64,000 nt of DNA from NCBI GenBank assembly GCA_039802005.1, contig JBDRVV010000012.1, forward strand, positions 1 to 64,000, given 5' to 3'. Positions 1-64,000 of this stretch are shown in pieces. The notes under the pieces were generated by a model, which made no database searches, was not told where the DNA came from, and was given only the letters and a program-made list of their open reading frames with translations. Every line of letters starts with the position of its first letter. Positions within the stretch are counted from its first letter, which is position 1. The position numbers were made by a program, and so were the translations under genes. Origin of the DNA: a candidate division WOR-3 bacterium (GTDB taxonomy: Bacteria; Hydrothermota; Tepidihabitantia; SM23-42; JAOAFX01).

Positions 1-2
1 TC

Positions 3-404
3 CCTGATACGCCGAGCAATTATTCCAGCAAACTCTGGCTGGTGGTAAAAGGATTGGGTAGATATGATTCCACATCTTCGCCGGTCTTCTATATCAAAAG
101 ACATACTGGAGTGAAAGAGACTAAAATTTCGCGATCCGCAATCCGAAATCCGAAATTAGAAATCTATCCCAATCCAGTCTATGATAAACTGACAATCCAA
201 TATGCAGTTCCTGAACCATCAAAGGTGAAACTTGCTATCTACAATGTCTTAGGGCAGATTGAGCAGAGCCTTGTTGATGAATACAAACCTGCTGGCATCT
301 ACGAAATAGAGCACAAAAAACCCTTGACAAGTGGTGTGTATTTTGTAAAATTGTTTGTTGATGAAAAGGTAATTACGAAAAAGTGTGTTATTTTAAAGAA
401 TTAA
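3..404 (+). CDS. C-terminal end of a secreted protein with sorting domain (5' partial)
   Basis: The reading frame is open to the left window edge, so only about the last 133 residues are present. The final ~80 residues form a small beta-sandwich of the type-A C-terminal sorting (TIGR04183-like) or FlgD-Ig family: a YPNPV motif near the start, a VYNVLGQ-like strand (here IYNVLGQ) and a GVYFVKL strand close to the end. In organisms with a type IX secretion system such domains direct export; whether that machinery exists here cannot be seen. The linker before the domain is encoded by a quasi-repeated string (aatccgaaatccgaaat), which looks like a low-complexity spacer. The upstream functional part lies outside the window, so the activity is unknown. 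Two other proteins here (53166-55526 and 62730-64000) end in the same kind of domain. Confidence 0.8.
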   Translation, partial: PDTPSNYSSKLWLVVKGLGRYDSTSSPVFYIKRHTGVKETKISRSAIRNPKLEIYPNPVYDKLTIQYAVPEPSKVKLAIYNVLGQIEQSLVDEYKPAGIYEIEHKKPLTSGVYFVKLFVDEKVITKKCVILKN

Positions 405-441
405 AGAGCACTGAGTCCCCCTCCATAGGAATGGAATAGTC

Positions 442-496
442 GTAGGGCAAACCTTCAGGTTTGCACTCTAAATTGTCGAGCAATCTCGACCACTAC
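442..496. repeat. Inverted pair of GTAG-hairpin (REP-like) elements
   Basis: Left arm: GTAG followed by GCAAACCT-TC-AGGTTTGC, an 8-bp stem (447-464). Right arm: GTCGAG-CAAT-CTCGAC followed by CACTAC (475-496), i.e. the GTAGTG element on the minus strand. The outer GTAG and CTAC ends are complementary, so the unit can fold as an outer stem with two hairpins. It belongs to the repeat family seen at about 29.0, 50.8, 57.5 and 62.5 kb. The rest of the 405-554 gap holds no gene. Confidence 0.75.
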
Positions 497-554
497 ATTT
501 AAATGGAATATTTTTCCAAATTCCTTGTATCTATAAGTAGAAAAGGAGGTTAAA

Positions 555-1172
555 ATGCGCGACCATAAGAAGATGTACGGAATCTATATAAGGGCAGGTT
601 TTCTCATCGCAATTGGGTTAATAATCGCACTTTTCCTCACACTCCCCTATGCTGAACCCGAACCATATAAATTAAAACAGGAAGTGGTTGGATTAATCAA
701 TGAAATCACAATGCAAATTGAGAATCAAATAGAACCGATTGATAACATTGAAAGACCAAAACCACCACCCACAGTCGCCGCCGCTTCTAACCCTGATGAA
801 GGTGTAGAAACAATAAATCCGACTAACCTTGTAGAAAATATCATTCCAACCACGCCAACTGGTCCGGATATTGAAGTGATACCATATTATAGAGTAGAGG
901 TTAAACCACAACCAATATCAATGCCTGCACCCATATATCCACCCCTTGCTGCAAAAGCCGGAATTGAAGGCAAAGTTGTGGTCAAAATGCTTGTTGATAT
1001 TGATGGTAGTGTGATTGCCGTTGAAATATTAAAAACAAGCGGTAACCAGATGCTGGATGAATCAGCAGTTGCTGCGGCAAAACAATCTAAATTTACACCA
1101 GCAAAACAAAGGGACAAACTTGTGAGGGTATGGGTCGTCAGACAGATTGAATTTAAATTGAAGGAAAGCTAA
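555..1172 (+). CDS. TonB family energy-transducing protein
   Basis: This 205-aa protein has the TonB layout. A short cytoplasmic N-terminus is followed by one membrane anchor at about residues 12-32, a proline-rich periplasmic linker with a PKPPP stretch near residue 72, and a C-terminal TonB domain over the last ~85 residues. The domain contains the YPPLAAKAGIEGKV segment and the 'DGSV..VEILKTSGN..LDESAVAAAK' pattern. TonB couples inner-membrane proton motive force to outer-membrane receptors. No exbB/exbD or TonB-dependent receptor is adjacent, so the partner complex is elsewhere. A strong AAAAGGAGG site lies 6 nt before the ATG. It abuts the convergent isomerase gene with no spacer (stops at 1172 and 1173), leaving no room for a separate terminator. 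Confidence 0.9.
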   Translation: MRDHKKMYGIYIRAGFLIAIGLIIALFLTLPYAEPEPYKLKQEVVGLINEITMQIENQIEPIDNIERPKPPPTVAAASNPDEGVETINPTNLVENIIPTTPTGPDIEVIPYYRVEVKPQPISMPAPIYPPLAAKAGIEGKVVVKMLVDIDGSVIAVEILKTSGNQMLDESAVAAAKQSKFTPAKQRDKLVRVWVVRQIEFKLKES

Positions 1173-2183
1173 CTAATCAAATTTTGATAATCGGTTCTTT
1201 AAATAATCTATTCTTTTAACGGGTAATGGGTCAACATTGGTCCTTAATGCAAGATAATAAGAAAGAAAATCGCCTAACATTATGGTTGAGAAAATCTGTT
1301 CAAGTAAATTTTTACCGTAGGGTTTAATATCAATGAATTTTAATGACTTAATCTCATTGCGAATTATCTCCTTGATTATTCTAACCCTAAGCTTGTTGCG
1401 CAGAAATCCAGCGGGGTCATTTATGAATACTGCTATTAGATTCTTGTTCAAATGCTCGGGCCTACCTATGCCAACTATCTCGTTGTGATTCATTTCAGGA
1501 ATGATGTTGGTATGGCATAAAATCTTTGAATTTTCATTCAATTGGCACTGCCACCTTTTTGCAATTACACCCGTAACATTTGAACTGGCATATATAACAG
1601 GAAGTTTACCGACAAATAATTCCACAAGATTTTTCGCCTTTTTCTCAAGTTGCCCTTTCTGTCTTCTCAAAAATACTGACAACTTCATCAATTCAATCTC
1701 AGGGTTTTTATTTATTAAGTTTCCGTGATAAAGTAAAAGTGGTATGGGGGTAAATAAATAGCCCAAAGCTCCTCTTGGGGGAAATCCTGCAGGAATTTGA
1801 ATTTTCAGAGATGCTTTGCTTTTAAGTAGTTTACCATTTGAAGAAATAATAACAATAGCGCTTCCCCTTTTTCTCAAAATATCATAGTTATTCAATGTTT
1901 CCTCTGTATTCCCTGAATAACTGACAAGTATAGCCAATGCATTCTTATCAATATGTTCAGGAATTTGATAATCTTTGTTGACAATAATATTCAACTGCGG
2001 ATACAGGACCGAAACAATATCCCCACTTATGCCCGACCCCCCCATTCCACATATCAACACCTTTTCAAATGTTCTGCGTAAAAATTTTTTGTCTAAAGCA
2101 TTGCTCCACACACCATTGAATATATTTATACTTTCTACAATCTGTTCAGGTAGGGAATATATTATTTCACGCATATCTTTCAT
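1173..2183 (-). CDS. Bifunctional phosphoglucose/phosphomannose isomerase (SIS domain)
   Basis: 336 aa, matching the length of the bifunctional PGI/PMI family (TIGR02128 type) rather than the ~550-aa classical Pgi. It would interconvert glucose-6-P or mannose-6-P with fructose-6-P. Two SIS folds are visible. The first has GMGGSGISGDIV near residue 47 and SYSGNTEET near residue 89 for sugar-phosphate binding. The second has the E-x-N-H-N-E motif (PEMNHNEIVG) typical of the catalytic Glu/His. It is the last gene of the PTS operon and overlaps the Enzyme I stop by 4 nt, so it plausibly funnels PTS-delivered mannose- or glucose-phosphate into glycolysis. Substrate preference cannot be read from sequence. 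Confidence 0.88.
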   Translation of the reverse strand: MKDMREIIYSLPEQIVESINIFNGVWSNALDKKFLRRTFEKVLICGMGGSGISGDIVSVLYPQLNIIVNKDYQIPEHIDKNALAILVSYSGNTEETLNNYDILRKRGSAIVIISSNGKLLKSKASLKIQIPAGFPPRGALGYLFTPIPLLLYHGNLINKNPEIELMKLSVFLRRQKGQLEKKAKNLVELFVGKLPVIYASSNVTGVIAKRWQCQLNENSKILCHTNIIPEMNHNEIVGIGRPEHLNKNLIAVFINDPAGFLRNKLRVRIIKEIIRNEIKSLKFIDIKPYGKNLLEQIFSTIMLGDFLSYYLALRTNVDPLPVKRIDYLKNRLSKFD

Positions 2184-3931
2184 TTTATCAGTTCTTCAAT
2201 ACCGGGAAATTTTTTTCTCACCACCCTGCTCAAAAATTTTTTCACCTCAAGTGCAGTTCTGAAATTCAAAGCCTCCTGAGCAATCTCCTGGCATTGTGAT
2301 ACTGTAAGCGTCCTCAAAACAAGTTTTGCCTTGGGTATTGAAGAAGGACTCATTGATAACTCATCAATACCAAATCCCACCAGAAGCGGGATTGCCAGTG
2401 GGTCTCCTGCCAGTTCTCCACATAAACCTACCCATATATTACCATTATGGCCCGCGGTTATAGTTTCTTTTATCAAGTGCAGAACCGCAGGGTGGAAATG
2501 GTCAAAAAGCTGGCTTATCCTTTCATTTCCGCGGTCCACTGCAAGCGTATATTGGGTTAAATCATTTGAACCAATGCTAAAAAAATCAACTTCGTGAGAA
2601 AGAAACGGACTCATCAAAGCGGCTGATGGTGTTTCAACCATTATCCCAAGTTGAATACTGTCATCAAATTCTATCTTTTTTGATTTCAGTTCTTGTTTTA
2701 CTTGATTAAATATCAGTTTGACACGCTTTATCTCTTCATAGGTTGAAATCATCGGGAACATTATCTTTATATTCTTGTTGACCGAAGCACGTAAAATTGC
2801 CCTTATCTGGGTTTTAAAAAATTCAGTTTCCTGGAGACAGACCCGAATTGCCCGCCAACCCAGAAACGGATTTGCCTCATGGTAGTCAGAAAAAATTTTG
2901 TCTCCACCAAGGTCATAGGTCCTGATGATCACAGGATGAGGCTTGATTTTTTTCGCGAGTGCATTATAAACCTTGAACTGTTCTTCTTCGGATGGACTAC
3001 CCCGCCTTGCAAGGTATAAAAATTCCGTTCTGAATAATCCTATCCCAATCGCTCCGTATTTTACTGCATGTTCAGCCTCTGCAAAAAATTCAATATTTGC
3101 TGAAATATCTATGCGTTTCCCATCTCTTGTTTCAGGAGATAATTCACTGACTGGTAAAAGCGCTTTTGCTATCTGCTGATACTTCTTTCTTTGTTCTTCG
3201 TAAAAATTTATTCTTCCTGAAGTTGGATGGATTATTACAATTCCCCGTTCGCCATCAACGATTATATCATCTCCATTTTGAACCTTATTTAAAAATTCTC
3301 CAATACCAAGAATTGCCGGTATTTCAAGTGCCCTCGCTGTAATTGCGGTATGAGATGTTCTTCCACCAAGTTCCATTGCGATACCGACAACATTCTTCGG
3401 ATTTATAAGTGTTGCCTCTGAGGGAGGTATATCGCGCGCCACAATAATTGAATTAGGTGGCGCTTCAAGGACTGAGGTATGAGAAACGCCCAGTAAATTT
3501 TTCAACACCCGCTCTCCAACATCATATATATCAACAACCCTTTCCTTAAAATATGCGTTCTTGCTTTCACCAAGCTTTTTGGCATATTCACTTATGACTT
3601 CATTATAGATATATTCTGCATTTTTCTTTTCAGTAAATATCCTTTGTTTTACTGACTCAATTATTGTCTCGTCATCAAGCATCATAATCTGGGCATCAAG
3701 GAATTGACCAAAATCCTCTCCAATTTCTCTATTAATCTGCTCTTTGATTTTCTTTAACTCTTCCCTTGTCTTTTCTATGGCTTTTTCAAATCTTATAACC
3801 TCATCTTTCAGATAAACCGATAGAATTGGTGTCTGGAATACCTCGGTTTTTTTTATCTCATATATAAATGCCTTTCCAATGGCTACACCCTTTGATGCAG
3901 GAACACCATGCAATATCTTCTCTTTTGCCAT
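2180..3931 (-). CDS. ptsI: PTS Enzyme I (phosphoenolpyruvate-protein phosphotransferase)
   Basis: About 583 aa, normal for Enzyme I. It transfers phosphate from PEP to HPr in the cytoplasm. The N-terminal phosphohistidine domain carries the active-site histidine in GGRTSHTAITARALEIPA at about residue 193. The C-terminal PEP-binding TIM barrel shows GSNDLTQYTLAVDRGN and the active-site cysteine in VGLCGELAGDP. I place the start at the ATG at 3931, which overlaps the HPr stop codon (TGATG); a TTG one codon upstream is possible. The gene lies between ptsH and the isomerase gene in the PTS operon, all overlapping by 1-4 nt, which implies translational coupling. All key residues are intact. Confidence 0.96.
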   Translation of the reverse strand: MAKEKILHGVPASKGVAIGKAFIYEIKKTEVFQTPILSVYLKDEVIRFEKAIEKTREELKKIKEQINREIGEDFGQFLDAQIMMLDDETIIESVKQRIFTEKKNAEYIYNEVISEYAKKLGESKNAYFKERVVDIYDVGERVLKNLLGVSHTSVLEAPPNSIIVARDIPPSEATLINPKNVVGIAMELGGRTSHTAITARALEIPAILGIGEFLNKVQNGDDIIVDGERGIVIIHPTSGRINFYEEQRKKYQQIAKALLPVSELSPETRDGKRIDISANIEFFAEAEHAVKYGAIGIGLFRTEFLYLARRGSPSEEEQFKVYNALAKKIKPHPVIIRTYDLGGDKIFSDYHEANPFLGWRAIRVCLQETEFFKTQIRAILRASVNKNIKIMFPMISTYEEIKRVKLIFNQVKQELKSKKIEFDDSIQLGIMVETPSAALMSPFLSHEVDFFSIGSNDLTQYTLAVDRGNERISQLFDHFHPAVLHLIKETITAGHNGNIWVGLCGELAGDPLAIPLLVGFGIDELSMSPSSIPKAKLVLRTLTVSQCQEIAQEALNFRTALEVKKFLSRVVRKKFPGIEELIK

Positions 3932-4188
3932 CAATCCTGCCCTTCAAGTATCTGTCTCAATGCATTGAAGGCTTCTTTTTCATCCTCTCCGTTACATATT
4001 AAAATAACCTTTGCCCCCTTCTCACAGGCTAAAGTCAATATTCCCATAATTGACTTCCCATTGACCTTCACCCCATCCTTTACCAATTCAACCTTGCTCT
4101 TAAATTTTTCCGCAAGTTTTACAAATCTGGATGCGGGTAGGGCGTGCAATCCATTTTCATTTAATATTGCAATCGTTTCTTTTATCAT
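3931..4188 (-). CDS. ptsH: Phosphocarrier protein HPr
   Basis: 85 aa, the usual HPr size. The phosphorylation site is His15 in NGLHALPASRF, with the conserved following Arg. Ser46 in GKSIMGILTLA is also present; in Firmicutes and some other bacteria this serine is phosphorylated by HPr kinase for carbon regulation. No hprK is visible here, so whether Ser46 is used is unknown. HPr accepts phosphate from Enzyme I (next gene, 1-nt overlap) and passes it to an EIIA, which is not encoded in this operon. The gene overlaps the IID gene by 4 nt at its start. Confidence 0.96.
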   Translation of the reverse strand: MIKETIAILNENGLHALPASRFVKLAEKFKSKVELVKDGVKVNGKSIMGILTLACEKGAKVILICNGEDEKEAFNALRQILEGQD

Positions 4189-4877
4189 AGCAGTATCAGG
4201 TTAATTATTATCAAAATAAAGACAAAAGTCAAGATTAAAATCGGTGCCACCCTTTTCCATAAAAGGACAAGAAAAATACCCGTAAGCGGAATTAGAAATA
4301 AAAGATTAATCCCCTTTTCAAGTATAATAGGCATCAAACCAATAGAAAATGAACCAATCGATTCAAATATCCTCAGCATTGTTTGTAATTTTTTATCTTT
4401 CAATATATAAATCACATTCCAACCCATTTTGTAGCCGGTGGCAAATCCATAAAAACGAAAATAAATATGAATTAGGTTATACAATAACAGGAAGATTATT
4501 ACCCCAATAATACCATATTTTATACCCGTAATAATCGCAATTATTAATAACGCAGGTCTTATTGTCTGCCAGAAAAGGGTATCACCAAAAGACGCAAATG
4601 CAGATTGGCAAACCATTATATGTTTTTTAATATCATCCAAACTATCTTCCTTTTCATAGGCATTCAATACTGCACCAATGATAAAACCAACCATATACGG
4701 GTGGGTATTGAAAAATGTCCGACTATGTTGCACAAGGAACTCGTGTTTTTTCTTATCAATACCCATCATTGCGATAACCAAAAATCCCAGCGATTGCATT
4801 GAATGAAATGACCATGAAGATTGCAAAAACAAACTGGCAAAAAATAATTTTAAAAGACGAAATATGCCAATGCGCAT
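4185..4877 (-). CDS. PTS mannose/fructose/sorbose family IID component
   Basis: 230 aa. The N-terminal part matches IID proteins: a short leader, then SLFLQSSWSFHSMQSLGF, the family's 'R-S-x-x-x-Q-x-S-W-N-Y-E-R-M-Q-x-L-G-F' signature region. GDTLFWQTIRPALL in the middle is also characteristic. Hydrophobic stretches near residues 115-135 and at the C-terminus (about 190-228) are consistent with a membrane-embedded subunit that forms the sugar channel with IIC. It is shorter than typical IID (~270-300 aa), mostly in the central soluble part. The start codon lies 28 nt inside the end of the IIC gene, so the two are likely translated together. Confidence 0.88.
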   Translation of the reverse strand: MRIGIFRLLKLFFASLFLQSSWSFHSMQSLGFLVIAMMGIDKKKHEFLVQHSRTFFNTHPYMVGFIIGAVLNAYEKEDSLDDIKKHIMVCQSAFASFGDTLFWQTIRPALLIIAIITGIKYGIIGVIIFLLLYNLIHIYFRFYGFATGYKMGWNVIYILKDKKLQTMLRIFESIGSFSIGLMPIILEKGINLLFLIPLTGIFLVLLWKRVAPILILTFVFILIIINLILL

Positions 4878-5494
4878 AAGACCCCGATGACCAAAAAGTA
4901 AAATGACTGTCTTTTAAAATAAAGATATATTCCATTAGCAATACCGAGTGAGACGATAACAATTAACAAAAATTCCTTATTAAAACCAGTTCCGGAACCT
5001 GGAAATTTGAGTATACTCACCAGAAAGAATATTGGCAGTAGTAAGAATACACCTCTGAGGAAAGCCGTAATGATACCCCCAAAATGGCAGATATACAAAT
5101 TATTATGTTTCCTTAAAAACCGGTAAAACAAACTTTCGTTTATGCGGCGCACAATTATATCAAGATAATTTCCCAGGACTGAAACAAGAATCCCGATAAG
5201 GAAAACTATTATCAAATTTGGTTCATTTTGAGTTGAATCCCTTAATAAAAAATACGAACCACAACCCGCAATCCCTGCCGCCTGGGCATCAGGAGGCACA
5301 TCCTTTCCTATTGGTAGATTAGCAAGGAAGACCATCTGAAATAATGCCCCTATGAATATACCAATTTGAACATCTCCACACAATGCACCGATTATTGCCC
5401 CGGCAACAATCGGCTGAGATACACCAAATTCACCAACTGCATACTTATCGAGAAGAATTAGTGCCCCGAGGAGAGTCAGTAAAATAACAGTCAT
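4850..5494 (-). CDS. PTS mannose/fructose/sorbose family IIC component
   Basis: 214 aa polytopic membrane protein. The N-terminal hydrophobic segment is followed by VSQPIVAGAIIGALCGDVQIG and IGALFQMVFLANLPIGKD, which are the signature of the EII-Sor/man IIC family. It forms the translocation pathway together with IID (overlap 28 nt) and receives phosphate on its sugar through IIB. It is a little short for the family (~250-270 aa). It overlaps the glucanotransferase stop by 4 nt. The transported sugar cannot be decided; the PGI/PMI and glucan enzymes in the operon fit glucose, mannose or a related hexose. Confidence 0.88.
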   Translation of the reverse strand: MTVILLTLLGALILLDKYAVGEFGVSQPIVAGAIIGALCGDVQIGIFIGALFQMVFLANLPIGKDVPPDAQAAGIAGCGSYFLLRDSTQNEPNLIIVFLIGILVSVLGNYLDIIVRRINESLFYRFLRKHNNLYICHFGGIITAFLRGVFLLLPIFFLVSILKFPGSGTGFNKEFLLIVIVSLGIANGIYLYFKRQSFYFLVIGVLCALAYFVF

Positions 5495-7407
5495 AACTCT
5501 ATTTTTATCGCCGGTGGTTTTGAAAAAATCAACAGCATTGAAAATCCCTGGAATATTTTTTCAAATCCTGATTCGCTTGAAGAGATTGTCTCAATCGGAT
5601 ATGTAAGTAGAATGAATTTTTCTGAAGCATTGAATTTTATTGGGTTCAAATCTTTGCCCTGAATAGTGAAGTAATCAATATCAGAAATTTCCTGTAGTTC
5701 GTATAGGCTGTATTTATCGTTTACCTTCAAATCCGGGTTAAAAATACCCATTGAAAATTCCACACCCAAATTTTTTACCCAACCTTCGTATTTCAATTGT
5801 ATAATTGCTCTCTGCTCATCAACCTTTATAGTCTTCTTTAGATTCAAACTTTCGTTAGACAAAATAATCTCAAATGTCTTGCATTCTGTGAGCTGGTAGG
5901 TAACAATTTCTCCGAAATTTTTTTGGTAGTAAAAATCTTCTTTTGTCGGCATCTCTTTAATATTATGGTCAATACCAAATGCCCTTTCATATTTATCGTA
6001 TACGAGATACTTATCAAGGTCCTTCCCTTTTGACCGGACAACCTCGTGGATTGATCTTACCTCTCCTTCATCCCTTGATTGTGGAATCAATTCATGATAT
6101 TTTTCTCTTCGTCTTGTTATGTAATTAGTTAAATTTTTAAGCCTTTTGCGGTCATCAATCTCAATTAGACTTCCCGTGTCGGGCTTTATTATACAGAAAA
6201 GGGCGTGGGTGCTCAAAATAATCTCTTCTTTGCCATCAACATCAAAATCTAATTTTTCCAAACCAACCTTGACATTATGGGATTCTGCTTCAATAAGGTT
6301 TTTATAAACTGCTTCTCTTAAATGAGGAAGATAGAGACCACCGAATATTCCATGCCAGTAAGCACAGGAACACTGACCACGCCACAGGCTTAATTTTGCA
6401 TCAATATCATCTTTTATATTTTTTGATACATAGAGCATTCTTTTATGCATTAAGTTTGCCTCGGAATAACGACTCAGAAAATTTTTAAAATATCCGCCGT
6501 GTATTAAATGATAAAATCTCTGGTCAACATTTCTTTTTAACTCAACATAATTTTTGCCCGCCTTCAATGGTAAAACCCATTCGCCCATTTCTTCGTAAGA
6601 TGCTGTGGGTATATAAATCCTTCCGGCGGGTAGTTCTTTCTTAATAATATCTCTCAAATGTACAGTCTCAACACTATCTTCGTTGCTGAGAAAATCTAAA
6701 AATTTTTCCAGCCATTGTTCTTTATACACCCAGTTATATGTCCCGGGCCAGACCCCGAATTTTTCGCCATCATCACCCAGAACTTTCAATATACAATTTT
6801 CTGCATTCCCTGCTTCTTTTAAATAATTTTTTACCTCATCTACCGGGTGGAAAGGAATCAAATATCTTAATTTCATAGATATAGGAAACAACCTCAAAAC
6901 TTTACCATTATCCTCGGTGATAAAATATGATTTCAAATCTTCTTCACTCAAACCTGCATAGAGAAAATGTGTATCATCAAGTAAAGTATAATCAATACCA
7001 GCATCAACAAGTAGTGGTATCAATCCTGGTTCCCAGACTCTCTCGGTCAACCACAATCCAGAAGTTTCCACACCGAGTAATTTATAAATATAATCCTTAA
7101 AATATTTAATCTGTTCAACAACATCCTTAGACGGTATCAACGAGAGAATTGGCTCACTGTAAGCTGAAACAAGAATCTCAGCTTGATTTTTGTTCAATGC
7201 TTCTCTTAAATAATCAAAATATTCTGGATGATTTTTTATCAACCACTCGCACAAACTACCTGAATTGTGAATACCAAATTTAACCTTTGGATATTTTAAG
7301 AGTGTCTTTATCAATGGCAAATAAGAATGCTCGTAGGCAAATTGAAAAACCTGGTCAAAATTACCTACGGGTTGATGATTATGAATATATAATGCAAGTC
7401 TTATCAT
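5491..7407 (-). CDS. Glycoside hydrolase family 57: 4-alpha-glucanotransferase / alpha-amylase type
   Basis: 638 aa without a signal peptide, so probably cytoplasmic. The GH57 catalytic domain starts at residue 1 with ALYIHNHQPVGNF. The nucleophile region is WLTERVWEPG (Glu near residue 122, equivalent to Glu123 of the Thermococcus litoralis glucanotransferase) and the proton-donor region is GDDGEKFGVWPG (Asp near residue 212). A DUF1925-like helical part (LWRGQCSCAYWHGIFGG, about residues 345-375) and a DUF1926-like C-terminal beta domain follow. This three-part layout is that of 4-alpha-glucanotransferases and related amylases, which rearrange or trim glycogen and maltodextrin. Its place between IIB and IIC suggests a link between glucan turnover and PTS sugar uptake. 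Transferase versus hydrolase activity cannot be settled from sequence. Confidence 0.9.
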   Translation of the reverse strand: MIRLALYIHNHQPVGNFDQVFQFAYEHSYLPLIKTLLKYPKVKFGIHNSGSLCEWLIKNHPEYFDYLREALNKNQAEILVSAYSEPILSLIPSKDVVEQIKYFKDYIYKLLGVETSGLWLTERVWEPGLIPLLVDAGIDYTLLDDTHFLYAGLSEEDLKSYFITEDNGKVLRLFPISMKLRYLIPFHPVDEVKNYLKEAGNAENCILKVLGDDGEKFGVWPGTYNWVYKEQWLEKFLDFLSNEDSVETVHLRDIIKKELPAGRIYIPTASYEEMGEWVLPLKAGKNYVELKRNVDQRFYHLIHGGYFKNFLSRYSEANLMHKRMLYVSKNIKDDIDAKLSLWRGQCSCAYWHGIFGGLYLPHLREAVYKNLIEAESHNVKVGLEKLDFDVDGKEEIILSTHALFCIIKPDTGSLIEIDDRKRLKNLTNYITRRREKYHELIPQSRDEGEVRSIHEVVRSKGKDLDKYLVYDKYERAFGIDHNIKEMPTKEDFYYQKNFGEIVTYQLTECKTFEIILSNESLNLKKTIKVDEQRAIIQLKYEGWVKNLGVEFSMGIFNPDLKVNDKYSLYELQEISDIDYFTIQGKDLNPIKFNASEKFILLTYPIETISSSESGFEKIFQGFSMLLIFSKPPAIKIEL

Positions 7408-7881
7408 TTACACTCCTGTCAATTTTTTCATTACATCAACGGGCTGGGAATTGGGAAGCTGTTTACCCACTATTTTTATGCCCATTTCATGTATCTTAAC
7501 TAAAAATTCAATATCTTCGGGCGTAAGGTATATGTAAGGTACAATCGACCTTGCGCCTTCACGATAACCTAATCCACCGATATAAATCTCATTCACTTTA
7601 AGGTCATTCTTAACAAGGTTATAGGCATCAACCGGTTTCTCAACCACAACCATAATCCGTTTTTTGTCAACCCCATCCTTTAGGTATTGAACGCAACCTT
7701 CAATATCATAACAATGGAAAGATATATTCTCAGGCACTGCAAGCCTATAAGCATTACAAACCCAGGCATCCTTGCTTATTGTATCCGACGCAATTATCAA
7801 TTCTTCAATACCTAATGGCCTTGCCCATCCTGCGACAACCTGTCCATGTATCAAACGATCATCAATTCGCAATATAAACAT
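7408..7881 (-). CDS. PTS mannose/fructose/sorbose family IIB component
   Basis: 157 aa, normal for a stand-alone IIB. The phosphorylated histidine lies in RIDDRLIHGQVVAGWA, about residue 13 from the Met. The remainder matches the IIB-sor alpha/beta fold (IIASD, VVEKP, IYIGGLG motifs). IIB takes phosphate from IIA and gives it to the sugar crossing IIC/IID. The gene is directly followed by the GH57 gene (0-nt gap) and preceded by the barrel protein gene (1-nt gap). No IIA domain is fused to it. Confidence 0.94.
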   Translation of the reverse strand: MFILRIDDRLIHGQVVAGWARPLGIEELIIASDTISKDAWVCNAYRLAVPENISFHCYDIEGCVQYLKDGVDKKRIMVVVEKPVDAYNLVKNDLKVNEIYIGGLGYREGARSIVPYIYLTPEDIEFLVKIHEMGIKIVGKQLPNSQPVDVMKKLTGV

Positions 7882-7882
7882 A

Positions 7883-9538
7883 TCAATCCCAGAATTCCCA
7901 TTTTATTTCCATCCCGAACTTACGTGTCATATCAGGAAAATCTTCAGGTCTTACATTTGTTGCATTATCAAGGAACATATTTAGATTTAGAGTCAAAAAC
8001 TTCCAATTTAGACCCGGCGAAATCATAAAGAATGGTTCATAATAATTACCTGTTTGTTCATATCTTGCACTAACAAAAGTAAATCTGGTATATATATCAA
8101 CAATAGAACGCTCGGTCTTTCTCTGCCAGTTCAAACTGAATTTTGTAAAAAAGTCAGGAAAATCTAATGGAATATCACTATACATCAGATAATTAAATAC
8201 AACCGTTGAGGAAAATCCACTTATACTCGGAGAGACAAGTATACCTTCAATACCTGAAATTTGATTATCAATATTAACCACCGAATAAGTTCCAACATTT
8301 ACAGGTTGATATATTATTTGATTTCTGATACACGCATTATAAACACTGATAATAGAACTTTTGAAGTTTACACCCATTTCCTTATGAAAATGGGTCTCAT
8401 CTTTTATATCTAAATTGCCTGTAATGTTCACGGACCTATTAAAAAATTTCTCATTACCATATTTGGATATAAAATCAGCCCTTTTGTTAAATAACGCGGT
8501 CCTCATAAATATTTTTGTATCATTTAAAATCTGGAAATTTATTCTGCCTGCTGGCGCAAAATAGATTTTATCCATTACATACTCCAGATTATAACCAATC
8601 CCGATAATAATATTATTAAATTTATAACTCGTATTCTGAGAAAATCCTATGCCATTATTTTTAATTTTACCAGGGGTGAATTGACTCGTCAAAGCAGTTA
8701 ATTCAAAGATATTTTCAAAATTACCCTTATTAAATAAAAGTTTATGTTGTGTGCCATAGGTTAAAACCTGATTTTGGACCGAATCGTTATAAAATTTACT
8801 CAAAGTCCGATATATCATAAATTTATAAAAATCCTTCCCAGCAGTCAATGCGATATCACTGAAATTTGAATTTATTATTGTATCATAAGAGTTGCCTGTT
8901 ATGATAAGGTCAAGGCGTATCGGAACAAATTGATTGTAGTAAAAATTACCATATCCCCCATTTCCGCGAAGATAGCGGTGTTCTGAAATTTTATAATGGC
9001 GTGAATAAACCCCGCCAAGATAGAATCCTGCTGAATTCGTAATGGCTCGGGTAAAATCAATATTATAGATTGTGTTGGGACCGAATAGAGCAAAATATAA
9101 ATAAGAATAGGGCTGGCTGTATCTATCAATTTTTGTATTTAAGTCAATGGCATCCACACTTGAATTAAAATATTTTTTAATAAATATAGCAGATTCTATA
9201 AAATTTATGGGGAAGATTGCAAAATTAAATTCTTTGAAAAAATATTGGTCAATATAATGGGAATTGATTAAAACATTAGATGGATAATAACCCAACAAAC
9301 CAGCTGTATAGTTTTTTTCTTTCAACAAATAAGTAGAATAATAAAATATATCGGAAAAATTAGATAAAAAAATAATGGGCTTAACGACCCGTAAATGATT
9401 TAAAGTACTGTCAAGAAACCCTGTATTGCTATAATTAATTATTCTGGGTATTTCATATCGGACGGTTTTAACTGAATCAATTTGTGTCGTATCCGAATTA
9501 AGATTATTAGTTAATAGAAAAAATAAGCACAAAAACAC
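7883..9538 (-). CDS. Putative outer-membrane beta-barrel protein, first gene of the PTS operon
   Basis: 551 aa starting with GTG. The N-terminus is a short hydrophobic signal-like segment (FLCLFFLLTNN). The rest is rich in Tyr, Phe, Asn and Ser with alternating polar/aromatic strands, and the chain ends in KWEFWD, an aromatic terminus as in outer-membrane barrels. An early ESAIFIKKYFNSS segment loosely resembles the plug-to-barrel region of TonB-dependent receptors, but I cannot assign it to a named family. Being the first gene of the sugar-PTS operon, it could be an outer-membrane channel for the PTS substrate; this is inference from position. Translation appears leaderless: TATAAT ends 5 nt before the GTG and there is no Shine-Dalgarno. 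Confidence 0.7.
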   Translation of the reverse strand: MFLCLFFLLTNNLNSDTTQIDSVKTVRYEIPRIINYSNTGFLDSTLNHLRVVKPIIFLSNFSDIFYYSTYLLKEKNYTAGLLGYYPSNVLINSHYIDQYFFKEFNFAIFPINFIESAIFIKKYFNSSVDAIDLNTKIDRYSQPYSYLYFALFGPNTIYNIDFTRAITNSAGFYLGGVYSRHYKISEHRYLRGNGGYGNFYYNQFVPIRLDLIITGNSYDTIINSNFSDIALTAGKDFYKFMIYRTLSKFYNDSVQNQVLTYGTQHKLLFNKGNFENIFELTALTSQFTPGKIKNNGIGFSQNTSYKFNNIIIGIGYNLEYVMDKIYFAPAGRINFQILNDTKIFMRTALFNKRADFISKYGNEKFFNRSVNITGNLDIKDETHFHKEMGVNFKSSIISVYNACIRNQIIYQPVNVGTYSVVNIDNQISGIEGILVSPSISGFSSTVVFNYLMYSDIPLDFPDFFTKFSLNWQRKTERSIVDIYTRFTFVSARYEQTGNYYEPFFMISPGLNWKFLTLNLNMFLDNATNVRPEDFPDMTRKFGMEIKWEFWD

Positions 9539-9543
9539 GGGTG

Positions 9544-9572
9544 ATTATAGGATAAAATAACCATTTTGTCAA
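9544..9572 (-). promoter_or_regulatory. Promoter of the barrel-PTS operon, leaderless layout
   Basis: On the minus strand TTGACA (9572-9567), 17-nt spacer, TATAAT (9549-9544), then 5 nt to the GTG at 9538. Transcription should begin at or within a base or two of the start codon. This promoter probably serves all nine genes down to 1173. Confidence 0.8.
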
Positions 9573-9612
9573 GATTTATAAATTAGTAATGGGATATTTT
9601 GATTTTATCGCG

Positions 9613-10956
9613 TTAAATAACCTTTTTTAATAAATCTACAAATCTATCCAGTTCTTCTTTTGTTCTCTTTTCTGTTACTGCAATCAGTAGTTGGTTCTGT
9701 AAATTTTTATTAAATATTGATAAAGGCACACCCGCAAAAATCTTGTATTCTAAAAGTTTATCAACAATCTCCCGGGCGTTTTTATCGGTTTGAATAACAA
9801 ACTCTTTAAAAAATTCTCTATTATAAACTGTCCTAATGCCTTTTATTTCTCTTAAACGGTCATAAAGATAATGGCTCTTTGCAAGACACTGATTTCCAAT
9901 CTCCACAATTCCCTGTTTACCAAGCGAGCACAAAAATATCAGTGAACTCAATGCACATAATGCCTCATTCGTACATATATTGGAAGTTGCCTTTTCTCTT
10001 CTAATATGTTGTTCACGGGTCTGGAGTGTAAGAACAAATCCTCTCTTCCCTTCTATATCCACAGTCTCACCAACGACCCTGCCGGGCATAAAACGCACAA
10101 ATTCCATCTTTGTGGCAAATATTCCAAGCAATGGTCCACCAAAACCCTGGGCTATACCCAGTCCCTGTCCCTCACCGACCGCAATATCCGCATTATAATC
10201 ACCGGGTGGAGAGATAATGCCAAGCGACAAAGGATCCACCACACTTATGAATAAAGCACCTTTTTTATGTGCCAGTTCAGATATTTCTTGTGGAGATTCA
10301 AGAATGCCATAAAAATTTGGAATTTGTATCGCCACACAGGCAGTATTTTCGTCAATGAGATTTCTCAAGGTATCAATGTCGGTAACCCCATCTTTTTGGG
10401 GGGCGATTATTATCTCCACGCCACATTCTTTTGTATAAGTTCCTACCACCTTTTGGTAAAATGGATGGATGAGTGCTGATAGAATTATCTTCTTTCTGTT
10501 ATTAATGGAACATGCCATATGACAGGCTTCGGCAAGGGCAGAACCGCCATCATACATTGAGGCATTCGCAACTTCCATCTTCGTCAATTCACATACGACA
10601 CTCTGATATTCAAATATCGTCTGGAGTGTCCCTTGTGAGACTTCCGCCTGATAAGGGGTATATGCAGTGTAAAACTCACTCCTTGAGATTATACTATCAA
10701 CAATTGCTGGAATATAATGGTCATACACACCAGCGCCGAGGAAAGATATAAAATCAAATGTATTATAGTTCATTCCTGCAAGAGAATGTAGTATCCTACG
10801 AACTTCAATTTCAGATACCTCAGACGGCAATCCAATCTTACCTTTAAACTGTATTTCAGGAGGAATAATTCTGTTAATTAGTTCTTCAAAAGAACCGACC
10901 CCAAGCCGGTTCAATATTTTTTTCTCATCCTCAGGTGTTAATGGTAGATAATGCAT
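9613..10956 (-). CDS. gcvPA: Glycine dehydrogenase (decarboxylating) subunit 1
   Basis: 447 aa, the expected size of the separate N-terminal subunit of glycine cleavage P protein. It begins MHYLPLTPEDEKKIL and contains FLGAGVYDHYIP, AYTPYQAEVSQGTLQ and GEGQGLGIAQGFGGP, all typical of GcvPA. The PLP-lysine half is GcvPB, which normally follows but is not in this window; the next gene downstream has its own promoter. Together with GcvH and GcvT it would decarboxylate glycine and pass the aminomethyl group to the lipoyl arm. The ATG overlaps the gcvH stop codon by 1 nt. Confidence 0.95.
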   Translation of the reverse strand: MHYLPLTPEDEKKILNRLGVGSFEELINRIIPPEIQFKGKIGLPSEVSEIEVRRILHSLAGMNYNTFDFISFLGAGVYDHYIPAIVDSIISRSEFYTAYTPYQAEVSQGTLQTIFEYQSVVCELTKMEVANASMYDGGSALAEACHMACSINNRKKIILSALIHPFYQKVVGTYTKECGVEIIIAPQKDGVTDIDTLRNLIDENTACVAIQIPNFYGILESPQEISELAHKKGALFISVVDPLSLGIISPPGDYNADIAVGEGQGLGIAQGFGGPLLGIFATKMEFVRFMPGRVVGETVDIEGKRGFVLTLQTREQHIRREKATSNICTNEALCALSSLIFLCSLGKQGIVEIGNQCLAKSHYLYDRLREIKGIRTVYNREFFKEFVIQTDKNAREIVDKLLEYKIFAGVPLSIFNKNLQNQLLIAVTEKRTKEELDRFVDLLKKVI

Positions 10957-11342
10957 TAGTGTCCTGCAATCAATTCTTTATATTGTTCTGCTGAAAGAAG
11001 GCTATCTAATTCAGCAGGATTATTTATCTTTATCTTGTATATCCATCCCTCATTATAAGGATCTCGGTTTATTATTGCGGGTTCTTTTATTACTTTTTCA
11101 TTTACCTCTATGACTTCACCACTGACTGGAGCAAAAAGGTCGCTCACAGCCTTAACCGCCTCGATCGTCCCGATTGCTTCACCCGCCTTTATTTGTGTTC
11201 CTACTTTTGGGGGTTCCACCATAACAATATCCGAGAGTTCAGACTGGGCATAATCAGTAATACCAGTAATTGCCACATTGCCTTCAATCTTTGCCCATTC
11301 ATGTTCTCTCGTATATTTCAATCCTTCAATGATGTTTGCCAT
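10956..11342 (-). CDS. gcvH: Glycine cleavage system H protein
   Basis: 128 aa, the standard GcvH length. The lipoylated lysine lies in GTIEAVKAVSDLFAPVSGEV, near residue 62, and the family N-terminus (KYTREHEWAKIEGNVAITGIT) is intact. It carries the aminomethyl intermediate between GcvP, GcvT and dihydrolipoamide dehydrogenase. A clear AAGGAGG site precedes the ATG, 9 nt after the gcvT stop. Its need for lipoate fits the probable lipoate-assembly genes at 40.6-45.2 kb. Confidence 0.97.
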   Translation of the reverse strand: MANIIEGLKYTREHEWAKIEGNVAITGITDYAQSELSDIVMVEPPKVGTQIKAGEAIGTIEAVKAVSDLFAPVSGEVIEVNEKVIKEPAIINRDPYNEGWIYKIKINNPAELDSLLSAEQYKELIAGH

Positions 11343-11351
11343 TTAACCTCC

Positions 11352-12440
11352 TTATTTGTGCGTTCCCTTTTTATAAAACGGACCTTTTATCACTTCAACA
11401 GGGATTGGTTCTTTCGCCATTACAAAAAATTTTGTTCCCGGTTCAGAATATGTGGTCCCTACATATCCCATTCCAATACCTTTTTTAAGAGATGGTGAAA
11501 AGGTTCCAGATGTTACGAAACCTATTTCATTATCATTGGTATAAATCTTCTGATGAGGCCGGGGAATCCCCTTTTCAATAACCTCAAATCCCACGAGTTT
11601 CCTCTTTAATCCGGATTCTTTGATCTTAATCAACGCATCCCTGCCAATGAAATCTCCCTTGTCAAACTTAACAATCCATCCTAACCCTGCTTCAAGTGGA
11701 TTTGTTGTTTTATCAATATCATTACCATAAAGACAATATCTCATTTCAAATCTCAGGGTATCCCTTGCCCCGAGTCCGACCGGTTTTACATTAAATTCTT
11801 TTCCGGCGTCAAATACAATATCCCAAATTTTTAATCCATCATTTGCTGACATATAAATTTCAAAGCCATCTTCACCCGTATAACCGGTTCGGGAGAGCAA
11901 AATACTAATGCCTCTAATCTTCGTCTCAGCTGCCCAGTAATATTTCAATTCAGAAAGGTTAAAATCCACAATCTTCTGGAGTAATAATTCTGACTTCGGT
12001 CCCTGGATTGCAAGCTGTCCTATATTATCGCTTAAATTTTTTATTTCCACATTAAATTTTTTATTCTGCAAAATCCATTGATAATCCTTTTCTGTATTGG
12101 CCGCATTCACAACGAGTAAGATCCGGTCTTTAAGATTATAAACTAAAAGGTCATCCACAATTCCTGCATCTTGATATAACATTGCTGAATATTGGACTTG
12201 ATTCAAAGCAAGTCTGGATACATCGTTGGTAGTGATATAATTAACAAACTGAAGCCTATCAGGACCCGTAATTTCTATTTCTCCCATATGAGAGACATCA
12301 AACACACCGACTCCTGTTCGTACAGTCTCATGCTCAGGAATAATACCCTCAAACTGTATGGGCATAAAAAAACCAGCAAATTCAACTATTTTGCCATTAT
12401 ATTGTAAATGTTTTTCATAAAAAGGAGTTTTCTTTGCCAT
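11352..12440 (-). CDS. gcvT: Aminomethyltransferase (glycine cleavage system T protein)
   Basis: 362 aa, full length. Family features include GVFDVSHMGEIEI near residue 46, the folate/substrate region RTGYTGEDGFEIY, GLGARDTLRFEM with its RxE pattern, and a C-terminal barrel ending in KGPFYKKGTH. It moves the methylene group from aminomethyl-GcvH to tetrahydrofolate and releases ammonia. First gene of gcvT-gcvH-gcvPA. The ATG lies 5 nt after a consensus -10 box and has no Shine-Dalgarno, so translation is probably leaderless. Confidence 0.96.
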   Translation of the reverse strand: MAKKTPFYEKHLQYNGKIVEFAGFFMPIQFEGIIPEHETVRTGVGVFDVSHMGEIEITGPDRLQFVNYITTNDVSRLALNQVQYSAMLYQDAGIVDDLLVYNLKDRILLVVNAANTEKDYQWILQNKKFNVEIKNLSDNIGQLAIQGPKSELLLQKIVDFNLSELKYYWAAETKIRGISILLSRTGYTGEDGFEIYMSANDGLKIWDIVFDAGKEFNVKPVGLGARDTLRFEMRYCLYGNDIDKTTNPLEAGLGWIVKFDKGDFIGRDALIKIKESGLKRKLVGFEVIEKGIPRPHQKIYTNDNEIGFVTSGTFSPSLKKGIGMGYVGTTYSEPGTKFFVMAKEPIPVEVIKGPFYKKGTHK

Positions 12441-12445
12441 TGGAA

Positions 12446-12473
12446 ATTATATCTAAAAAATTCGTTATGTCAA
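12446..12473 (-). promoter_or_regulatory. gcvT operon promoter, leaderless layout
   Basis: Minus strand TTGACA (12473-12468), 16-nt spacer, TATAAT (12451-12446), 5 nt to the gcvT ATG at 12440. No glycine riboswitch fits in the space, unlike gcv operons of many Firmicutes. Confidence 0.82.
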
Positions 12474-12482
12474 TATAAAATT

Positions 12483-13070
12483 CTATAATTCACTTCTTCC
12501 TTCAAATGCCCTAAGGATTGTAGTGCCATCTGCAAGTCCGAGGTCGCTTCCAGTTGGAAGCCCCCGTGCAATCCTCGTGACCTTTATATTCAGTGGTTTA
12601 AGTAATTTTGCGATATAAAGTGCTGTCACATCCCCTTCGGTTGTGGGATTTGTTGCTATGATAATTTCGTTAACCTTTTGTTTCTGTATCCTTTCTAACA
12701 GACTTTTTATCCTTAAATCTTCAGGTCCAACATTATCAATCGGTGATATCACACCATGCAAAATATGGTATAAACCTTTATATTCGCCAATCTTTTCTAT
12801 AACCATCACATCCGCAGGTTGTTCAACAACACAAATTGTTTCTCCGTTACGATTGGGAGCAGAACATATCTCACAAGGGTCAGTCTCACCAAGGTTATGA
12901 CAGATTGAACACTCCTTTAATTCAAGCCTTGCTTTTAAGATCGCATCAGCCAATTCTTTGACACGAGAGACATCCATTTTCTGAAGAAAAAAAGCAAGAC
13001 GCTGGGCAGTCTTTTTTCCAATTCCCGGGAGCCATTGGAGTTTTTCAATCAAGTCATCCAATAAAGGCAT
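12483..13070 (-). CDS. recR: Recombination mediator protein RecR
   Basis: 195 aa from the ATG at 13070, matching RecR (~200 aa). Order of elements: helix-hairpin-helix (LPGIGKKTAQRLAFF), a Cys4 zinc finger (CSICHNLGETDPCEIC), then a Toprim domain with CVVEQPADV and IIATNPTTEGD. RecR works with RecF/RecO in loading RecA at gaps. I prefer the start at 13070 over one 11 codons upstream: RecR proteins begin just before 'LxxLIxxLxxLPG', and a -10 box (TAAAAT) ends 5 nt upstream of this ATG, so the longer form would include the promoter. Confidence 0.95.
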   Translation of the reverse strand: MPLLDDLIEKLQWLPGIGKKTAQRLAFFLQKMDVSRVKELADAILKARLELKECSICHNLGETDPCEICSAPNRNGETICVVEQPADVMVIEKIGEYKGLYHILHGVISPIDNVGPEDLRIKSLLERIQKQKVNEIIIATNPTTEGDVTALYIAKLLKPLNIKVTRIARGLPTGSDLGLADGTTILRAFEGRSEL

Positions 13071-13075
13071 ATTCC

Positions 13076-13103
13076 ATTTTAGCCAGAAATTTACATAAGT
13101 CAA
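13076..13103 (-). promoter_or_regulatory. recR promoter, leaderless layout
   Basis: Minus strand TTGACT (13103-13098), 16-nt spacer, TAAAAT (13081-13076), 5 nt to ATG 13070. Its position argues for the shorter RecR start. Confidence 0.75.
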
Positions 13104-13162
13104 TGCCCTGGAATAATAACAATTGGTTAAATGATTAAAAGGCTAAATATTCCAACAAAATG

Positions 13163-13190
13163 TTGAAATTACGAAAAAAATGAGTAGAAT
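13163..13190 (+). promoter_or_regulatory. Promoter of the YmdB-type gene, near-leaderless
   Basis: TTGAAA (13163-13168), 16-nt spacer, TAGAAT (13185-13190), 7 nt to the GTG at 13198. It is weaker than its neighbours but follows the same spacing rule, and lies back-to-back with the recR promoter. Confidence 0.55.
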
Positions 13191-13197
13191 AATAATT

Positions 13198-13968
13198 GTG
13201 AAACTGCTTTTTATTGGTGATATAATCGGGGAACCAGGTAGAAAGAAAGTCGTCCAATCACTACCTGCATTAATAAAAAAAGAAGACATATCTTTCACTA
13301 TAGCCCAGGGAGAAAATCTTGCTGGTGGGATAGGAATAACTGAGAATACTGCGAAGGAAATCCTCAATTGTGGTGTTGATTGTATTACAACCGGGAACCA
13401 TATCTGGAAATACAAGGAAATATTCAAATACCTTAATTCAGAAACAAGAATTTTAAGACCCGCAAATTATCCTGAGGGCGTTCCCGGGAAAGGATATAAT
13501 ATTTTTGAAAAAATGGGCACCAAGATTGGCGTTATAAATCTTGAAGGAAGGGTATTTATGAGACCGCTTGAAGACCCCTTCCGAACGGGCAAAAGAATTA
13601 TAGAAGAGATACAAAAACAAACAAAAAATATCTTCATTGATTTCCACGCTGAAGCAACGAGTGAGAAAAGGGCACTTGCACTCTATCTATGTGATTATGT
13701 AACAGGTATAATCGGCACCCATACCCATATTCAAACTGCAGACGAACAGATTATTGATAATAAGTGCGCTTATATAACTGATGCGGGTATGGTGGGCTCA
13801 AGCGATTCCATAATCGGAGTAAACAAAGAAGAAATAATAAAGTTTTTTCTATTCCAGTTGCCACAAAAGTTTAAAGTTGCAAAGGGCAATATCCTCGGAA
13901 ATGGAGTCATAATCAATTTTGACGAAACGACTGGCATAGCCAAAGAGATAAAACGCTTAATATTTTGA
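13198..13968 (+). CDS. YmdB/TIGR00282-family metallophosphoesterase
   Basis: 256 aa from a GTG. Begins KLLFIGDIIGEPGRKKV, the hallmark of this family, followed by the metal-binding motifs QGENLAGG (about residue 40), TTGNHIWKYKE, DFHAEATSEK and GTHTHIQTAD. In Bacillus the homologue YmdB is a phosphodiesterase (2',3'-cAMP reported) affecting biofilm and sporulation choices; the role here is unknown. I choose the GTG at 13198 because family members start directly at the KILFIGDI strand and a -10 box ends 7 nt upstream; an in-frame ATG at 13180 would fall within the promoter spacer. Confidence 0.9.
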   Translation: MKLLFIGDIIGEPGRKKVVQSLPALIKKEDISFTIAQGENLAGGIGITENTAKEILNCGVDCITTGNHIWKYKEIFKYLNSETRILRPANYPEGVPGKGYNIFEKMGTKIGVINLEGRVFMRPLEDPFRTGKRIIEEIQKQTKNIFIDFHAEATSEKRALALYLCDYVTGIIGTHTHIQTADEQIIDNKCAYITDAGMVGSSDSIIGVNKEEIIKFFLFQLPQKFKVAKGNILGNGVIINFDETTGIAKEIKRLIF

Positions 13969-14065
13969 GGTTATAAATCCAAATTATAATTACATTAAAA
14001 GATAATATATTATACTTTTGTGCAATATAATACTATAAATCGCCAAAAAATTATTTCAAATTCCG

Positions 14066-14116
14066 AGACTTAAGTCTAAAAGAATGGGCATAAAAATTGC
14101 CTAATAAAGTTATTAG
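14066..14116. other. Two palindromes upstream of the small barrel gene
   Basis: AGACTTAAGTCT at 14066-14077 is a perfect 12-bp palindrome; CTAATAA-AG-TTATTAG at 14101-14116 is a 7-bp inverted repeat directly before the ribosome-binding site. Either could be a regulator-binding site. The rest of 13969-14131 is AT-rich with no gene and no convincing consensus promoter. Confidence 0.35.
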
Positions 14117-14131
14117 AAAAAGGAGAGAACA

Positions 14132-14680
14132 ATGAAAAGAATAACTTTATTAATTACTTTGCCAATCATTATTTCTCTGGCAGGAAGGTTGGGAATTGGA
14201 TTGAGTGGTTTTGGTGAATATGACCAAAATTATACTCTTAAAAACTATGAATCTTTTGATAAAATGAACTACACTGCGGAATTCCATTTATCCGCTGAAG
14301 CCCTACCCTTTATGTTTATTGAACCTTCTGCTTTGGTGGTAAACGATGCGTTTACAAATAAAATGGTTCCCGGTATCGGACTAAGAATTAATGTTGCCCC
14401 AAGGCTTGGTAAATTCTTTCTTGCGCCTTTCTTCGGGGTAGAAGGCAGTATATTATTCTATAATCCAGCAATGGAACTAAAAGATGCTGCATATAACCAG
14501 CGATTGGAAGAATATTTTGAAGGTTCGTCACCAAAGGCAACCGGGATCGGATATGGTGGTTTATCTATATTTTTGAGCAGTTCTGTTTCGCTTGATTGCC
14601 ATTACCGATACCTTTATCTTGCAAAAGGGGTTGGGATTGAAATGGTAGGTGCTGGTTTGACTTGTTACATCAACTGGTAA
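14132..14680 (+). CDS. Small exported protein, probable outer-membrane beta-barrel
   Basis: 182 aa. N-terminal signal peptide (KRITLLITLPIIISLAG). The remainder shows alternating hydrophobic/polar strands with Gly, Tyr and Phe (GIGLRINVAPRLGKFFLAPFFGVEG; GIGYGGLSIFLSSSVSLDC) and ends in GLTCYINW, an aromatic C-terminus. It resembles 8-strand outer-membrane porin-like proteins in size and composition, but I recognise no named family. Preceded by an AAAAAGGAGAG site 7-8 nt before the ATG. It overlaps the convergent PrsW gene by 11 nt. Confidence 0.65.
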   Translation: MKRITLLITLPIIISLAGRLGIGLSGFGEYDQNYTLKNYESFDKMNYTAEFHLSAEALPFMFIEPSALVVNDAFTNKMVPGIGLRINVAPRLGKFFLAPFFGVEGSILFYNPAMELKDAAYNQRLEEYFEGSSPKATGIGYGGLSIFLSSSVSLDCHYRYLYLAKGVGIEMVGAGLTCYINW

Positions 14681-15362
14681 CTGAATTATTTTCCAGTCTT
14701 GATTTACTCTGCATTTCTGCCTTCTTCAAATTTCCTTTTGTCAAGAATCCGAGGATTATGACAAGAACTATCACAAGAAGAGCCAGAACCGTCTTTGTAA
14801 ACAATAGAAAATCAAAGAATCCATGTGTTAGAATTGCATAAAATACCCCGAGAAATATATACCTTTTCTCTTTTAATTTATCCAATTTTGCCATTCCAAT
14901 ATAATAACCCATCAACGCACCAAAGAATGCGTGCCCCGGAACTGAAAGAAATGCCCTCAATACCCCTGTTCCCACTCCGTATTCAAACACATAAAAAATA
15001 TTTTCTATTGTAGCAAAACCAAGTGATGAAGAAACGCAATAAACAATACCATCCATAACCTCGTCAAATTCAATTTTTTTATAAACACACATTTTGACGA
15101 CCAGAAATTTTAGAATTTCCTCAGTTGGTGCAACAAGAACAAACGCCATTAAAAATGCGTTAAGCATTTTATAAGGGGTCGCATTGAATAGCGGCTCAAG
15201 TAACCCTTCAATTATCATTCCGGGTATAACCATCAACGCACCTAAAAAATAAATGCCTATGATATATTTTTTAGGCTCGGGCTCGTACTTATCACGGTGG
15301 TAAAAATACCAGAAAAGAAAAAGACAGGGTGCAACCGCAATAATTAAGAGTAGCACAAACAT
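14670..15362 (-). CDS. PrsW-family intramembrane metalloprotease/glutamic protease
   Basis: 230 aa with about seven hydrophobic segments. It carries the PrsW motifs: APTEEILKFLVVK (double Glu), GFATIENIFYVF, GHAFFGALMGYYIG and HGFFDF. The family (related to CAAX proteases) includes Bacillus PrsW, which cuts the anti-sigma factor RsiW; the substrate here is unknown. The N-terminal FWYFYHRDKYEPEPK segment is also typical. It is single-gene and transcribed divergently from the HAD gene. The ATG sits 5 nt after a TAATAT -10 box, so a leaderless transcript is likely. Confidence 0.9.
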   Translation of the reverse strand: MFVLLLIIAVAPCLFLFWYFYHRDKYEPEPKKYIIGIYFLGALMVIPGMIIEGLLEPLFNATPYKMLNAFLMAFVLVAPTEEILKFLVVKMCVYKKIEFDEVMDGIVYCVSSSLGFATIENIFYVFEYGVGTGVLRAFLSVPGHAFFGALMGYYIGMAKLDKLKEKRYIFLGVFYAILTHGFFDFLLFTKTVLALLVIVLVIILGFLTKGNLKKAEMQSKSRLENNSVTS

Positions 15363-15367
15363 CGATA

Positions 15368-15395
15368 ATATTATCTAAGATTTTAACTATGTCAA
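15368..15395 (-). promoter_or_regulatory. prsW-like gene promoter, leaderless layout
   Basis: Minus strand TTGACA (15395-15390), 16-nt spacer, TAATAT (15373-15368), 5 nt to ATG 15362. It is back-to-back with the HAD promoter in an 82-nt divergent gap. Confidence 0.78.
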
Positions 15396-15408
15396 TATAA
15401 TGTTTGAC

Positions 15409-15436
15409 TTGACTTGAGAATAGATTAGCATAAAAT
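15409..15436 (+). promoter_or_regulatory. HAD hydrolase promoter, near-leaderless
   Basis: TTGACT (15409-15414), 16-nt spacer, TAAAAT (15431-15436), 8 nt to ATG 15445. No Shine-Dalgarno before the ATG. Confidence 0.7.
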
Positions 15437-15444
15437 AAAAAATT

Positions 15445-16083
15445 ATGAAATTCAATAAAAAAATTTCAAAAATCAGGGCAATACTCTTTGACCTTGATGG
15501 TGTACTCGTGGATACATATAAAGTCTGGTATAAGCTTTTCAATCAGACATTAAAACATTTTGGATACAAACCTATAAATCTGAAGACCTTCGCCCAAAAC
15601 TGGGGACAAAGCACCGAAGAAGATGTAAGAATATTTATGCCCGATGTAAAGATTAATGATGTTGTAGAATATTTCTCAAATAACTTTTTAAAATTCATCA
15701 AGTATATGAAAATCAATCAAGGTGCAAGAAATACCCTAAAGAATCTCAAAAAATCTGGATTAAAGATTGCATGTATTACAAATTCGCACCGTGATATCAC
15801 CAGATTTGAAATAAAAAAATCTAACCTTGAAGAATTTTTTGATGTAGTTATAACTGCTGATGATGTAAAGAAACCCAAACCTGACCCGGAGATGTTATTT
15901 AAGGCATGTAAAAAGCTTAGAGTAAAAATAGACGAAGTTATCTTCATCGGAGATACACCCACGGATTTAAAAACCGCCAAAAGCTCGCAATGCCTTTTCA
16001 TCGGGTACAAAATGAAGAATACCCTCCATATTAAAAATCTTTCTGAATTGATACCCTTGATAAAGAAAAAATTTTTAATATAA
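15445..16083 (+). CDS. HAD-superfamily phosphatase, phosphoglycolate-phosphatase-like
   Basis: 212 aa. Motif I is ILFDLDGVLVDT (nucleophile Asp plus the +2 Asp), motif II is CITNS, the motif III Lys is in KKPKPDPEM, and motif IV is FIGDTPTDLKTA. A helical cap domain lies between motifs I and II (C1 type), as in phosphoglycolate phosphatase and beta-phosphoglucomutase relatives. The exact small-molecule substrate is not readable. It is a single gene with its own promoter 8 nt upstream; there is no ribosome-binding site, so initiation is probably leaderless. Confidence 0.85.
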   Translation: MKFNKKISKIRAILFDLDGVLVDTYKVWYKLFNQTLKHFGYKPINLKTFAQNWGQSTEEDVRIFMPDVKINDVVEYFSNNFLKFIKYMKINQGARNTLKNLKKSGLKIACITNSHRDITRFEIKKSNLEEFFDVVITADDVKKPKPDPEMLFKACKKLRVKIDEVIFIGDTPTDLKTAKSSQCLFIGYKMKNTLHIKNLSELIPLIKKKFLI

Positions 16084-16106
16084 TGAATTTATTGGCTGTA
16101 AAATGT

Positions 16107-16134
16107 TTGATGGATTAAGTAACTACAATTTTAA
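16107..16134 (+). promoter_or_regulatory. Possible promoter of the repeat-protein gene
   Basis: TTGATG (16107-16112), 16-nt spacer, TTTTAA (16129-16134); the start codon is at 16162 behind an AAAGGAG site. It is a weak match that keeps the 16-nt spacing seen at other promoters here. Confidence 0.35.
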
Positions 16135-16161
16135 AAATTTAAAATAAGAAAGGAGTTGTAA

Positions 16162-18084
16162 ATGAAGAAATTAATATATAAAATATGTTTTGTCTTTACA
16201 ATGTGTCCATTTCTGCTTTACAGTCAGATGAATGTTGGAATGGCACTAAATAGAGTAGCCAGTACAACCAATTCTTTTGTGGAAAATTTCAGAATTGAAA
16301 AAGGTGATTTAGAATTTTACGGATATGGAAAATTTCGTCTGAAGTTATTCGACCAATTCATTGATAACCCTTTAAAGATAGATAATTATACACGAATGTT
16401 ATCCCGAACAATCTTAAATAATGCCGATTCTCTGTGGGCAATAAGTTATTTTCCCTGGGCGCGGATTGACGAAGGTGTGAGAAGAGGATTGATTGAAAGA
16501 CAGAATGATCTCTTAACGAAATCAATACCCAAACAGGATGAAATGGATACAGCATTTTTAAATCTTTTGCAAAATTTTTATGGAGTTGATAGTGTTGCGG
16601 TTAATCAAATTCCTGAGACAATTAAAGTGGGCTTATATTTGATTCTCACTGAAATAAAAAATTCTTTTGAATGGATTGATAAAGGCAACAAGCATTTATC
16701 AAAAGAAGATTGTGACCAAATAATCAACCAATTGATGGGCACAAACGAAGATGGATTATCAAACCGGCACTTCGAAAATCTTATTGAAAACACCGACTTC
16801 AAGGCACTCGCTGCCGGTGCTATGGATTTATCATATGTTCTGCAGACGGCAATTGATTTAATGAAAGAACAGGGTTTTGTAAAAAGGACCAAAATTGAAA
16901 CAAAATATGGGATCATAATTCTTGGAAGCATTGATGATGATATCTATCAACCTCTACCCTATCTTCTTATCATTGATTTCGGTGGAAACGACACTTATGA
17001 ATCAGGGGGGATTTCAGATAAAAAACACCCGGTTTCCATTATCATAGATTACTATGGAGATGACAAATATAAGGGAGAAATTGGTTGTGGCACCGGAATA
17101 GCAGGCTATGGGTTTGTGATTGATTTAACTGGTAATGACACATATTATGCTGAGAAATTTGGTTTGGGAACTGGATTCTTCGGTCAGGGTATAATCTTGG
17201 ATTTTGCAGGAGACGATGAATATAATACAGATATCTATGGTATAGGGGCTGGAATATGTGGCATTGGAATGGTATCGGATATATCAGGAAATGATAAATA
17301 TATTGGATTTCAAGAATGCCAGGGTTTTGGTTTCGTAAAAGGCGCTGGCTTGCTTATTGATAAAGAAGGAAACGACATTTACATAGCCCGTGACGATACA
17401 TTAAAGTATCCATCACTCCAGGCACCTGAGCATAATGCGAGTTTAAGTCAGGGAACAGGATTTGGGGTCAGAGCAGACTTTACTGATGGTCATTCGCTTG
17501 CAGGTGGAATTGGTATGTTGATTGATGGGAACGGTGACGATAAATATACCTGTGGTGTATTCGGTCAGGGTTGTGGCTACTGGTTTGGTATGGGATTTTT
17601 AATCGATTTTGGAGGAAATGATGAATATAATGGTATATGGTATGTCCAAGGGGCTGGGGCACATTTTGCCATTGGTGCATTATTAGATTCAACAGGAAAC
17701 GATAGATATATCGGAACAAAAAATATGGCACAGGGAGCGGGCCATGATTTTACACTCGGCGTTCTTTTTGATTATGAGGGAAATGATTACTATGATGCAC
17801 CAAATTTGAGTCTTGGTGCAGGGAATGCCAATGGGATGGGATTATTTATCGATATCAAAGGCGATGATCATTATCACACACACGGCGGTATAACATTAGG
17901 CAATGCAAGTACAGCAAGTCGTGGGACGATAAGAGATTATATCAAAACCATTGGCATCTTTATTGACTGCGCAGGGGAAGATATTTATTCGGAAAAAATA
18001 GCTGGTAATAAAAAAATCTGGCATCAAAAACCGCCCTTAGAACCACCATTAAAAACAGAAATCGGAATTGGAATTGATTTTTAA
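16162..18084 (+). CDS. Exported protein with twelve ~26-residue GND-Y repeats
   Basis: 640 aa with a signal peptide (KKLIYKICFVFTMCPFLLYSQ). Residues ~22-260 are a helical, non-repetitive domain. From about residue 265 to the end there are twelve units of the pattern [hydrophobic]3-D-x-x-G-[ND]-D-x-Y-x(8-14)-G-x-G-x(3-5)-G-x-G. Examples are IIDFGGNDTY, FVIDLTGNDTYY, ILDFAGDDEY, FLIDFGGNDEY and LFDYEGNDYY. Most units are 25-28 residues; the sixth carries an insertion. This resembles RTX/hemolysin-type calcium-binding repeats (GGxGxD) in its GND-Y core but has a longer period, so a calcium-binding beta-solenoid is a reasonable guess. No enzyme motif was recognised. An AAAGGAG site precedes the ATG. 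The protein lacks the sorting domain seen elsewhere in the window. Confidence 0.8.
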   Translation: MKKLIYKICFVFTMCPFLLYSQMNVGMALNRVASTTNSFVENFRIEKGDLEFYGYGKFRLKLFDQFIDNPLKIDNYTRMLSRTILNNADSLWAISYFPWARIDEGVRRGLIERQNDLLTKSIPKQDEMDTAFLNLLQNFYGVDSVAVNQIPETIKVGLYLILTEIKNSFEWIDKGNKHLSKEDCDQIINQLMGTNEDGLSNRHFENLIENTDFKALAAGAMDLSYVLQTAIDLMKEQGFVKRTKIETKYGIIILGSIDDDIYQPLPYLLIIDFGGNDTYESGGISDKKHPVSIIIDYYGDDKYKGEIGCGTGIAGYGFVIDLTGNDTYYAEKFGLGTGFFGQGIILDFAGDDEYNTDIYGIGAGICGIGMVSDISGNDKYIGFQECQGFGFVKGAGLLIDKEGNDIYIARDDTLKYPSLQAPEHNASLSQGTGFGVRADFTDGHSLAGGIGMLIDGNGDDKYTCGVFGQGCGYWFGMGFLIDFGGNDEYNGIWYVQGAGAHFAIGALLDSTGNDRYIGTKNMAQGAGHDFTLGVLFDYEGNDYYDAPNLSLGAGNANGMGLFIDIKGDDHYHTHGGITLGNASTASRGTIRDYIKTIGIFIDCAGEDIYSEKIAGNKKIWHQKPPLEPPLKTEIGIGIDF

Positions 18085-18093
18085 TAGTTACTA

Positions 18094-18122
18094 TTGACTT
18101 TAATTGAAATTTATGTTATATT
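18094..18122 (+). promoter_or_regulatory. proS operon promoter, leaderless layout
   Basis: TTGACT (18094-18099), 17-nt spacer, TATATT (18117-18122), 7 nt to ATG 18130. An in-frame ATG-less extension reaches into the promoter, which argues for the 18130 start. It probably drives proS through ribF. Confidence 0.8.
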
Positions 18123-18129
18123 TATAGTT

Positions 18130-19848
18130 ATGATATTATCTAAGGCATTGATTGAAACTTTAAGGGAAGACCCGAAGGATGCTGAACTGAAAAGCCATAA
18201 ACTGCTTATTCGCGCGGGCTTTATAAAACAGCATGGGGCAGGAATTCATACTTATCTGCCTTTAGCCTGGCGGGTATTGTTGAAGATTGCGAATATAATT
18301 CGTGAAGAGATGGACAGAATTGGTGCGCAGGAACTCTTAATGCCTGCCCTTTCTCCTAAAGAAATATGGGAGGAATCAGGAAGATGGAAAGATTTTGGTG
18401 ATGATATGTTCAGGTTAAAAGACCGAAAAGGCAGACATTACTGCCTCTGCCCTACCCATGAAGAAGTAATTACGGAAATCGCCCGGGTACATATCCGTTC
18501 ATATAGAGATTTGCCACAGATATGGTATCAGATTCAAACAAAATTCCGGGACGAACCGAGGCCCAGGGGCGGTGTTATCCGTTCGCGCCAATTTATTATG
18601 AAAGACTCTTACAGCCTTGATATTGACGAAGAGGGGTTAGACAAAAGTTTCAATCTACACAAGGAGGCATATTCACGGATATTTAAAAGATGCGGACTGG
18701 AATTTTTGATTGTTGATGCATCTGGGGGGCTGATGGGGACCGGTGAATCAAAAGAATTTATGGCGATTGTGGAAGGCGGCGAGGATAGCATTGTTCTGTG
18801 TCCAAAGTGTGAATACCGTTCAAATCTTGCAATTGCCGAAGGAATTGGTGAATATGTGTCTTTTTCTGAAGGCAAACTACAAAAAGTAGCAACACCAAAC
18901 AAAAGAACAGTTGAAGAAGTAAGTCAATTTTTAAATGTTACACCGTCTAATTTGATAAAAAATATGTTTATGACTGCTCAGGGTAAGGAACCCGTTCTCA
19001 TTTTGATCCGTGGCGATTATGAAATAAACGAAGAGCGATTGAAAAAAATTATTGGTAATGACTATCAACCCGCCAGTGCCGAGGAAATCCAGAAGTATTT
19101 TGGCGCTGAACCAGGATTTATCGGACCTGTAGGAATCTCAAACATTAACATAATTGCCGACGAATTACTGAAAGATACAAAAGGAATGGTCACCGGTGCC
19201 AATGAGAATGATTACCACATCAAAGGTGTAGATATTAACAGGGATGTTAATGTAAAAAATTATTATAACATCAGGCAGATAAAAAAAGGTGACCGATGCG
19301 TAAAATGTGGTGAGGAATTACAAATTAAGAGTACCCTTGAATTGGGGCATATATTTAAATTGGGCACAAAATATTCGGCAAGTATGGGTGCATATTTTCT
19401 TGACCCCGGAGGAAAGGAAAAACCAATTGTAATGGGAAGTTATGGAATAGGACTGGAAAGAATCATGGCATGTGCAGTTGAACAAAAGGGCGATGAAAAA
19501 GGAATTATCTGGCCTATGTCTATTACACCATTTGATATTTATCTTTTGATCCTGAATCCCCAGGACGAGGGAGTAAATAAAATTAGCAATGATGTGATTA
19601 AAACCTTAAATGATGCAAATTTTTCAATGATTGTTGATGACCGCGATGTATCCGCTGGAATTAAATTTAATGATGCCGACCTCATCGGGATTCCTTTGAG
19701 GGTAACGATAGGACCTAAGGGATTAAAAAACAATAAATTTGACATATACATACGGGAATCTGACCAAAAGATTGAATGTGGTAAAGAACAAATTAAAGAA
19801 GTATGTCTGAAATTAAAAGAAAAATTGATGGAAGGTTTGAATGTATAA
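18130..19848 (+). CDS. proS: Prolyl-tRNA synthetase (bacterial type with insertion domain)
   Basis: 572 aa from ATG 18130 (ILSKALIETLREDPKDAEL...), full length for bacterial ProRS. Class II motif 1 lies in the GAGIHTYLPLAWRVL region, motif 2 is FRDEPRPRGGVIRSRQF, and motif 3 is GSYGIGLERIMA. Between motifs 2 and 3 sits the YbaK-like editing insertion (about residues 220-395, including DYEINEERLKK). A C-terminal anticodon-binding domain closes the protein. First gene of a translation/transcription operon; its last 8 nt overlap rimP. Promoter position and the N-terminal conservation both fix the start. Confidence 0.97.
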   Translation: MILSKALIETLREDPKDAELKSHKLLIRAGFIKQHGAGIHTYLPLAWRVLLKIANIIREEMDRIGAQELLMPALSPKEIWEESGRWKDFGDDMFRLKDRKGRHYCLCPTHEEVITEIARVHIRSYRDLPQIWYQIQTKFRDEPRPRGGVIRSRQFIMKDSYSLDIDEEGLDKSFNLHKEAYSRIFKRCGLEFLIVDASGGLMGTGESKEFMAIVEGGEDSIVLCPKCEYRSNLAIAEGIGEYVSFSEGKLQKVATPNKRTVEEVSQFLNVTPSNLIKNMFMTAQGKEPVLILIRGDYEINEERLKKIIGNDYQPASAEEIQKYFGAEPGFIGPVGISNINIIADELLKDTKGMVTGANENDYHIKGVDINRDVNVKNYYNIRQIKKGDRCVKCGEELQIKSTLELGHIFKLGTKYSASMGAYFLDPGGKEKPIVMGSYGIGLERIMACAVEQKGDEKGIIWPMSITPFDIYLLILNPQDEGVNKISNDVIKTLNDANFSMIVDDRDVSAGIKFNDADLIGIPLRVTIGPKGLKNNKFDIYIRESDQKIECGKEQIKEVCLKLKEKLMEGLNV

Positions 19849-20299
19849 TGTTGATTTGAAAAGAATTGAATCAATATTAAAAGAAATAGTGGAACCAATG
19901 GATTTCAGAATTTACGATATCCAATTTAATGAAGTATCAAGAACTTTAAAAGTATTCATCGACCGTGAGCAGGGCAGTGTCACTATTAAAGATTGTGAAA
20001 AGGTCAGTAGTGCATTGTCCGATATCCTTGACAATTCTGATATAATTGATTTTCAATACACCCTTGAGGTATCATCACCCGGGATTGAAAGACATTTGAC
20101 CAGACCCGAGCATTTTCAGTGGGCAAGGGGTAAAATGGCAGAAATAATTTTAAAAAATAGAAAAATAAAAGGCTATATCAGAGAAGCAAATCAGCATAGT
20201 GTCAGAATTGCCCAAGATGCAGAAGAATTGATTATAAATTATGATGAAATAATAAAAGCAAAGATAACTGAGGAGATTGATTATGGCAAACGAAGATAA
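19841..20299 (+). CDS. rimP: Ribosome maturation factor RimP
   Basis: 152 aa, the normal length for RimP (DUF150), which assists 30S subunit maturation. Recognisable parts are DFRIYDIQFNEVSRTLKVFIDRE, the 'CEKVSSALSDILD' helix and YTLEVSSPGIERHLTRPEHF, the family signature. The C-terminal SH3-like half is short but complete. It lies in the conserved rimP-nusA-infB order, overlapping proS by 8 nt and nusA by 17 nt. Confidence 0.96.
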   Translation: MYNVDLKRIESILKEIVEPMDFRIYDIQFNEVSRTLKVFIDREQGSVTIKDCEKVSSALSDILDNSDIIDFQYTLEVSSPGIERHLTRPEHFQWARGKMAEIILKNRKIKGYIREANQHSVRIAQDAEELIINYDEIIKAKITEEIDYGKRR

Positions 20300-21578
20300 T
20301 CTGATAATTGAAAATATCAAAACCATTGCCCGTATTCGCGGGGTAAAATTTGATTATGTAATTGATTCTCTTGCCGAAGCAATAAAGGCTGGCGTAAAAA
20401 GGAAATACGGCAAAGGTGTTGAATCAGAGGTAAATGTAAATAAATCAACAGGAGAAATAAAAATTAACCTTGTAAAAAAAGTAGTAGAAAAAGTCAATGA
20501 ACCAGATAAAGAAATCGCAATTGAAGATGCCCAAAAAATTAAGGAATGTAATATAGGCGATGAAATAAGAATACCAATCCCCATAGGTGAACTCGGCAGG
20601 ACCGCTATCGAATCGGTAAAACAAGCATTAACCCAACGCATCAGCGAAGCCGAGAGAAACCGAATAATGGCTGAATACGAGAAGAAGATTGGCGAGATTG
20701 TAAAAGGGATTGTAAAAGTCGTAAGTCGCAATGAAGTCCTGGTTGACCTCGGTCCGATTGAAGCAAGTATTCCATATTATGGGATGATGAGAAGTGAACA
20801 TTATCGGCTTGATTCTCCAATTCGTGCAGTTGTCTTGAAGGTTGAGCGCGCCCAGTGGGGTCCGAAGATTATTTTATCAAGGACTGATCCAAAATTTTTA
20901 GAAAGATTGTTATTTTATGAAATACCGGAGATAAAAGATGGTATTATTCAGATAGTAAAAATTGTTCGTGAGCCCGGCATCAGGGCAAAGGTTGCAGTCC
21001 AGACGCTCGACCCCAAAATAGATCCGATCGGTGCCTGTGTAGGTTATAAGGGAAGCAGGATACAATCCATTGTAAAAGAGTTATCTGAAGAAAAGATTGA
21101 TGTTATACAATGGAGTAAAGATATCAATCTTCTTGTCTCCCGCAGTCTTTCCCCGGCAAAGGTAAAGGAAATCAAACAGATTGGCGAAGGAAGTGTTCTG
21201 GCAATTGTTCCTGACGAAGATTACTCAAAGGCTATCGGTAAAAATGGTGTAAATGTTGACCTTGCTTCAAAACTCACCGGGTTGCATATTGAGATAAAGA
21301 AAATATCTGAATACGAAAAAGAACTTGAAGAGAAGAAACTAAAAGAGACAAAAATTGAGGACATAGCAACCCTGAATAAAAAAATGAAAAAGATGTTGAT
21401 TGATAAAGGTTATACAGATGTTCTGAGTGTACTTAAGGCAACACCCGATGAATTAAAGACACTGCTTTCTTTAGATGATGAAGGTGTCAATGAATTATTA
21501 GAAAAATTGAAACCTAAAAAAGAAGAAAAACCAAAGGATGAAGATAAGGAGATAAAAGATGCCCCAGAAAGTCCATGA
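20283..21578 (+). CDS. nusA: Transcription termination/antitermination factor NusA
   Basis: 431 aa from ATG 20283, which has an AGGAG site 7 nt upstream; a TTG two codons earlier is less likely. Domain order: N-terminal RNA-polymerase-binding domain (1-~125), S1 domain (~130-200, with EVLVDLGPIEASIPY), then two KH domains including DPIGACVGYKGSRIQ and DEDYSKAIGKNGVNV. A C-terminal helix-hairpin-helix-like part and a charged KPKKEEKPKDEDKE tail finish the protein. NusA modulates pausing, termination and antitermination. It overlaps infB by 20 nt. Confidence 0.97.
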   Translation: MANEDNLIIENIKTIARIRGVKFDYVIDSLAEAIKAGVKRKYGKGVESEVNVNKSTGEIKINLVKKVVEKVNEPDKEIAIEDAQKIKECNIGDEIRIPIPIGELGRTAIESVKQALTQRISEAERNRIMAEYEKKIGEIVKGIVKVVSRNEVLVDLGPIEASIPYYGMMRSEHYRLDSPIRAVVLKVERAQWGPKIILSRTDPKFLERLLFYEIPEIKDGIIQIVKIVREPGIRAKVAVQTLDPKIDPIGACVGYKGSRIQSIVKELSEEKIDVIQWSKDINLLVSRSLSPAKVKEIKQIGEGSVLAIVPDEDYSKAIGKNGVNVDLASKLTGLHIEIKKISEYEKELEEKKLKETKIEDIATLNKKMKKMLIDKGYTDVLSVLKATPDELKTLLSLDDEGVNELLEKLKPKKEEKPKDEDKEIKDAPESP

Positions 21579-23652
21579 CTTGGCAAAAAGTTTAGGTTTG
21601 TCAAGCGATGCCCTGATAAAAATGCTGGATGAAATTGGCATTAAAGCAAAGGGGCATATGTCTGTACTTTCAGATGAAGAAATAAAAAAAGTAAAAGATA
21701 AGATTGCTGAAGAAAGAAGAAGGCTTAAAAAAGAGGTAGCCAGATTCAAAACCACCGTTCGCCCCAAAGAAAAGATAAAAAAAATAAATGAGAAGGAAGT
21801 ACGACAGACCGTAAAGGCAACTCTTGCAAAAATTGAAAAAGGTGAATCAAAGAAACATTATAAAAAAGAAGAATCGGTAAAACAGGTTGAAGCACCAAAA
21901 GAAAAAGTAATAGAAGTCGTTGAATTTATGACCGTAGCTGAATTCGCACAGGCACTTGAAGTTTCACCGAGCGAGGTGATAAAGAAATGTTTGAGCCTCG
22001 GGGTAATGGCAAGTCTGAATCAACGACTTGACCTTGATACAATTGCAGTCCTTTGTGATGAATTCAAATGCAAAATGAAGATTGTAACATTGGAAGAACA
22101 GATAAAAAAAGAAGAAGAAAAATCTCTACAATTGGTGAAGAGACCACCGGTCGTCACGGTTATGGGGCATGTTGACCATGGTAAGACAACACTCCTTGAT
22201 GCTATTACCAAACTCAGAGTAGCAGAGTCAGAATATGGTAAAATAACACAAAAAATCGGTGCTTACCAGATTTCCTATAATGATAAATTAATAACTTTTA
22301 TTGATACACCGGGACACAAAGATTTTACCACAATGCGGGCGAGGGGTGCCCAGGTTACTGATATAGTCGTCCTTGTTGTAGCTGCAGATGAAGGTGTAAT
22401 GCCTCAGACAATTGAGGCAATCGACCACGCACGGGCTGCCAATGTTCCAATAATTGTAGCAATCAATAAGATAGATTTACCCAGGGCAAATGTAAATCTT
22501 GTAAAATCACAACTTGCGAAGGCGAATGTAATTGTTGAAGAATTTGGTGGAAAATCTATATGTGTAGAAACATCCGCCCTTAAAAACATTGGAATAAATG
22601 ATTTACTTGATGCCATTCTTGTAAAGGCAGAAGAAATGGACCTCAAGGCACCAATAAATACAACAGCAAAGGGTGTTGTCCTTGAGGCAAATGTTGAACA
22701 TGGCAGGGGAAATGTTTGCACAATATTAGTTCAGGAAGGAATTTTAAGAAGAGGCGATGCTTTCGTCTGTGGGTGTCAGGCAGGAAGGGTTCGGGAACTC
22801 TTGAACGAAACGAGGAAAAGAATTGATGAGGCAGGGCCTTCCACTCCAGTCGTAGTGCTTGGATTTGATGGACTACCTCAGACCGGTGAAATATTTATGG
22901 TCGTGGATGATGAGCGTCAGGCAAGGGAGATTGCATACCAGCGTGAACTCATAGAAAGATCGAGAAGAATGAAGGCAAGAAAAGCAAAAGTAACCCTCCT
23001 TGATTTGCAAGAAAAGATAAAAAAAGGTGAAACTAAAGAATTAAATATAATTCTTAAAGCTGACACTGCAGGGTCACTTGAAGTTCTGGATGAAAAATTA
23101 CAGGAATTGAAAATTGAAGATACCCGAATCAACATCATTCATAAAAGTGTGGGCAAAATAAGCGTATCAGATGTTTTACTTGCAGAAGTGACGGGTGCGA
23201 TCTGCGTCGGTTTTCATGTAGGACCTGATGCTGATGCACTTGAGGCTGCCGAACGCGAAGGTGTGGAGATTCGTACGTATAGATTGATATATGAAGCACT
23301 TGATGATCTGCGTTCAGCAATGGTGGGTCTGCTTGAACCTAAGGTTCAAGAAATTTTCATTGGAGAGGGTGAGGTCCGCGAAGTTTTCAGTATTCCGAAA
23401 ATTGGTTTAGTTGCGGGATGTTATATAAAAGATGGTAAGGTAATCAGAAATGCTGTCGCAATTTTATTAAGAAATGGGAAAGAAATAACAAAGACCAGAA
23501 TAATTTCTTTAAAAAGATTTAAGGAAGATGTTAAAGAAGTTGCGGCCGGATATGAATGCGGAATCGGCCTCGAAAATGTAACGGATTTACAAAAAGGTGA
23601 TTTGCTACAATTTTTCAAAATAGAAGAAACTACAGAAGTTGGAGAGCAATAA
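21559..23652 (+). CDS. infB: Translation initiation factor IF-2
   Basis: 697 aa. Short N-terminal IF2N-type helical modules ([42 protein letters not shown]) flank a Lys/Glu-rich linker. The G domain has [16 protein letters not shown] (G1), [15 protein letters not shown] (G3) and NKIDL (G4), followed by domains II, III and IV (C2, fMet-tRNA binding; [11 protein letters not shown]). It positions initiator tRNA on the 30S subunit. An AAGGAG site 7 nt upstream lies inside nusA. Because many mRNAs here look leaderless, the initiation factors are of interest, though nothing unusual is visible in this sequence. Confidence 0.97.
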
Positions 23653-23656
23653 TTAA

Positions 23657-23965
23657 ATGTCCAGTGCAAATAAAAAAAGCAGATTTTTTGTAGGGATATG
23701 TGACATTGACCTCCATATTGAAAATTGCCATTCACTTAAAGAGCGAAGAAATATTTTATTGAGTCTTAAGGAAAAAGTTAAAAATCGTATGAATGTTGCA
23801 ATTTGTGAGTTTGGCGATTCTAATTTGTGGCAACGTTCTCAGCTTGCGATAGTTACCTGCAGTAATACGAAGGCAATTGTAGAAACAACACTGAGAAATG
23901 TCTTGGAATTTATTGGGAATTTCCCTTCGGTGATTGTGTTGAATTCTGAATCAAAGATAATATAA
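23657..23965 (+). CDS. YlxP/DUF503 family protein
   Basis: 102 aa. The pattern VGICDIDLHIENCHSLKERRNILLSLKEKV...NVAICEFGDSNLWQRSQLAIVTCSN is the DUF503 family (Bacillus YlxP), commonly encoded between infB and rbfA as here. The family is small and its biochemical role is not established; the context implies ribosome or translation. It lies 4 nt after infB and 1 nt before rbfA. Confidence 0.9.
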   Translation: MSSANKKSRFFVGICDIDLHIENCHSLKERRNILLSLKEKVKNRMNVAICEFGDSNLWQRSQLAIVTCSNTKAIVETTLRNVLEFIGNFPSVIVLNSESKII

Positions 23966-23966
23966 T

Positions 23967-24305
23967 ATGCGAAGTGACCGTGTTGCATCCCTGATTGCAC
24001 GAGAGATTTCCCTGATCATAAGCCAGGAAATAAGGGACCCAAGGTTGGGAATGGTTACCATTACAAAGGTTACTGTTTCTTCCGATTTGAAAGATGCTAA
24101 GGTATATTTTACGACGATGGGAAATAGCACAAATGACCTCCACATTCTTGAAGGTGCGAAAGGCTTTATCCGTTCCACCCTTGCTCATCGTATTCGAATA
24201 AAATTTATTCCTGATTTAAAATTTATGATTGACGATAGTCAACAGTATGGGGAAAAGATTGATAAACTCCTTGAAGAGATTGATAAAGGCAATAAAGACA
24301 CATAA
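23967..24305 (+). CDS. rbfA: Ribosome-binding factor A
   Basis: 112 aa with the RbfA KH-like fold: RVASLIAREISLIISQEIRDPRLGMVTITKVTVSSDLKDAKVYF near the N-terminus and HRIRIKFIPDLKFMIDDS near the end. It aids 16S rRNA 5'-end maturation of the 30S subunit. It is located in the classical infB-(ylxP)-rbfA order and its 3' end overlaps the next gene. Confidence 0.95.
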   Translation: MRSDRVASLIAREISLIISQEIRDPRLGMVTITKVTVSSDLKDAKVYFTTMGNSTNDLHILEGAKGFIRSTLAHRIRIKFIPDLKFMIDDSQQYGEKIDKLLEEIDKGNKDT

Positions 24306-25233
24306 AAAAATCCTCATTGCAACTCATATTGATCCTGATTGTGATGGAATATGTTCTGCATTATTGATGACTCATTTTGTAAACCACTTTCAAAAAACAA
24401 AACCATATCTTTTCTGTCATTCCCCCCTGCCTGAGAAATATCAATTCCTTTCGAAAAATTATACATTCTCAAAATCTATAAAACATTTTGATCTTTTGAT
24501 TGCTGTAGATTCCGCCGATATTGATAGGATATTTCCAAAAGAAAAATATAATTTAAATTTTTTGAACGGTAAATTTATCATTAATATTGACCACCATCGG
24601 AGCAATAAACAATTCGGGAATATTGCAATCATTGATGAAAAAGCATCTTCGGCATGTGAAATTATATATGGATTGTTTAAAAAACTTAATATAAAAATTG
24701 AAAGACGAATTGCAGAAATTTTTTATGCAGGTATTTATAATGAAACTGGTGGATTTGTTTATCCCAACACGACCTCTACAGCACTTCGTATATGTTCTGA
24801 TTTGATAAATCTCGGGATAGAACCTTCCGTACTTGTTAAAAAACTGAATGCAAAAACAATTGCCGGAACAAAACTCTTAAGTGCTGTCCTGGCAACAATT
24901 GAAATAAAAAATGGCATTGGCACTATGTACCTCACACAGAAAATGTTGAATAAATACCGGGCACGAATATCAGAATCTGAAAATTTCATATCTTTTTTGC
25001 AGGCAATACAGGGTGTGAGAATCTCTGTATTCTTTCGTGAAGAAAAAGACAGTATAAGAATAAGTCTACGTAGCGATGGGCTACTTGATGTGAATAATTT
25101 TGCGCGCAGATTCGGGGGTGGTGGGCATAGACTTGCCGCGGGCATAAGATTGAAAGACAATCTTTCTTTAGCAAAGAAAAAAATATTATCTGCCCTATTT
25201 AAAGAACTCATAAATGCAGGTCATATACAATAG
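24247..25233 (+). CDS. nrnA: NrnA-like DHH/DHHA1 phosphoesterase (nanoRNase / pAp phosphatase)
   Basis: About 328 aa. Order: HKKILIATHIDPDCDGICSALLM (metal motif I), DLLIAVDSADIDRI (motif II), NIDHHRSNKQFG (the DHH motif), then a DHHA1 domain ending in RRFGGGGHRLAAGI. The family degrades 2-5-nt RNAs and/or 3'-phosphoadenosine 5'-phosphate and often follows rbfA. The start is uncertain: ATG 24247 is used, giving a 59-nt overlap with rbfA; TTG codons at 24259, 24271 and 24280 are alternatives, the last best matching family N-termini. It overlaps ribF by 20 nt. Confidence 0.9.
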   Translation: MGKRLINSLKRLIKAIKTHKKILIATHIDPDCDGICSALLMTHFVNHFQKTKPYLFCHSPLPEKYQFLSKNYTFSKSIKHFDLLIAVDSADIDRIFPKEKYNLNFLNGKFIINIDHHRSNKQFGNIAIIDEKASSACEIIYGLFKKLNIKIERRIAEIFYAGIYNETGGFVYPNTTSTALRICSDLINLGIEPSVLVKKLNAKTIAGTKLLSAVLATIEIKNGIGTMYLTQKMLNKYRARISESENFISFLQAIQGVRISVFFREEKDSIRISLRSDGLLDVNNFARRFGGGGHRLAAGIRLKDNLSLAKKKILSALFKELINAGHIQ

Positions 25234-26095
25234 AACTGACGCTTTAACATTTAATTCAATCTGTGCCCTTGGTAATTTTGATGGTATTCATCTTGCCCAT
25301 CAGGAAATAATACATAAAATAAAAAAGCTGTCAGGTGGTCATAGAAAAACTGGTATAATCACGTTCAATCCTCCACCCGTATCAATACTTCATAAAGATG
25401 GAATATTCTTCCTTACGACAAAAGAAGAGAAGGAAAAAATCCTGAATTCCCTGGGGATTGATTTTGTTTATTACTTCAAATTTGACATAGATTTCTCACA
25501 AAAAACCCCGGAAGAATTTGTAAATTTGGTCTATAATTTAATAAAGCCAGCAGCCGTAATCGTTGGTGAAAATTTTCATTTTGGTAAAGGACGTAAAGGA
25601 AATGCAAACCTGTTAAAAGAACTTGCCCGTGATAAATTTGCGATAGAAATAATCCCCAGGATAAAAGACCAGAATGGCGTAATATCAAGCACAAGGATAA
25701 GAGAACTTTTATTACTCGGGAATATTCCAGCAGCAAATCAACTTTTAGGCAGAAAATATACAATCACGGGCAAAGTAATAAAAGGCAAAGGTAAAGGTGC
25801 TCAAATTGGTTTCCCAACAATAAATCTATTAATTGATAAAGAAAAATTATTACCCCTTGATGGGGTCTATGAAGTAAATCTTGAAATTGCCAGCAAAAAT
25901 TATCAGGGGGCAATGTTTTTGAAACACAACGAAATTGAAGTTCATATCTTAAACTTTTCAGGAAACCTATACAACCAAGAACTTACCGTGGAATTTATCC
26001 GAAGATTGCGGGCGATAAAAAAATTTACTGATGATGAATCTCTGAAAAGAGCGATTGCCGAAGATATAAAAAAAATAAAGGACTCTAAAATTTAA
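25214..26095 (+). CDS. ribF: Bifunctional riboflavin kinase / FMN adenylyltransferase
   Basis: 293 aa. The N-terminal nucleotidyltransferase domain shows ALGNFDGIHLAHQEII, IVGENFHFGKGRKGN and the ISSTRIRELL motif. The C-terminal flavokinase domain starts near residue 180 with GKVIKGKGKGAQIGFPTINL (the PTN motif) and ends with the FIRRLRAIKKF segment. It makes FMN and FAD from riboflavin. It is the last gene of the proS-led operon, as ribF often is near rbfA/truB. Its stop overlaps the convergent response-regulator stop by 11 nt. Confidence 0.95.
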   Translation: MQVIYNRTDALTFNSICALGNFDGIHLAHQEIIHKIKKLSGGHRKTGIITFNPPPVSILHKDGIFFLTTKEEKEKILNSLGIDFVYYFKFDIDFSQKTPEEFVNLVYNLIKPAAVIVGENFHFGKGRKGNANLLKELARDKFAIEIIPRIKDQNGVISSTRIRELLLLGNIPAANQLLGRKYTITGKVIKGKGKGAQIGFPTINLLIDKEKLLPLDGVYEVNLEIASKNYQGAMFLKHNEIEVHILNFSGNLYNQELTVEFIRRLRAIKKFTDDESLKRAIAEDIKKIKDSKI

Positions 26096-27896
26096 ATCCT
26101 TTTTCCTTAAATAATCTTACGCAGGCCTCAACAACATTTGAATCGTAGAGTGTACCTTTATTCGTTATGATCTCATTCAATGCTACATCAACACCCCAGG
26201 CAGGTCTATATGGTCTGTGGGTCATCATTGCCTCAACCACATCCGCAACTGCAAGTATCCTTGCCTCAAGCAAAATTTTATCTAATTTTAAACCAGAAGG
26301 ATAACCAGAGCCATCAAATCTTTCGTGATGTTGTAATACTATCTCCGCAACCGGCCAGGGAAATTCTATCGGTCTAAGAATTTCGGCACCGATCTTGGGA
26401 TGTTCTTTAACAATATCATACTCTGCATTTGTAAGTCTTGCTGGTTTACTTAAAATCTCAGCCGGGACATATATCTTCCCAATATCGTGGAGAATACCGG
26501 CAATATTCAAACACTGAACAATATCATCATTAAGGTTTAGTTCTTTAGCTATTGCACAGGCAAGTTGAGCAACCCTTTTCTGATGGCCCGCTGTATAAGG
26601 ATCTCTTTTTTCAACCGCTGAAGCAAGGGCATGAACAGTTCCCTCAAGGAATTGCTGATTTTTCTTAAGCGATTCTATCAACTTTTCTTCAGCATCATGC
26701 TGGGCAGTTATATCATGAACCAATCCAATCCCACCAACTATATTATTATTCTCATCATATACCGGTGCACATTTCATTTCTGCATATATCACTTTTGCGC
26801 TGGTTGTTGCTTCATAATACCCAATATATTCGCCTTCTTTACCCTCAAGAACCGATTTGATTGAAGGTAGAATACGCCTGTCTTTAATTTTGTTTAGGTC
26901 AAGACCATGCAATTTTTCATAAGTAGAATTTAAAATCTTAACAAAACGTTCGTTGAAATCAGTTAAAATCAAATTTTTGTCGTAGTAAAATACCCCGACC
27001 GGAATATTTTTAAAAAGTAACTGATATTTAAATTCACTCCCCTTTAATTTTTTTTCTGTTTCTTTTATCTTCGTTATATCTCGAGCAATACCGAACCTCC
27101 CAATAAATTTACCGTTTTCTTTTATTGTATATACCTTTATATTCAACAATACAATTGAGCCGTCTTTATGTAAAAATTCAACAGTATATTCATCCTGCAT
27201 AGACTGTCCTGCTTTTGCCTTTTCAAAATGTTTTTGGGCAACTTCCAACCCTTTTGGTGTAAGGAATTCACGAAAATGTCTTCCTATAATTTCTTCCGGT
27301 GTATAACCCAACATTTTAACCTGCGGATTGACGGCGGTAAAGTATCCATTTTCATCAAGCCAGTAGATAAAATCATCTATATGATCAATAATAAGATTAT
27401 AGCGCCATTGTATCTTTTGAAGGTCTATAAGTTTCTTTTCAAGTTTCTGAATAAGGACCTGGTTATAAAGTGTTTGAACCTCTTCTGTTTTTTCAGTAAT
27501 GATTGTCCTCGGAAGAGTTCTCCTCTCAATAAAATCAGATATTGCCTGTTTTAAAATTTTCAGGAATTCATCAACTTCAATCGGTTTTCTAATATACAGG
27601 TCGGCACCGAGTTTTAGCCCCAATTCTTCATCTTTTGCTGAAGTATATGTCGCTGTATAAAATATAAATGGTATATTTTTAAGCCTTTCATCTCCCTTAC
27701 ACTTTGACAGGAATGTATACCCATCCATTATTGGCATCAAAATATCAGAGATAATTATATCAATCTTCTCTTCCTGGAGTATATCTAACGCCCTTTTCCC
27801 ATTTTCTGCACAAACAATTTCAAATCCATTATTTTTAAGAATGGTCTCTAATAGATACCTCTCTTCTTTTTTATCATCAACAACAAGAATCTTCAT
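26085..27896 (-). CDS. Response regulator with two PAS domains and HD-GYP output
   Basis: 603 aa. The receiver domain (1-~120) has the phospho-accepting Asp in IDIIISDILMPIMDGYTF near residue 52 and a Lys in YIRKP. Two PAS domains follow (about 165-290 and 290-410), and a C-terminal HD-GYP domain starts near 425. Its active-site elements are complete: GHQKRVAQLA, GILHDIGKI, HHERFDGSGYPSGL and RILAVADVVEAMM. HD-GYP domains hydrolyse cyclic di-GMP. It overlaps the upstream histidine kinase by 4 nt, so the two form a co-expressed pair; ligand and target are unknown. Confidence 0.93.
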   Translation of the reverse strand: MKILVVDDKKEERYLLETILKNNGFEIVCAENGKRALDILQEEKIDIIISDILMPIMDGYTFLSKCKGDERLKNIPFIFYTATYTSAKDEELGLKLGADLYIRKPIEVDEFLKILKQAISDFIERRTLPRTIITEKTEEVQTLYNQVLIQKLEKKLIDLQKIQWRYNLIIDHIDDFIYWLDENGYFTAVNPQVKMLGYTPEEIIGRHFREFLTPKGLEVAQKHFEKAKAGQSMQDEYTVEFLHKDGSIVLLNIKVYTIKENGKFIGRFGIARDITKIKETEKKLKGSEFKYQLLFKNIPVGVFYYDKNLILTDFNERFVKILNSTYEKLHGLDLNKIKDRRILPSIKSVLEGKEGEYIGYYEATTSAKVIYAEMKCAPVYDENNNIVGGIGLVHDITAQHDAEEKLIESLKKNQQFLEGTVHALASAVEKRDPYTAGHQKRVAQLACAIAKELNLNDDIVQCLNIAGILHDIGKIYVPAEILSKPARLTNAEYDIVKEHPKIGAEILRPIEFPWPVAEIVLQHHERFDGSGYPSGLKLDKILLEARILAVADVVEAMMTHRPYRPAWGVDVALNEIITNKGTLYDSNVVEACVRLFKEKGFKF

Positions 27897-28870
27897 CGTA
27901 CCTCCAGTTTTTTGGGCAACTTTATTGTGAACTTTGTTCCTTTATTCAACTCGCTTTCCACAAAGACCTCACCATGTAGTAAATTTATAATACGGTTACA
28001 GATATACAATCCGAGACCTGCACCCTCTACATCCGGTCTGTTTTTAAATTTACCAATACTGAAAGGCTCAAATAAATATTTTATATCTTCTTTACTCATA
28101 CCTATGCCGGTGTCTTTAATTATTATATGCACAAAATCTTCTCCGTCAATAACATCAACATCTATCCCCCCTTTATCAGTAAATTTTATACCGTTGTTTA
28201 TGAAATTTATAAGAATCTGCCTTACTCTCTTTTCGTCAGATAGAATCTCTACCTTACTTTTAGATCTCATTTGAATTGCTATACCCTTCTTTTCCGCAAT
28301 CGGTTTTAGTGATTCTATAGTCTCGTATATCAATTTTTGTAAATCAAATTTACCAAGTGATAATCGTTCACCGGCAATTTCGATCTTACCAACATCAATC
28401 AATTCATTGATTAATGATAATAAATGTCTTGAACTGTCTTTCACTATCGTCAACTGCTTTTTCTGTTCCTCATTGAGTTTGCCCGAATATTCTTTTAATA
28501 ATACATCAGTAAATCCGATAATAGAATTAAGCGGCGTTCTTAACTCATGTCCCATTGAAGAAATGAATATATTGCGTCGCAGATCAAGTTCCTTTAATTC
28601 ATTATTTATTTTATTCAATTTTTTATTCAACTCTTCTGTCTTTTTTAAAAGGGTATCAGTCTTTTTGAGTTTTGCAAGTTGATTTTGTATTAAAAAATAT
28701 ATTAACAAACCCGTTACAATAACATAACCCCATCCCTTATATGTTTGTATCACTGTAAGTTTAGCAGGATCGGTTGTAAACTTTAAAACAATATTGTCTG
28801 AAAACATAATATACAGTCCTGCGACTATCATATAAATAATCGTAACACGCAAAGCAAAATTCTTTAGCAC
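27893..28870 (-). CDS. Membrane-bound sensor histidine kinase
   Basis: 325 aa from GTG. Two membrane segments near residues 8-25 and 45-62 enclose a short periplasmic loop; a coiled coil follows. The HisKA domain has the phosphorylated His in SSMGHELRTPLNSIIGF near residue 107. The ATPase domain has the N box (ILINFINNGIKFTDKG), G1 (DTGIGMSKED) and G2 (GAGLGLYIC) motifs. It probably phosphorylates the adjacent HD-GYP response regulator. The sensory part is very small, so it may sense a membrane property or a partner protein. A purine-rich GGGGG stretch precedes the GTG, so this transcript has a short leader. Confidence 0.93.
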   Translation of the reverse strand: MLKNFALRVTIIYMIVAGLYIMFSDNIVLKFTTDPAKLTVIQTYKGWGYVIVTGLLIYFLIQNQLAKLKKTDTLLKKTEELNKKLNKINNELKELDLRRNIFISSMGHELRTPLNSIIGFTDVLLKEYSGKLNEEQKKQLTIVKDSSRHLLSLINELIDVGKIEIAGERLSLGKFDLQKLIYETIESLKPIAEKKGIAIQMRSKSKVEILSDEKRVRQILINFINNGIKFTDKGGIDVDVIDGEDFVHIIIKDTGIGMSKEDIKYLFEPFSIGKFKNRPDVEGAGLGLYICNRIINLLHGEVFVESELNKGTKFTIKLPKKLEVR

Positions 28871-28892
28871 AAACCCCCACAGTTATATTAAA

Positions 28893-28920
28893 ATTATAGT
28901 TAAAAAACCTTTCCTGTCAA
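28893..28920 (-). promoter_or_regulatory. Promoter of the kinase/HD-GYP operon
   Basis: Minus strand TTGACA (28920-28915), 16-nt spacer, TATAAT (28898-28893). The GTG at 28870 is 22 nt beyond the -10 box, leaving a ~15-nt leader with a G-rich stretch. Confidence 0.8.
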
Positions 28921-29006
28921 GATTTAATTTTCCTTTCCTATACCCTTTCCATTTTTATTCAAATCATTTTTAGCTTTTAATGTCAATTTATTAATATGGA
29001 TTAAAT

Positions 29007-29135
29007 GTAGTGGCCGAGTTTACCCCGTTAGAATGGTCCGCTGATTGCCCCGTTGAGCCATCCTGTTAGAAGACGAAGTATTCTAACGGGGTTTACTCGG
29101 CTTTTAAATATCTGCAGACCAAGGTCTGCCACTAC
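29007..29135. repeat. Inverted pair of GTAGTG hairpin repeats, left arm interrupted
   Basis: Left element: GTAGTG + GCCGAGT-TT-ACTCGGC, split by a 69-bp insert; removing 29023-29091 and one TTTA restores a perfect 22-nt element. Right element (29114-29135, minus strand): GCAGACC-AA-GGTCTGC + CACTAC. The inner spacer is 12 nt. Confidence 0.8.
29023..29091. mobile_element. 69-bp MITE-like insert inside a REP-like element
   Basis: Ends are perfect 12-bp inverted repeats (CCCCGTTAGAAT at 29023-29034 and ATTCTAACGGGG at 29080-29091). The insert is flanked by TTTA on both sides (29019-29022 and 29092-29095), and the flanks join to a perfect copy of the surrounding repeat. It has no coding capacity. 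The duplication could also be read as GTTTA with a 68-bp insert. Confidence 0.65.
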
Positions 29136-29153
29136 CATCAATCGTTCAACTCT

Positions 29154-29207
29154 GTAGTGGTTGAGCTTGCTCAACATTGATTATTGCAGAGTAAACTCTG
29201 CCACTAC
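29154..29207. repeat. Inverted pair of GTAGTG hairpin repeats
   Basis: Left: GTAGTG + GTTGAGC-TT-GCTCAAC (29154-29175). Spacer of 10 nt. Right: GCAGAGT-AA-ACTCTGC + CACTAC (29186-29207). The outer GTAGTG/CACTAC ends are complementary. Confidence 0.82.
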
Positions 29208-29217
29208 AAGTTCTAAT

Positions 29218-29239
29218 GCAGACCAAGGTCTGCCACTAC
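29218..29239 (-). repeat. Single GTAGTG hairpin repeat
   Basis: GCAGACC-AA-GGTCTGC followed by CACTAC, identical to the element at 29114-29135. Confidence 0.82.
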
Positions 29240-29313
29240 ACTCTTACGCATAGATTTTATTGAACCCAAATAAAACATTTTATAAAATTTGAAGAAGAGT
29301 CGTAAAATACTAC

Positions 29314-29341
29314 TTGACAAAAATTGAATATTGGGTATAAT
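29314..29341 (+). promoter_or_regulatory. Consensus promoter of the FN3 lipoprotein gene
   Basis: TTGACA (29314-29319), 16-nt spacer, TATAAT (29336-29341). The start codon is 178 nt further on, so the transcript has a long leader, unlike most promoters in this window. Confidence 0.85.
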
Positions 29342-29347
29342 ATATCA

Positions 29348-29519
29348 TAAAAGATTATTTCAAAAAGGAGGTGATGGACGGAAATACATAAAGGTGGTTT
29401 AAAGGGCTTTGCGGATGTGCCTGAGAACATCCGGTGGGTGTAAAACGGCATAATCCGTTTGCATCCGTGAAAATCAGTGTGAATTTATTTCTGCACAGCA
29501 GAAAATGAAAGGAGTAAAA
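29348..29519 (+). promoter_or_regulatory. Structured 5' leader with alternative pairings (candidate cis-regulatory RNA)
   Basis: The leader contains AAAGGAGGTGAT (29364-29375), a perfect match to the usual 16S anti-Shine-Dalgarno tail, running into a five-codon mini-ORF (29374-29391, MDGNT). Hairpin 1 is CGGATGT/ACATCCG (29412-29418 with 29427-29433). Hairpin 2 is AAACGG/CCGTTT (29443-29448 with 29455-29460), extendable downward. A third is TTTCTGC/GCAGAAA (29488-29504), just before the gene's own AAAGGAG site. CGGATG (29412-29417) could pair instead with a second CATCCG at 29462-29467, giving mutually exclusive folds. It does not match a riboswitch class I know. The transcription start is estimated from the promoter. 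Confidence 0.5.
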
Positions 29520-30359
29520 ATGAAGAGATTAATGTTTGGTGTTATTGCCTTTATGGCAATGATTATACTCGTTGGTTGCGGCGGTGAAGCCGAAAAACTC
29601 GCCGCACCAAAAATTGTTGCAACAATAATGGACACTGCATCAGTAACTGTAGTCTGGGAAGAAGATACCACCGTTACTCAACATTCTGATTTCAGCGGTT
29701 ACAATGTATATGTCTCCACAGATTCAACTGTTCTTTTATCCGAAGATGGCGAAGATCTTAATGCCCATAACACAACAGTTATTACCACAAATTCTTACAC
29801 AGCCACCAATTTAAGCAAAGATAGTATCTATTATATCCAGGTTAGAACTGTAAACAAAGATGATAAGGTTGGTAGTTATAATACAAGTGTTCCTTTTGTC
29901 AAAGCATCTCCGAGACCAGAATTTACAGTTACAGTCCATCTTGAACTTTATCCCAACAACCAGAATGAACAAAACTGCGGTCTGAGATTTGAGACCGGTG
30001 TGGTAACAAGTGAATCTCTAAATGTCTTCCCTGGAGCAGATGTATTCTTTGAAAGATTCGCAGACACACTCCAGGTGAATTCAGCATCAAGAAGAACTGC
30101 ATCTGGTTTTTCGCCAAGGACAACGCTTATGAAAAATTTCGGTCAAAAGCACCTTGACAGTCTGTATCAAGTTACACCATCTGAAATTGCTAAGGACCAT
30201 GAGCCGTTTGTTGTTGGTGACCTAATCGTCTTTAAAACCGAAGAGAACAATTATGTGAAACTCCATATTGATGCTTACGATTCTACGGCAGCAACAGTTG
30301 ACGTAACCTACGCTTATCAGAATAAACCCGATTTTCCATACTTCTCACCCGGGAAGTAA
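29520..30359 (+). CDS. Lipoprotein with fibronectin type III domain
   Basis: 279 aa from ATG 29520. Lipoprotein signal peptide with lipobox LVGC (Cys near residue 19), so the mature protein is lipid-anchored. A fibronectin type III-like domain spans about residues 30-125 (VTVVWEEDT, SGYNVYVSTDS, YYIQVRTVN strands), followed by a beta-rich region of ~150 residues that I do not recognise. It ends FPYFSPGK. The in-frame ATG five codons upstream would place the AAAGGAG ribosome site inside the coding region, so 29520 is chosen. Single gene with a strong promoter, a long structured leader and a strong terminator, which suggests an abundant, regulated surface protein. Confidence 0.82.
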   Translation: MKRLMFGVIAFMAMIILVGCGGEAEKLAAPKIVATIMDTASVTVVWEEDTTVTQHSDFSGYNVYVSTDSTVLLSEDGEDLNAHNTTVITTNSYTATNLSKDSIYYIQVRTVNKDDKVGSYNTSVPFVKASPRPEFTVTVHLELYPNNQNEQNCGLRFETGVVTSESLNVFPGADVFFERFADTLQVNSASRRTASGFSPRTTLMKNFGQKHLDSLYQVTPSEIAKDHEPFVVGDLIVFKTEENNYVKLHIDAYDSTAATVDVTYAYQNKPDFPYFSPGK

Positions 30360-30370
30360 TTGTGGATTAA

Positions 30371-30405
30371 AAAGAAAAGGGGCGGCAGAACCGCCCCTTT
30401 TCTTT
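30371..30405. terminator. Strong bidirectional intrinsic terminator
   Basis: 15-bp stem AAAGAAAAGGGGCGG / CCGCCCCTTTTCTTT with loop CAGAA, A-rich on one side and T-rich on the other. It ends the lipoprotein gene on the plus strand and folE on the minus strand. Confidence 0.92.
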
Positions 30406-30418
30406 TAACAACTCCGTG

Positions 30419-30976
30419 CTATTTACCTTTTATCAAAGAAAATGCCTCAGCCCTGGTCGCTGCGGATTGCATCACACCGCGAATTGCGGAAGTAACAGTC
30501 AAAGTTCCTGGTTTTTTTACCCCAATCATTGAAAGGCATAAATGCTCTGCCTCAATCACAACAAGGACCCCCATCGGTTTCAAGTTCGCCATTAAAAAAT
30601 CAGCGATCTCATGGGTCAAGCGCTCCTGTAGTAATGGCCTCTTTGCCATCACATCAATAACCCTTACTAAACTTGAAAAACCAGTAACCCTGTTCTCCTT
30701 TGGAATATATACAATATGTGCCTTGCCAAAAAATGGTAATAAATGATGTTCGCAGATTGAATAGAAGGGTATATCCTTTATCAAAATCATCTCGTCTTCA
30801 TTTTTTGTCCGGTAGGTCTTGAGCTCCTTTTTGGGGTCCTGTTTTACTCCGGAGAATATTTCTTCATACATTTCTGCAACACGTCTGGGTGTATCTCTTA
30901 AACCATCACGATTCAAATCCTCACCAATCGCCTTGAGGATAATTCTTACTGCCTGTTCAATTTTTTTCTTGTCCAT
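30419..30976 (-). CDS. folE: GTP cyclohydrolase I
   Basis: 185 aa, full length for the type I enzyme that opens GTP to 7,8-dihydroneopterin triphosphate, first step of folate synthesis. Zinc and catalytic motifs are intact: the Cys-His of SICEHHLLPFFGKAHIVYIP (near residue 75) and the second Cys and neighbours in EAEHLCLSMIGVKKPGT. The N-terminal GLRDTPRRVAEMYEE motif is typical. It starts 2 nt after the ftsH stop and is the last gene of the Cys4-tilS-hpt-ftsH-folE run; tilS-hpt-ftsH-folE is a common gene order. Confidence 0.96.
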   Translation of the reverse strand: MDKKKIEQAVRIILKAIGEDLNRDGLRDTPRRVAEMYEEIFSGVKQDPKKELKTYRTKNEDEMILIKDIPFYSICEHHLLPFFGKAHIVYIPKENRVTGFSSLVRVIDVMAKRPLLQERLTHEIADFLMANLKPMGVLVVIEAEHLCLSMIGVKKPGTLTVTSAIRGVMQSAATRAEAFSLIKGK

Positions 30977-30978
30977 TA

Positions 30979-32874
30979 TTATCTTCCCTTCCCTTCTTCA
31001 CCCCTATTTACCCCTTTTCCACCTTCTTCACCCTTTTCATCTCTCGCCTTCTTCAGCCCTATTATCTCATCTATTTCTTCACCATTAAGAATTTCTTTCT
31101 CCAATAATTTTTCTGCAAGTAGCTTCAATTTATCAATATTGCTTTTAATTATATCTTCAGCAATCCGCTCTGCCTTTGTTATTATATTCTTTACTTCCTC
31201 ATCAATCTCCCGGGCAGTCTCTTCTGAATAATCTCTATGAATTCCAATCTCTCTACCCAAAAAGATTTCTTCTTGTTTTTCACCATAGGTTAAAGGACCA
31301 AGTTTCTCACTCATTCCCCATTCACATACCATTTTGCGTGCAAGTTTTGTTGCCTTTTCAATATCATTACCCGAACCAGTAGATAGATCGCCAAGAACAA
31401 TTTTCTCTGCGACCCTTCCACCAAGCATAAATGCGAGCTGATTGAAACAGTATGTCTTTGAATATGTCCTTCTCTCATCAATCGGTAATGCCTGGGTTAC
31501 ACCGAGTGCCATACCCCTTGGTATGATCGTAACCTTATGTATTGGGTCCATTCCAGAAAGAAATTTTGATACAAGAACATGCCCGCATTCGTGGTATGCA
31601 GTGAGTCTTTTTTCGTATTCTGATATTATCAAACTTTTTCTTTCAACCCCCATAAGAATCTTGTCTTTTGCATCTTCAAATTCCTGCATAGTAATTTTGT
31701 CTTTATTCCTTCGTGCTGCAAGAAGTGCGGCTTCATTACACATATTTGCCAGGTCAGCACCAGAAAAACCCGGTGTGCCACGGGCAAGAATATCAAGGTC
31801 CACATCCGGAGCAAGTGGAATGCGCCTCGTGTGAACTTTTAAGATTCCCAACCTTCCTCTGACATCTGGTCGATCAAGAACAATTACACGGTCAAACCTG
31901 CCAGGTCTCAATAAAGCCGGATCAAGTATATCGGGGCGATTCGTTGCCGCCATTAATATTATCCCTTCGTTCACTTCAAATCCGTCCATTTCTACCAACA
32001 ATTGATTTAAAGTCTGTTCTCTCTCATCATGTCCCCCACCGAGACCTGCACCGCGTAATCTGCCAACTGCATCAATCTCGTCAATAAATACAATGCAGGG
32101 TGAATGTCTTTTTGCCTGGTCAAACAAATCCCTGACCCTGGATGCACCAACACCCACAAACATTTCTACAAAATCTGAACCACTGATTGAAATAAATGGA
32201 ACGCCCGCTTCGCCAGCCACTGCCCTTGCCATAAGTGTCTTACCAGTACCTGGTGGTCCCAATAAAAGAACGCCCTTAGGGATACGCCCGCCGAGTCTGG
32301 TAAATTTTCTCGGTTCTTTCAAAAATTCAATAACTTCCTGTAACTCCTGCTTTGCCTCTTCCACACCTGCGACATCATTAAATGTCGTTGAAGGTTTGTT
32401 TTCCAAAACAATCTTTGCCCTGCTCTTACCAAATCCTAAAGCCCTATTCTGTCCCGACTGCATTTGCCTCAAGAATAATACCCATATTCCAATGAGCACT
32501 ATCCAGGGAATAATTCCAATTAATATATCAGTCCAGCCTGAACGCTGTTTTACAAAAACCTCAACATTATATTTCAAGAGCTCATCAGTTAGTTTTGTAT
32601 CCTCAAATGGTATCAATGTCGTGAATTCGCTATAATTTTTACCATCATAAGGTATCGGACTACGGAAGGTTCCTTTTATTGAACGTTCAGAAATTGTGAC
32701 TTTTTCAACATTTCTTATTCGCAATTCCCTGATAAAAACAGAATATGGAATGTTTGCCGAACGTCCGCTCTGTCCAGAAAAATATTGTATCCCGAACCAG
32801 ACAACAAGCACGAGAAGTGTCCACACGATTGCTGTCTGCCAGGCTTTGCTTTTCGGTTGTTTCTTATTCGCCAT
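30979..32874 (-). CDS. ftsH: ATP-dependent zinc metalloprotease FtsH
   Basis: 631 aa from ATG 32874, chosen because GGAG lies 7 nt upstream; a TTG four codons earlier is the alternative. The first membrane segment is at about residues 12-30, a short periplasmic domain follows, and the second segment lies around 105-125. The AAA domain has Walker [20 protein letters not shown], Walker [12 protein letters not shown] and the SRH region [20 protein letters not shown]. The protease domain has the zinc motif HECGH (normally HEAGH). The C-terminus is a charged, low-complexity tail. It degrades membrane and short-lived cytosolic proteins. Overlaps hpt by 11 nt. Confidence 0.96.
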
Positions 32875-33373
32875 GATAAACTCCAATGTATTTTAAATTG
32901 CGGAATTTATTCTCGTAATCAAGCCCATAACCAACAACGAATACCTTAGGAATATTGAAACCAATATAAGTCAACGGAACTTCAATCACACGGGCATCTT
33001 TTTTATTTAACAATGTACAAACCGCAATGCTTCTGGGTTTTCTTGTTCTTAAATTATTGATAATATAATCAAGCGTCCTGCCTGAATCTACAATATCTTC
33101 AATCAAAATTATATCACGGTCTTCTATATTAAGAGAAAGGTCCTGAGTAATTCTGACAACACCACTTGATTTTGTCCCGGTATAACTTGAAATACCCAGG
33201 AAATCTATCTCCACCGGTATATTTAGTTCCCGTAAAAGGTCTGCGAGGAAAACAAAAGCGCCCTTAAGCACACCGATAAGAATGGGATTCTTATTCTTAT
33301 AGTCATTATTTATCTCCAGACCTATTTCTTTAATCCTTTTTCTAATATCTTCTTCTTTAATAAGTATATTCAA
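32864..33373 (-). CDS. hpt: Hypoxanthine phosphoribosyltransferase
   Basis: 169 aa. It has the type I PRTase fold: GVLKGAFVFLADLLREL, the flexible-loop strand ISSYTGTKSSGVVRI and the PRPP motif DIILIEDIVDSGRTLDYI. It salvages hypoxanthine/guanine to IMP/GMP. The start is TTG at 33373 with AAGGTGG just upstream, overlapping tilS by 17 nt. Its position between tilS and ftsH is the usual bacterial arrangement. Confidence 0.94.
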   Translation of the reverse strand: MNILIKEEDIRKRIKEIGLEINNDYKNKNPILIGVLKGAFVFLADLLRELNIPVEIDFLGISSYTGTKSSGVVRITQDLSLNIEDRDIILIEDIVDSGRTLDYIINNLRTRKPRSIAVCTLLNKKDARVIEVPLTYIGFNIPKVFVVGYGLDYENKFRNLKYIGVYHGE

Positions 33374-34718
33374 GCGCCACCTTCAGTATATCTTTTGTCT
33401 TGTTATTTATAAATGCCCGATAAGCACGATAAATTCCAATCACCCAGAGTATTCCTTTTCGGTCGCACAACACGACCACACTATTCCGTTCATTGGCAGG
33501 AACTTTTTTTTCATTCAATATCTTCTTTAATTTTTTTGTACCGTTTTTAATCTTGACTATATCTCCTTCTGTTCTATTCCTTAAAACAAGTGGCGGATAA
33601 ATCTGCGAAAAATCAAACACTTCGCAATTATCCTGCCTTTTTTTTAAATCAAAATTTTTTAAAATTTCACCCTTAACAACAAATCTTCCAATATCAACAG
33701 ATTCACCGATCTTTAATTTAATTTTTAACTTATTTTTTAACCCCTCATTTTTTATTCCGATAAAAACCTTATCAAAAATTCTTTGTGCATACAAATTATA
33801 AGGCAAAATAACTTTCCTTCCACTACTTTTATCCTTTAGACTCAACACTGCCGATATATGTTTACTCTCAATTCCCGAAAGGTCGCCCTTCAACTCCTTT
33901 ATAATTTTCATAACAACTCTATTTACTATTGCTTTATTATAATACATTAAACGACCTAAGTCAAGAGTAAAACCATCTTTCTTTCTGTAAACAAGTTTTT
34001 TATAGACCCGTTCAACTATCTTTTGCAAAAATTCTTCATCATTGTGGAGAATTTCTATCTCCCTTTTTATTGTTTCATATATATTGGGATTCAACTTAAT
34101 AAATTGTGGTATTATTTTGTATCGGATAAAATTTCTGCGAATATCAGTATTTAAATTTGAAATATCTTTTGAGAACTTTAATTTTCTTTTTTTCAGATAT
34201 TCTAAAATTTCTTTTTTTCTCACATTAATCATTGGTCGGACAAATGGCAACCGGACCGGTGGTACTGCCTGTAAACCTATATTACCACTACCCCGTATCA
34301 GATTTATGAAGAAGGTTTCTATGAGGTCATCAAGATTATGACCAAGGACAATCCTCTGTGCAGAAATCCTTTGGGCATAATCAATCAATGCCCTGTATCT
34401 CCTTTCTCTTGCCTCTGCCTCAATTCCCTTTTTACCCTTGATAACAGTTATTTTAATTATTTTAAAATCGCATTGATATTTTTTTGCATAATATTCGGTC
34501 AATCTTTCTTCTTTCTTCAATATTCGATTCGACCTCAGTCCGTGATTGATATACACAAGAGAAAATTTAATTTTATTTCCGTATAGGCTTTTTAAAATAT
34601 CAACAAGGCATACCGAATCTGGACCGGATGAGAAACCAATAACTGCCTTTTGCACCCCCCTGAACATTTTGTATTCATCAATCGTATTTTTTACATTTTC
34701 TAAAATTTTATCAACCAT
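33357..34718 (-). CDS. tilS: tRNA(Ile)-lysidine synthetase
   Basis: 453 aa. The PP-loop is SSGPDSVCLVDIL near residue 29 (the canonical SGGxDS has Pro in place of the second Gly). HGLRSNRILKKEE and GHNLDDLIETFFINLIRGSG are further signatures, and the C-terminal TilS domains end with RTEGDIVKIKNGTKKLKKILNEK. It converts C34 to lysidine in tRNA-Ile(CAU). An upstream GGAG 10 nt before the ATG and a 44-nt gap to the preceding gene suggest co-transcription with it. Confidence 0.94.
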   Translation of the reverse strand: MVDKILENVKNTIDEYKMFRGVQKAVIGFSSGPDSVCLVDILKSLYGNKIKFSLVYINHGLRSNRILKKEERLTEYYAKKYQCDFKIIKITVIKGKKGIEAEARERRYRALIDYAQRISAQRIVLGHNLDDLIETFFINLIRGSGNIGLQAVPPVRLPFVRPMINVRKKEILEYLKKRKLKFSKDISNLNTDIRRNFIRYKIIPQFIKLNPNIYETIKREIEILHNDEEFLQKIVERVYKKLVYRKKDGFTLDLGRLMYYNKAIVNRVVMKIIKELKGDLSGIESKHISAVLSLKDKSSGRKVILPYNLYAQRIFDKVFIGIKNEGLKNKLKIKLKIGESVDIGRFVVKGEILKNFDLKKRQDNCEVFDFSQIYPPLVLRNRTEGDIVKIKNGTKKLKKILNEKKVPANERNSVVVLCDRKGILWVIGIYRAYRAFINNKTKDILKVALEYTY

Positions 34719-34762
34719 TTATAGATAACTCCGTTTGGTTATCAGAAACTCAATTTTCAGAA

Positions 34763-35434
34763 TCAATAATTTGCTTGTATATCATCAATCTTTTGTCTGA
34801 TATCGGTTTTTATCTGGGTCTCAAATCTTTTCAATATATCAAGCAAATCAACTATATCCTGAAAATCGTCCGGTAATTCATTGAGCATTTTATTAAGGGC
34901 GTTTTTTGAAAGATTAATACCTTTGTTGATAACCTGAAGTGTCCCCTCTTCCTCAACTTCCTTTGCCTCCGGGTCAAAAAATTCGTCATCAAAACTACTT
35001 ACCAATCTTCCGGTCTTTGCCACAAGTAGTGTGTGATACCAGACAAAATCTTCAAATTCTTCTTCAATCTCTTCGGGTATACCTTCTGCTTCTAATTTTT
35101 TTATTAATTTGTGCGCCCGATCGAAATACTCATAGGCAAGGTTATATATAACATATGTGCGGGGGTCAACCTCTTTAATCTCTTCGTCCGGAATATCACT
35201 AAGGTCAATACCCTGCTCAGCTGCCGCCTGTTTTATCATCTCCTGTGTCTTTTCAAATATTTCTTTTAAATCGTTTAAAAATACATCAGGGTCATTCGGG
35301 TCTTCACCTTTTAGATAGTGTTCTAATAAACGCTCTTGATTTTCTTTATATACCCGGCAGTGTTCTTTCTCATTGCACCGCTCACAGCGATAATCACAAT
35401 AATTATATGGTCCTGGTTTGAATTTTTTAGCCAC
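34763..35434 (-). CDS. Uncharacterised acidic protein with N-terminal Cys4 cluster
   Basis: 223 aa, GTG start. Residues ~11-27 hold four cysteines in the pattern C-x3-C-x2-C-x5-C (CDYRCERCNEKEHC), a likely zinc or Fe-S site. The remainder is strongly acidic and helical, with a DPNDPDVF segment and long Glu-rich helices around residues 75-150. No membrane segment or signal peptide. I do not recognise a family. It heads the tilS-hpt-ftsH-folE run and is divergent from mreB. A TATATT box ends 5 nt before the GTG, so the transcript is probably leaderless. Function unknown. Confidence 0.8.
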   Translation of the reverse strand: MAKKFKPGPYNYCDYRCERCNEKEHCRVYKENQERLLEHYLKGEDPNDPDVFLNDLKEIFEKTQEMIKQAAAEQGIDLSDIPDEEIKEVDPRTYVIYNLAYEYFDRAHKLIKKLEAEGIPEEIEEEFEDFVWYHTLLVAKTGRLVSSFDDEFFDPEAKEVEEEGTLQVINKGINLSKNALNKMLNELPDDFQDIVDLLDILKRFETQIKTDIRQKIDDIQANY

Positions 35435-35439
35435 AAATA

Positions 35440-35467
35440 AATATATTCAGTTTTTTTGTTCAGTCAA
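35440..35467 (-). promoter_or_regulatory. Promoter of the Cys4-tilS-hpt-ftsH-folE operon, leaderless layout
   Basis: Minus strand TTGACT (35467-35462), 16-nt spacer, TATATT (35445-35440), 5 nt to the GTG at 35434. Confidence 0.78.
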
Positions 35468-35494
35468 TACAATAATAATTATTACTTGTCTTTC

Positions 35495-35522
35495 TTGACA
35501 TTCTTAAAAAATTAGATAATAT
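35495..35522 (+). promoter_or_regulatory. mreB operon promoter
   Basis: TTGACA (35495-35500), 16-nt spacer, TAATAT (35517-35522). The TTG start at 35543 is preceded by AAGGAGG (35530-35536), so the leader is short but has a ribosome-binding site. Confidence 0.72.
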
Positions 35523-35542
35523 ATACTGCAAGGAGGCATCCT

Positions 35543-36598
35543 TTGGGGTTCAATATTGTCAATTTCTTTAAGAATTTAAGGAGCCATTTTTTAAGTGATG
35601 TCGCAATAGACCTTGGAACATGCACAACACTTATTTATGTCCATGGTAGGGGTATTGTTTTGAATGAACCCACCGTGGTTGCGGTTGATGTAAAAACAAA
35701 AAAGTGTGTGGCGGTTGGCGAAGAGGCAAAACGGATGCTGGGAAAAACTCCGGAAGATATCAGGGCAATCAGACCGATGAAAGATGGGGTCATTGCCGAT
35801 TTTGAAATGGTAGAATTGTTATTAAGGTCGTTTATTGAAAAAATTCAACAGAAGAAGCTTTTTACAAGACCCAGGGTCATTATTTGTGTGCCATCAGGTA
35901 TCACTGAAGTTGAAAAAAGGGCGGTGCGGGATTCGGTAGAGGCTGCAGGTGCCCGAGAAGTATATCTCGTATCTGAGCCAATCGCCGCGGCAATCGGTAT
36001 CAATCTTCCTGTTCATTTACCCCAGGGAAATATGATTATCGACATCGGTGGCGGAACCACAGAGATTGCGGTCATTGCACTCTCCGGTATTGTAACAAAT
36101 AACTCAATCCGGGTTGCCGGTGATGAAATGGATGATGCGATAGTTCAGTATATAAAAAAGAATTACAATTTAATTATTGGAGAGCAAACTGCAGAAGAAA
36201 TAAAGATTGCAATAGGAAATGCATTCCCAACCGAAGAAGATAAAACAATGGAGGTCAGGGGGCGTGACCTGGTAAAAGGTATCCCCAAGACAATAAAAAT
36301 AACGAGCCATGAAGTAAGAGAAGCAATTCAAGAACCGCTTTCAATGATCATTGAAGCGGTGAGGATTACACTCGAAAAGACTCCTCCTGAACTTGCTGCA
36401 GATATTGTTAATTCTGGAATTTATATGGCAGGTGGAGGTTCGTTATTGAGAGGAATTGATACATTGATCCGTGAAGAAACGAATCTTCCGGTCACCGTAG
36501 CAGAAGAACCAAATAAGGCAGTTGTCTATGGTGCAGGTAAAATCCTGGAAGATATGCAAAAATATGAAAAAGTAATTTTTACCTTGAAGAGAGAATAG
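35543..36598 (+). CDS. mreB: Rod shape-determining protein MreB
   Basis: 351 aa, TTG start 6 nt after a strong AAGGAGG. It has the actin/HSP70 fold with phosphate-1 loop VAIDLGTCTTLIYV, MIIDIGGGTTEIAV (phosphate-2) and IYMAGGGSLLRGIDTL (adenosine motif). It forms membrane-bound filaments that guide lateral wall synthesis with MreC, MreD, PBP2 and RodA, all encoded directly downstream. The gene set implies a rod-shaped cell with peptidoglycan. It abuts mreC with no gap. Confidence 0.96.
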   Translation: MGFNIVNFFKNLRSHFLSDVAIDLGTCTTLIYVHGRGIVLNEPTVVAVDVKTKKCVAVGEEAKRMLGKTPEDIRAIRPMKDGVIADFEMVELLLRSFIEKIQQKKLFTRPRVIICVPSGITEVEKRAVRDSVEAAGAREVYLVSEPIAAAIGINLPVHLPQGNMIIDIGGGTTEIAVIALSGIVTNNSIRVAGDEMDDAIVQYIKKNYNLIIGEQTAEEIKIAIGNAFPTEEDKTMEVRGRDLVKGIPKTIKITSHEVREAIQEPLSMIIEAVRITLEKTPPELAADIVNSGIYMAGGGSLLRGIDTLIREETNLPVTVAEEPNKAVVYGAGKILEDMQKYEKVIFTLKRE

Positions 36599-37336
36599 TT
36601 GTCCAGGGTTCAACTCTTAATATTCGGTTCCCTATTAGTCATTTCGCTTGTATTTATTATATTAAATCAAAATGTTGACTTCTATTTAAGTACCCGTCTG
36701 TCTGAGGTCTTACTCTTTCCACTCAAACTAATCTTTAACTATTTCCAGTATCTCAATGTTTCGCAGAAGAAGATAGACCTGCTTGAATCAGAAATAAGTA
36801 AACTACAGATTGAAAATCAAATAGTAAAAAGCAGTTTAAATTCATTAATGGTCTCTGACACAATTTCATATCTGCAGTTGAGACTTCTGAAGGCAAATGT
36901 AATTGGCAGAGACCCGCAGAATTTCAATGGATTTCTGTATATTGACAGGGGGTATAAAGATGGATTATCTCAAAATGCACCAGTAGTGCTCCAGAACAAA
37001 ATCATCGGCAGGGTTAAATCACTCTCGGAAAATGCCGGAGTCGTTGAAACAATTGAAAATCCTGGTTTTGCCATTAGTGCGGTAGATTCACGCTCAGGGA
37101 TATATGGAATGGTAAAAAGAAAAAAACAACTTCATTTTGAATACATAAAGGTCAATGATGATGTAATTTTAAACGATTCTATTTATACATCTGGACTGAG
37201 TGAAAATCTTCCTAAAGGATTAATGATCGGAACTGTCTCTTTAGTAAAGGAAAAAGATGATTTATTCTTTAAAGAAGTGATAATTGAGCCAGCAATAAGC
37301 ATTAATAAATTGCACTATGTCTATGTGATTTATTAA
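36599..37336 (+). CDS. mreC: Rod shape-determining protein MreC
   Basis: 245 aa, TTG start immediately after the mreB stop. One N-terminal membrane segment (LLIFGSLLVISLVFIIL), then a coiled coil (residues ~55-85, KIDLLESEISKLQIENQ), then the periplasmic double beta-barrel domain with ANVIGRDPQNFNGFLYIDRGYKDG and AISAVDSRSGIYGMV. It links MreB to the wall synthases. It is slightly shorter than average but complete. Confidence 0.93.
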   Translation: MSRVQLLIFGSLLVISLVFIILNQNVDFYLSTRLSEVLLFPLKLIFNYFQYLNVSQKKIDLLESEISKLQIENQIVKSSLNSLMVSDTISYLQLRLLKANVIGRDPQNFNGFLYIDRGYKDGLSQNAPVVLQNKIIGRVKSLSENAGVVETIENPGFAISAVDSRSGIYGMVKRKKQLHFEYIKVNDDVILNDSIYTSGLSENLPKGLMIGTVSLVKEKDDLFFKEVIIEPAISINKLHYVYVIY

Positions 37337-37341
37337 ATTTT

Positions 37342-37761
37342 ATGAGATTTTTGCTTTATTTTATACTCGTCTATTTTTTCCTTCCGATTAATTCGGCGGT
37401 TGATTTCTTAACGATTCTCGTCTATTTTGTTGTTTTAAATGAAGATAGTAGATTTTCTATATTATTTGCATTTTTTGTAGGTTTGCTAATGGACCTATAT
37501 TATCCGGTGTCACTTGGAGTAAATATATTAATCTTCTTAATCCTGACACAGGGATTAGTTTTTATAAAAAATTATTTTGTGCGTGAGCCATTAACTTTGA
37601 TAGTAGTTTTTATTATATTCTATTTTGTCAGAGTGCTTACTGCATATATAATCCCGGGAAGAATAATAATGTGGAATACGGCTGTTTTAACAATTATTTT
37701 CGCCCTTCCAGTAATATTTATTTTACAAAAAATATGTTTTAATGTATGGATCAGGAATTAA
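37342..37761 (+). CDS. mreD: Rod shape-determining protein MreD
   Basis: 139 aa with about five membrane segments and almost no soluble part, as for MreD. FAFFVGLLMDLYYPVSLGVN is the recognisable family region (G-L-x-x-D). Identification rests on this, on size and on position between mreC and the PBP2 gene (16-nt overlap with the latter). Confidence 0.85.
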   Translation: MRFLLYFILVYFFLPINSAVDFLTILVYFVVLNEDSRFSILFAFFVGLLMDLYYPVSLGVNILIFLILTQGLVFIKNYFVREPLTLIVVFIIFYFVRVLTAYIIPGRIIMWNTAVLTIIFALPVIFILQKICFNVWIRN

Positions 37762-39464
37762 AAACCTACCGATTTTTACAAACATTATTGTTCGGGGCTT
37801 TTGCCGTGATCCTTTTTTTCAGTTTAAAATTACAGATTTTTGAAGGAACAAAATATTATAGACTTTCGGAAGAAAACAGAATTAAGAAAAAATATATCAT
37901 AGCGCCACGTGGTAAAATCTATGACCGCTGGGGTAAAGAAATTGCCAATATGAGACCGGCATTTTATGTGTCAATAATTCCTGCACTGGTTGATAAAAAT
38001 TCTATTGAAACAGTAGCACGAATATTAGAAATTGATATCAATACGATTCAAAAAAAACTTAAAATAGAGAAAAATCCGTATGTCTCAGTGAAGATCAACC
38101 GTGATGTATCTTTCAAACAGATTTCTATAATTGAAGAAAAGATTGAAGAATTACCAGGGGTTGAAGTTGGTGTTGAACCCGTGCGTAATTATCCTTACAA
38201 TCAACTTCTATGCCACTTGTTAGGTTATGTAAGTGAAATAACTGACCTGGAATTGAAACAACTCAAAGAATATAAAATAGGTGATTATATCGGAAGAATA
38301 GGAATAGAACAACAGTATGAAGGAATACTCGCAGGCAAGGATGGAATAGATTACATTGAGGTAGATGTAAAAGGAAGGGAATTAGGCAAGGTTCCCGAAT
38401 ACAGACCAATCCCGCCGATTCCTGGTAATGATTTATATACAACGATTGACCTTGAATTAACCGATTCTACAGCAAAATTTCTAAAAGATTATCCAAAGGC
38501 ATCTGCCATAGCAATGAATCCGCAAAATGGTGAGATTTATGTCTTCTATTCAAAACCCGGTTTCGACCCGAATCGGTTTGTCCACGGACTTACTGATGAA
38601 GAATGGCTGGCACTAAATAATCCCAAAGAAGCACCGCTCTATAACCGTGTAACAATGAGTTGTTATCCGATAGGTTCAACGATTAAACCATTCCTTGCGC
38701 TTGGTGCCCTTGATTTAGGAATGATTGGAGCAGAAAAAAGATTTGACCCCTGCAGGGGTGGTTTGAAATTGGGCAATCGTTATTTCCGATGCTGGAAAAT
38801 ACATGGCAGTCTCAACCTCATTGATGCAATTATTTATTCCTGTGATGTATATTTTTATCAACTTGGCAGATATTTAGGAATTGACAATATAACCGACATC
38901 CTCTTTGAAGTCGGCTTTGGTAAACCCACGGGTATTGACTTCCCTCAAGAGAAAGTTGGACTTGTGCCCGAGCGCAAATGGATGGAAAGACGCTATGGCA
39001 AAAACTGGACCGAAGGTCATATATTTAATCTGAGCATTGGTCAGGGAGACATGCTTGCTACACCAATTCAACTTGCCCGGGCTTACACCATATTTGCCAA
39101 TCAGGAAAATAGCATTGTCACACCCCACTTAAATAAAAATTTAAACACAGGCAGTAAAAAAATAGAAAAAAAGATTGATGCATTAAAATTGGTGCGTGAG
39201 GCACTAAGCGGGGTTGTAGCAAGGGGGACTGGAATGATGGCGCAGGTTCAGGGTTTTGAAGTCAGCGGTAAAACAGGGACTGTTGAAAATCCACATGGTG
39301 AAGACCATTCTCTGTTTGTCGGTTATGCGCCAAAAGAAAATCCCGAAATACTTGTCTGTGTTGTTGTAGAGAATGCCGGCCATGGTGGAAGTGTTGCAGC
39401 ACCGATTGTGGGTAAGATAATAAAAACATATTACGAAATAAACAAGAGGCTCAGCAGTGAATAG
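37746..39464 (+). CDS. mrdA: Penicillin-binding protein 2 (peptidoglycan transpeptidase)
   Basis: 572 aa. N-terminal membrane anchor (about residues 10-28), then a dimerisation domain starting at APRGKIYDRWGKEIA. The transpeptidase domain has the active-site serine in YPIGSTIKPFLAL (SxxK), a YSCDVYF segment at the SxN position (Cys as the middle residue, Asp instead of Asn) and KTGT in EVSGKTGTVENP. It crosslinks lateral-wall peptidoglycan with RodA, encoded next (8-nt overlap). The SCD triad is also seen in other class B PBP2 proteins. Confidence 0.94.
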   Translation: MDQELKTYRFLQTLLFGAFAVILFFSLKLQIFEGTKYYRLSEENRIKKKYIIAPRGKIYDRWGKEIANMRPAFYVSIIPALVDKNSIETVARILEIDINTIQKKLKIEKNPYVSVKINRDVSFKQISIIEEKIEELPGVEVGVEPVRNYPYNQLLCHLLGYVSEITDLELKQLKEYKIGDYIGRIGIEQQYEGILAGKDGIDYIEVDVKGRELGKVPEYRPIPPIPGNDLYTTIDLELTDSTAKFLKDYPKASAIAMNPQNGEIYVFYSKPGFDPNRFVHGLTDEEWLALNNPKEAPLYNRVTMSCYPIGSTIKPFLALGALDLGMIGAEKRFDPCRGGLKLGNRYFRCWKIHGSLNLIDAIIYSCDVYFYQLGRYLGIDNITDILFEVGFGKPTGIDFPQEKVGLVPERKWMERRYGKNWTEGHIFNLSIGQGDMLATPIQLARAYTIFANQENSIVTPHLNKNLNTGSKKIEKKIDALKLVREALSGVVARGTGMMAQVQGFEVSGKTGTVENPHGEDHSLFVGYAPKENPEILVCVVVENAGHGGSVAAPIVGKIIKTYYEINKRLSSE

Positions 39465-40626
39465 AAAAGATTATAGTATTTTAATAATCAGCACGATAAT
39501 TTCTCTACTTGGTCTGGCAATGATATTTTCAACGGGTGGCCTCAGCTATTTCACAAGGCAGGCACTATGGCTCGGTGTTGCGGTATTAATCTGTCTAATG
39601 ATAAGCAGATTCTCAAGCCGATTCTGGCAGACATTTGCCCTACCGATATATATCTTTACCTGTATTTTAACTTTGATTGTCCTGGTCTATGCATCAAGTT
39701 ATCCAAGGCGCTGGTTCAATATTGGCTTTTTTTCTCTACAACCTTCAGAATTTGCTAAGATTGGAACGATCTTATTCCTGGCAACTTATTTAAGCGAAAG
39801 AAAAAAAATTGATAAGTTTACTGATTTTTTTATCCCGATAATCATCATAGCAATCCCTTCTTTTCTTATTTTCGTTGAACCCGACCTTGGAGCCGCCCAG
39901 ATTTTTTTCCCGATTATGTGTATTATGCTTTTCTGGGCAGGCATGCCATTTGAGAAAATCTTAATATTTTTCTCGCCGATAATTTCGGCTATAACAAGTT
40001 TTTCTATATATACATGGCTCGGATTTATGATAATCTTTGGCATCTTCGTTTATTCAAGAAAAAAATTAACTGAAATACTTTACCATTTAATTGCTAACCC
40101 AATAGCTGGACTCATAACTCCGATTATCTGGCATTCATTAAAATCATACCAGCAAAAAAGAATCATTGCATTTCTCTCGCCCTGGATCGACCCCCAGGGA
40201 ATTTCCTGGCAGTCCATACAATCAAAGATTGCGATCGGATCAGGACGTTTATTTGGCAAGGGATTTCTATCCGGCACCCAGAAAAAGTTAGAATTCTTAC
40301 CCGAACGACACACGGATTTTATCTTCTCCTGTATTGGTGAAGAGTTTGGATTGATTGGAATTTTAATAACTGTATTGTTGTATATCTTTCTTTTTTATAA
40401 GCTCTTAAGGATTGCACGCGAAACAAAGAATAAATTTCTAAGCCTTGTTGTCATTGGGATTATGTCCTGGTTGTGGTATCAGGCGTTCATAAATATGGGT
40501 ATGACGCTCGGCATACTTCCAATCACCGGTGTACCACTGCCATTCATCAGTTACGGTGGTTCTGCACTCCTTTCCTGTTTCATTGGAATCGGTATTGTTC
40601 TTTCAATTATCCATAATAAATATTGA
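39457..40626 (+). CDS. rodA: Rod shape-determining protein RodA (peptidoglycan glycosyltransferase)
   Basis: 389 aa polytopic SEDS protein with about ten membrane segments. Motifs are SYPRRWFNIGFFSLQPSEFAKIG, FVEPDLGAAQIF, the extracellular LPERHTDFIFSCIGEEFG with the catalytic-type Asp, and ITGVPLPFISYGGSALLSC near the C-terminus. It polymerises lipid II together with PBP2. Its stop overlaps the ligase start by 1 nt (TGATG), so the cell-shape block runs without a break into the lipoate-type genes. Confidence 0.95.
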   Translation: MNRKDYSILIISTIISLLGLAMIFSTGGLSYFTRQALWLGVAVLICLMISRFSSRFWQTFALPIYIFTCILTLIVLVYASSYPRRWFNIGFFSLQPSEFAKIGTILFLATYLSERKKIDKFTDFFIPIIIIAIPSFLIFVEPDLGAAQIFFPIMCIMLFWAGMPFEKILIFFSPIISAITSFSIYTWLGFMIIFGIFVYSRKKLTEILYHLIANPIAGLITPIIWHSLKSYQQKRIIAFLSPWIDPQGISWQSIQSKIAIGSGRLFGKGFLSGTQKKLEFLPERHTDFIFSCIGEEFGLIGILITVLLYIFLFYKLLRIARETKNKFLSLVVIGIMSWLWYQAFINMGMTLGILPITGVPLPFISYGGSALLSCFIGIGIVLSIIHNKY

Positions 40627-42191
40627 TGGATAATAGAATTTGGCGTCTTCTTGATACAGGGGTTTTAAATGCTGCAGAAAATATGGCTATTGATGAAATG
40701 CTCCTTGAACTGCGTGCAAAAAATCAAATACCGAATACATTGAGAATACTGCAATTTAGTCCCCCGGCTACCCTTGTTGGATTCCATCAGTCAATTGAAC
40801 AAGAAATCAGGATTGATTATTGTAACAAAATGGGCATTGATATAAACCGCCGTATAACCGGTGGTGGTGCTATCTTTTTTGACAAAACTCAATTGGGCTG
40901 GGAGATAATCTGTAGTAAAGATTTTTTCAATAATTCTATGCCCAATGTTGAATTGTTTAAAAAACTTTCTTTACCCATAATCAATATGCTCGGGCAACTT
41001 GGAATAAATGCGAACTTCAGGGGACGAAATGATATAGAAGTAAATGGCAGGAAAATATCTGGTACCGGGGGTGTTGAATGGGGAAATGCATTTTTATTTC
41101 AGGGAACGCTACTCGTTGATTTTGATGTTGATACAATGCTAAGGGCACTCCGTATCCCGATTGAAAAACTGAAAAGGCATGAGATTGATTCCTTAAAAGA
41201 AAGGGTAACCTGTATTAAATGGGAACTCGGCTATACACCCGATATTAAAATTCTGAAAGGGCTGATCAAAAAAAGTTTTGAGAAAGATTTTGGTATAAAA
41301 TTAATAAAATCAAATTTGACAGTACTGGAATTAAACTCACTGCCCGCCTATTTGGAAAAATTCCGTTCAGATAAATGGATATACAAAGTCAGGGCGCCAA
41401 TATCTGAACAACCTGTGCTTTATATTACTCGCCTGAGCAAGGCGGGAAAAATCAAGGCATTTTTTACGCTGAATCTGCGCCAAAAAAGAATTCAAAGTGT
41501 CATATTTATGGGTGACTTTTTTGCCTATCCATCACGGGCAATATTTGACCTTGAGGCAGTATTTAAAGAGATGCCCCTGGAAAAAGAATTGATCATTAAT
41601 AAAATAAAAGAATATTTTCAGAATTATAAAAATCTTTATATACCTTATGTAAAGATTGAAGATTTTATAAAGATTATAGATGGTCTTTTTGAAAAATTGA
41701 ATATCATAGAACTCGGTATTTCACCCGAACAATCAAATCACATATTCCTTGTCAATGGTTCATACGAAGGAATCCTTAAAAATAAACCCAATTATCTACT
41801 TCTCCCCTATTGTGCCAAATCAACCAAGTGCTCTTATCGGTATAAAGACCAGTGCGAGATGTGCGATGATTGTACAGTCGGCGATGCATACAGAATCGCC
41901 ATTGCATTAAATATCAAACCGATTACGATTACGAGTTTTGAAGATTTAATTGCAAAACTTAGAAAATTAAAAAGGAACAAGGCATCAGGATATATTGGAT
42001 GCTGCTGCGAACAATTCTATACAAAACATCAGGATAGATTTGAGTCTGCAGGCATTCCAGCAATACTACTTGACATATATAACGAAACTTGTTATGATTT
42101 AGGTAAGGCAACTTTTGCCTACAAAGGTGAATTTGAAAATCAGACGAATCTAAATTTGGAATTATTAAGGAAGGTGCTTGATGGAATATGA
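40626..42191 (+). CDS. Lipoate-protein ligase / octanoyltransferase fused to DUF116
   Basis: 521 aa, about twice a simple LplA catalytic domain. Residues ~1-240 are the BPL/LplA fold: NRRITGGGAIFFDKTQLGW near residue 75 and RNDIEVNGRKISGTGGVEWG, whose Lys is the expected catalytic lysine. A linker of ~100 residues resembles the LplA accessory domain. The last ~145 residues match DUF116 (cysteine-rich metal-binding), with CAKSTKCSYRYKDQCEMCDDC and GCCCEQF. It could load octanoate or lipoate onto GcvH. The gene is followed by a GGR-like flavoprotein and two radical SAM proteins, a neighbourhood like that reported for LipS1/LipS2-type lipoate assembly. ATG 40626 is chosen over the TTG one codon earlier. 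Confidence 0.85.
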   Translation: MDNRIWRLLDTGVLNAAENMAIDEMLLELRAKNQIPNTLRILQFSPPATLVGFHQSIEQEIRIDYCNKMGIDINRRITGGGAIFFDKTQLGWEIICSKDFFNNSMPNVELFKKLSLPIINMLGQLGINANFRGRNDIEVNGRKISGTGGVEWGNAFLFQGTLLVDFDVDTMLRALRIPIEKLKRHEIDSLKERVTCIKWELGYTPDIKILKGLIKKSFEKDFGIKLIKSNLTVLELNSLPAYLEKFRSDKWIYKVRAPISEQPVLYITRLSKAGKIKAFFTLNLRQKRIQSVIFMGDFFAYPSRAIFDLEAVFKEMPLEKELIINKIKEYFQNYKNLYIPYVKIEDFIKIIDGLFEKLNIIELGISPEQSNHIFLVNGSYEGILKNKPNYLLLPYCAKSTKCSYRYKDQCEMCDDCTVGDAYRIAIALNIKPITITSFEDLIAKLRKLKRNKASGYIGCCCEQFYTKHQDRFESAGIPAILLDIYNETCYDLGKATFAYKGEFENQTNLNLELLRKVLDGI

Positions 42192-43221
42192 TGTCCTAAT
42201 TGTTGGTGCTGGACCCGCGGGAGCAACAACAGGTTGGCATATTGCCCGCGAAAATTTTAGAGTCCTAATGGTTGATAAAAAGAAAGAAGTTGGAGTTCCG
42301 GTTCAATGTGCAGAATATATTCCTGCCCTTCTTTCAAAAGAAATAACGATCCCAAGTGATGCAATTGCAAATGAAATAAAGGGATTGAAGATATATTTCC
42401 CGGATAATCGTTCATATGCGTTTTCTGCCCCGGGTTATATTCTGAATCGTGCAATTTTTGATAAATATTTAACATTGAATGCAGTTAAAGCCGGTGCTCG
42501 TTTATGGCTAAAAACAAAATTCCTTGGAATTGAAAACGATAAAATTCTGCTTTCCCAGAATGGTAGAATGATAGAAATAAAAGCCAAAATCATTATCGGT
42601 GCCGATGGTCCAAATTCCCGGGTAAGTCGTTTTATAAACAGACGCTATAAAGATTATGTCGTTGCCTATCAACAAGAATTACCGTTAATTGAAAAAATGG
42701 AACATACCGAAGTTTATTTTGATGAAAAATTTTTCGGTGGTTATGCCTGGTTATTTCCCAAAAAACAAAGTGCTAATGTTGGATTGGGTGTGAGAATTGG
42801 TTATAAAATAAAAGTTAAGGAATTATTTATTCAATTTATTGAAAGACTTGTAAAAGATAAAAAAGTTCTTAATACACCTTTAAAAACTGTCACTGGTTTG
42901 ATCCCTGTAGGTGGGCCGGTTCAAACCATAAAAAATAATATCTTACTCGTTGGCGATGCCGCAGGACAGACCCATCCAATCACCGGGGCGGGCATTTCTC
43001 AAGCAGTATTATGTGCGAAATTTGCTGCGGACGCAGTTAAAAAAACACTGCAAAAAAATGATTTGAATTTACTAAATATTTATGGAAAGGAATGGCAGAA
43101 TATCTATCTTGAAGAATTGAATCGAGCAATAAAAAAGAGGGAGTTAATGGAAAAGAACTGGAACAGAATAACAGATATTTTAAAAGAATGCTGGGTGTCA
43201 TTCCCTGAATACTATGGATGA
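42181..43221 (+). CDS. Geranylgeranyl-reductase-like FAD-dependent oxidoreductase
   Basis: 346 aa. The N-terminal dinucleotide fold is DVLIVGAGPAGATTGWHIA. A conserved Cys follows in VQCAEY, then GADGPNSRVSRF and the FAD motif LLVGDAAGQTHPITGAGI. This is the GGR family of FAD proteins that reduce isoprenoid double bonds, but members also occur beside lipoate-assembly genes (LipT-type flavoproteins). Given the neighbours, a role in lipoate assembly rather than archaeal-type lipid reduction is my inference. ATG 42181 lies 11 nt inside the ligase gene; GGTG is upstream. Confidence 0.85.
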   Translation: MEYDVLIVGAGPAGATTGWHIARENFRVLMVDKKKEVGVPVQCAEYIPALLSKEITIPSDAIANEIKGLKIYFPDNRSYAFSAPGYILNRAIFDKYLTLNAVKAGARLWLKTKFLGIENDKILLSQNGRMIEIKAKIIIGADGPNSRVSRFINRRYKDYVVAYQQELPLIEKMEHTEVYFDEKFFGGYAWLFPKKQSANVGLGVRIGYKIKVKELFIQFIERLVKDKKVLNTPLKTVTGLIPVGGPVQTIKNNILLVGDAAGQTHPITGAGISQAVLCAKFAADAVKKTLQKNDLNLLNIYGKEWQNIYLEELNRAIKKRELMEKNWNRITDILKECWVSFPEYYG

Positions 43222-44131
43222 TTTAAAAAATCTTGCAAAAAAGGCAAGAGAGATATCATATTCTCACCACGGGAAGAAAATTACATTCTATATACCAGGA
43301 ATGTTTCACTATAATGGTATTAAAGGAAATTTCCCGGGTGTATCACTCACCGGGAAATCCTGTGGACTGAATTGTGCCCATTGTCAGGGCAGACTCTTAG
43401 AATCTATGTTACCAGTTGAAAGTGCAAATCAACTTTTAGACTTAGGAGAAATGCTTTACAAAAATAATGCCGTTGGTTTCCTCTTAAGCGGAGGTTTTGA
43501 TTCAAATCATACAATTCCTTTGATAGACTATATCCCAGCAATTAAAAAAATTAAGGAAAGAACTGGTTTAAAAATCACGCTCCACTGTGGTATTCTGGAC
43601 CAGAAGACCTGTATTATGCTTAAAGAAGCAGGCATAGACCAAGCCCTTATTGATGTAATAGGCGATGATGATACAATAAAAAATGTATACAGAACAGAGA
43701 AAAAGGTTGATGATATAATAGATACAATAAAGAACCTGTTAAATGCCCAAATCCCTGTCATACCCCATATCGTTGTTGGATTAAATTATGGGAAAATTTC
43801 CGGTGAACACCGGGCACTTGAGATAATAAAAGATTTTCCCATTAGTACTCTCGTCTTTGTCAGCCTTATGCCTGTTCCCGATACCCCGATGGAAAATATA
43901 AAAACTCCGACTGCGGAAGAAATTGCACGATTGGTGATCAATGCCCGTTTTAAAATGCCCAAACTTATCATTGCACTGGGATGTGCCCGAAAAAGGGGAT
44001 ATAAAGATATTGACCTATGGGCAATTGAATGTGGTGTGAATCGCATTGCCCTGCCCGCGGACGAAGCGGTAGCAAAGGCAAAGGAATATAATCTTTTTAT
44101 TGAATGGCAGAAAACCTGCTGTTCGTTATAG
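43214..44131 (+). CDS. Radical SAM protein, COG1856-like (candidate LipS-type sulfur insertase)
   Basis: 305 aa. The radical SAM cluster motif is C-x3-C-x2-C in GKSCGLNCAHCQGR near residue 55, after an unusual IPGMFHYNGIKGNFPGVSLTG lead-in. Further signatures are GFLLSGGFDSN, TLHCGILD and LMPVPDTPMENIKTPT. Extra cysteines near the C-terminus (GCARKRG, IECGV, CCSL) may hold a second Fe-S cluster, as in sulfur-inserting enzymes. The family is biotin-synthase-related. Its pairing with the next gene and the LplA-DUF116 gene suggests LipS1/LipS2 function; which of the two it corresponds to I cannot say. Overlaps the GGR gene by 8 nt. Confidence 0.8.
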   Translation: MDDLKNLAKKAREISYSHHGKKITFYIPGMFHYNGIKGNFPGVSLTGKSCGLNCAHCQGRLLESMLPVESANQLLDLGEMLYKNNAVGFLLSGGFDSNHTIPLIDYIPAIKKIKERTGLKITLHCGILDQKTCIMLKEAGIDQALIDVIGDDDTIKNVYRTEKKVDDIIDTIKNLLNAQIPVIPHIVVGLNYGKISGEHRALEIIKDFPISTLVFVSLMPVPDTPMENIKTPTAEEIARLVINARFKMPKLIIALGCARKRGYKDIDLWAIECGVNRIALPADEAVAKAKEYNLFIEWQKTCCSL

Positions 44132-44143
44132 AAGGGGGTGTAA

Positions 44144-45178
44144 ATGAAAATGGAAAGTCCTGATTATATCCGAATCAGTCAGGCCGCCGCAATGGTTCTG
44201 GGTTTTAAAAGTGGTTTGTTTTACCGAAATGCAAAATCACCCTGTATTAATATCCTGCTCACCTATGAAAACGGTTGTGCAGGCAATTGCGCGTATTGTG
44301 GATTATCAATGAAAAGGCCTGGTGAATACAGAGAGAAAAGTTTCATAAGGGTTGAATGGAATAATTATCCAATCAGTGAAGTCATACAAAGAATTAAAAA
44401 TAAGAATGACTACATCAGACGCATCTGTATCTCAATGATTACAAATCGCCGTGCGGTAAATGATACAAAAAAGATTATACAGATGCTCCATAACGAAGTT
44501 CCATATCCAATTTCAGTCCTTGCTGCACCAACCATTCTCAGCCAAGAAGATTTCTTGGAAATGAAAAAACTTGGTGCTGACCGACTGGGAATAGCAGTTG
44601 ATGCCTGCACCCCAAGATTGTTTGAGCAATTTCGTGGCAAAGGTGTAAAGGGACCGCATAAGTGGGAAACCTACTGGTCAGCACTTCAGCAGGCGGTTTC
44701 GGCATTTGGCAGGGGTTATGTTGGTGTCCATCTCATCGTTGGACTTGGTGAAACTGAAAAAGAAATGGTAGAAACGATTCAAAAAGCGCAAGATAGTGGT
44801 ATTGAAACCCATCTATTCAGTTTTTTCCCTGAATCAGACTCAATACTTGCCCATCAAAATCCACCCAACATCGGAACCTACCGCAGGATTCAACTTGCGC
44901 GGTATTTAATAAATAAAAATGTTTGCACAATAAAAGAATTTGAATTTGATGAGAAAGGTAGAATTACAAAATTCAATATCCCTGAACCTGAACTTGAAAA
45001 ACACATAAACTCAGGGAAACCTTTTATGACAAGTGGTTGCCCTGGTGAAGATGGCGAAGTCGCTTGCAACCGCCCCTATTCTGATTCACTACCAGGTGAC
45101 GATATAAGAAATTTTCCATTCTTGCCTGACCCGAATGATATTGCAAAAATAAAAAAGGAACTGAAGATATATGTATAA
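44144..45178 (+). CDS. Radical SAM protein, BioB-related COG2516-like (candidate LipS-type sulfur insertase)
   Basis: 344 aa. Cluster motif C-x3-C-x2-C in ENGCAGNCAYCGLSMKRPG near residue 46, then RRICISMITNRRAV, GADRLGIAVDACTP and HLIVGLGETEKEMV, which resemble biotin synthase/lipoyl synthase-like barrels. The C-terminal segment SGCPGEDGEVACNRPY contributes two more Cys that could ligand an auxiliary Fe-S cluster serving as sulfur donor. A strong GAAGGGGG site precedes the ATG, 12 nt after the previous gene. Probable partner of the preceding radical SAM protein. It overlaps the FAD-oxidase gene by 8 nt. Confidence 0.8.
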   Translation: MKMESPDYIRISQAAAMVLGFKSGLFYRNAKSPCINILLTYENGCAGNCAYCGLSMKRPGEYREKSFIRVEWNNYPISEVIQRIKNKNDYIRRICISMITNRRAVNDTKKIIQMLHNEVPYPISVLAAPTILSQEDFLEMKKLGADRLGIAVDACTPRLFEQFRGKGVKGPHKWETYWSALQQAVSAFGRGYVGVHLIVGLGETEKEMVETIQKAQDSGIETHLFSFFPESDSILAHQNPPNIGTYRRIQLARYLINKNVCTIKEFEFDEKGRITKFNIPEPELEKHINSGKPFMTSGCPGEDGEVACNRPYSDSLPGDDIRNFPFLPDPNDIAKIKKELKIYV

Positions 45179-46598
45179 CAAAATAAACGAAAAAATCATA
45201 GATAAACTTCTCTCAATTCTTGGCAAGGAAAATGTTATATTAGAAAAAGAAGCACTGGAAAACTATGCCCATGATGAAACACCGCTTTATCAATCAATGC
45301 CCGAAGTTGTAGTAAAACCGGTGAATAAAAAACAAATTTCAGAAATAATGGTGATTGCAAATGAAAATCAAATACCGGTAACCCCGCGGGGTGGTGGGAC
45401 AAGTCTTTCCGCAGGTGCCGTCCCAATCCACAATGGTATTGTCCTATCGCTCGAAAGGATGAATCATATCAAAGAGGTTGATGAAAAAAATCTGATGGCA
45501 ATTGTAGAACCGGGTATCATAACCGGAATAATGGAAAAAGAACTTGCTCGGTATAATCTTTTCTTTCCCCCTGACCCAGTAAGCCTTGATTCCTGTACTA
45601 TTGGGGGGAACATTGCGGAATGTGCAGGTGGACCAAGGGCGATGAAATATGGCGTTACAAAAAACTATATAACGGGTTTAGAAATAGTACTCGCGGATGG
45701 TGAAATTATCAGATTGGGTGGCAAATTGCTCAAAAATGTGACTGGTTATGATATGCTCAGTTTGTTTATTGGCTCAGAAGGCACGCTCGGAATTGTCACT
45801 GAAGCAACCATAAAAGCACTGGTGATTCCTGAAATAATCGTTGACCTTTATATCCCATTTAAAACCGTCTCTGATGCCTCGAATTTTTCTATTGAAGTTC
45901 TGAATAGCGGTTTAACTCCCACCGCGATTGAACTTATGGAAGGCGAAGTTGTAAGAATGGTTGAAAAATATCTACAGAGAAGGGTTCCATATAGTGAAGC
46001 AAATGGACACACAATCGTAGAAATAGACGGTAATGATAAAGAATATTTGAGAAAAATCTGGGAAAAAATTGGGGATATTGCATTAAAATTCAATGCCATG
46101 GATGTGCTTGTAGCCGAAACTCTCCAGGATCGGGAGCGGGTATGGGAAATAAGAAAGAAGATCGGCGATTCCCTAAAATCACAAACAAAAATAATAGCCC
46201 GAGAAGATTTGGTAGTTCCCAGGGATAAAATACCTGAATTAATATATCAATTAAAGGAATGTGTGAAAAATTTTGGTTGTGAACTCTATGCATTCGGACA
46301 TCTCGGCGACGGGAATATGCATACCGATGTTGGATGCATAGAAGAGAAGGATAAAAAATTGAATGGCAAAGATTGGATTGCCGAGATGCGTAAAAAAATG
46401 TATGAGTTCACAATCCAACTCGGTGGAACGATAACCGCCGAGCACGGCGTGGGTTTATCAAAAATTCCCTACCTTGCCCTTGCCCTTGATAAGAAAACGA
46501 TTGAATTGATGTTGCAAATAAAAAAAGAATTCGACCCCAAGAACATTCTCAACCCGGGCAAAATATTTCCAAATATTTTAGGTAATTTAGGTGTTTAG
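45171..46598 (+). CDS. FAD-linked oxidase, GlcD / D-lactate dehydrogenase family
   Basis: 475 aa. The PCMH-type FAD-binding domain comprises VTPRGGGTSLSAGAVP near residue 74, DSCTIGGNIAECAGGPRAMKYG and IGSEGTLGIVTEATIK. The C-terminal FAD-oxidase domain has GHLGDGNMHTDVG and AEHGVGLSKIPY. Such proteins oxidise 2-hydroxyacids such as glycolate or D-lactate, often with a separate Fe-S subunit, which is absent here. The exact substrate is unknown. Co-transcribed with the radical SAM genes by overlap; a functional link to lipoate assembly is not evident. Confidence 0.88.
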   Translation: MYNKINEKIIDKLLSILGKENVILEKEALENYAHDETPLYQSMPEVVVKPVNKKQISEIMVIANENQIPVTPRGGGTSLSAGAVPIHNGIVLSLERMNHIKEVDEKNLMAIVEPGIITGIMEKELARYNLFFPPDPVSLDSCTIGGNIAECAGGPRAMKYGVTKNYITGLEIVLADGEIIRLGGKLLKNVTGYDMLSLFIGSEGTLGIVTEATIKALVIPEIIVDLYIPFKTVSDASNFSIEVLNSGLTPTAIELMEGEVVRMVEKYLQRRVPYSEANGHTIVEIDGNDKEYLRKIWEKIGDIALKFNAMDVLVAETLQDRERVWEIRKKIGDSLKSQTKIIAREDLVVPRDKIPELIYQLKECVKNFGCELYAFGHLGDGNMHTDVGCIEEKDKKLNGKDWIAEMRKKMYEFTIQLGGTITAEHGVGLSKIPYLALALDKKTIELMLQIKKEFDPKNILNPGKIFPNILGNLGV

Positions 46599-46613
46599 AA
46601 ATTTTGTAATAAT

Positions 46614-47318
46614 ATGATTCGTGCCTTCATTGAAACCTCTCTAATTGACTGGGATGGAAAGATAACCTCAGTGCTCTTTTTTGATCGGTGTAATTTTCGT
46701 TGTCCCTTCTGTCAAAACTGGCGTTTGATAATCAATCCCAAAAAATATCCAGAGTATAATATTGATGAAATTTTAAAAAAAATTTTGCATAAAAAAAACT
46801 GGATTGATGGCATCGTCCTCACCGGTGGTGAACCTCTAATATTTTTTGACGATATAATTGGAATAGCAAGAAAGATTAAAAAAAATAACCTGTTAATAAA
46901 ACTTGATACCAACGGTTCATTGCCGGAACAATTAGAGCGTTTGATAAAATTAAACTTAATTGATTATGTCGCAATGGATATCAAGGCACCGTTTGACCAA
47001 ACATACTTTATCGCCACCGGCAAGAACCCAAAAACAAACCCCAAACTTATTGAGAAGGTCAAAAGAACGATAAAAATCCTTATGGATTTAAATATTGATT
47101 ATGAATTCAGAACGACCTGTGTGCCAGGATTGATTGATGAAAAGGCAATAATAAAAATAGGAGAAGAAATAAAAGGGGCAAAGAGATGGGCTCTACAAAG
47201 ATTTATACCTTTCAATGCCTATAAAAAAGAATATCGTAGCAAGACCTTTGATGATCAACAATTAAATGAATTCCTTAGCATTGCACGATCCATAGTCCCT
47301 GATTCAAAACTTAGATAG
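46614..47318 (+). CDS. Radical SAM activating enzyme (NrdG/TIGR02495-like)
   Basis: 234 aa. Radical SAM motif C-x3-C-x2-C in FFDRCNFRCPFCQNWRL near residue 26, then GIVLTGGEPLIFFDD, IKLDTNGS and VAMDIKAPFDQTY. The size and order match 'anaerobic ribonucleotide reductase activating protein' of the TIGR02495 type and related glycyl-radical-enzyme activases. No glycyl-radical enzyme is encoded nearby, so its partner is elsewhere. It starts 15 nt after the oxidase gene with no clear ribosome site, and is probably the last gene of the mreB-led operon. Confidence 0.85.
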   Translation: MIRAFIETSLIDWDGKITSVLFFDRCNFRCPFCQNWRLIINPKKYPEYNIDEILKKILHKKNWIDGIVLTGGEPLIFFDDIIGIARKIKKNNLLIKLDTNGSLPEQLERLIKLNLIDYVAMDIKAPFDQTYFIATGKNPKTNPKLIEKVKRTIKILMDLNIDYEFRTTCVPGLIDEKAIIKIGEEIKGAKRWALQRFIPFNAYKKEYRSKTFDDQQLNEFLSIARSIVPDSKLR

Positions 47319-47362
47319 AAATCAAAAACTCAAATTAAGACTTAAGTTTAGATTTTATATAA

Positions 47363-47390
47363 TTGACAATTTTGTTCTTTTGATTATAAT
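47363..47390 (+). promoter_or_regulatory. Promoter of the radical SAM/SPASM-tyrS pair, leaderless layout
   Basis: TTGACA (47363-47368), 16-nt spacer, TATAAT (47385-47390), 5 nt to ATG 47396: both boxes are full consensus. Confidence 0.88.
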
Positions 47391-47395
47391 TTCGT

Positions 47396-48820
47396 ATGAA
47401 ACTGGAGACAAAGGTAAAAATAAACAATTTCCTTATGAAAAATTTATTATATGGAATTTTTCACAGTGGAAATAATCCTTTGCTCCGTCCTGTACTATTA
47501 CCTGTTGTGGAAAAAGGTATCTGGCTTGCGCTTAATAATGTTCCTGGACCAGTAGGCTTGCCGGGTGTATTAAAGGATAAATTCTATATGCTCAGGGCAA
47601 TGGTCTACTCAGGCATCCGATTTGGAACTACATCAAAGTTTACTGACACCATAGTTAACAAGGCAATCTTGAGTAATCTAAGGGCAGAAAAGGAAAAAGA
47701 ATTTCGTGCGGTATTTGGATTTGACCCACCAGGTTTTATGACTATTTCTCCTGCAAAGAAATGCAATTTGAGGTGTAAGGGCTGTTATGCAAATTCCGCA
47801 TCAGAAAAAGACCAGTTGCCATACGATATTTTTTCAAGGGCGATAAAAGAGATGCGAGACCTCTGGGGTGCAAGATTTGTTGTAATATCAGGCGGCGAAC
47901 CAATGCTTTATAAATGGAATAACAAAGGAATCATTGATATATTTGAAGAACATCCCGATTCATTATTTCTGATGTATACAAATGGCAGTTTAATAACTGA
48001 AGAAATAGCAGACAAATTTGGCAAATTGGGGAATATTACACCGGCAATATCTGTAGAAGGAATGGAAGAAACAACCGAAAGAAGGAGAGGTAAAGGTTTC
48101 TTTGATAAAATAGTCCGTACCCTGACCCTTTTGAGAAAATACCGTGTGACCTTTGGAATATCAATAACTGCGACAAGGGAGAATGCCGAAGAAATTGTCT
48201 CTGATGAATTTATTGATTTCTATTTTAACAAACTTGGGGCAGCCTATGCCTGGGTCTTCCATTATATGCCTATTGGCAGAGATATTGCCCCTGAATTAAT
48301 TCCCACACCAGAACAGAGGGTAATGCTCTGGGAAAAAAGCTGGGAAATTATCAGGAATAGAAAGATTATGTATGCGGATTTTTGGAATCATGGTCCGGTA
48401 TCGGATGGTTGTATCTCAGCAGGAAGACCTGGTGGTTATTTCTACATTGACTGGCACGCCAATGTCTTTCCCTGCGTTTTTTTCCCTTATGCTGCAGCCA
48501 ACCTTAAAGAAATTTATGAAAATGGTGGTAATCTAAATGATTTAATAAACCTGCCTTTGCATAAAAAAATCCGGGAATGGCAATTCAAATACTGGAAAGA
48601 AGGAGATTTATTAAGACCCTGCCCGATTCGTGACCATTATCTAATTGCAAAGAACTTTGTGCTTGAAACACAGGCGAAACCAGCAGACCAATCAGCAGAG
48701 GAAATATTGAATAGCCCTGATTATGAAAAGAAAATGGCAGAATATGATTTTGAGTTAGAAAGAAAAACCAGAGTAATCTGGGAAAAGGTGTATAGAAATG
48801 GAGCCAGAAAAGCAGTTTGA
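47396..48820 (+). CDS. Radical SAM protein with SPASM-like C-terminus
   Basis: 474 aa. About 110 residues of helical N-terminal sequence precede the radical SAM core. The cluster motif is SPAKKCNLRCKGCYAN (C-x3-C-x2-C) near residue 122, followed by VVISGGEPMLY, LMYTNGSL and AISVEGMEETTERRRG. C-terminal cysteines in DGCISAGRPGGYFYIDW, VFPCVFF and LLRPCPIRDHY suggest a SPASM-type auxiliary cluster. Related proteins modify peptides or act as anaerobic maturases, but I see no precursor peptide gene beside it. Translation is probably leaderless. It overlaps tyrS by 23 nt. Confidence 0.83.
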   Translation: MKLETKVKINNFLMKNLLYGIFHSGNNPLLRPVLLPVVEKGIWLALNNVPGPVGLPGVLKDKFYMLRAMVYSGIRFGTTSKFTDTIVNKAILSNLRAEKEKEFRAVFGFDPPGFMTISPAKKCNLRCKGCYANSASEKDQLPYDIFSRAIKEMRDLWGARFVVISGGEPMLYKWNNKGIIDIFEEHPDSLFLMYTNGSLITEEIADKFGKLGNITPAISVEGMEETTERRRGKGFFDKIVRTLTLLRKYRVTFGISITATRENAEEIVSDEFIDFYFNKLGAAYAWVFHYMPIGRDIAPELIPTPEQRVMLWEKSWEIIRNRKIMYADFWNHGPVSDGCISAGRPGGYFYIDWHANVFPCVFFPYAAANLKEIYENGGNLNDLINLPLHKKIREWQFKYWKEGDLLRPCPIRDHYLIAKNFVLETQAKPADQSAEEILNSPDYEKKMAEYDFELERKTRVIWEKVYRNGARKAV

Positions 48821-49988
48821 ACTAATTAAGATCAATACTGCAGAAATTATTTCTGCGGAAGAATTATTAAAAAAACTAAAAAGGCGAAAGCCGTTAAGAG
48901 TGAAACTCGGGATTGATCCATCAGCACCAGAGATACACCTCGGTATAAGTGTTCAGTTGAGAAAATTAAAACAATTCCAGGAGTTGGGACATACCGTTGT
49001 GCTTGTTGTAGGTGACTTTACCGGAATGATTGGAGACCCCAGCGGCGTATCAAAGACAAGACCCAAATTGACTCGTGAACAGGTGAAAAAGAATATGGCA
49101 CGGTATAAAGAACAGATATTTAAAATCCTCGACCCAAAGAAAACAGAGTTTACATACAATTCAAAATGGCTTGGTGCATTAAGTATTTACGATTTCATCG
49201 AAATCGCCTCTAAATACACAGTGGCACGCATTCTTGAAAGGGATGATTTTTCAATCCGTCTTAAAGAAGGCATACCCGTATATATGCATGAAATAATGTA
49301 TCCATTGTTTCAAGCTTATGACTCAGTCGCAATAAAGGCAGATATTGAATTAGGTGGAACTGATCAGAAATTCAATCTTCTCGTCGGTAGAGAACTGATG
49401 AGAGAATTCAATATGGAACCGCAGGTTGTTATGACACTGCCCATCCTCGAAGGCACCGACGGTGTAAGAAAAATGAGTAAGAGTTACGGTAACTACATTG
49501 GTATCACCGAACATGCAAGGGAAATGTTTGGAAAGGTTATGTCCATTCCGGATGAATTGATAATAAAATATTTTGAATTAACCACCGATGCCTTTCCCCA
49601 CAAAATAGAAGAATATAGAAAGGGATTAAAAGATGGCTCTATCAATCCCCGGGATGCAAAATTTGATCTTGCCAAAACTATAGTGCGAATGTACCATTCA
49701 GCCCAGGCTGCCGAGGAAGCGGCGAGTGAATTTGAAAAGGTGTTTACTAAAAAAGAATTGCCCACAGAATTAAAAGAATTCAAACTTGCAGAGAAAGAAA
49801 TAAATATAGTTGATCTGCTTGTAAAGACGAATCTTATGCCTTCCCGTGCAGAAGCAAAACGCAAGATCAAAGAGGGGGCGATAGACATTGATGGGAAAAC
49901 AGTTAAGGATATAAATTATATCGTCCGATTAAGTGAACCGATTGTCGTTAAGGCAGGAAAACACAAATTTTTAAAAGTCACGCCCTGA
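48798..49988 (+). CDS. tyrS: Tyrosyl-tRNA synthetase (TyrRS type 2)
   Basis: 396 aa. Class I motifs: the HIGH equivalent is HLGISVQLRKL near residue 48 and KMSKS is RKMSKSYGN near residue 222. GDFTGMIGDPSG and ELGGTDQKFNLLVGRELM are typical of the TyrZ-like branch. A C-terminal S4 RNA-binding domain (MPSRAEAKRKIKEGAIDIDG) completes it. AAGGTG lies 8 nt before the ATG, inside the upstream gene. No T-box leader is present. Confidence 0.96.
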   Translation: MEPEKQFELIKINTAEIISAEELLKKLKRRKPLRVKLGIDPSAPEIHLGISVQLRKLKQFQELGHTVVLVVGDFTGMIGDPSGVSKTRPKLTREQVKKNMARYKEQIFKILDPKKTEFTYNSKWLGALSIYDFIEIASKYTVARILERDDFSIRLKEGIPVYMHEIMYPLFQAYDSVAIKADIELGGTDQKFNLLVGRELMREFNMEPQVVMTLPILEGTDGVRKMSKSYGNYIGITEHAREMFGKVMSIPDELIIKYFELTTDAFPHKIEEYRKGLKDGSINPRDAKFDLAKTIVRMYHSAQAAEEAASEFEKVFTKKELPTELKEFKLAEKEINIVDLLVKTNLMPSRAEAKRKIKEGAIDIDGKTVKDINYIVRLSEPIVVKAGKHKFLKVTP

Positions 49989-50004
49989 AAAATTTTAAAT
50001 CCTT

Positions 50005-50583
50005 TTAGTCTGAATTATTATCCTTCTGGTGGATAACATCAGTCGTTAAATCAAGGGCATCGGCGAGCCTCTCACATATCTTTTCAAGGGAATTATATAA
50101 TTCGTTTTCACTAATAGATTTACTGTGTATGCGGTCAAGGATATCCTCAAGTTGCGAAAATGTATTAACCAGTTCATTATAATCATAATGGAGCGTCTTG
50201 GTAAGCGAATGGCATAGTTCGTTATATATCTCCTGGATACCATTAACCACATCTCCCTTGCGAAATTTTATTTCACCGGTCTCAATGCCTTCACTAAGTT
50301 TTTTAAGATAACTTGCAAGTCGATGGAGTGGGCCATAGATTCTGTTTGATAGTCTCAATAAAGTTACATAACTTAAATAATAAAGCACTATTGCGATAAT
50401 TATAAAAATTATAATCGGTAAGGTGTAGTTTCTACCTGGCGCAAACACATTTTCAGGTCCAAAAATGAAAATCAATGATAGGATGAGAATAAGAGAAACG
50501 CCTAAAACCAGTCCAAATGCATGAAAGACCATTCGGTATTGTAAACGATTAACGATTAAATTCTTTCTCCGTTCTTCTTTCAT
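50005..50583 (-). CDS. Two-helix membrane protein with HAMP-like segment, no output domain
   Basis: 192 aa. Membrane segments at about 18-42 and 52-72 with a short loop between, then a HAMP-like helix pair (RLSNRIYGPLHRLASYLKKLSEG...GDVVNGIQEIYNEL, roughly 75-125). A second helical region (~130-180) ends at the C-terminus. It looks like the front half of a chemoreceptor or sensor kinase without the signalling module, so it may act through a partner protein. It is not an obvious truncation: the end is clean and no remnant follows. Single gene; the -10 box lies 8 nt before the ATG and no ribosome site is visible. Confidence 0.75.
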   Translation of the reverse strand: MKEERRKNLIVNRLQYRMVFHAFGLVLGVSLILILSLIFIFGPENVFAPGRNYTLPIIIFIIIAIVLYYLSYVTLLRLSNRIYGPLHRLASYLKKLSEGIETGEIKFRKGDVVNGIQEIYNELCHSLTKTLHYDYNELVNTFSQLEDILDRIHSKSISENELYNSLEKICERLADALDLTTDVIHQKDNNSD

Positions 50584-50591
50584 AGTAAATA

Positions 50592-50619
50592 AGTATAATC
50601 ACAATTAAATCATTGTCAA
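50592..50619 (-). promoter_or_regulatory. Promoter of the HAMP protein gene, near-leaderless
   Basis: Minus strand TTGACA (50619-50614), 16-nt spacer, TATACT (50597-50592), 8 nt to ATG 50583. Confidence 0.75.
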
Positions 50620-50700
50620 GTATCTGTGATTCTGAGTCCTCTCCATTCTAATAGAATGCTTTTTTAATATTCAATAAAGCCTTAGAAATCTCGTAAACCC

Positions 50701-50754
50701 GTAGCGGCAACCCCTGGTCTACAACAAAAATTGTAGTTGTAGAGATTGCTCTGC
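50701..50754 (+). repeat. Two decayed GTAG-hairpin repeats
   Basis: GTAGCG-GCAACCC-CT-GGTCTAC (50701-50722) and GTAGTT-GTAGAGA-TT-GCTCTGC (50733-50754) align with the 22-nt element but carry stem mismatches, as expected for old copies. Confidence 0.55.
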
Positions 50755-50768
50755 GTAATAGACTAATT

Positions 50769-50860
50769 GTAGTGGCAGAGTTTACTCTGCAGAATTAATA
50801 ATTGTAGTGGCAGAGTTTACTCTGCAGAATTAATAATTGTAGTGGCAGAGTTTACTCTGC
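50769..50860 (+). repeat. Three direct 35-bp tandem copies carrying the GTAGTG hairpin
   Basis: Elements at 50769-50790, 50804-50825 and 50839-50860 are identical (GTAGTG + GCAGAGT-TT-ACTCTGC) and separated by an identical 13-nt spacer (agaattaataatt), giving a 35-bp period. The spacers are identical, so this is a tandem repeat and not a CRISPR array. Confidence 0.9.
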
Positions 50861-50892
50861 AATAATCTATGTCGAGCAAGCTCGACCACTAC
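50839..50892. repeat. Inverted pair of GTAGTG hairpin repeats
   Basis: The third tandem copy pairs with a minus-strand element GTCGAGC-AA-GCTCGAC + CACTAC (50871-50892) across a 10-nt spacer, the same spacing as the 29154-29207 pair. Confidence 0.82.
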
Positions 50893-50894
50893 GT

Positions 50895-50925
50895 AATTGG
50901 GTGGTTGGCTTCGGCCAATACAATT
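50895..50925. repeat. TTCG-loop palindrome following the repeat cluster
   Basis: AATTG..GT..TTGGC-TTCG-GCCAA.AC-AATT forms a nested inverted repeat with a TTCG loop at 50910-50913. A partial copy of its left half (taattggatggttggct) follows the pair at 62496-62543. The remaining parts of 50620-50959 hold no gene. Confidence 0.55.
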
Positions 50926-50959
50926 AATCCATATTGAAATGTGCCAACACTTCCCACCC

Positions 50960-50987
50960 TTGATTTTTCAAAAAATTTGTATTTAAT
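50960..50987 (+). promoter_or_regulatory. Promoter of the hydroxyacid dehydrogenase-glycerate kinase pair, near-leaderless
   Basis: TTGATT (50960-50965), 16-nt spacer, TTTAAT (50982-50987), 7 nt to ATG 50995. Supports the 50995 start over an in-frame GTG at 50941. Confidence 0.6.
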
Positions 50988-50994
50988 TATTCTT

Positions 50995-51987
50995 ATGAAA
51001 AACAAAGACAAAATTTATATTACAAGAAATTTACCCAAGCCGGCAATTGACTTATTAAAAAAATATTTTCTAATAGAAATATATAAAAAAGAGCAACCAA
51101 TTAAAAAGTTTGAATTGAAAAAAGCATTGAGAGATAAAACAGGTCTCATTTCTCTACTTACCGATAATATTGATAAAGAAGTGATAGGTAATGCCCCATT
51201 GTTGAAAATCATTGCGAATTATGCTGCAGGTTATAATAATATTGATATTACTGAAGCGACAAAGAAGGGTATAATGGTAACAAACACGCCTGATGTTTTA
51301 ACCGAAACAACCGCTGACCTCACCTGGGGAATGATACTTGCCGTTGCCCGCCGTATCCCGGAGGCAGAAAAATTTTTAAGAAAAGGCAGATTTAAAGGTT
51401 GGGAACCTTTGTTATTTTTAGGTCATGATGTCCATCACAAAACAATTGGAATAATTGGTATGGGCAGAATCGGAAGGGCAGTGGCAAGACGTGCAGCAGG
51501 ATTTGGAATGAAGATAATTTACTATGATAAATTTAGGCTTCCGACCAAACAAGAAAAAAACCTGTCTCTCAATTATAAACCATTTGAATATATCCTTAAA
51601 AATGCCGATTTCATTACAATCCATACACCATTAACCAAGGAAACATATCATATGATTTCTTATCGGGCATTTAATTTAATGAAAAAAACTGCATTCTTAA
51701 TAAACACCGCACGCGGACCCATCATAGATGAGAAGGAATTAATAAAGGCACTCAAATATAAGAAAATAGCAGGTTGTGCACTTGATGTCTTTGAAAATGA
51801 ACCAAGGGTATCAAAAGAATTACTAAAGATGGATAATGTTTTACTTCTTCCCCATATCGGCTCGGCAACCCTTGAAACGAGAACAAATATGGCATTAATC
51901 TGTGCCAAAAATTTAATCGCTGCCTTGATAGAAAACAAAACACCGCCCAATCTTGTAAATCCAGAAGTTTTGAAGTTCAAAAATTGA
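50995..51987 (+). CDS. D-2-hydroxyacid dehydrogenase, glyoxylate/hydroxypyruvate reductase type
   Basis: 330 aa from ATG 50995 (KNKDKIYITRNLPKPAIDLL). The NAD-binding fold has TIGIIGMGRIGRAVARRAAGFG near residue 148; catalytic-type residues are the Arg in NTARGPIIDE, the Glu in FENEP, and the His in LLPHIGSATLETR. ANYAAGYNNIDI is the usual substrate-domain motif. It resembles GyaR-type glyoxylate reductases, which also reduce hydroxypyruvate. The following glycerate kinase (4-nt overlap) supports conversion of hydroxypyruvate or glyoxylate-derived compounds to glycerate and then 2-phosphoglycerate. Confidence 0.92.
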   Translation: MKNKDKIYITRNLPKPAIDLLKKYFLIEIYKKEQPIKKFELKKALRDKTGLISLLTDNIDKEVIGNAPLLKIIANYAAGYNNIDITEATKKGIMVTNTPDVLTETTADLTWGMILAVARRIPEAEKFLRKGRFKGWEPLLFLGHDVHHKTIGIIGMGRIGRAVARRAAGFGMKIIYYDKFRLPTKQEKNLSLNYKPFEYILKNADFITIHTPLTKETYHMISYRAFNLMKKTAFLINTARGPIIDEKELIKALKYKKIAGCALDVFENEPRVSKELLKMDNVLLLPHIGSATLETRTNMALICAKNLIAALIENKTPPNLVNPEVLKFKN

Positions 51988-53135
51988 AGATACTGATTGC
52001 CCCCGCAAGTTTCAAAGGCTCAATTATCTCAAAAGATATATCAAGCGCCATTGTCAGAGGAATAAGAAAGATAAAAAAGAATATTGTAGTTAAAGAATCG
52101 CCAATTGCAGACGGTGGAATGGGCACCCTGGACATAATCACAAGACATTTTAAAGGTAAATATATAACCTGTTATGTCACCAATCCGCTTGGGAAAAAAA
52201 TCAAGACAAAATTCGGTATTATACAGAATAAAAAACTCGCAATAATTGAACTCGCACAAGCAGCGGGTCTACATTTGATTCCAGAACAATTAAAAAATCC
52301 GCTGAAGACTACTACCATTGGCGTGGGTGATTTGATTAAAGAGAGCATAAGAATGGGTTCTAAAAAAATTATTATTGGTGTAGGCGACAGCGGAACGATA
52401 GACTGCGGAATTGGAGCATTGTCAGTCCTCGGAGTAAAATTTCTTGATAGAAATTCAAAACCAGTAGAGTTAACTTGTTCAGGACTTTTGAAATTAAAAA
52501 AAATTGACGCTACTGCAGTAAATTCGTTAAAAAAGTCAGTTGAATTTATAATCCTCGCTGATGTTGCTAATCCCCTCACGGGCAAAAAAGGTGCGATTGT
52601 CTATGCACCACAAAAGGGCGCAAAAGATGAAGACCTGCCATTGATTGCACGGGCATTAAAAAATTTTAAAAAAATAATTTTCAATCAATATAAAATAGAC
52701 CTTGATAGAATTAGGGGCACTGGTGCTGCGGGCGGGATAGCCGGCGGAATGTATGCAATTTTGAATGCAAAAATCGTTTCAGGATTTGATTATTTTGAAA
52801 AAATCTTTAATCTGGACAAAAAGGTTAAAAACGCCGATTTGGTCGTCACCGGGGAGGGTAAAATTGATAAGACAACCTTCTCTGGCAAGGCAACCGGCAG
52901 AATAATAAACTTATGTAAAAAATATCGCAAACCAGTAATCATAGTCTGCGGCGGTTATGACCGTAATTTAGATTTGAGAAAATATGGAGTAATAAAAATC
53001 TACTCACTAATTGAAAGCACAAAAAATAAGAAGAGAGCTATAAATAATGCACACCAATTATTAGAAAGAATCGGTGTGCAGATTGCCAAAACTTCAAGTT
53101 CTTTACTTTCTACTTTGCTCTTGACACCGCTATAA
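51984..53135 (+). CDS. Glycerate kinase (GarK/GlxK family)
   Basis: 383 aa, TTG start overlapping the dehydrogenase stop. Family features are ILIAPASFKGSIISKDISSAI at the N-terminus, SPIADGGMGTLD, VGDSGTIDCGIGALSVLG, GTGAAGGIAGGM and LVVTGEGKIDKTTFSGKATG. The enzyme phosphorylates D-glycerate, to 2-phosphoglycerate in this family. It works with the preceding reductase. The last ~20 residues (after GVQIAK) are a Ser/Leu-rich tail beyond the usual end. The promoter of the protease gene overlaps this 3' end. Confidence 0.93.
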   Translation: MKILIAPASFKGSIISKDISSAIVRGIRKIKKNIVVKESPIADGGMGTLDIITRHFKGKYITCYVTNPLGKKIKTKFGIIQNKKLAIIELAQAAGLHLIPEQLKNPLKTTTIGVGDLIKESIRMGSKKIIIGVGDSGTIDCGIGALSVLGVKFLDRNSKPVELTCSGLLKLKKIDATAVNSLKKSVEFIILADVANPLTGKKGAIVYAPQKGAKDEDLPLIARALKNFKKIIFNQYKIDLDRIRGTGAAGGIAGGMYAILNAKIVSGFDYFEKIFNLDKKVKNADLVVTGEGKIDKTTFSGKATGRIINLCKKYRKPVIIVCGGYDRNLDLRKYGVIKIYSLIESTKNKKRAINNAHQLLERIGVQIAKTSSSLLSTLLLTPL

Positions 53136-53150
53136 TTATAATTAAAATCA
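53123..53150 (+). promoter_or_regulatory. Promoter of the subtilisin-like protease gene
   Basis: TTGACA (53123-53128), 16-nt spacer, TAAAAT (53145-53150). ATG 53166 follows an AAGGAGG site, giving a short leader with a ribosome-binding site. Confidence 0.75.
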
Positions 53151-53165
53151 TTACAAGGAGGAACT

Positions 53166-55526
53166 ATGAGATATATAATTTCTGTCATATTCTGTTTGCA
53201 CCTTATCTTAGGCAGGGAAACTTCCGAAGCCACTATTGGATATTTTATGCCATCGCCCATTGAAAATGCAACAATCATCGGTATGGAAAATGGCTTCTCC
53301 TTTGACACAAAAATCGGTGAACCTGTTATCCCACAAAATCTAAGGGCTAAAGATAGCCCAGACTACCCTTACTACCTAATCCAGTTTACAGGCCCAATAT
53401 ATACCGAATGGAAGGAAAAACTACAAACAATTGGTATCAAAATTTATGCATACTGGCCCAATTATGCTTATCTCGTAAAAGCAGACCATGAGCAGTTAAA
53501 TGCGATAAAATCCCTGCCATATGTTCACTGGATTGGACTATTCCATCCTGCTTATAAGATTAACATAAACCTACTCAATGCTCGTGGCACGGGCATAATC
53601 AGTATTCAGTTATATCCCGATGCTGACCTGAACAAGACCCTTGAAGACATTGCAAAAACTGGAGCAAAAATATTGGACTTTTCAGTCAGTGAAATAGGAA
53701 AACTTGTCCGGGCTGAGTATGATTTATCCCTTGTTTATAAGATAGCACAAATACCTGAGGTCCTTGCAATCGTTCCCTGGACACCAGATGAATTAATGAA
53801 CGAGAATTCTCAGTGGGTATGCCAGACAGGCTGGAAATCATCGGTGCCTCCGGACACAATAGGTCGCCGGGTATGGCACAAGGGCATCCGCGGTCAGAAT
53901 ATGATCCTTGGCTTTTCTGATACAGGAATAACAACAACCCATATCGCTTATAGCCACACCGGAATTCCCATATCCGATTCTGGACATTTTGCATCCCATC
54001 GTAAGATTGTTGCTTATCTTCTCTTAAGCGGTGCTGCGTTCGGTGATGTAGGTTCAACATACCACGGGAGTCATGTTGGTGGCACGATTGCTGGTGATGA
54101 CTCAATAAATGGTGGAACAAATGTAAATGACGGGATTGCCTACAAATCCCGATTATTCTTCGTTGATATCGCCAATGCCTCAGGTAGTTTGGTCACACCC
54201 ACTGACCTCACCCCTCTTTATAATATGTTCTACAACGACCCCCTCTTCCCGATGCGCCAGCATTCAGCATCATGGGGTAGAACCGGAACTGGTTACATTG
54301 ACCGTGATGCATTCTCTGATGCCTATCACTGGCAGCATAAGGATTTCTTAGATATCTTTGCTGCTGGTAATAATGGTCCCACATATCGCACGATCACACA
54401 TGCGGCCTATGCTAAGAATGTTGTCGCTGTCGGTGCCCTCCAGAACGGCACATCATCAAATCAAATTGCTTCATTTTCCTCAAGGGGTCCAACCCTTGAT
54501 TTAAGGGTCAAACCAACGGTTTGCACACCCGGACAGAATATAGTGTCGGTAGATGGAGGAACAACTTCGAATTATAAAACCCTCAGTGGCACAAGCATGG
54601 CGACTCCGGCATGTAATGCCTCTGCAGGTTTAATAAGGCAGTATCTCAAGCAGGGCTGGTATCCATCAGGTAGTCCCAATCCAAATGATACCCTTGGCTA
54701 TATCAGCGCGGCATTGATTCGGGCGATGTTAATCGTCTCCGCGGATCCTAATGTTGGAACTTATATCGTCCCTGATTCCAATATCGGCTTTGGCAGAGTT
54801 GATATAGACAGTGTCCTTTATTTTGCTGGTGACACCCGAAGACTTGCATTCTGGGATGATACATCAGGGTTGACCACAGGACAATATAAAGAATATTACA
54901 TAAATGTCTATGATTCCACTCTCGCTTTAAGATGTGCCCTGGTCTGGACCGATACCGCAGCCGCAGTGGGATCTATTCCAAATATTGTTAATGACCTGAA
55001 TCTCCAGATGACCAATCCTTATGGAACCTATTATCGTGGTAATCAGATGTCAAATGGTCAATCGGTAACCAATCCAGCCAATTACGATAACCGGAATGTC
55101 GAAGAAGTCTGCCGGATAAATACCCCCAGAAGAGGCATCTGGACGATAAGGGTGAGTGCCCAGAACATTCCCTATCCTAAACAACCATACGCCCTGGTGG
55201 TGACTGGTGGGATGAACATAGAGGTCGGTATTGAAGAAAAAGCGATGCCCAGATTTGATACAAAAACCACACTTGCAAGAATAATTCCCAACCCAGCATC
55301 AAGTAAAGTTATGATTCAATTCCAGATATCTCAAAAAACAGAGATTGCCTTAAAGGTGTTTGATGTATCAGGCAGATTGATGAGCACAATACTTAAAGGA
55401 CAAAGAGAATCGGGAATCTATGATGTTGAATGGAAGATAGGTGAATCAATTCCATCCGGTGTCTATTTTGTAATGCTTGAGGCTGAGAATACAAAACAGA
55501 TTGAAAGATTAATCATAGTCCGTTAA
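53166..55526 (+). CDS. Secreted subtilisin-like serine protease (S8) with C-terminal sorting domain
   Basis: 786 aa. Signal peptide (RYIISVIFCLHLILG), propeptide-like region to about residue 215, then the S8 catalytic domain. The catalytic triad is Asp in ILGFSDTGITTTH (near 258), His in YHGSHVGGTIAGDD (near 303) and Ser in LSGTSMATPACNAS (near 478). A beta-sandwich follows (~555-690; ALVWTDTAAAVGS, NDLNLQMTNPYG), as in KP-43-type subtilases. The last ~85 residues are a sorting-type domain (IIPNPASSKV ... GVYFVMLEA). All catalytic residues are present, so an active exported protease is likely. A strong AAGGAGG site is present, and a hairpin terminator follows. Confidence 0.94.
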   Translation: MRYIISVIFCLHLILGRETSEATIGYFMPSPIENATIIGMENGFSFDTKIGEPVIPQNLRAKDSPDYPYYLIQFTGPIYTEWKEKLQTIGIKIYAYWPNYAYLVKADHEQLNAIKSLPYVHWIGLFHPAYKININLLNARGTGIISIQLYPDADLNKTLEDIAKTGAKILDFSVSEIGKLVRAEYDLSLVYKIAQIPEVLAIVPWTPDELMNENSQWVCQTGWKSSVPPDTIGRRVWHKGIRGQNMILGFSDTGITTTHIAYSHTGIPISDSGHFASHRKIVAYLLLSGAAFGDVGSTYHGSHVGGTIAGDDSINGGTNVNDGIAYKSRLFFVDIANASGSLVTPTDLTPLYNMFYNDPLFPMRQHSASWGRTGTGYIDRDAFSDAYHWQHKDFLDIFAAGNNGPTYRTITHAAYAKNVVAVGALQNGTSSNQIASFSSRGPTLDLRVKPTVCTPGQNIVSVDGGTTSNYKTLSGTSMATPACNASAGLIRQYLKQGWYPSGSPNPNDTLGYISAALIRAMLIVSADPNVGTYIVPDSNIGFGRVDIDSVLYFAGDTRRLAFWDDTSGLTTGQYKEYYINVYDSTLALRCALVWTDTAAAVGSIPNIVNDLNLQMTNPYGTYYRGNQMSNGQSVTNPANYDNRNVEEVCRINTPRRGIWTIRVSAQNIPYPKQPYALVVTGGMNIEVGIEEKAMPRFDTKTTLARIIPNPASSKVMIQFQISQKTEIALKVFDVSGRLMSTILKGQRESGIYDVEWKIGESIPSGVYFVMLEAENTKQIERLIIVR

Positions 55527-55536
55527 ATAATAAAAA

Positions 55537-55561
55537 GGGCAGGTCAATTTTTGACCTGCCC
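55537..55561. terminator. Intrinsic terminator between convergent genes
   Basis: 11-bp stem GGGCAGGTCAA / TTGACCTGCCC with a TTT loop. On the minus strand it is followed by a T-rich run (CTTTTTATTATT), so it ends the phosphoesterase operon best; on the plus strand it lies 10 nt after the protease stop. Confidence 0.8.
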
Positions 55562-55578
55562 GCACTGAAAAATACTCC

Positions 55579-56220
55579 TTAAGCATTATAAAGTTCAACC
55601 TTTATTTCATCGGTTATGTCCATCATCCCATAAAATTTTGGAAATGGACCTGGATTTACAATAATTGTCCTTCCAATCCTGTCTGTATTGCGCGCCTCGT
55701 GTATATGACCACAGATACACAAATCAGGTTGATTCTTTTCAATAAATTCGCGAATGTGCTTACTACCAACATGCATACCCATTAAAGTCTTATCAACCTT
55801 TGTATTAAATGGCGGTGCATGACTTACAAATATCTGTTTCCCATCCTGTCTTCTGTAGTTACTTAAAATCCTTTCAATCTCTTCATCTGAATACTCCTGC
55901 GGGGTTCGGAAAGGTGTATAACCACTTCCCCCAATACCAAAAAATAACAACCCCTTGAATTCTCTTATCTCTCCATGCAGGTTAATACCTTCATCTTTTA
56001 AGAAATCCAGCACTTCATACTGGTCACAATTACCAGGCACTGCAACGACATTAGCATTAATTTCTTTTATTGTATTTAATACAATAGAAGCCTCTTTCTT
56101 GCCACCAAAATTTGTAATATCACCAGATATAACAACAAGATCCGCAGAACTCAAAACATCAATAATCTTTTTATCGTAATTGATTCGGCCATGGATATCA
56201 GAAATGGCGAGAATCTTCAT
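55579..56220 (-). CDS. Calcineurin-like metallophosphoesterase
   Basis: 213 aa. The five metal motifs are in order: ISDIHGR (residue 6), VISGDITNFGG, VPGNCDQYE, FVSHAPPFNTK and ICGHIHEARN. Cytosolic, resembling the YfcE/MJ0936-type phosphodiesterases and small archaeal phosphoesterases. The substrate is unknown. It follows homoserine dehydrogenase with a 4-nt overlap, which gives no clear functional link. Confidence 0.88.
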   Translation of the reverse strand: MKILAISDIHGRINYDKKIIDVLSSADLVVISGDITNFGGKKEASIVLNTIKEINANVVAVPGNCDQYEVLDFLKDEGINLHGEIREFKGLLFFGIGGSGYTPFRTPQEYSDEEIERILSNYRRQDGKQIFVSHAPPFNTKVDKTLMGMHVGSKHIREFIEKNQPDLCICGHIHEARNTDRIGRTIIVNPGPFPKFYGMMDITDEIKVELYNA

Positions 56221-57263
56221 TTATTTGTATAGTAAAATCGGTGAAGGTTAATTATATCTTTCATAATCGTAGCGCCAATCGCTACGAGTCCAGAAGCTCC
56301 TCCGATCAAAGTCAATTCACCCATCAACCTTGTGTGGAAAGTGACACCTTTGTTTGAACCATAAACATAGGACAGTGGGTCATCCTTATTAAGAAATTCT
56401 GGTCCAACAGATATCTTGGGTTCTCCATTTTCAATTGATAACTTGCCTATCAGCCTTACTATCTTTCCCTTCTTTACTTTAGCACAGACTACTTTCTCAT
56501 TCAGGTTCATTATTCCCTGACAGGGAATTGACCTTAAATCTGCACACTTGCCGGTTAATAAAAGCCCAAGGATTATTGTTTTATAACAGGTGTCAATTCC
56601 TTCAAGATCAAATCTATAATCGGGCTCTGCGATACCAAGTTTTATTGCCTCTCGTATTGCCTCCATTTTGCTCTTCTTTTCAAACATAATCTTATCAAGG
56701 ACAAAATTACTCGTGCCATTTAAAATTCCACGCACATAATATACATTGGCATTTATCAATTCATTATTAATAACCCCTGAAGTGGGCAGAGCGCCAGCAG
56801 TCGTGGCACTGATACCGATATAAACATTTTCTATCTTTGACAATTGAATAAGTTCATCGCCTTTAAAAACCAAAGGCGCCTTGTTCGCACATATTATATT
56901 TATTCCATTTTTAATCGCTTCAACCAGATAAGGGTAACTTACGCCAGCATCAGTTCGTGAACCAGGCAAGCCGTCAATAATAATATCAAATCTTTTACTT
57001 TCAATCAGATGAATAAATTTTTCCAAGGGTTTTTTTATAACCTTATCTAAATTTTTACCTTCTGCTTTTTTATCAATCAAATCCTGTAAATTTAAATCGC
57101 CGCAGGCAAAACTTTTTGAATCTGCAGCGGCAATAAATTTTAGTCCAAAACCGAATTTTTCTGTGATTCTGTCTCTGTTTTCAATGTAATGTTTGGCAAA
57201 TGCCCTTATAACCTTGCCAAATCCTAATAATCCAACATTATATTGCTTGATTCTTGATCGCAT
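56217..57263 (-). CDS. hom: Homoserine dehydrogenase
   Basis: 348 aa, similar to ACT-less homoserine dehydrogenases (~330-350 aa). The NAD(P)-binding fold is VGLLGFGKVIRAFAKHY; ANKAPLVFKGDEL carries the conserved Asn-Lys; the substrate region is VRGILNGTSNFVLDKI; and GIAEPDYRFDLEGIDTCYK carries the Glu/Asp/Lys catalytic set. It reduces aspartate semialdehyde to homoserine for threonine/methionine synthesis. Absence of an ACT domain suggests no threonine feedback through this chain. The ATG lies 6 nt after TATAAT, with no ribosome site. Confidence 0.93.
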   Translation of the reverse strand: MRSRIKQYNVGLLGFGKVIRAFAKHYIENRDRITEKFGFGLKFIAAADSKSFACGDLNLQDLIDKKAEGKNLDKVIKKPLEKFIHLIESKRFDIIIDGLPGSRTDAGVSYPYLVEAIKNGINIICANKAPLVFKGDELIQLSKIENVYIGISATTAGALPTSGVINNELINANVYYVRGILNGTSNFVLDKIMFEKKSKMEAIREAIKLGIAEPDYRFDLEGIDTCYKTIILGLLLTGKCADLRSIPCQGIMNLNEKVVCAKVKKGKIVRLIGKLSIENGEPKISVGPEFLNKDDPLSYVYGSNKGVTFHTRLMGELTLIGGASGLVAIGATIMKDIINLHRFYYTNK

Positions 57264-57269
57264 TGAATG

Positions 57270-57297
57270 ATTATACCCAAAATATAAACTGAGTCAA
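57270..57297 (-). promoter_or_regulatory. hom promoter, leaderless layout
   Basis: Minus strand TTGACT (57297-57292), 16-nt spacer, TATAAT (57275-57270), 6 nt to ATG 57263. Confidence 0.82.
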
Positions 57298-57337
57298 CCT
57301 CTGATTATGATTTGAGTTTTAATTTAAAAATAAAAAA

Positions 57338-57408
57338 GCGGGAGACGGGATTTGAACCCGCGACCCTCACCTTGGCAAGGTGATGCTCCACCACTGAGCT
57401 ACTCCCGC
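57338..57408 (-). tRNA. tRNA-Gly (anticodon GCC)
   Basis: 71 nt on the minus strand. Acceptor stem GCGGGAG/CTCCCGC, D arm GCTC...GAGC, anticodon stem TCACC/GGTGA around TTGCCAA (anticodon GCC), T arm GCGGG-TTCAAAT-CCCGT. The 3' CCA is not encoded. All stems pair (one G-T in the T stem). Confidence 0.96.
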
Positions 57409-57439
57409 AAAATCAGCAAAATATTATAAGCCTTAGATA

Positions 57440-57467
57440 ATTATATATAAAATGGAACAAAAGTCAA
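57440..57467 (-). promoter_or_regulatory. tRNA-Gly promoter
   Basis: Minus strand TTGACT (57467-57462), 16-nt spacer, TATAAT (57445-57440), about 31 nt before the mature tRNA 5' end. Confidence 0.75.
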
Positions 57468-57537
57468 CACTTCTTTAATCTTACTTTTAGAAATATCGTA
57501 CATTTGCAATGGAAAATTTTAGCCTGAAGTAAAAATT

Positions 57538-57593
57538 GTAGTGGCAGACCTTGGTCTGCAGATATTTATGAGCAGAGTAAACTCGCCCAATAC
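57538..57593. repeat. Inverted pair of GTAGTG hairpin repeats, right arm decayed
   Basis: Left: GTAGTG + GCAGACC-TT-GGTCTGC (57538-57559), perfect. Right (57572-57593): GCAGAGT-AA-ACTCGCC + CAATAC, where the two stem halves match different subtypes and no longer pair fully. Nothing else is evident in 57468-57636. Confidence 0.75.
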
Positions 57594-57636
57594 ATCTTAA
57601 AAATAGTTTCTATTAGTCGCATGTTCCCTGTTCTTA

Positions 57637-60036
57637 CTAACTCTTAAAAACGACCTCTCCCCTCTGCATATCTACCTTTATCGTACTGTCTTTTGGAAAT
57701 TCACCCGCTATTATCTTCTTTGATAATGGATTTTCAATCATTCTCTGGATTGCCCGACGCAAAGGTCTGGCACCATATACCGGGTCAAATCCTTCATGGG
57801 CAAGGTGTTCTTTTACCTTTTCACTGAATTCAATCCGGTAACCAAACTCTGAAACATTCTTTGCAACCTTTTTCAGTTCCCGTTCAACAATCCCTTTTAT
57901 CTCATCAAATCCGAGTGGTTTAAAAACAATCACCTCGTCTATACGGTTTAAAAACTCGGGTTTAACACTCCGTTCAAGAACCCGGTAAACTTCCTTCTTT
58001 GTCTGTTCATAATCAAACTTCCCATTTTTTAAATTCTCGGTTATTATTTCACTCCCTAAATTAGATGTCATAATTATAATCGTATTTTTGAAATCAACGG
58101 TCCTGCCCTGTCCATCGGTCAATCTGCCATCATCAAGGAGTTGTAACAAGATATTGAATACATCGGGATGTGCCTTTTCAAATTCGTCAAATAGTATCAC
58201 CCGATAGGGTCTACGCCTCACTGCCTCAGTAAGTTGTCCACCTTCTTCATAACCGACATAGCCCGGTGGTGCACCAATCAGCCTTGATACCGTATGTTTT
58301 TCCTGATATTCGGTCATATCAATCCTCACCATCGCATCCTCGGTATCAAACAAGAATTCCGCAAGGGATTTTGCAAGCTCTGTCTTACCTACACCCGTGG
58401 GTCCGAGAAATATAAACGAACCGATCGGCCTTTTCGGATCTTTTAATCCTGCCCTTGAGCGCCTTATCGCATCACTCACCGCAACGACCGCATCCTCCTG
58501 GTCAACGAGCCTTTCGTGAATTCTCTCTTCCATTTTTAACAACTTGCTCATCTCAGATTCAAGCATTCTTGACACCGGGATGCCGGTCCAGGAAGATATT
58601 ATCTCTGCAATATCATCTTCAGTGACGCGGTCGTCAATGCCCCGCTGTTTCATCCACTCGGTCTTTTTCCTGCGATATTCTTTTTGTAATGCTTCGGTCT
58701 CATCCCTTAACTTTGCGGCAAGTTCATAATTTCTCATCTCCACTGCCCTTTTACCTTCTTCGGTCAATTTTTCAAGTCTCTTCTCCATTTCCTTTAATTC
58801 ATCCGGCATTGAATATATCTCTATCCTTGCCCTTGCGCAGGCCTCATCAATCAAATCTATCGCCTTATCAGGTAGATGGCGCTCGGTCAGATAACGGTGT
58901 GAAAGTTTTACTGCAGACTCAATCGCTGAATCATCAATTATAACGCCGTGGTGGGATTCGTATCTGTTTTTCAAACCCTGTAAAATTTTTATCGTATCTT
59001 CAACCGAAGGTTCACCAACATATACTGGTGCAAAACGTCTTTCTAATGCTGCATCCTTCTCAATATGCTTACGATATTCATTCAGGGTTGTAGCACCGAT
59101 ACACTGTAATTCGCCCCTTGCCAGTGCCGGTTTGAGCATATTTGATGCATCAATTGCCCCCTCTGCTGCACCCGCACCAACTATTGTATGCAATTCATCA
59201 ATGAATAATATAATCTCGCCCTTTCCTTTTCTTATCTCATCCATCACCGCCTTCAATCTCTCTTCAAATTCACCACGATATTTTGAACCAGCAACGAGCG
59301 AGCCCATATCAAGTGCCAGAATCCTCTTATCCTTCAATATCTCAGGGACATTCTTCTCAACAATCCTCTGGGCAAGCCCTTCAACAATAGCGGTCTTACC
59401 CACCCCCGCCTCACCAATTAACACTGGATTATTCTTTGTCCTCCGTGATAGAATCTGAATCACCCTTTTTATCTCCTGGTCTCTGCCGATCACCGGGTCA
59501 AGTTTTCCCTGTTTTGCCAGTGCGGTTATATCCCTTGCATATCTTTCAAGTGCCATATACTTACTCTCCGCATCCTGGTCAGTCACCCGCTGTGAACCCC
59601 GAATAATCTGGAGTGCCTGATAAATCTTTTCTTTGGTTATTCCAAATTCTCTCAATATCTTTACAACCTCTCCTTCTGTCTCTTCAGCAATTGCTAAAAA
59701 CAAATGTTCTGTGCCTACATATTCATCCTTCATCCGCTGTGCCTCAGCCTGGGCAAGGGAGACCAATTTCTTTGTCCTTGGTGTTATATAAATCTGGGCA
59801 GTCGCACCACCATAGACCTTGGGTCTTAAATCAAGCGAAGATTCAAGCCTTCGTTGCACCAGGTCCGGCATTATATCCATCTTTTTCAGTATCTTCGGCA
59901 CCAAACCATCTTCCTGTCTCAAAAGCGCCAGAAAGATATGCTCTACATCCAGTTCCTGATGAGCATATTCATCAAGAATTTCCTGTGCCAGGGCAATAGA
60001 ATCCTGTGCCTTTTGAGTAAATTTATCAAATCTCAT
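57637..60036 (-). CDS. clpC: ATP-dependent Clp protease ATP-binding subunit ClpC
   Basis: 799 aa. Two Clp-N repeats (1-~145). AAA-1 has [18 protein letters not shown] near residue 207 and [13 protein letters not shown]. The UVR-containing middle domain (about 415-470, [20 protein letters not shown]) separates ClpC from ClpA/ClpB. AAA-2 has [17 protein letters not shown] near residue 543 and [16 protein letters not shown]; a D2-small domain ends it. It unfolds substrates for ClpP (not encoded here). It begins 34 nt after the prenyltransferase gene; AAAGG lies before the ATG. Confidence 0.95.
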
Positions 60037-60070
60037 ATACCTTTAGACTAAAAAAACCAAAATATGTTTA

Positions 60071-60940
60071 TCAGGAATAGGTCAGAATCAAAATGCAGGC
60101 AATCCCCCACAATATCAAATTGATTATGATTGGCATATCGCCTATCAATGCACGATTGGGCATATCCGCACCGGATTTTTTTTCTATTATATAAAGATAC
60201 CTGAACATCCCATAAATGACAAACGGGATTGTCAGAATCAGATTCTTTGTATGAAATTTATTTATTGTATCCGGAGATAATGTATAAATACAATAAGAAA
60301 CAATACAGGCAGAGATGGTTATCGTAATCATATGGTTGAGCATATCTATTGAATAATGATAGAGCACCTTCCTATGTTTCTCAGCCTCAATCCCGAGCAT
60401 TAGCATTTCACTCTTTCGTTTTGCCAGAATTATAAAGAGTGCCAGGAGAAAAGTGCAGAGAATCAGCCAGGAAGATATCTCCACATTGATTATCAATGCA
60501 CCGGCGATAGACCTGAGAACATAGCCGATTGCAACAGCAAGAACATCAAGTATCACAAGATATTTAAAGATAACAGAATAGAGCAGGCTCAAGATTAAGT
60601 AAACTGCAGCAGACAGAAAGAATTGGTGATCAATCGTGAAGGAAAAATAAAGCGCAACAATTATTAGAATTATAGAAAGAATTATTGCATTAACTACTTT
60701 TACTTTACCTGAGGCGATTGGCCTGTTCTTTTTTGTAGTAATATGCTGGTCAACCTTTTTATCAAACACATCATTGATAATATAACCTGCACTACTCAGA
60801 AGTGAGAAAATGATAAACCCTGAAATTGCAATACCAACTTTTTGTAAATCGTGGAATTCCCTGCTGAATACGAGCCCGGCAAATAAAAATACATTCTTTA
60901 TCCACTGTTCAGGCCTTAATAATCTTATATATTCTCTCAT
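60071..60940 (-). CDS. UbiA-family prenyltransferase, decaprenyl-phosphate phosphoribosyltransferase-like
   Basis: 289 aa with about eight to nine membrane segments. It begins IRLLRPEQWIKNVFLFAGLVFS. The first Asp-rich motif is NDVFDKKVDQHITTKKNRPIASG near residue 58, and the second (AKRKSEMLMLG) lies around residue 175. This combination, with the RPEQWxKN start, matches DPPR-synthase-like proteins, which attach phosphoribose to polyprenyl phosphate for arabinose-type donors in actinobacteria. In other bacteria the product is less certain and a general UbiA function remains possible. Confidence 0.85.
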   Translation of the reverse strand: MREYIRLLRPEQWIKNVFLFAGLVFSREFHDLQKVGIAISGFIIFSLLSSAGYIINDVFDKKVDQHITTKKNRPIASGKVKVVNAIILSIILIIVALYFSFTIDHQFFLSAAVYLILSLLYSVIFKYLVILDVLAVAIGYVLRSIAGALIINVEISSWLILCTFLLALFIILAKRKSEMLMLGIEAEKHRKVLYHYSIDMLNHMITITISACIVSYCIYTLSPDTINKFHTKNLILTIPFVIYGMFRYLYIIEKKSGADMPNRALIGDMPIIINLILWGIACILILTYS

Positions 60941-61000
60941 CTAATTATCCAGTGATCAATCCCCTGCCATTATTAAAATTCTTAAGGTTTTAATTTTTCC

Positions 61001-62365
61001 TCAAAACTCAGTGGCACTCGTGAAATTGAAATCCTTTATTTTTAAAGCCGGCACAACCATACCATGTGGATTCCTTCCGCCATAACCTGGTTCCTCAGCC
61101 ACGAGTTCAGTTTTTCGGGAAATTGCCTCAATGCGGTTCAGCATATCAAATATATTGTCAGTAAAGCGCAGGTTTTTAATCCCTTTTGTGATTACCCCGT
61201 CCTCAATCAGAAATGTCCCATCCCTTGTCATCCCCGTGAATACAAGTTTATACGGGTCAATCACATTCGTATAATGGAGCCGTGTTATGAGAACACCCTT
61301 TTTTGTAGTCTTTATCATCTCATCAATTGAACTATCACCACCTTTCATTACGATATGCAACGGAATTGGTCCGAAGGGATTAGGATACATAAGTGCATGC
61401 CCCGTAGACTTTTTCTTTCCCATTGCTGCGGTGATTGAATCATAAACTACATTCTTTGCCACACCATTTTCAATGAGGACAAACTTCCTTTTCGGTACTC
61501 CTTCAAAATCAAAAGGAACAGGAAACCCCTTTCGGTAAAATGGGTCGTCTATAAGTGTGATCCTTTCATCAACGACCCTTGTCTGAAGTTTACCTGAAAG
61601 ATAAGAACGCCCCTCTTCATAGGTCTTGCCATTAAACGCATAATATGCAAGATAACTGATAATATCACTCACAGCAAGCGGTTCAAAGATTGTAGTATAT
61701 TGTCCGGGTGGAAGTTCTATCGGGTTTTTTGATTTCAGTGCCTTCTCTGCAGCGATCTTCGCCATCCTCTTAAAATTCATTTCTTTTATACTCTTGGCAC
61801 CACCCTGGACATAACCCGTTGAATTATCTGTCGCCATTACAATGTTACAGAAAATATCGCTACTACGCCTGTAAGCAAATGTCCCATTAGAATTTCCTAT
61901 CACAACCGTAGAAAAACCATTGGAAACCGAACCAAAGGTGGTTAAATTATTTTTCCTGGCAACTTCAATTATCTCTCTTACTGCCTCTGCCCTTTCATTT
62001 GGTGACATCCGTGTAGTCTTTGTCTCAAAAGAGTCAACTTTTTTATAGGCATTTATCTTCACCGATGGCAATGATTCAAAATAAGGATTATCAATCTGGA
62101 ATCGGGCAATGGTCTCTGCCCAGCGCAGGGTCTCTTTCAATTTCTCCGGGGCAATTGAATTTGTATAGGAAGAACCTATCTTCTTACCAAAAGCAACCCG
62201 TATATGGACACCGGTATTTGACTCCCTCACATTCTGGTGGATATAATTATTGGCATACCTTGTCAATGCTGAATCAAAATCAAATATCACTACCTCGGTC
62301 TGGTCTGCCTTAGAGCTTTTCAAAATAAAATCAATAATCTTCTTTGCCTGTTTTTTATCTATCAT
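61001..62365 (-). CDS. TldD/PmbA family protein, TldE-like (no HExxxH)
   Basis: 454 aa. Fold signatures: SNTGVHIRVAFGKKIGSSYTN near the N-terminus, GNSNGTFAYRRSS in the middle, GQYTTIFEPLAVSDIISYLA, and TGMTRDGTFLIEDGVITKGIKNLRFT near the end. TldD/TldE act as a heterodimeric metalloprotease; TldD has an HExxxH zinc site at the position where this protein reads SDIISYLAYY. It is therefore the non-catalytic TldE/PmbA type and its TldD partner is not in the window. A GAGGAG site lies before the ATG and a consensus promoter a little further up. Confidence 0.88.
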   Translation of the reverse strand: MIDKKQAKKIIDFILKSSKADQTEVVIFDFDSALTRYANNYIHQNVRESNTGVHIRVAFGKKIGSSYTNSIAPEKLKETLRWAETIARFQIDNPYFESLPSVKINAYKKVDSFETKTTRMSPNERAEAVREIIEVARKNNLTTFGSVSNGFSTVVIGNSNGTFAYRRSSDIFCNIVMATDNSTGYVQGGAKSIKEMNFKRMAKIAAEKALKSKNPIELPPGQYTTIFEPLAVSDIISYLAYYAFNGKTYEEGRSYLSGKLQTRVVDERITLIDDPFYRKGFPVPFDFEGVPKRKFVLIENGVAKNVVYDSITAAMGKKKSTGHALMYPNPFGPIPLHIVMKGGDSSIDEMIKTTKKGVLITRLHYTNVIDPYKLVFTGMTRDGTFLIEDGVITKGIKNLRFTDNIFDMLNRIEAISRKTELVAEEPGYGGRNPHGMVVPALKIKDFNFTSATEF

Positions 62366-62383
62366 AACACTCCTCTTTGAGAA

Positions 62384-62411
62384 ATTTTATCTAAAATAAT
62401 GATAAAGTCAA
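62384..62411 (-). promoter_or_regulatory. Promoter of the TldE-UbiA-clpC run
   Basis: Minus strand TTGACT (62411-62406), 16-nt spacer, TAAAAT (62389-62384), 18 nt to ATG 62365, leaving a ~11-nt leader with GAGGAG. Confidence 0.75.
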
Positions 62412-62463
62412 TATTCCAAAATCCTGACCCATATTTATTCTTTCTTTAGGTTCGATAAAATCA

Positions 62464-62609
62464 GCAGTGGCAGACCCTGGTCGGCAATAAAGATTGTAGT
62501 GGCAGAGTTTACTCTGCTAAAGGCGAGCAAGCTCGCCCACTACATAATTGGATGGTTGGCTGTAGTGGCAGAGTTTACTCTGCTAAAGGTGAGCAAGCTC
62601 GCCCACTAC
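62464..62609. repeat. Cluster of five GTAGTG hairpin repeats (one decayed, two inverted pairs)
   Basis: 62464-62485 is a decayed copy (GCAGTG-GCAGACC-CT-GGTCGGC). Pair 1 (62496-62543) is GTAGTG + GCAGAGT-TT-ACTCTGC, spacer TAAA, then GGCGAGC-AA-GCTCGCC + CACTAC. Pair 2 (62562-62609) is the same except GGTGAGC in the right arm (a G-T pair in the stem). The two pairs are near-identical and 18 nt apart, suggesting duplication of the whole pair. Confidence 0.85.
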
Positions 62610-62631
62610 AGGCTGAAGAAAATTCAAGTAA

Positions 62632-62685
62632 ACCCCTCATCTATATCCTCCCCCCGCAAAACGGGAAGAGGGCAAGGGTGCGGGG
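62632..62685. repeat. GC-rich imperfect palindrome
   Basis: CCTCCCCCCGC-AAAAC-GGGAAGAGG core flanked by ACCCCTCAT and GGGTGCGGGG. It stands out as GC-rich in an AT-rich gap, with C-runs on one side and G-runs on the other. It resembles the 'ccctctccccgcaaaacggggagaggg' type of intergenic repeat found in many unrelated bacterial genomes. Confidence 0.5.
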
Positions 62686-62729
62686 AAATTATTTCGTATC
62701 AAAGATTGCGTTTATTATCATCCTGAATC

Positions 62730-64000
62730 TTATTTCAAATATATCACCTTTTTCAACATTCTCGTATTTCTCGTCTCAAAATAGACAAAATATACACCTT
62801 CTGGAAGATTTTTCGGTCTATAATTTAAATCTCCAGCACCACTCAATTCTCCTGAATATATAATATCTACAAACCTTCCTGCAGGGTCGTAAAGACTTAC
62901 TTTAACCTTTTCTTTATTTTTCATCTGATAATGAATATTAAGCAATCCCGTAACCGGATTGGGATACACATCCAAGGAAAGAAGTCTTATACTCAATGCA
63001 CCCTGTGACTCATCCTCCACACCTACAAACCTATCCCACCAGGACTGGGCACTGTCAGAATTGACCTTGGCTTTTGTAGTATCATCACCGCCAACAATCG
63101 CATAGGCAACCCTGTAATACTGACCTGCGGGAATATTAAAAGGACCGGTTGAAGCAATGATTGTATAGTTTGTTGAGGTACTACCTGTGGGCACCTTCTT
63201 TTTACCGGTAAGGAAGCTATCCTTCACGACTTCGCTCATCATTGTTGATGGTGTTACATACTGGGAATGAGTGATTGCCGAAAGATTTCTTGCCAATTTT
63301 GGTTCAAGGATTCTTATACCTACAGTTGGTTTTTGCGAACTTGTAGAACGAAGCATATAGACAAACCTTCTTATACTATCTGAGCGCACAATATTATTTG
63401 TGGTATTATACACATCAAAGTCAAACATCATCCCTGAATAAAAATTATTTAGCGGACTTGTACCATAGTTATAGTAATAGAAACAGACAATCACCCAGTC
63501 ATCGTAACCAGGATGCGAGAGCGAAAGGCTCCATTGTTTGATTATTAATCCCTTTGGTGTCGGATGTCCTGAATCACTATACCAGGCTACATACTCTTCT
63601 TCTGCCTTTAATGGTGGAATCAGGGGTTTGAGTGTATCAATGATTTTAAAATCCTGATTTATCGTTGAAGAAGAAGGCGGACCATAGAATCTATCAACTA
63701 TATAAGAAGGGTCGGTCCCACAGACCATACTCGCATAATACAAACAACCGTAAGATGCAAGTTTGGAATATTTAAATCCTGAACCTTCACCATAAGGATA
63801 TGTCGTTCCAAAACTGCCGTTCGTTGTGACGGTAAATGCACAGACACCTGTATCATGGTCAGCCCATATCCTTCTCGGCTCGGGTGGTATCCCCACCATT
63901 TCTTTAAAGAACGGCGTCCAGTTTCCCTGGCTGGATGTAGCATTGATAAGAAATTCAACTTCAGTGCCCTGCGGTGTATTGGGAGAAACTGATACTGTAA
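62730..64000 (-). CDS. C-terminal part of a large secreted protein with sorting domain (5' partial)
   Basis: The frame is open to the right window edge, giving at least 423 residues. Beta-rich, Tyr/Ser/Thr-rich sequence throughout (for example WSLSLSHPGYDDWV, YYRVAYAIVGGDDTTKA), with no recognisable catalytic motif. The last ~80 residues are a sorting-type domain: VYPNPVTGLLNIHYQ, VSLYDPAGRFVD, GVYFVYFETRN. The N-terminal region TPQGTEVEFLINATSSQGNW resembles the Ig-like inter-domain strands that precede such tails. Probably a large cell-surface or secreted protein; the function lies upstream, outside the window. Confidence 0.82.
   Translation of the reverse strand, partial: TVSVSPNTPQGTEVEFLINATSSQGNWTPFFKEMVGIPPEPRRIWADHDTGVCAFTVTTNGSFGTTYPYGEGSGFKYSKLASYGCLYYASMVCGTDPSYIVDRFYGPPSSSTINQDFKIIDTLKPLIPPLKAEEEYVAWYSDSGHPTPKGLIIKQWSLSLSHPGYDDWVIVCFYYYNYGTSPLNNFYSGMMFDFDVYNTTNNIVRSDSIRRFVYMLRSTSSQKPTVGIRILEPKLARNLSAITHSQYVTPSTMMSEVVKDSFLTGKKKVPTGSTSTNYTIIASTGPFNIPAGQYYRVAYAIVGGDDTTKAKVNSDSAQSWWDRFVGVEDESQGALSIRLLSLDVYPNPVTGLLNIHYQMKNKEKVKVSLYDPAGRFVDIIYSGELSGAGDLNYRPKNLPEGVYFVYFETRNTRMLKKVIYLK

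Follow-up and report, generated by a model that had tools for sequence, protein, structure and literature searches.

The closest described counterparts of the locus analyzed here are the sLpl(AB)-LipS1/S2-LipT systems of sulfur-oxidizing Proteobacteria, which have the same cluster content, with a ligase comprising LplA and LplB, LipS1, LipS2, and LipT (PMC10332631, Tanabe et al. 2023; PMC6067878, Cao et al. 2018). In bacteria, this system commonly co-occurs with LipA, and its clients are GcvH-like proteins, not E2 (PMC10332631, PMC6067878). DUF116 has 0 occurrences in the main text of each of these papers. The LipS1 and LipS2 enzymes of Thermococcus kodakarensis, for which the consulted passages of PMC9585515 report no DUF116, are active in vitro when neither DUF116 nor LipT is present, and by that account the chemistry strictly requires neither. 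That source also describes LipS1/S2 as thought to destroy 1 auxiliary cluster per turnover, names both the renewal route and what lipoate does in many of the organisms with LipS1/S2 as open questions, and already reports GcvH, CCG/HdrB-like, and HdrA-like neighbors of LipS1/LipS2.

We analyzed 64,000 nucleotides (the window, meaning this whole stretch of DNA) from a MAG of the candidate phylum WOR-3/Caldifarciminota, in which positions 40623-45178 encode an LplA-LplB-DUF116 chain, a GGR-like flavoprotein of LipT type, LipS1, and LipS2 in 4 open reading frames lying back to back on the plus strand, where the original prediction had placed them. The fused lipoate/octanoate-protein ligase (40623..42191; PF21948, PF10437, and PF01976 in one 522-aa frame) is overlapped by 14 bases by the gene of a LipT-type FAD oxidoreductase of the geranylgeranyl-reductase superfamily (42178..43221; TIGR02032), followed by LipS1 (43214..44131; NF053742) and LipS2 (44144..45178; NF053743), each with CX3CX2C and auxiliary residues. 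A gene absent from the original prediction belongs to the same run, encoding a GlcD/lactate-dehydrogenase-like FAD-linked oxidase without the CCG part (45171..46598, plus strand); it shares 8 bases with the end of lipS2 and has a counterpart at the same-genus locus L050. Upstream in this run lie mreB-mreC-mreD-PBP2-rodA (35543..40626, plus strand), with rodA overlapping the ligase gene by 4 bases. The operon shared with mreBCD-mrdA-rodA, as first described, is present in the window and kept in the same genus (L050 and L058), but it was not found in the family's next genus (L047) or at the other loci examined; the mre genes are genus-specific context outside the lipoylation pathway.

Within the ligase chain, profile matches on the plus strand placed the LplA catalytic domain at ~40668-41279 and the LplB-like accessory domain at ~41442-41678, with DUF116 behind them at ~41781-42098 by HMM and ~41742-42188 by alignment. 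The PF21948 LplA-B_cat match was over its cut-off in the profile search (158.7 bits), and the PF10437 LplB-like domain scored 23.4 bits, just below the cut-off of 24. The catalytic-type lysine K144 (RNDIEVNGRKISG) and the RRITGGGA motif are both intact. Because this ligase-type lysine is invariant in 44/44 and no invariant cysteine was found in the aligned catalytic domains, the protein was assigned as a ligase and not as a LipB/LipM-type transferase, and a fold search grouped it with solved LplA structures. Judged from its sequence, the chain has the LplA and LplB-type domains, the ligase lysine, and the lack of a transferase cysteine by which sLpl(AB) lipoate:protein ligases are recognized, whereas comparison with the published description of the proteobacterial sLpl(AB) shows an additional C-terminal DUF116 in the window ligase. 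The ligase half also matches the LplA-LipA fusion family (NF053790, 139.5 bits), although the window protein has no LipA.

LipS1 and LipS2 were identified from curated family models in place of a tree with characterized members. The LipS1 match (248.7 bits) is above the curated cut-off of 230; that of LipS2 covers 292/292 positions with 247.3 bits, below a cut-off of 270 that no genome of the phylum reached, with the next family at 54. The radical SAM CX3CX2C cysteines of LipS1 (C50, C54, and C57) and its C257, C302, C303, and H185 are invariant in 64/64 relatives, as are those of LipS2 (C45, C49, and C52, with C95, C299, C308, and H196) in 63/63. By order and spacing only, the additional LipS1 residues correspond to T. 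kodakarensis C230, C276, C277, and H159, and by order those of LipS2 correspond to C85, C276, C279, and H178; on this matching, all cluster-ligand cysteines of the T. kodakarensis pair have invariant counterparts in the relatives. Set against the T. kodakarensis pair of PMC9585515, the window pair shares the radical SAM motif and all auxiliary ligands defined by mutagenesis, but its LipS2 has a C-terminal CX8C pair in place of CX2C, and its genes adjoin whereas lipS1 and lipS2 of T. kodakarensis are >130 genes apart. The LipT candidate is an FAD-binding oxidoreductase whose gene is linked to lipS1/S2, an assignment based on this linkage and on TIGR02032 (209.7 bits, over cut-off). The family models and the invariant cluster ligands agree on the LipS1/LipS2-type module with a LipT-like flavoprotein that had been predicted.

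The prediction had also presented this module as an alternative to LipA/LipB and proposed a check for their absence. Both are encoded in the source genome, lipA at C2:124865-125743 (383 bits, cut-off 310) and lipB as a protein of 218 aa (TIGR00214, 187 bits, cut-off 84), so replacement was rejected and the operon is a second system. Canonical lipA/lipB together with radical SAM proteins placed outside LipS1/LipS2 had been named as evidence against the module; the former was found, and the family models place both proteins inside. Among fusion-bearing genomes, LipA was not found in 18/50, and in 5 of these 18 the fusion is the sole LplA/LipB-family protein.

The DUF116 domain (PF01976) was matched with 38.8 bits against a cut-off of 25, covering profile positions 38-143 of 155, and its predicted model has a mean pLDDT of 91. 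It contains 8 cysteines that are invariant in 54/54 tails (C397, C403, C411, C414, C417, C461, C462, and C490), among them a run spaced CX5CX7CX2CX2C and an adjacent CC pair. No PDB entry matched better than E 0.13 in the fold search, and the sequence search against the PDB found no relative, so the fold assigns no function and cysteine conservation is the basis for proposing Fe-S binding. Stand-alone DUF116 proteins of methanogens and others share this Pfam family with the window domain and differ from it in not being fused to a ligase; the stand-alone copies of this phylum (G009/L057 and G085/L059) had no lip genes in the fetched stretch. Among the papers searched, none was found to have DUF116 and lipoate together.

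Using a fusion-type DUF116 query, we retrieved the 80 nearest bacterial and archaeal loci from a species-wide collection. LplA-LplB was fused to DUF116 in 80/80, a count that has no bearing on stand-alone DUF116 since the query itself was of the fusion type. In the fetched stretch, lipS1 or lipS2 was present at 71/80 and at least 1 of lipT, lipS1, and lipS2 at 78/80, with a LipT-like ORF at nearly all loci. This survey of fusions and neighbors, which the original prediction had proposed, upholds the single-chain fusion it called notable but makes it the usual form of the subfamily and no peculiarity of the source genome. Fusions were grouped away from nearly all non-fused ligases in the ligase tree and may have one single origin. 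In one Bacillota chain (L129), DUF116 lies between ligase and LipA (LplA-LplB-DUF116-LipA), in contrast to the NF053790 fusions that join ligase and LipA without it, and the DUF116 ligase is therefore tied directly to a lipoyl synthase. Among 147 genomes of the phylum, 16 had the fusion, 17 had LipS2, and 15 had both (Fisher p 2e-17; p 2e-7 at family level), the pair thus occurring in 14 further genomes besides the source genome; where LipS2 occurred without the fusion, contigs break off within the cluster. The viral contigs searched gave no match. Because the same setting recurs in at least 80 genomes from bacteria and archaea, the DUF116 tail probably has a working part in lipoyl assembly, and its cysteines suggest that it probably carries Fe-S clusters used for sulfur insertion. 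A role in the acyl or sulfur step, suggested at the outset, is still something we infer, now from a much stronger linkage.

As predicted, the window encodes GcvH with an intact lipoylation lysine (10956..11342, minus strand; IEAVKAVSD). It is a canonical glycine-cleavage H protein within a gcvT-gcvH-gcvPA run, a possible client that LipA/LipB can also serve, and a KW-type GcvH-like carrier appears the likeliest client ahead of it. KW-type GcvH genes are often beside GlcD/CCG-type dehydrogenase genes, and at most loci examined in the window's phylum beside LarA-like and/or FAD-oxidase genes. At 8 loci, KW-type GcvH and/or GlcD/CCG genes stand in apparent operons with lip genes, interleaved with them at L129. 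In fusion genomes without LipA and with a single H-type protein, this protein was of the KW type in 6/6. A KW-type match was found in 13/17 LipS2 genomes and 33/130 LipS2-less genomes of the phylum (p 6e-5, the genomes being phylogenetically not independent), and these 33 genomes led us to reject a strict rule of obligate LipS1/S2 clients. In the next family, related genomes retain KW-type GcvH without LipS2, so LipA/LipB can evidently serve this carrier too and the client matching may not be exclusive. The GcvH-like candidate client C7 has 2 cysteines, in GETCGK and ENDCRL, with none near either end; it was rejected as LbpA, whose conserved cysteines lie near the N- and C-terminus, although some archaeal LbpA members likewise lack both. 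The carrier also differs from the LbpA/sHdr system in lying beside FAD-linked oxidase/CCG genes and not in an sHdr sulfur-oxidation cluster. A literature search joining lipoate or GcvH to lactate or glycolate oxidation gave no match.

The best reading of the operon is a variant of the known sLpl(AB)-LipS1/S2 pathway, its new part being the cysteine-rich DUF116 tail, which is undescribed in that role. It is quite likely that this is a second, self-contained lipoylation system with a DUF116 Fe-S tail and a mainly KW-type client. What the sequences themselves show is which genes are present, how the domains are ordered, that catalytic and cluster residues are invariant, and that the genes are linked in a conserved way and co-occur. 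The ligase half would attach octanoate (or lipoate) to the lysine of a GcvH-like carrier in an ATP-dependent reaction. LipS2 would then insert sulfur into C8 of the attached octanoyl group, followed by LipS1 at C6, each consuming 1 auxiliary [4Fe-4S] cluster, with LipT as the putative source of reducing power. The LipS2 and LipS1 chemistry is taken from published work on homologues, and the ligase substrate, the DUF116 role, and the client identity are our proposals. As an Fe-S domain, DUF116 may tether the machinery for sulfur insertion to the complex of ligase and client, and either renew the sacrificed auxiliary clusters or relay LipT electrons to the radical SAM enzymes. A KW-type carrier would be the main client, paired with FAD-linked 2-hydroxyacid dehydrogenase/CCG-domain proteins, not the glycine-cleavage H protein.

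DUF116 could instead serve mainly in client recognition, its cysteines binding zinc or a structural cluster while it selects the GcvH-like carrier and docks LipS1/S2 with no redox or sulfur chemistry of its own. Its constant fusion to the ligase, the component needing to recognize the client (80/80 loci), the clustering of client genes with lip genes, and LipS1/S2 chemistry being possible without it (PMC9585515) fit this scaffold, but 8 invariant cysteines exceed the needs of a recognition fold, LipT accompanies the fusion at nearly all loci, and one chain joins DUF116 to LipA, so that we hold it to be unlikely, though worth serious attention. Enzymes of Fe-S-dependent pathways often carry iron-sulfur sensors, and the hosts appear to be mostly anaerobic, both of which would suit a regulatory switch whose cluster senses iron or oxygen status and toggles the ligase; the fusion, however, has been retained together with the same partners in bacteria and archaea that are far apart, as is more in keeping with a core part of the mechanism than with a regulator, and a switch seems improbable.

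A similar weighing applies to the pathway and its client. That the operon serves the window's canonical GcvH as a redundant backup for LipA/LipB is rather doubtful: the intact lysine of this protein and the canonical GcvH ~5 kb from the lip cluster at the related loci L079, L080, and L088 would agree with it, but the LipA-less genomes with one H-type protein (6/6) and the apparent operons both point to KW types. Very unlikely, in our estimate, is a scavenging operon in which the ligase salvages free lipoate only and the radical SAM pair does other work, such as biotin-like sulfur insertion. The presence of LipA and LipB, which cover de novo synthesis, and the weak BioB match of both radical SAM proteins speak for it; against it, LipS1 is over its cut-off, LipS2 matches its full profile far above the next family, all auxiliary-cluster ligands are kept, and LipA went undetected in 18/50 hosts, in which salvage alone would not require 2 sulfur-insertion enzymes.

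Returning to a second lipoylation system with a DUF116 Fe-S tail, we tentatively propose, as a possibility short of even chances, that DUF116 is an unrecognized LipS1/S2 part, a ligase-borne Fe-S module for renewing the sacrificed clusters (or feeding in LipT electrons) while the client is held, and that a KW-type lipoyl carrier, matured by this system, links FAD-linked 2-hydroxyacid dehydrogenases with CCG/Hdr proteins in electron transfer. The 8-cysteine DUF116, present on the pathway's ligase in no fewer than 80 genomes from the two domains and in one case also joined to LipA, is a concrete candidate for cluster renewal; the linked KW-type carrier and FAD/CCG genes offer a candidate client and hint that protein-bound lipoate may have a new use. 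If true, lipoamide would have a role besides those in glycine cleavage, sHdr sulfur oxidation, and 2-oxoacid dehydrogenases, and DUF116, a domain of unknown function, would gain its first function.

The source MAG (2.54 Mb, 97.6% complete), whose named relatives carry the label candidate division WOR-3 (NCBI Caldifarciminota), holds the window on its contig C12, where a plus-strand gene run with overlaps or small gaps between genes extends from mreB (35543) through tyrS (49988). Profile searches recovered all domains and families of the four-part module of the original prediction at 40623-45178 on the plus strand, including a 522-aa ligase fusion (LplA/B catalytic domain, 158.7 bits; LplB-type accessory domain, a weak 23.4 bits; cysteine-rich DUF116, 38.8 bits), a LipT-like flavoprotein of the geranylgeranyl-reductase superfamily (209.7 bits), LipS1 (248.7 bits, over the cut-off), and LipS2, which matched the whole profile at 247.3 bits without reaching the strict cut-off of 270, the next family scoring 54 bits. 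A glcD-like FAD oxidase gene (45171-46598), absent from that description, shares 8 bases with the end of lipS2. Two more radical SAM genes (46614-48820) follow glcD in the same run, the first NrdG2-like by eye, and both are kept at least partly in locus L050 of the same genus. The predicted sharing of an operon with the mre cell-shape genes was seen in both other genus members (L050 and L058) but not in the family's next genus (L047) or in outside loci, and this linkage is a local gene-order feature outside the mechanism.

The reading as a LipS1/LipS2-type lipoyl pathway proved right, by profile scores and invariant cluster residues. In PMC9585515, mutagenesis of the Thermococcus kodakarensis enzymes assigns C230, C276, and C277 as auxiliary-cluster ligands of LipS1, with H159 the likely fourth, and C85, C276, and C279 as those of LipS2, with H178 grouped there and tested. 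Matched to these by order and spacing rather than direct alignment, C257, C302, C303, and H185 of LipS1 were invariant in 64 of 64 sequences and C95, C299, C308, and H196 of LipS2 in 63 of 63 (window and relatives), in each case besides CX3CX2C. The RRxTGGGA motif is present in the ligase, whose structure model (mean pLDDT 90) matches LplA structures already solved. Its ligase-type lysine, K144, was invariant in 44 of 44 sequences, among which the catalytic domain had no invariant cysteine; this favors a ligase over a LipB/LipM transferase.

The module had also been cast as an alternative to LipA/LipB, with a search for absence of both genes proposed, but the same genome encodes lipA (C2:124865-125743, 383 bits) and lipB (C28, 218 aa, 187 bits vs. 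a cut-off of 84), which refutes replacement in this organism. Across the phylum, lipA was identified in 131 of 147 genomes independently of LipS2 (p = 1.0), in agreement with the remark that LipA and LipS1/S2 often occur together in bacteria (PMC10332631). Many of the phylum lipA matches, spread over families, had one in-frame stop, which may reflect sequencing error or a stop at the match edge. No LipA was seen in 18 of 50 fusion-carrying genomes, absences that are provisional because most are MAGs, and in 5 of the 18 (bacterium Yes71-08, Thermodesulfobacteriota Yes70-18, Thermoplasmata RS_9_71, Subteraquimicrobium, and Altiarchaeales) the fusion was the only LplA/LipB-family protein found. 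The LipS1/S2-type system may well stand alone in other hosts. Some genomes with the DUF116 ligase (Chloroflexota, Thermodesulfobacteriota, and others) additionally encode LipB and LipA as one chain of 514-566 aa (L206-L210).

The fusion of ligase and DUF116, singled out as notable, is real, but that view was too narrow. Within the phylum, the fusion was present in 16 genomes, LipS2 in 17, and both in 15 (Fisher p 2e-17); at family level, both were found in 8 families and LipS2 only in 1 (p 2e-7). The contig stops inside the cluster in the 2 LipS2-only genomes and just past lipT in the single fusion-only genome. The fusion is not due to chance. A scan for fusion-type DUF116, with one genome per species, gave 199 confirmed stretches, and the best 80, fetched, all encoded ligase and DUF116 (L060 split by a frame break, L074 and L111 cut by contig ends), a uniformity inside the subfamily rather than of all DUF116, since the scan was itself run with the fusion-type domain. 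The proposed survey of neighbors found lipS1 or lipS2 within the fetched stretch in 71 of the 80 and at least 1 of lipT, lipS1, and lipS2 in 78, the remainder being mostly cut by contig ends (L068 is uncut). Hosts included Thermodesulfobacteriota, Chloroflexota, Bacillota, Caldisericota, Actinomycetota, Nitrospinota, Thermoplasmatota, Bathyarchaeota, Nitrososphaerota, Asgard lineages, and others. In the ligase tree, fusions were set apart from non-fused ligases, except for one 248-aa fragment, and may have a single origin.

We surveyed H-type proteins as candidate clients. The GcvH encoded in the window belongs to a glycine-cleavage operon and is a canonical H protein, and 2 further GcvH-domain proteins are encoded in the genome. 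One is a response-regulator receiver fused to a GcvH-like domain with the lysine kept (TSAKQIY; C36:11046-11798). The other, of 143 aa with SSKW in place of AVKA (KW type), lies upstream of genes for a LarA-like racemase and an 831-aa FAD-oxidase (GlcD)/CCG fusion (C7:19148-23453; L036:7149-11454), an association with LarA-like and/or FAD-oxidase genes kept in most of the 30 phylum loci examined. KW-type proteins were the main GcvH-like neighbors in outside loci, and KW-type or GlcD/CCG/HdrA genes share an apparent operon with lip genes in 8 loci, interleaved in L129. Among the loci read, 17 of the 18 LipA-less fusion genomes had a KW-type copy (one copy in Jordarchaeum, the remaining genome, was unread), as did 6 of 6 with one H-type protein. 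The next family's retention of the KW-type set without LipS2 counts against a strict LipS1/S2-client rule. CCG, HdrA, and GcvH neighbors of LipS1/S2 were noted earlier in general terms in PMC9585515, in passages that mention neither the FAD-linked oxidase link nor DUF116. A second GcvH-like protein, with methionine replacing the lipoylation lysine (EHGMRV), adjoins the FAD/CCG genes in Terraquivivens and in a related archaeon (L060, L061, L063, and L066; e.g., L061:17426-17827), and one Bacillota contig (JA1.bin10, G157:C288; L224, L195, and L242) has 4 GcvH-like genes, several unusually long with cysteines, plus ligase-like frames.

DUF116 resembled no solved structure by sequence or fold search, and its model is a confident (pLDDT 91) alpha/beta domain. 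Eight tail cysteines were invariant in 54 of 54 sequences, in a pattern (CX5CX7CX2CX2C, CC, C) that suggests one or two Fe-S clusters. We found no description of DUF116 in a lipoyl-assembly context in the open-access literature searched. The auxiliary clusters of LipS1/S2 are thought to be consumed as sulfur source (PMC9585515), and the partner flavoprotein to provide electrons (PMC10332631). At L129 (2559-5069; Bacillota bacterium SKS3.bin89, also L211), a single open frame encodes LplA-LplB-DUF116-LipA (836-859 aa), physically tying the ligase-DUF116 unit to the other lipoyl synthase type; its run also has 2 GcvH-like genes, FAD oxidase, CCG protein, lipT, lipS2, and lipS1. From these partners and the LipA fusion, we therefore favor a role in sulfur insertion, over recognition or regulation, in which DUF116 would act by cluster renewal or electron supply. 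The operon represents a widespread, undescribed form of a known pathway, one that carries a conserved but unexplained domain.
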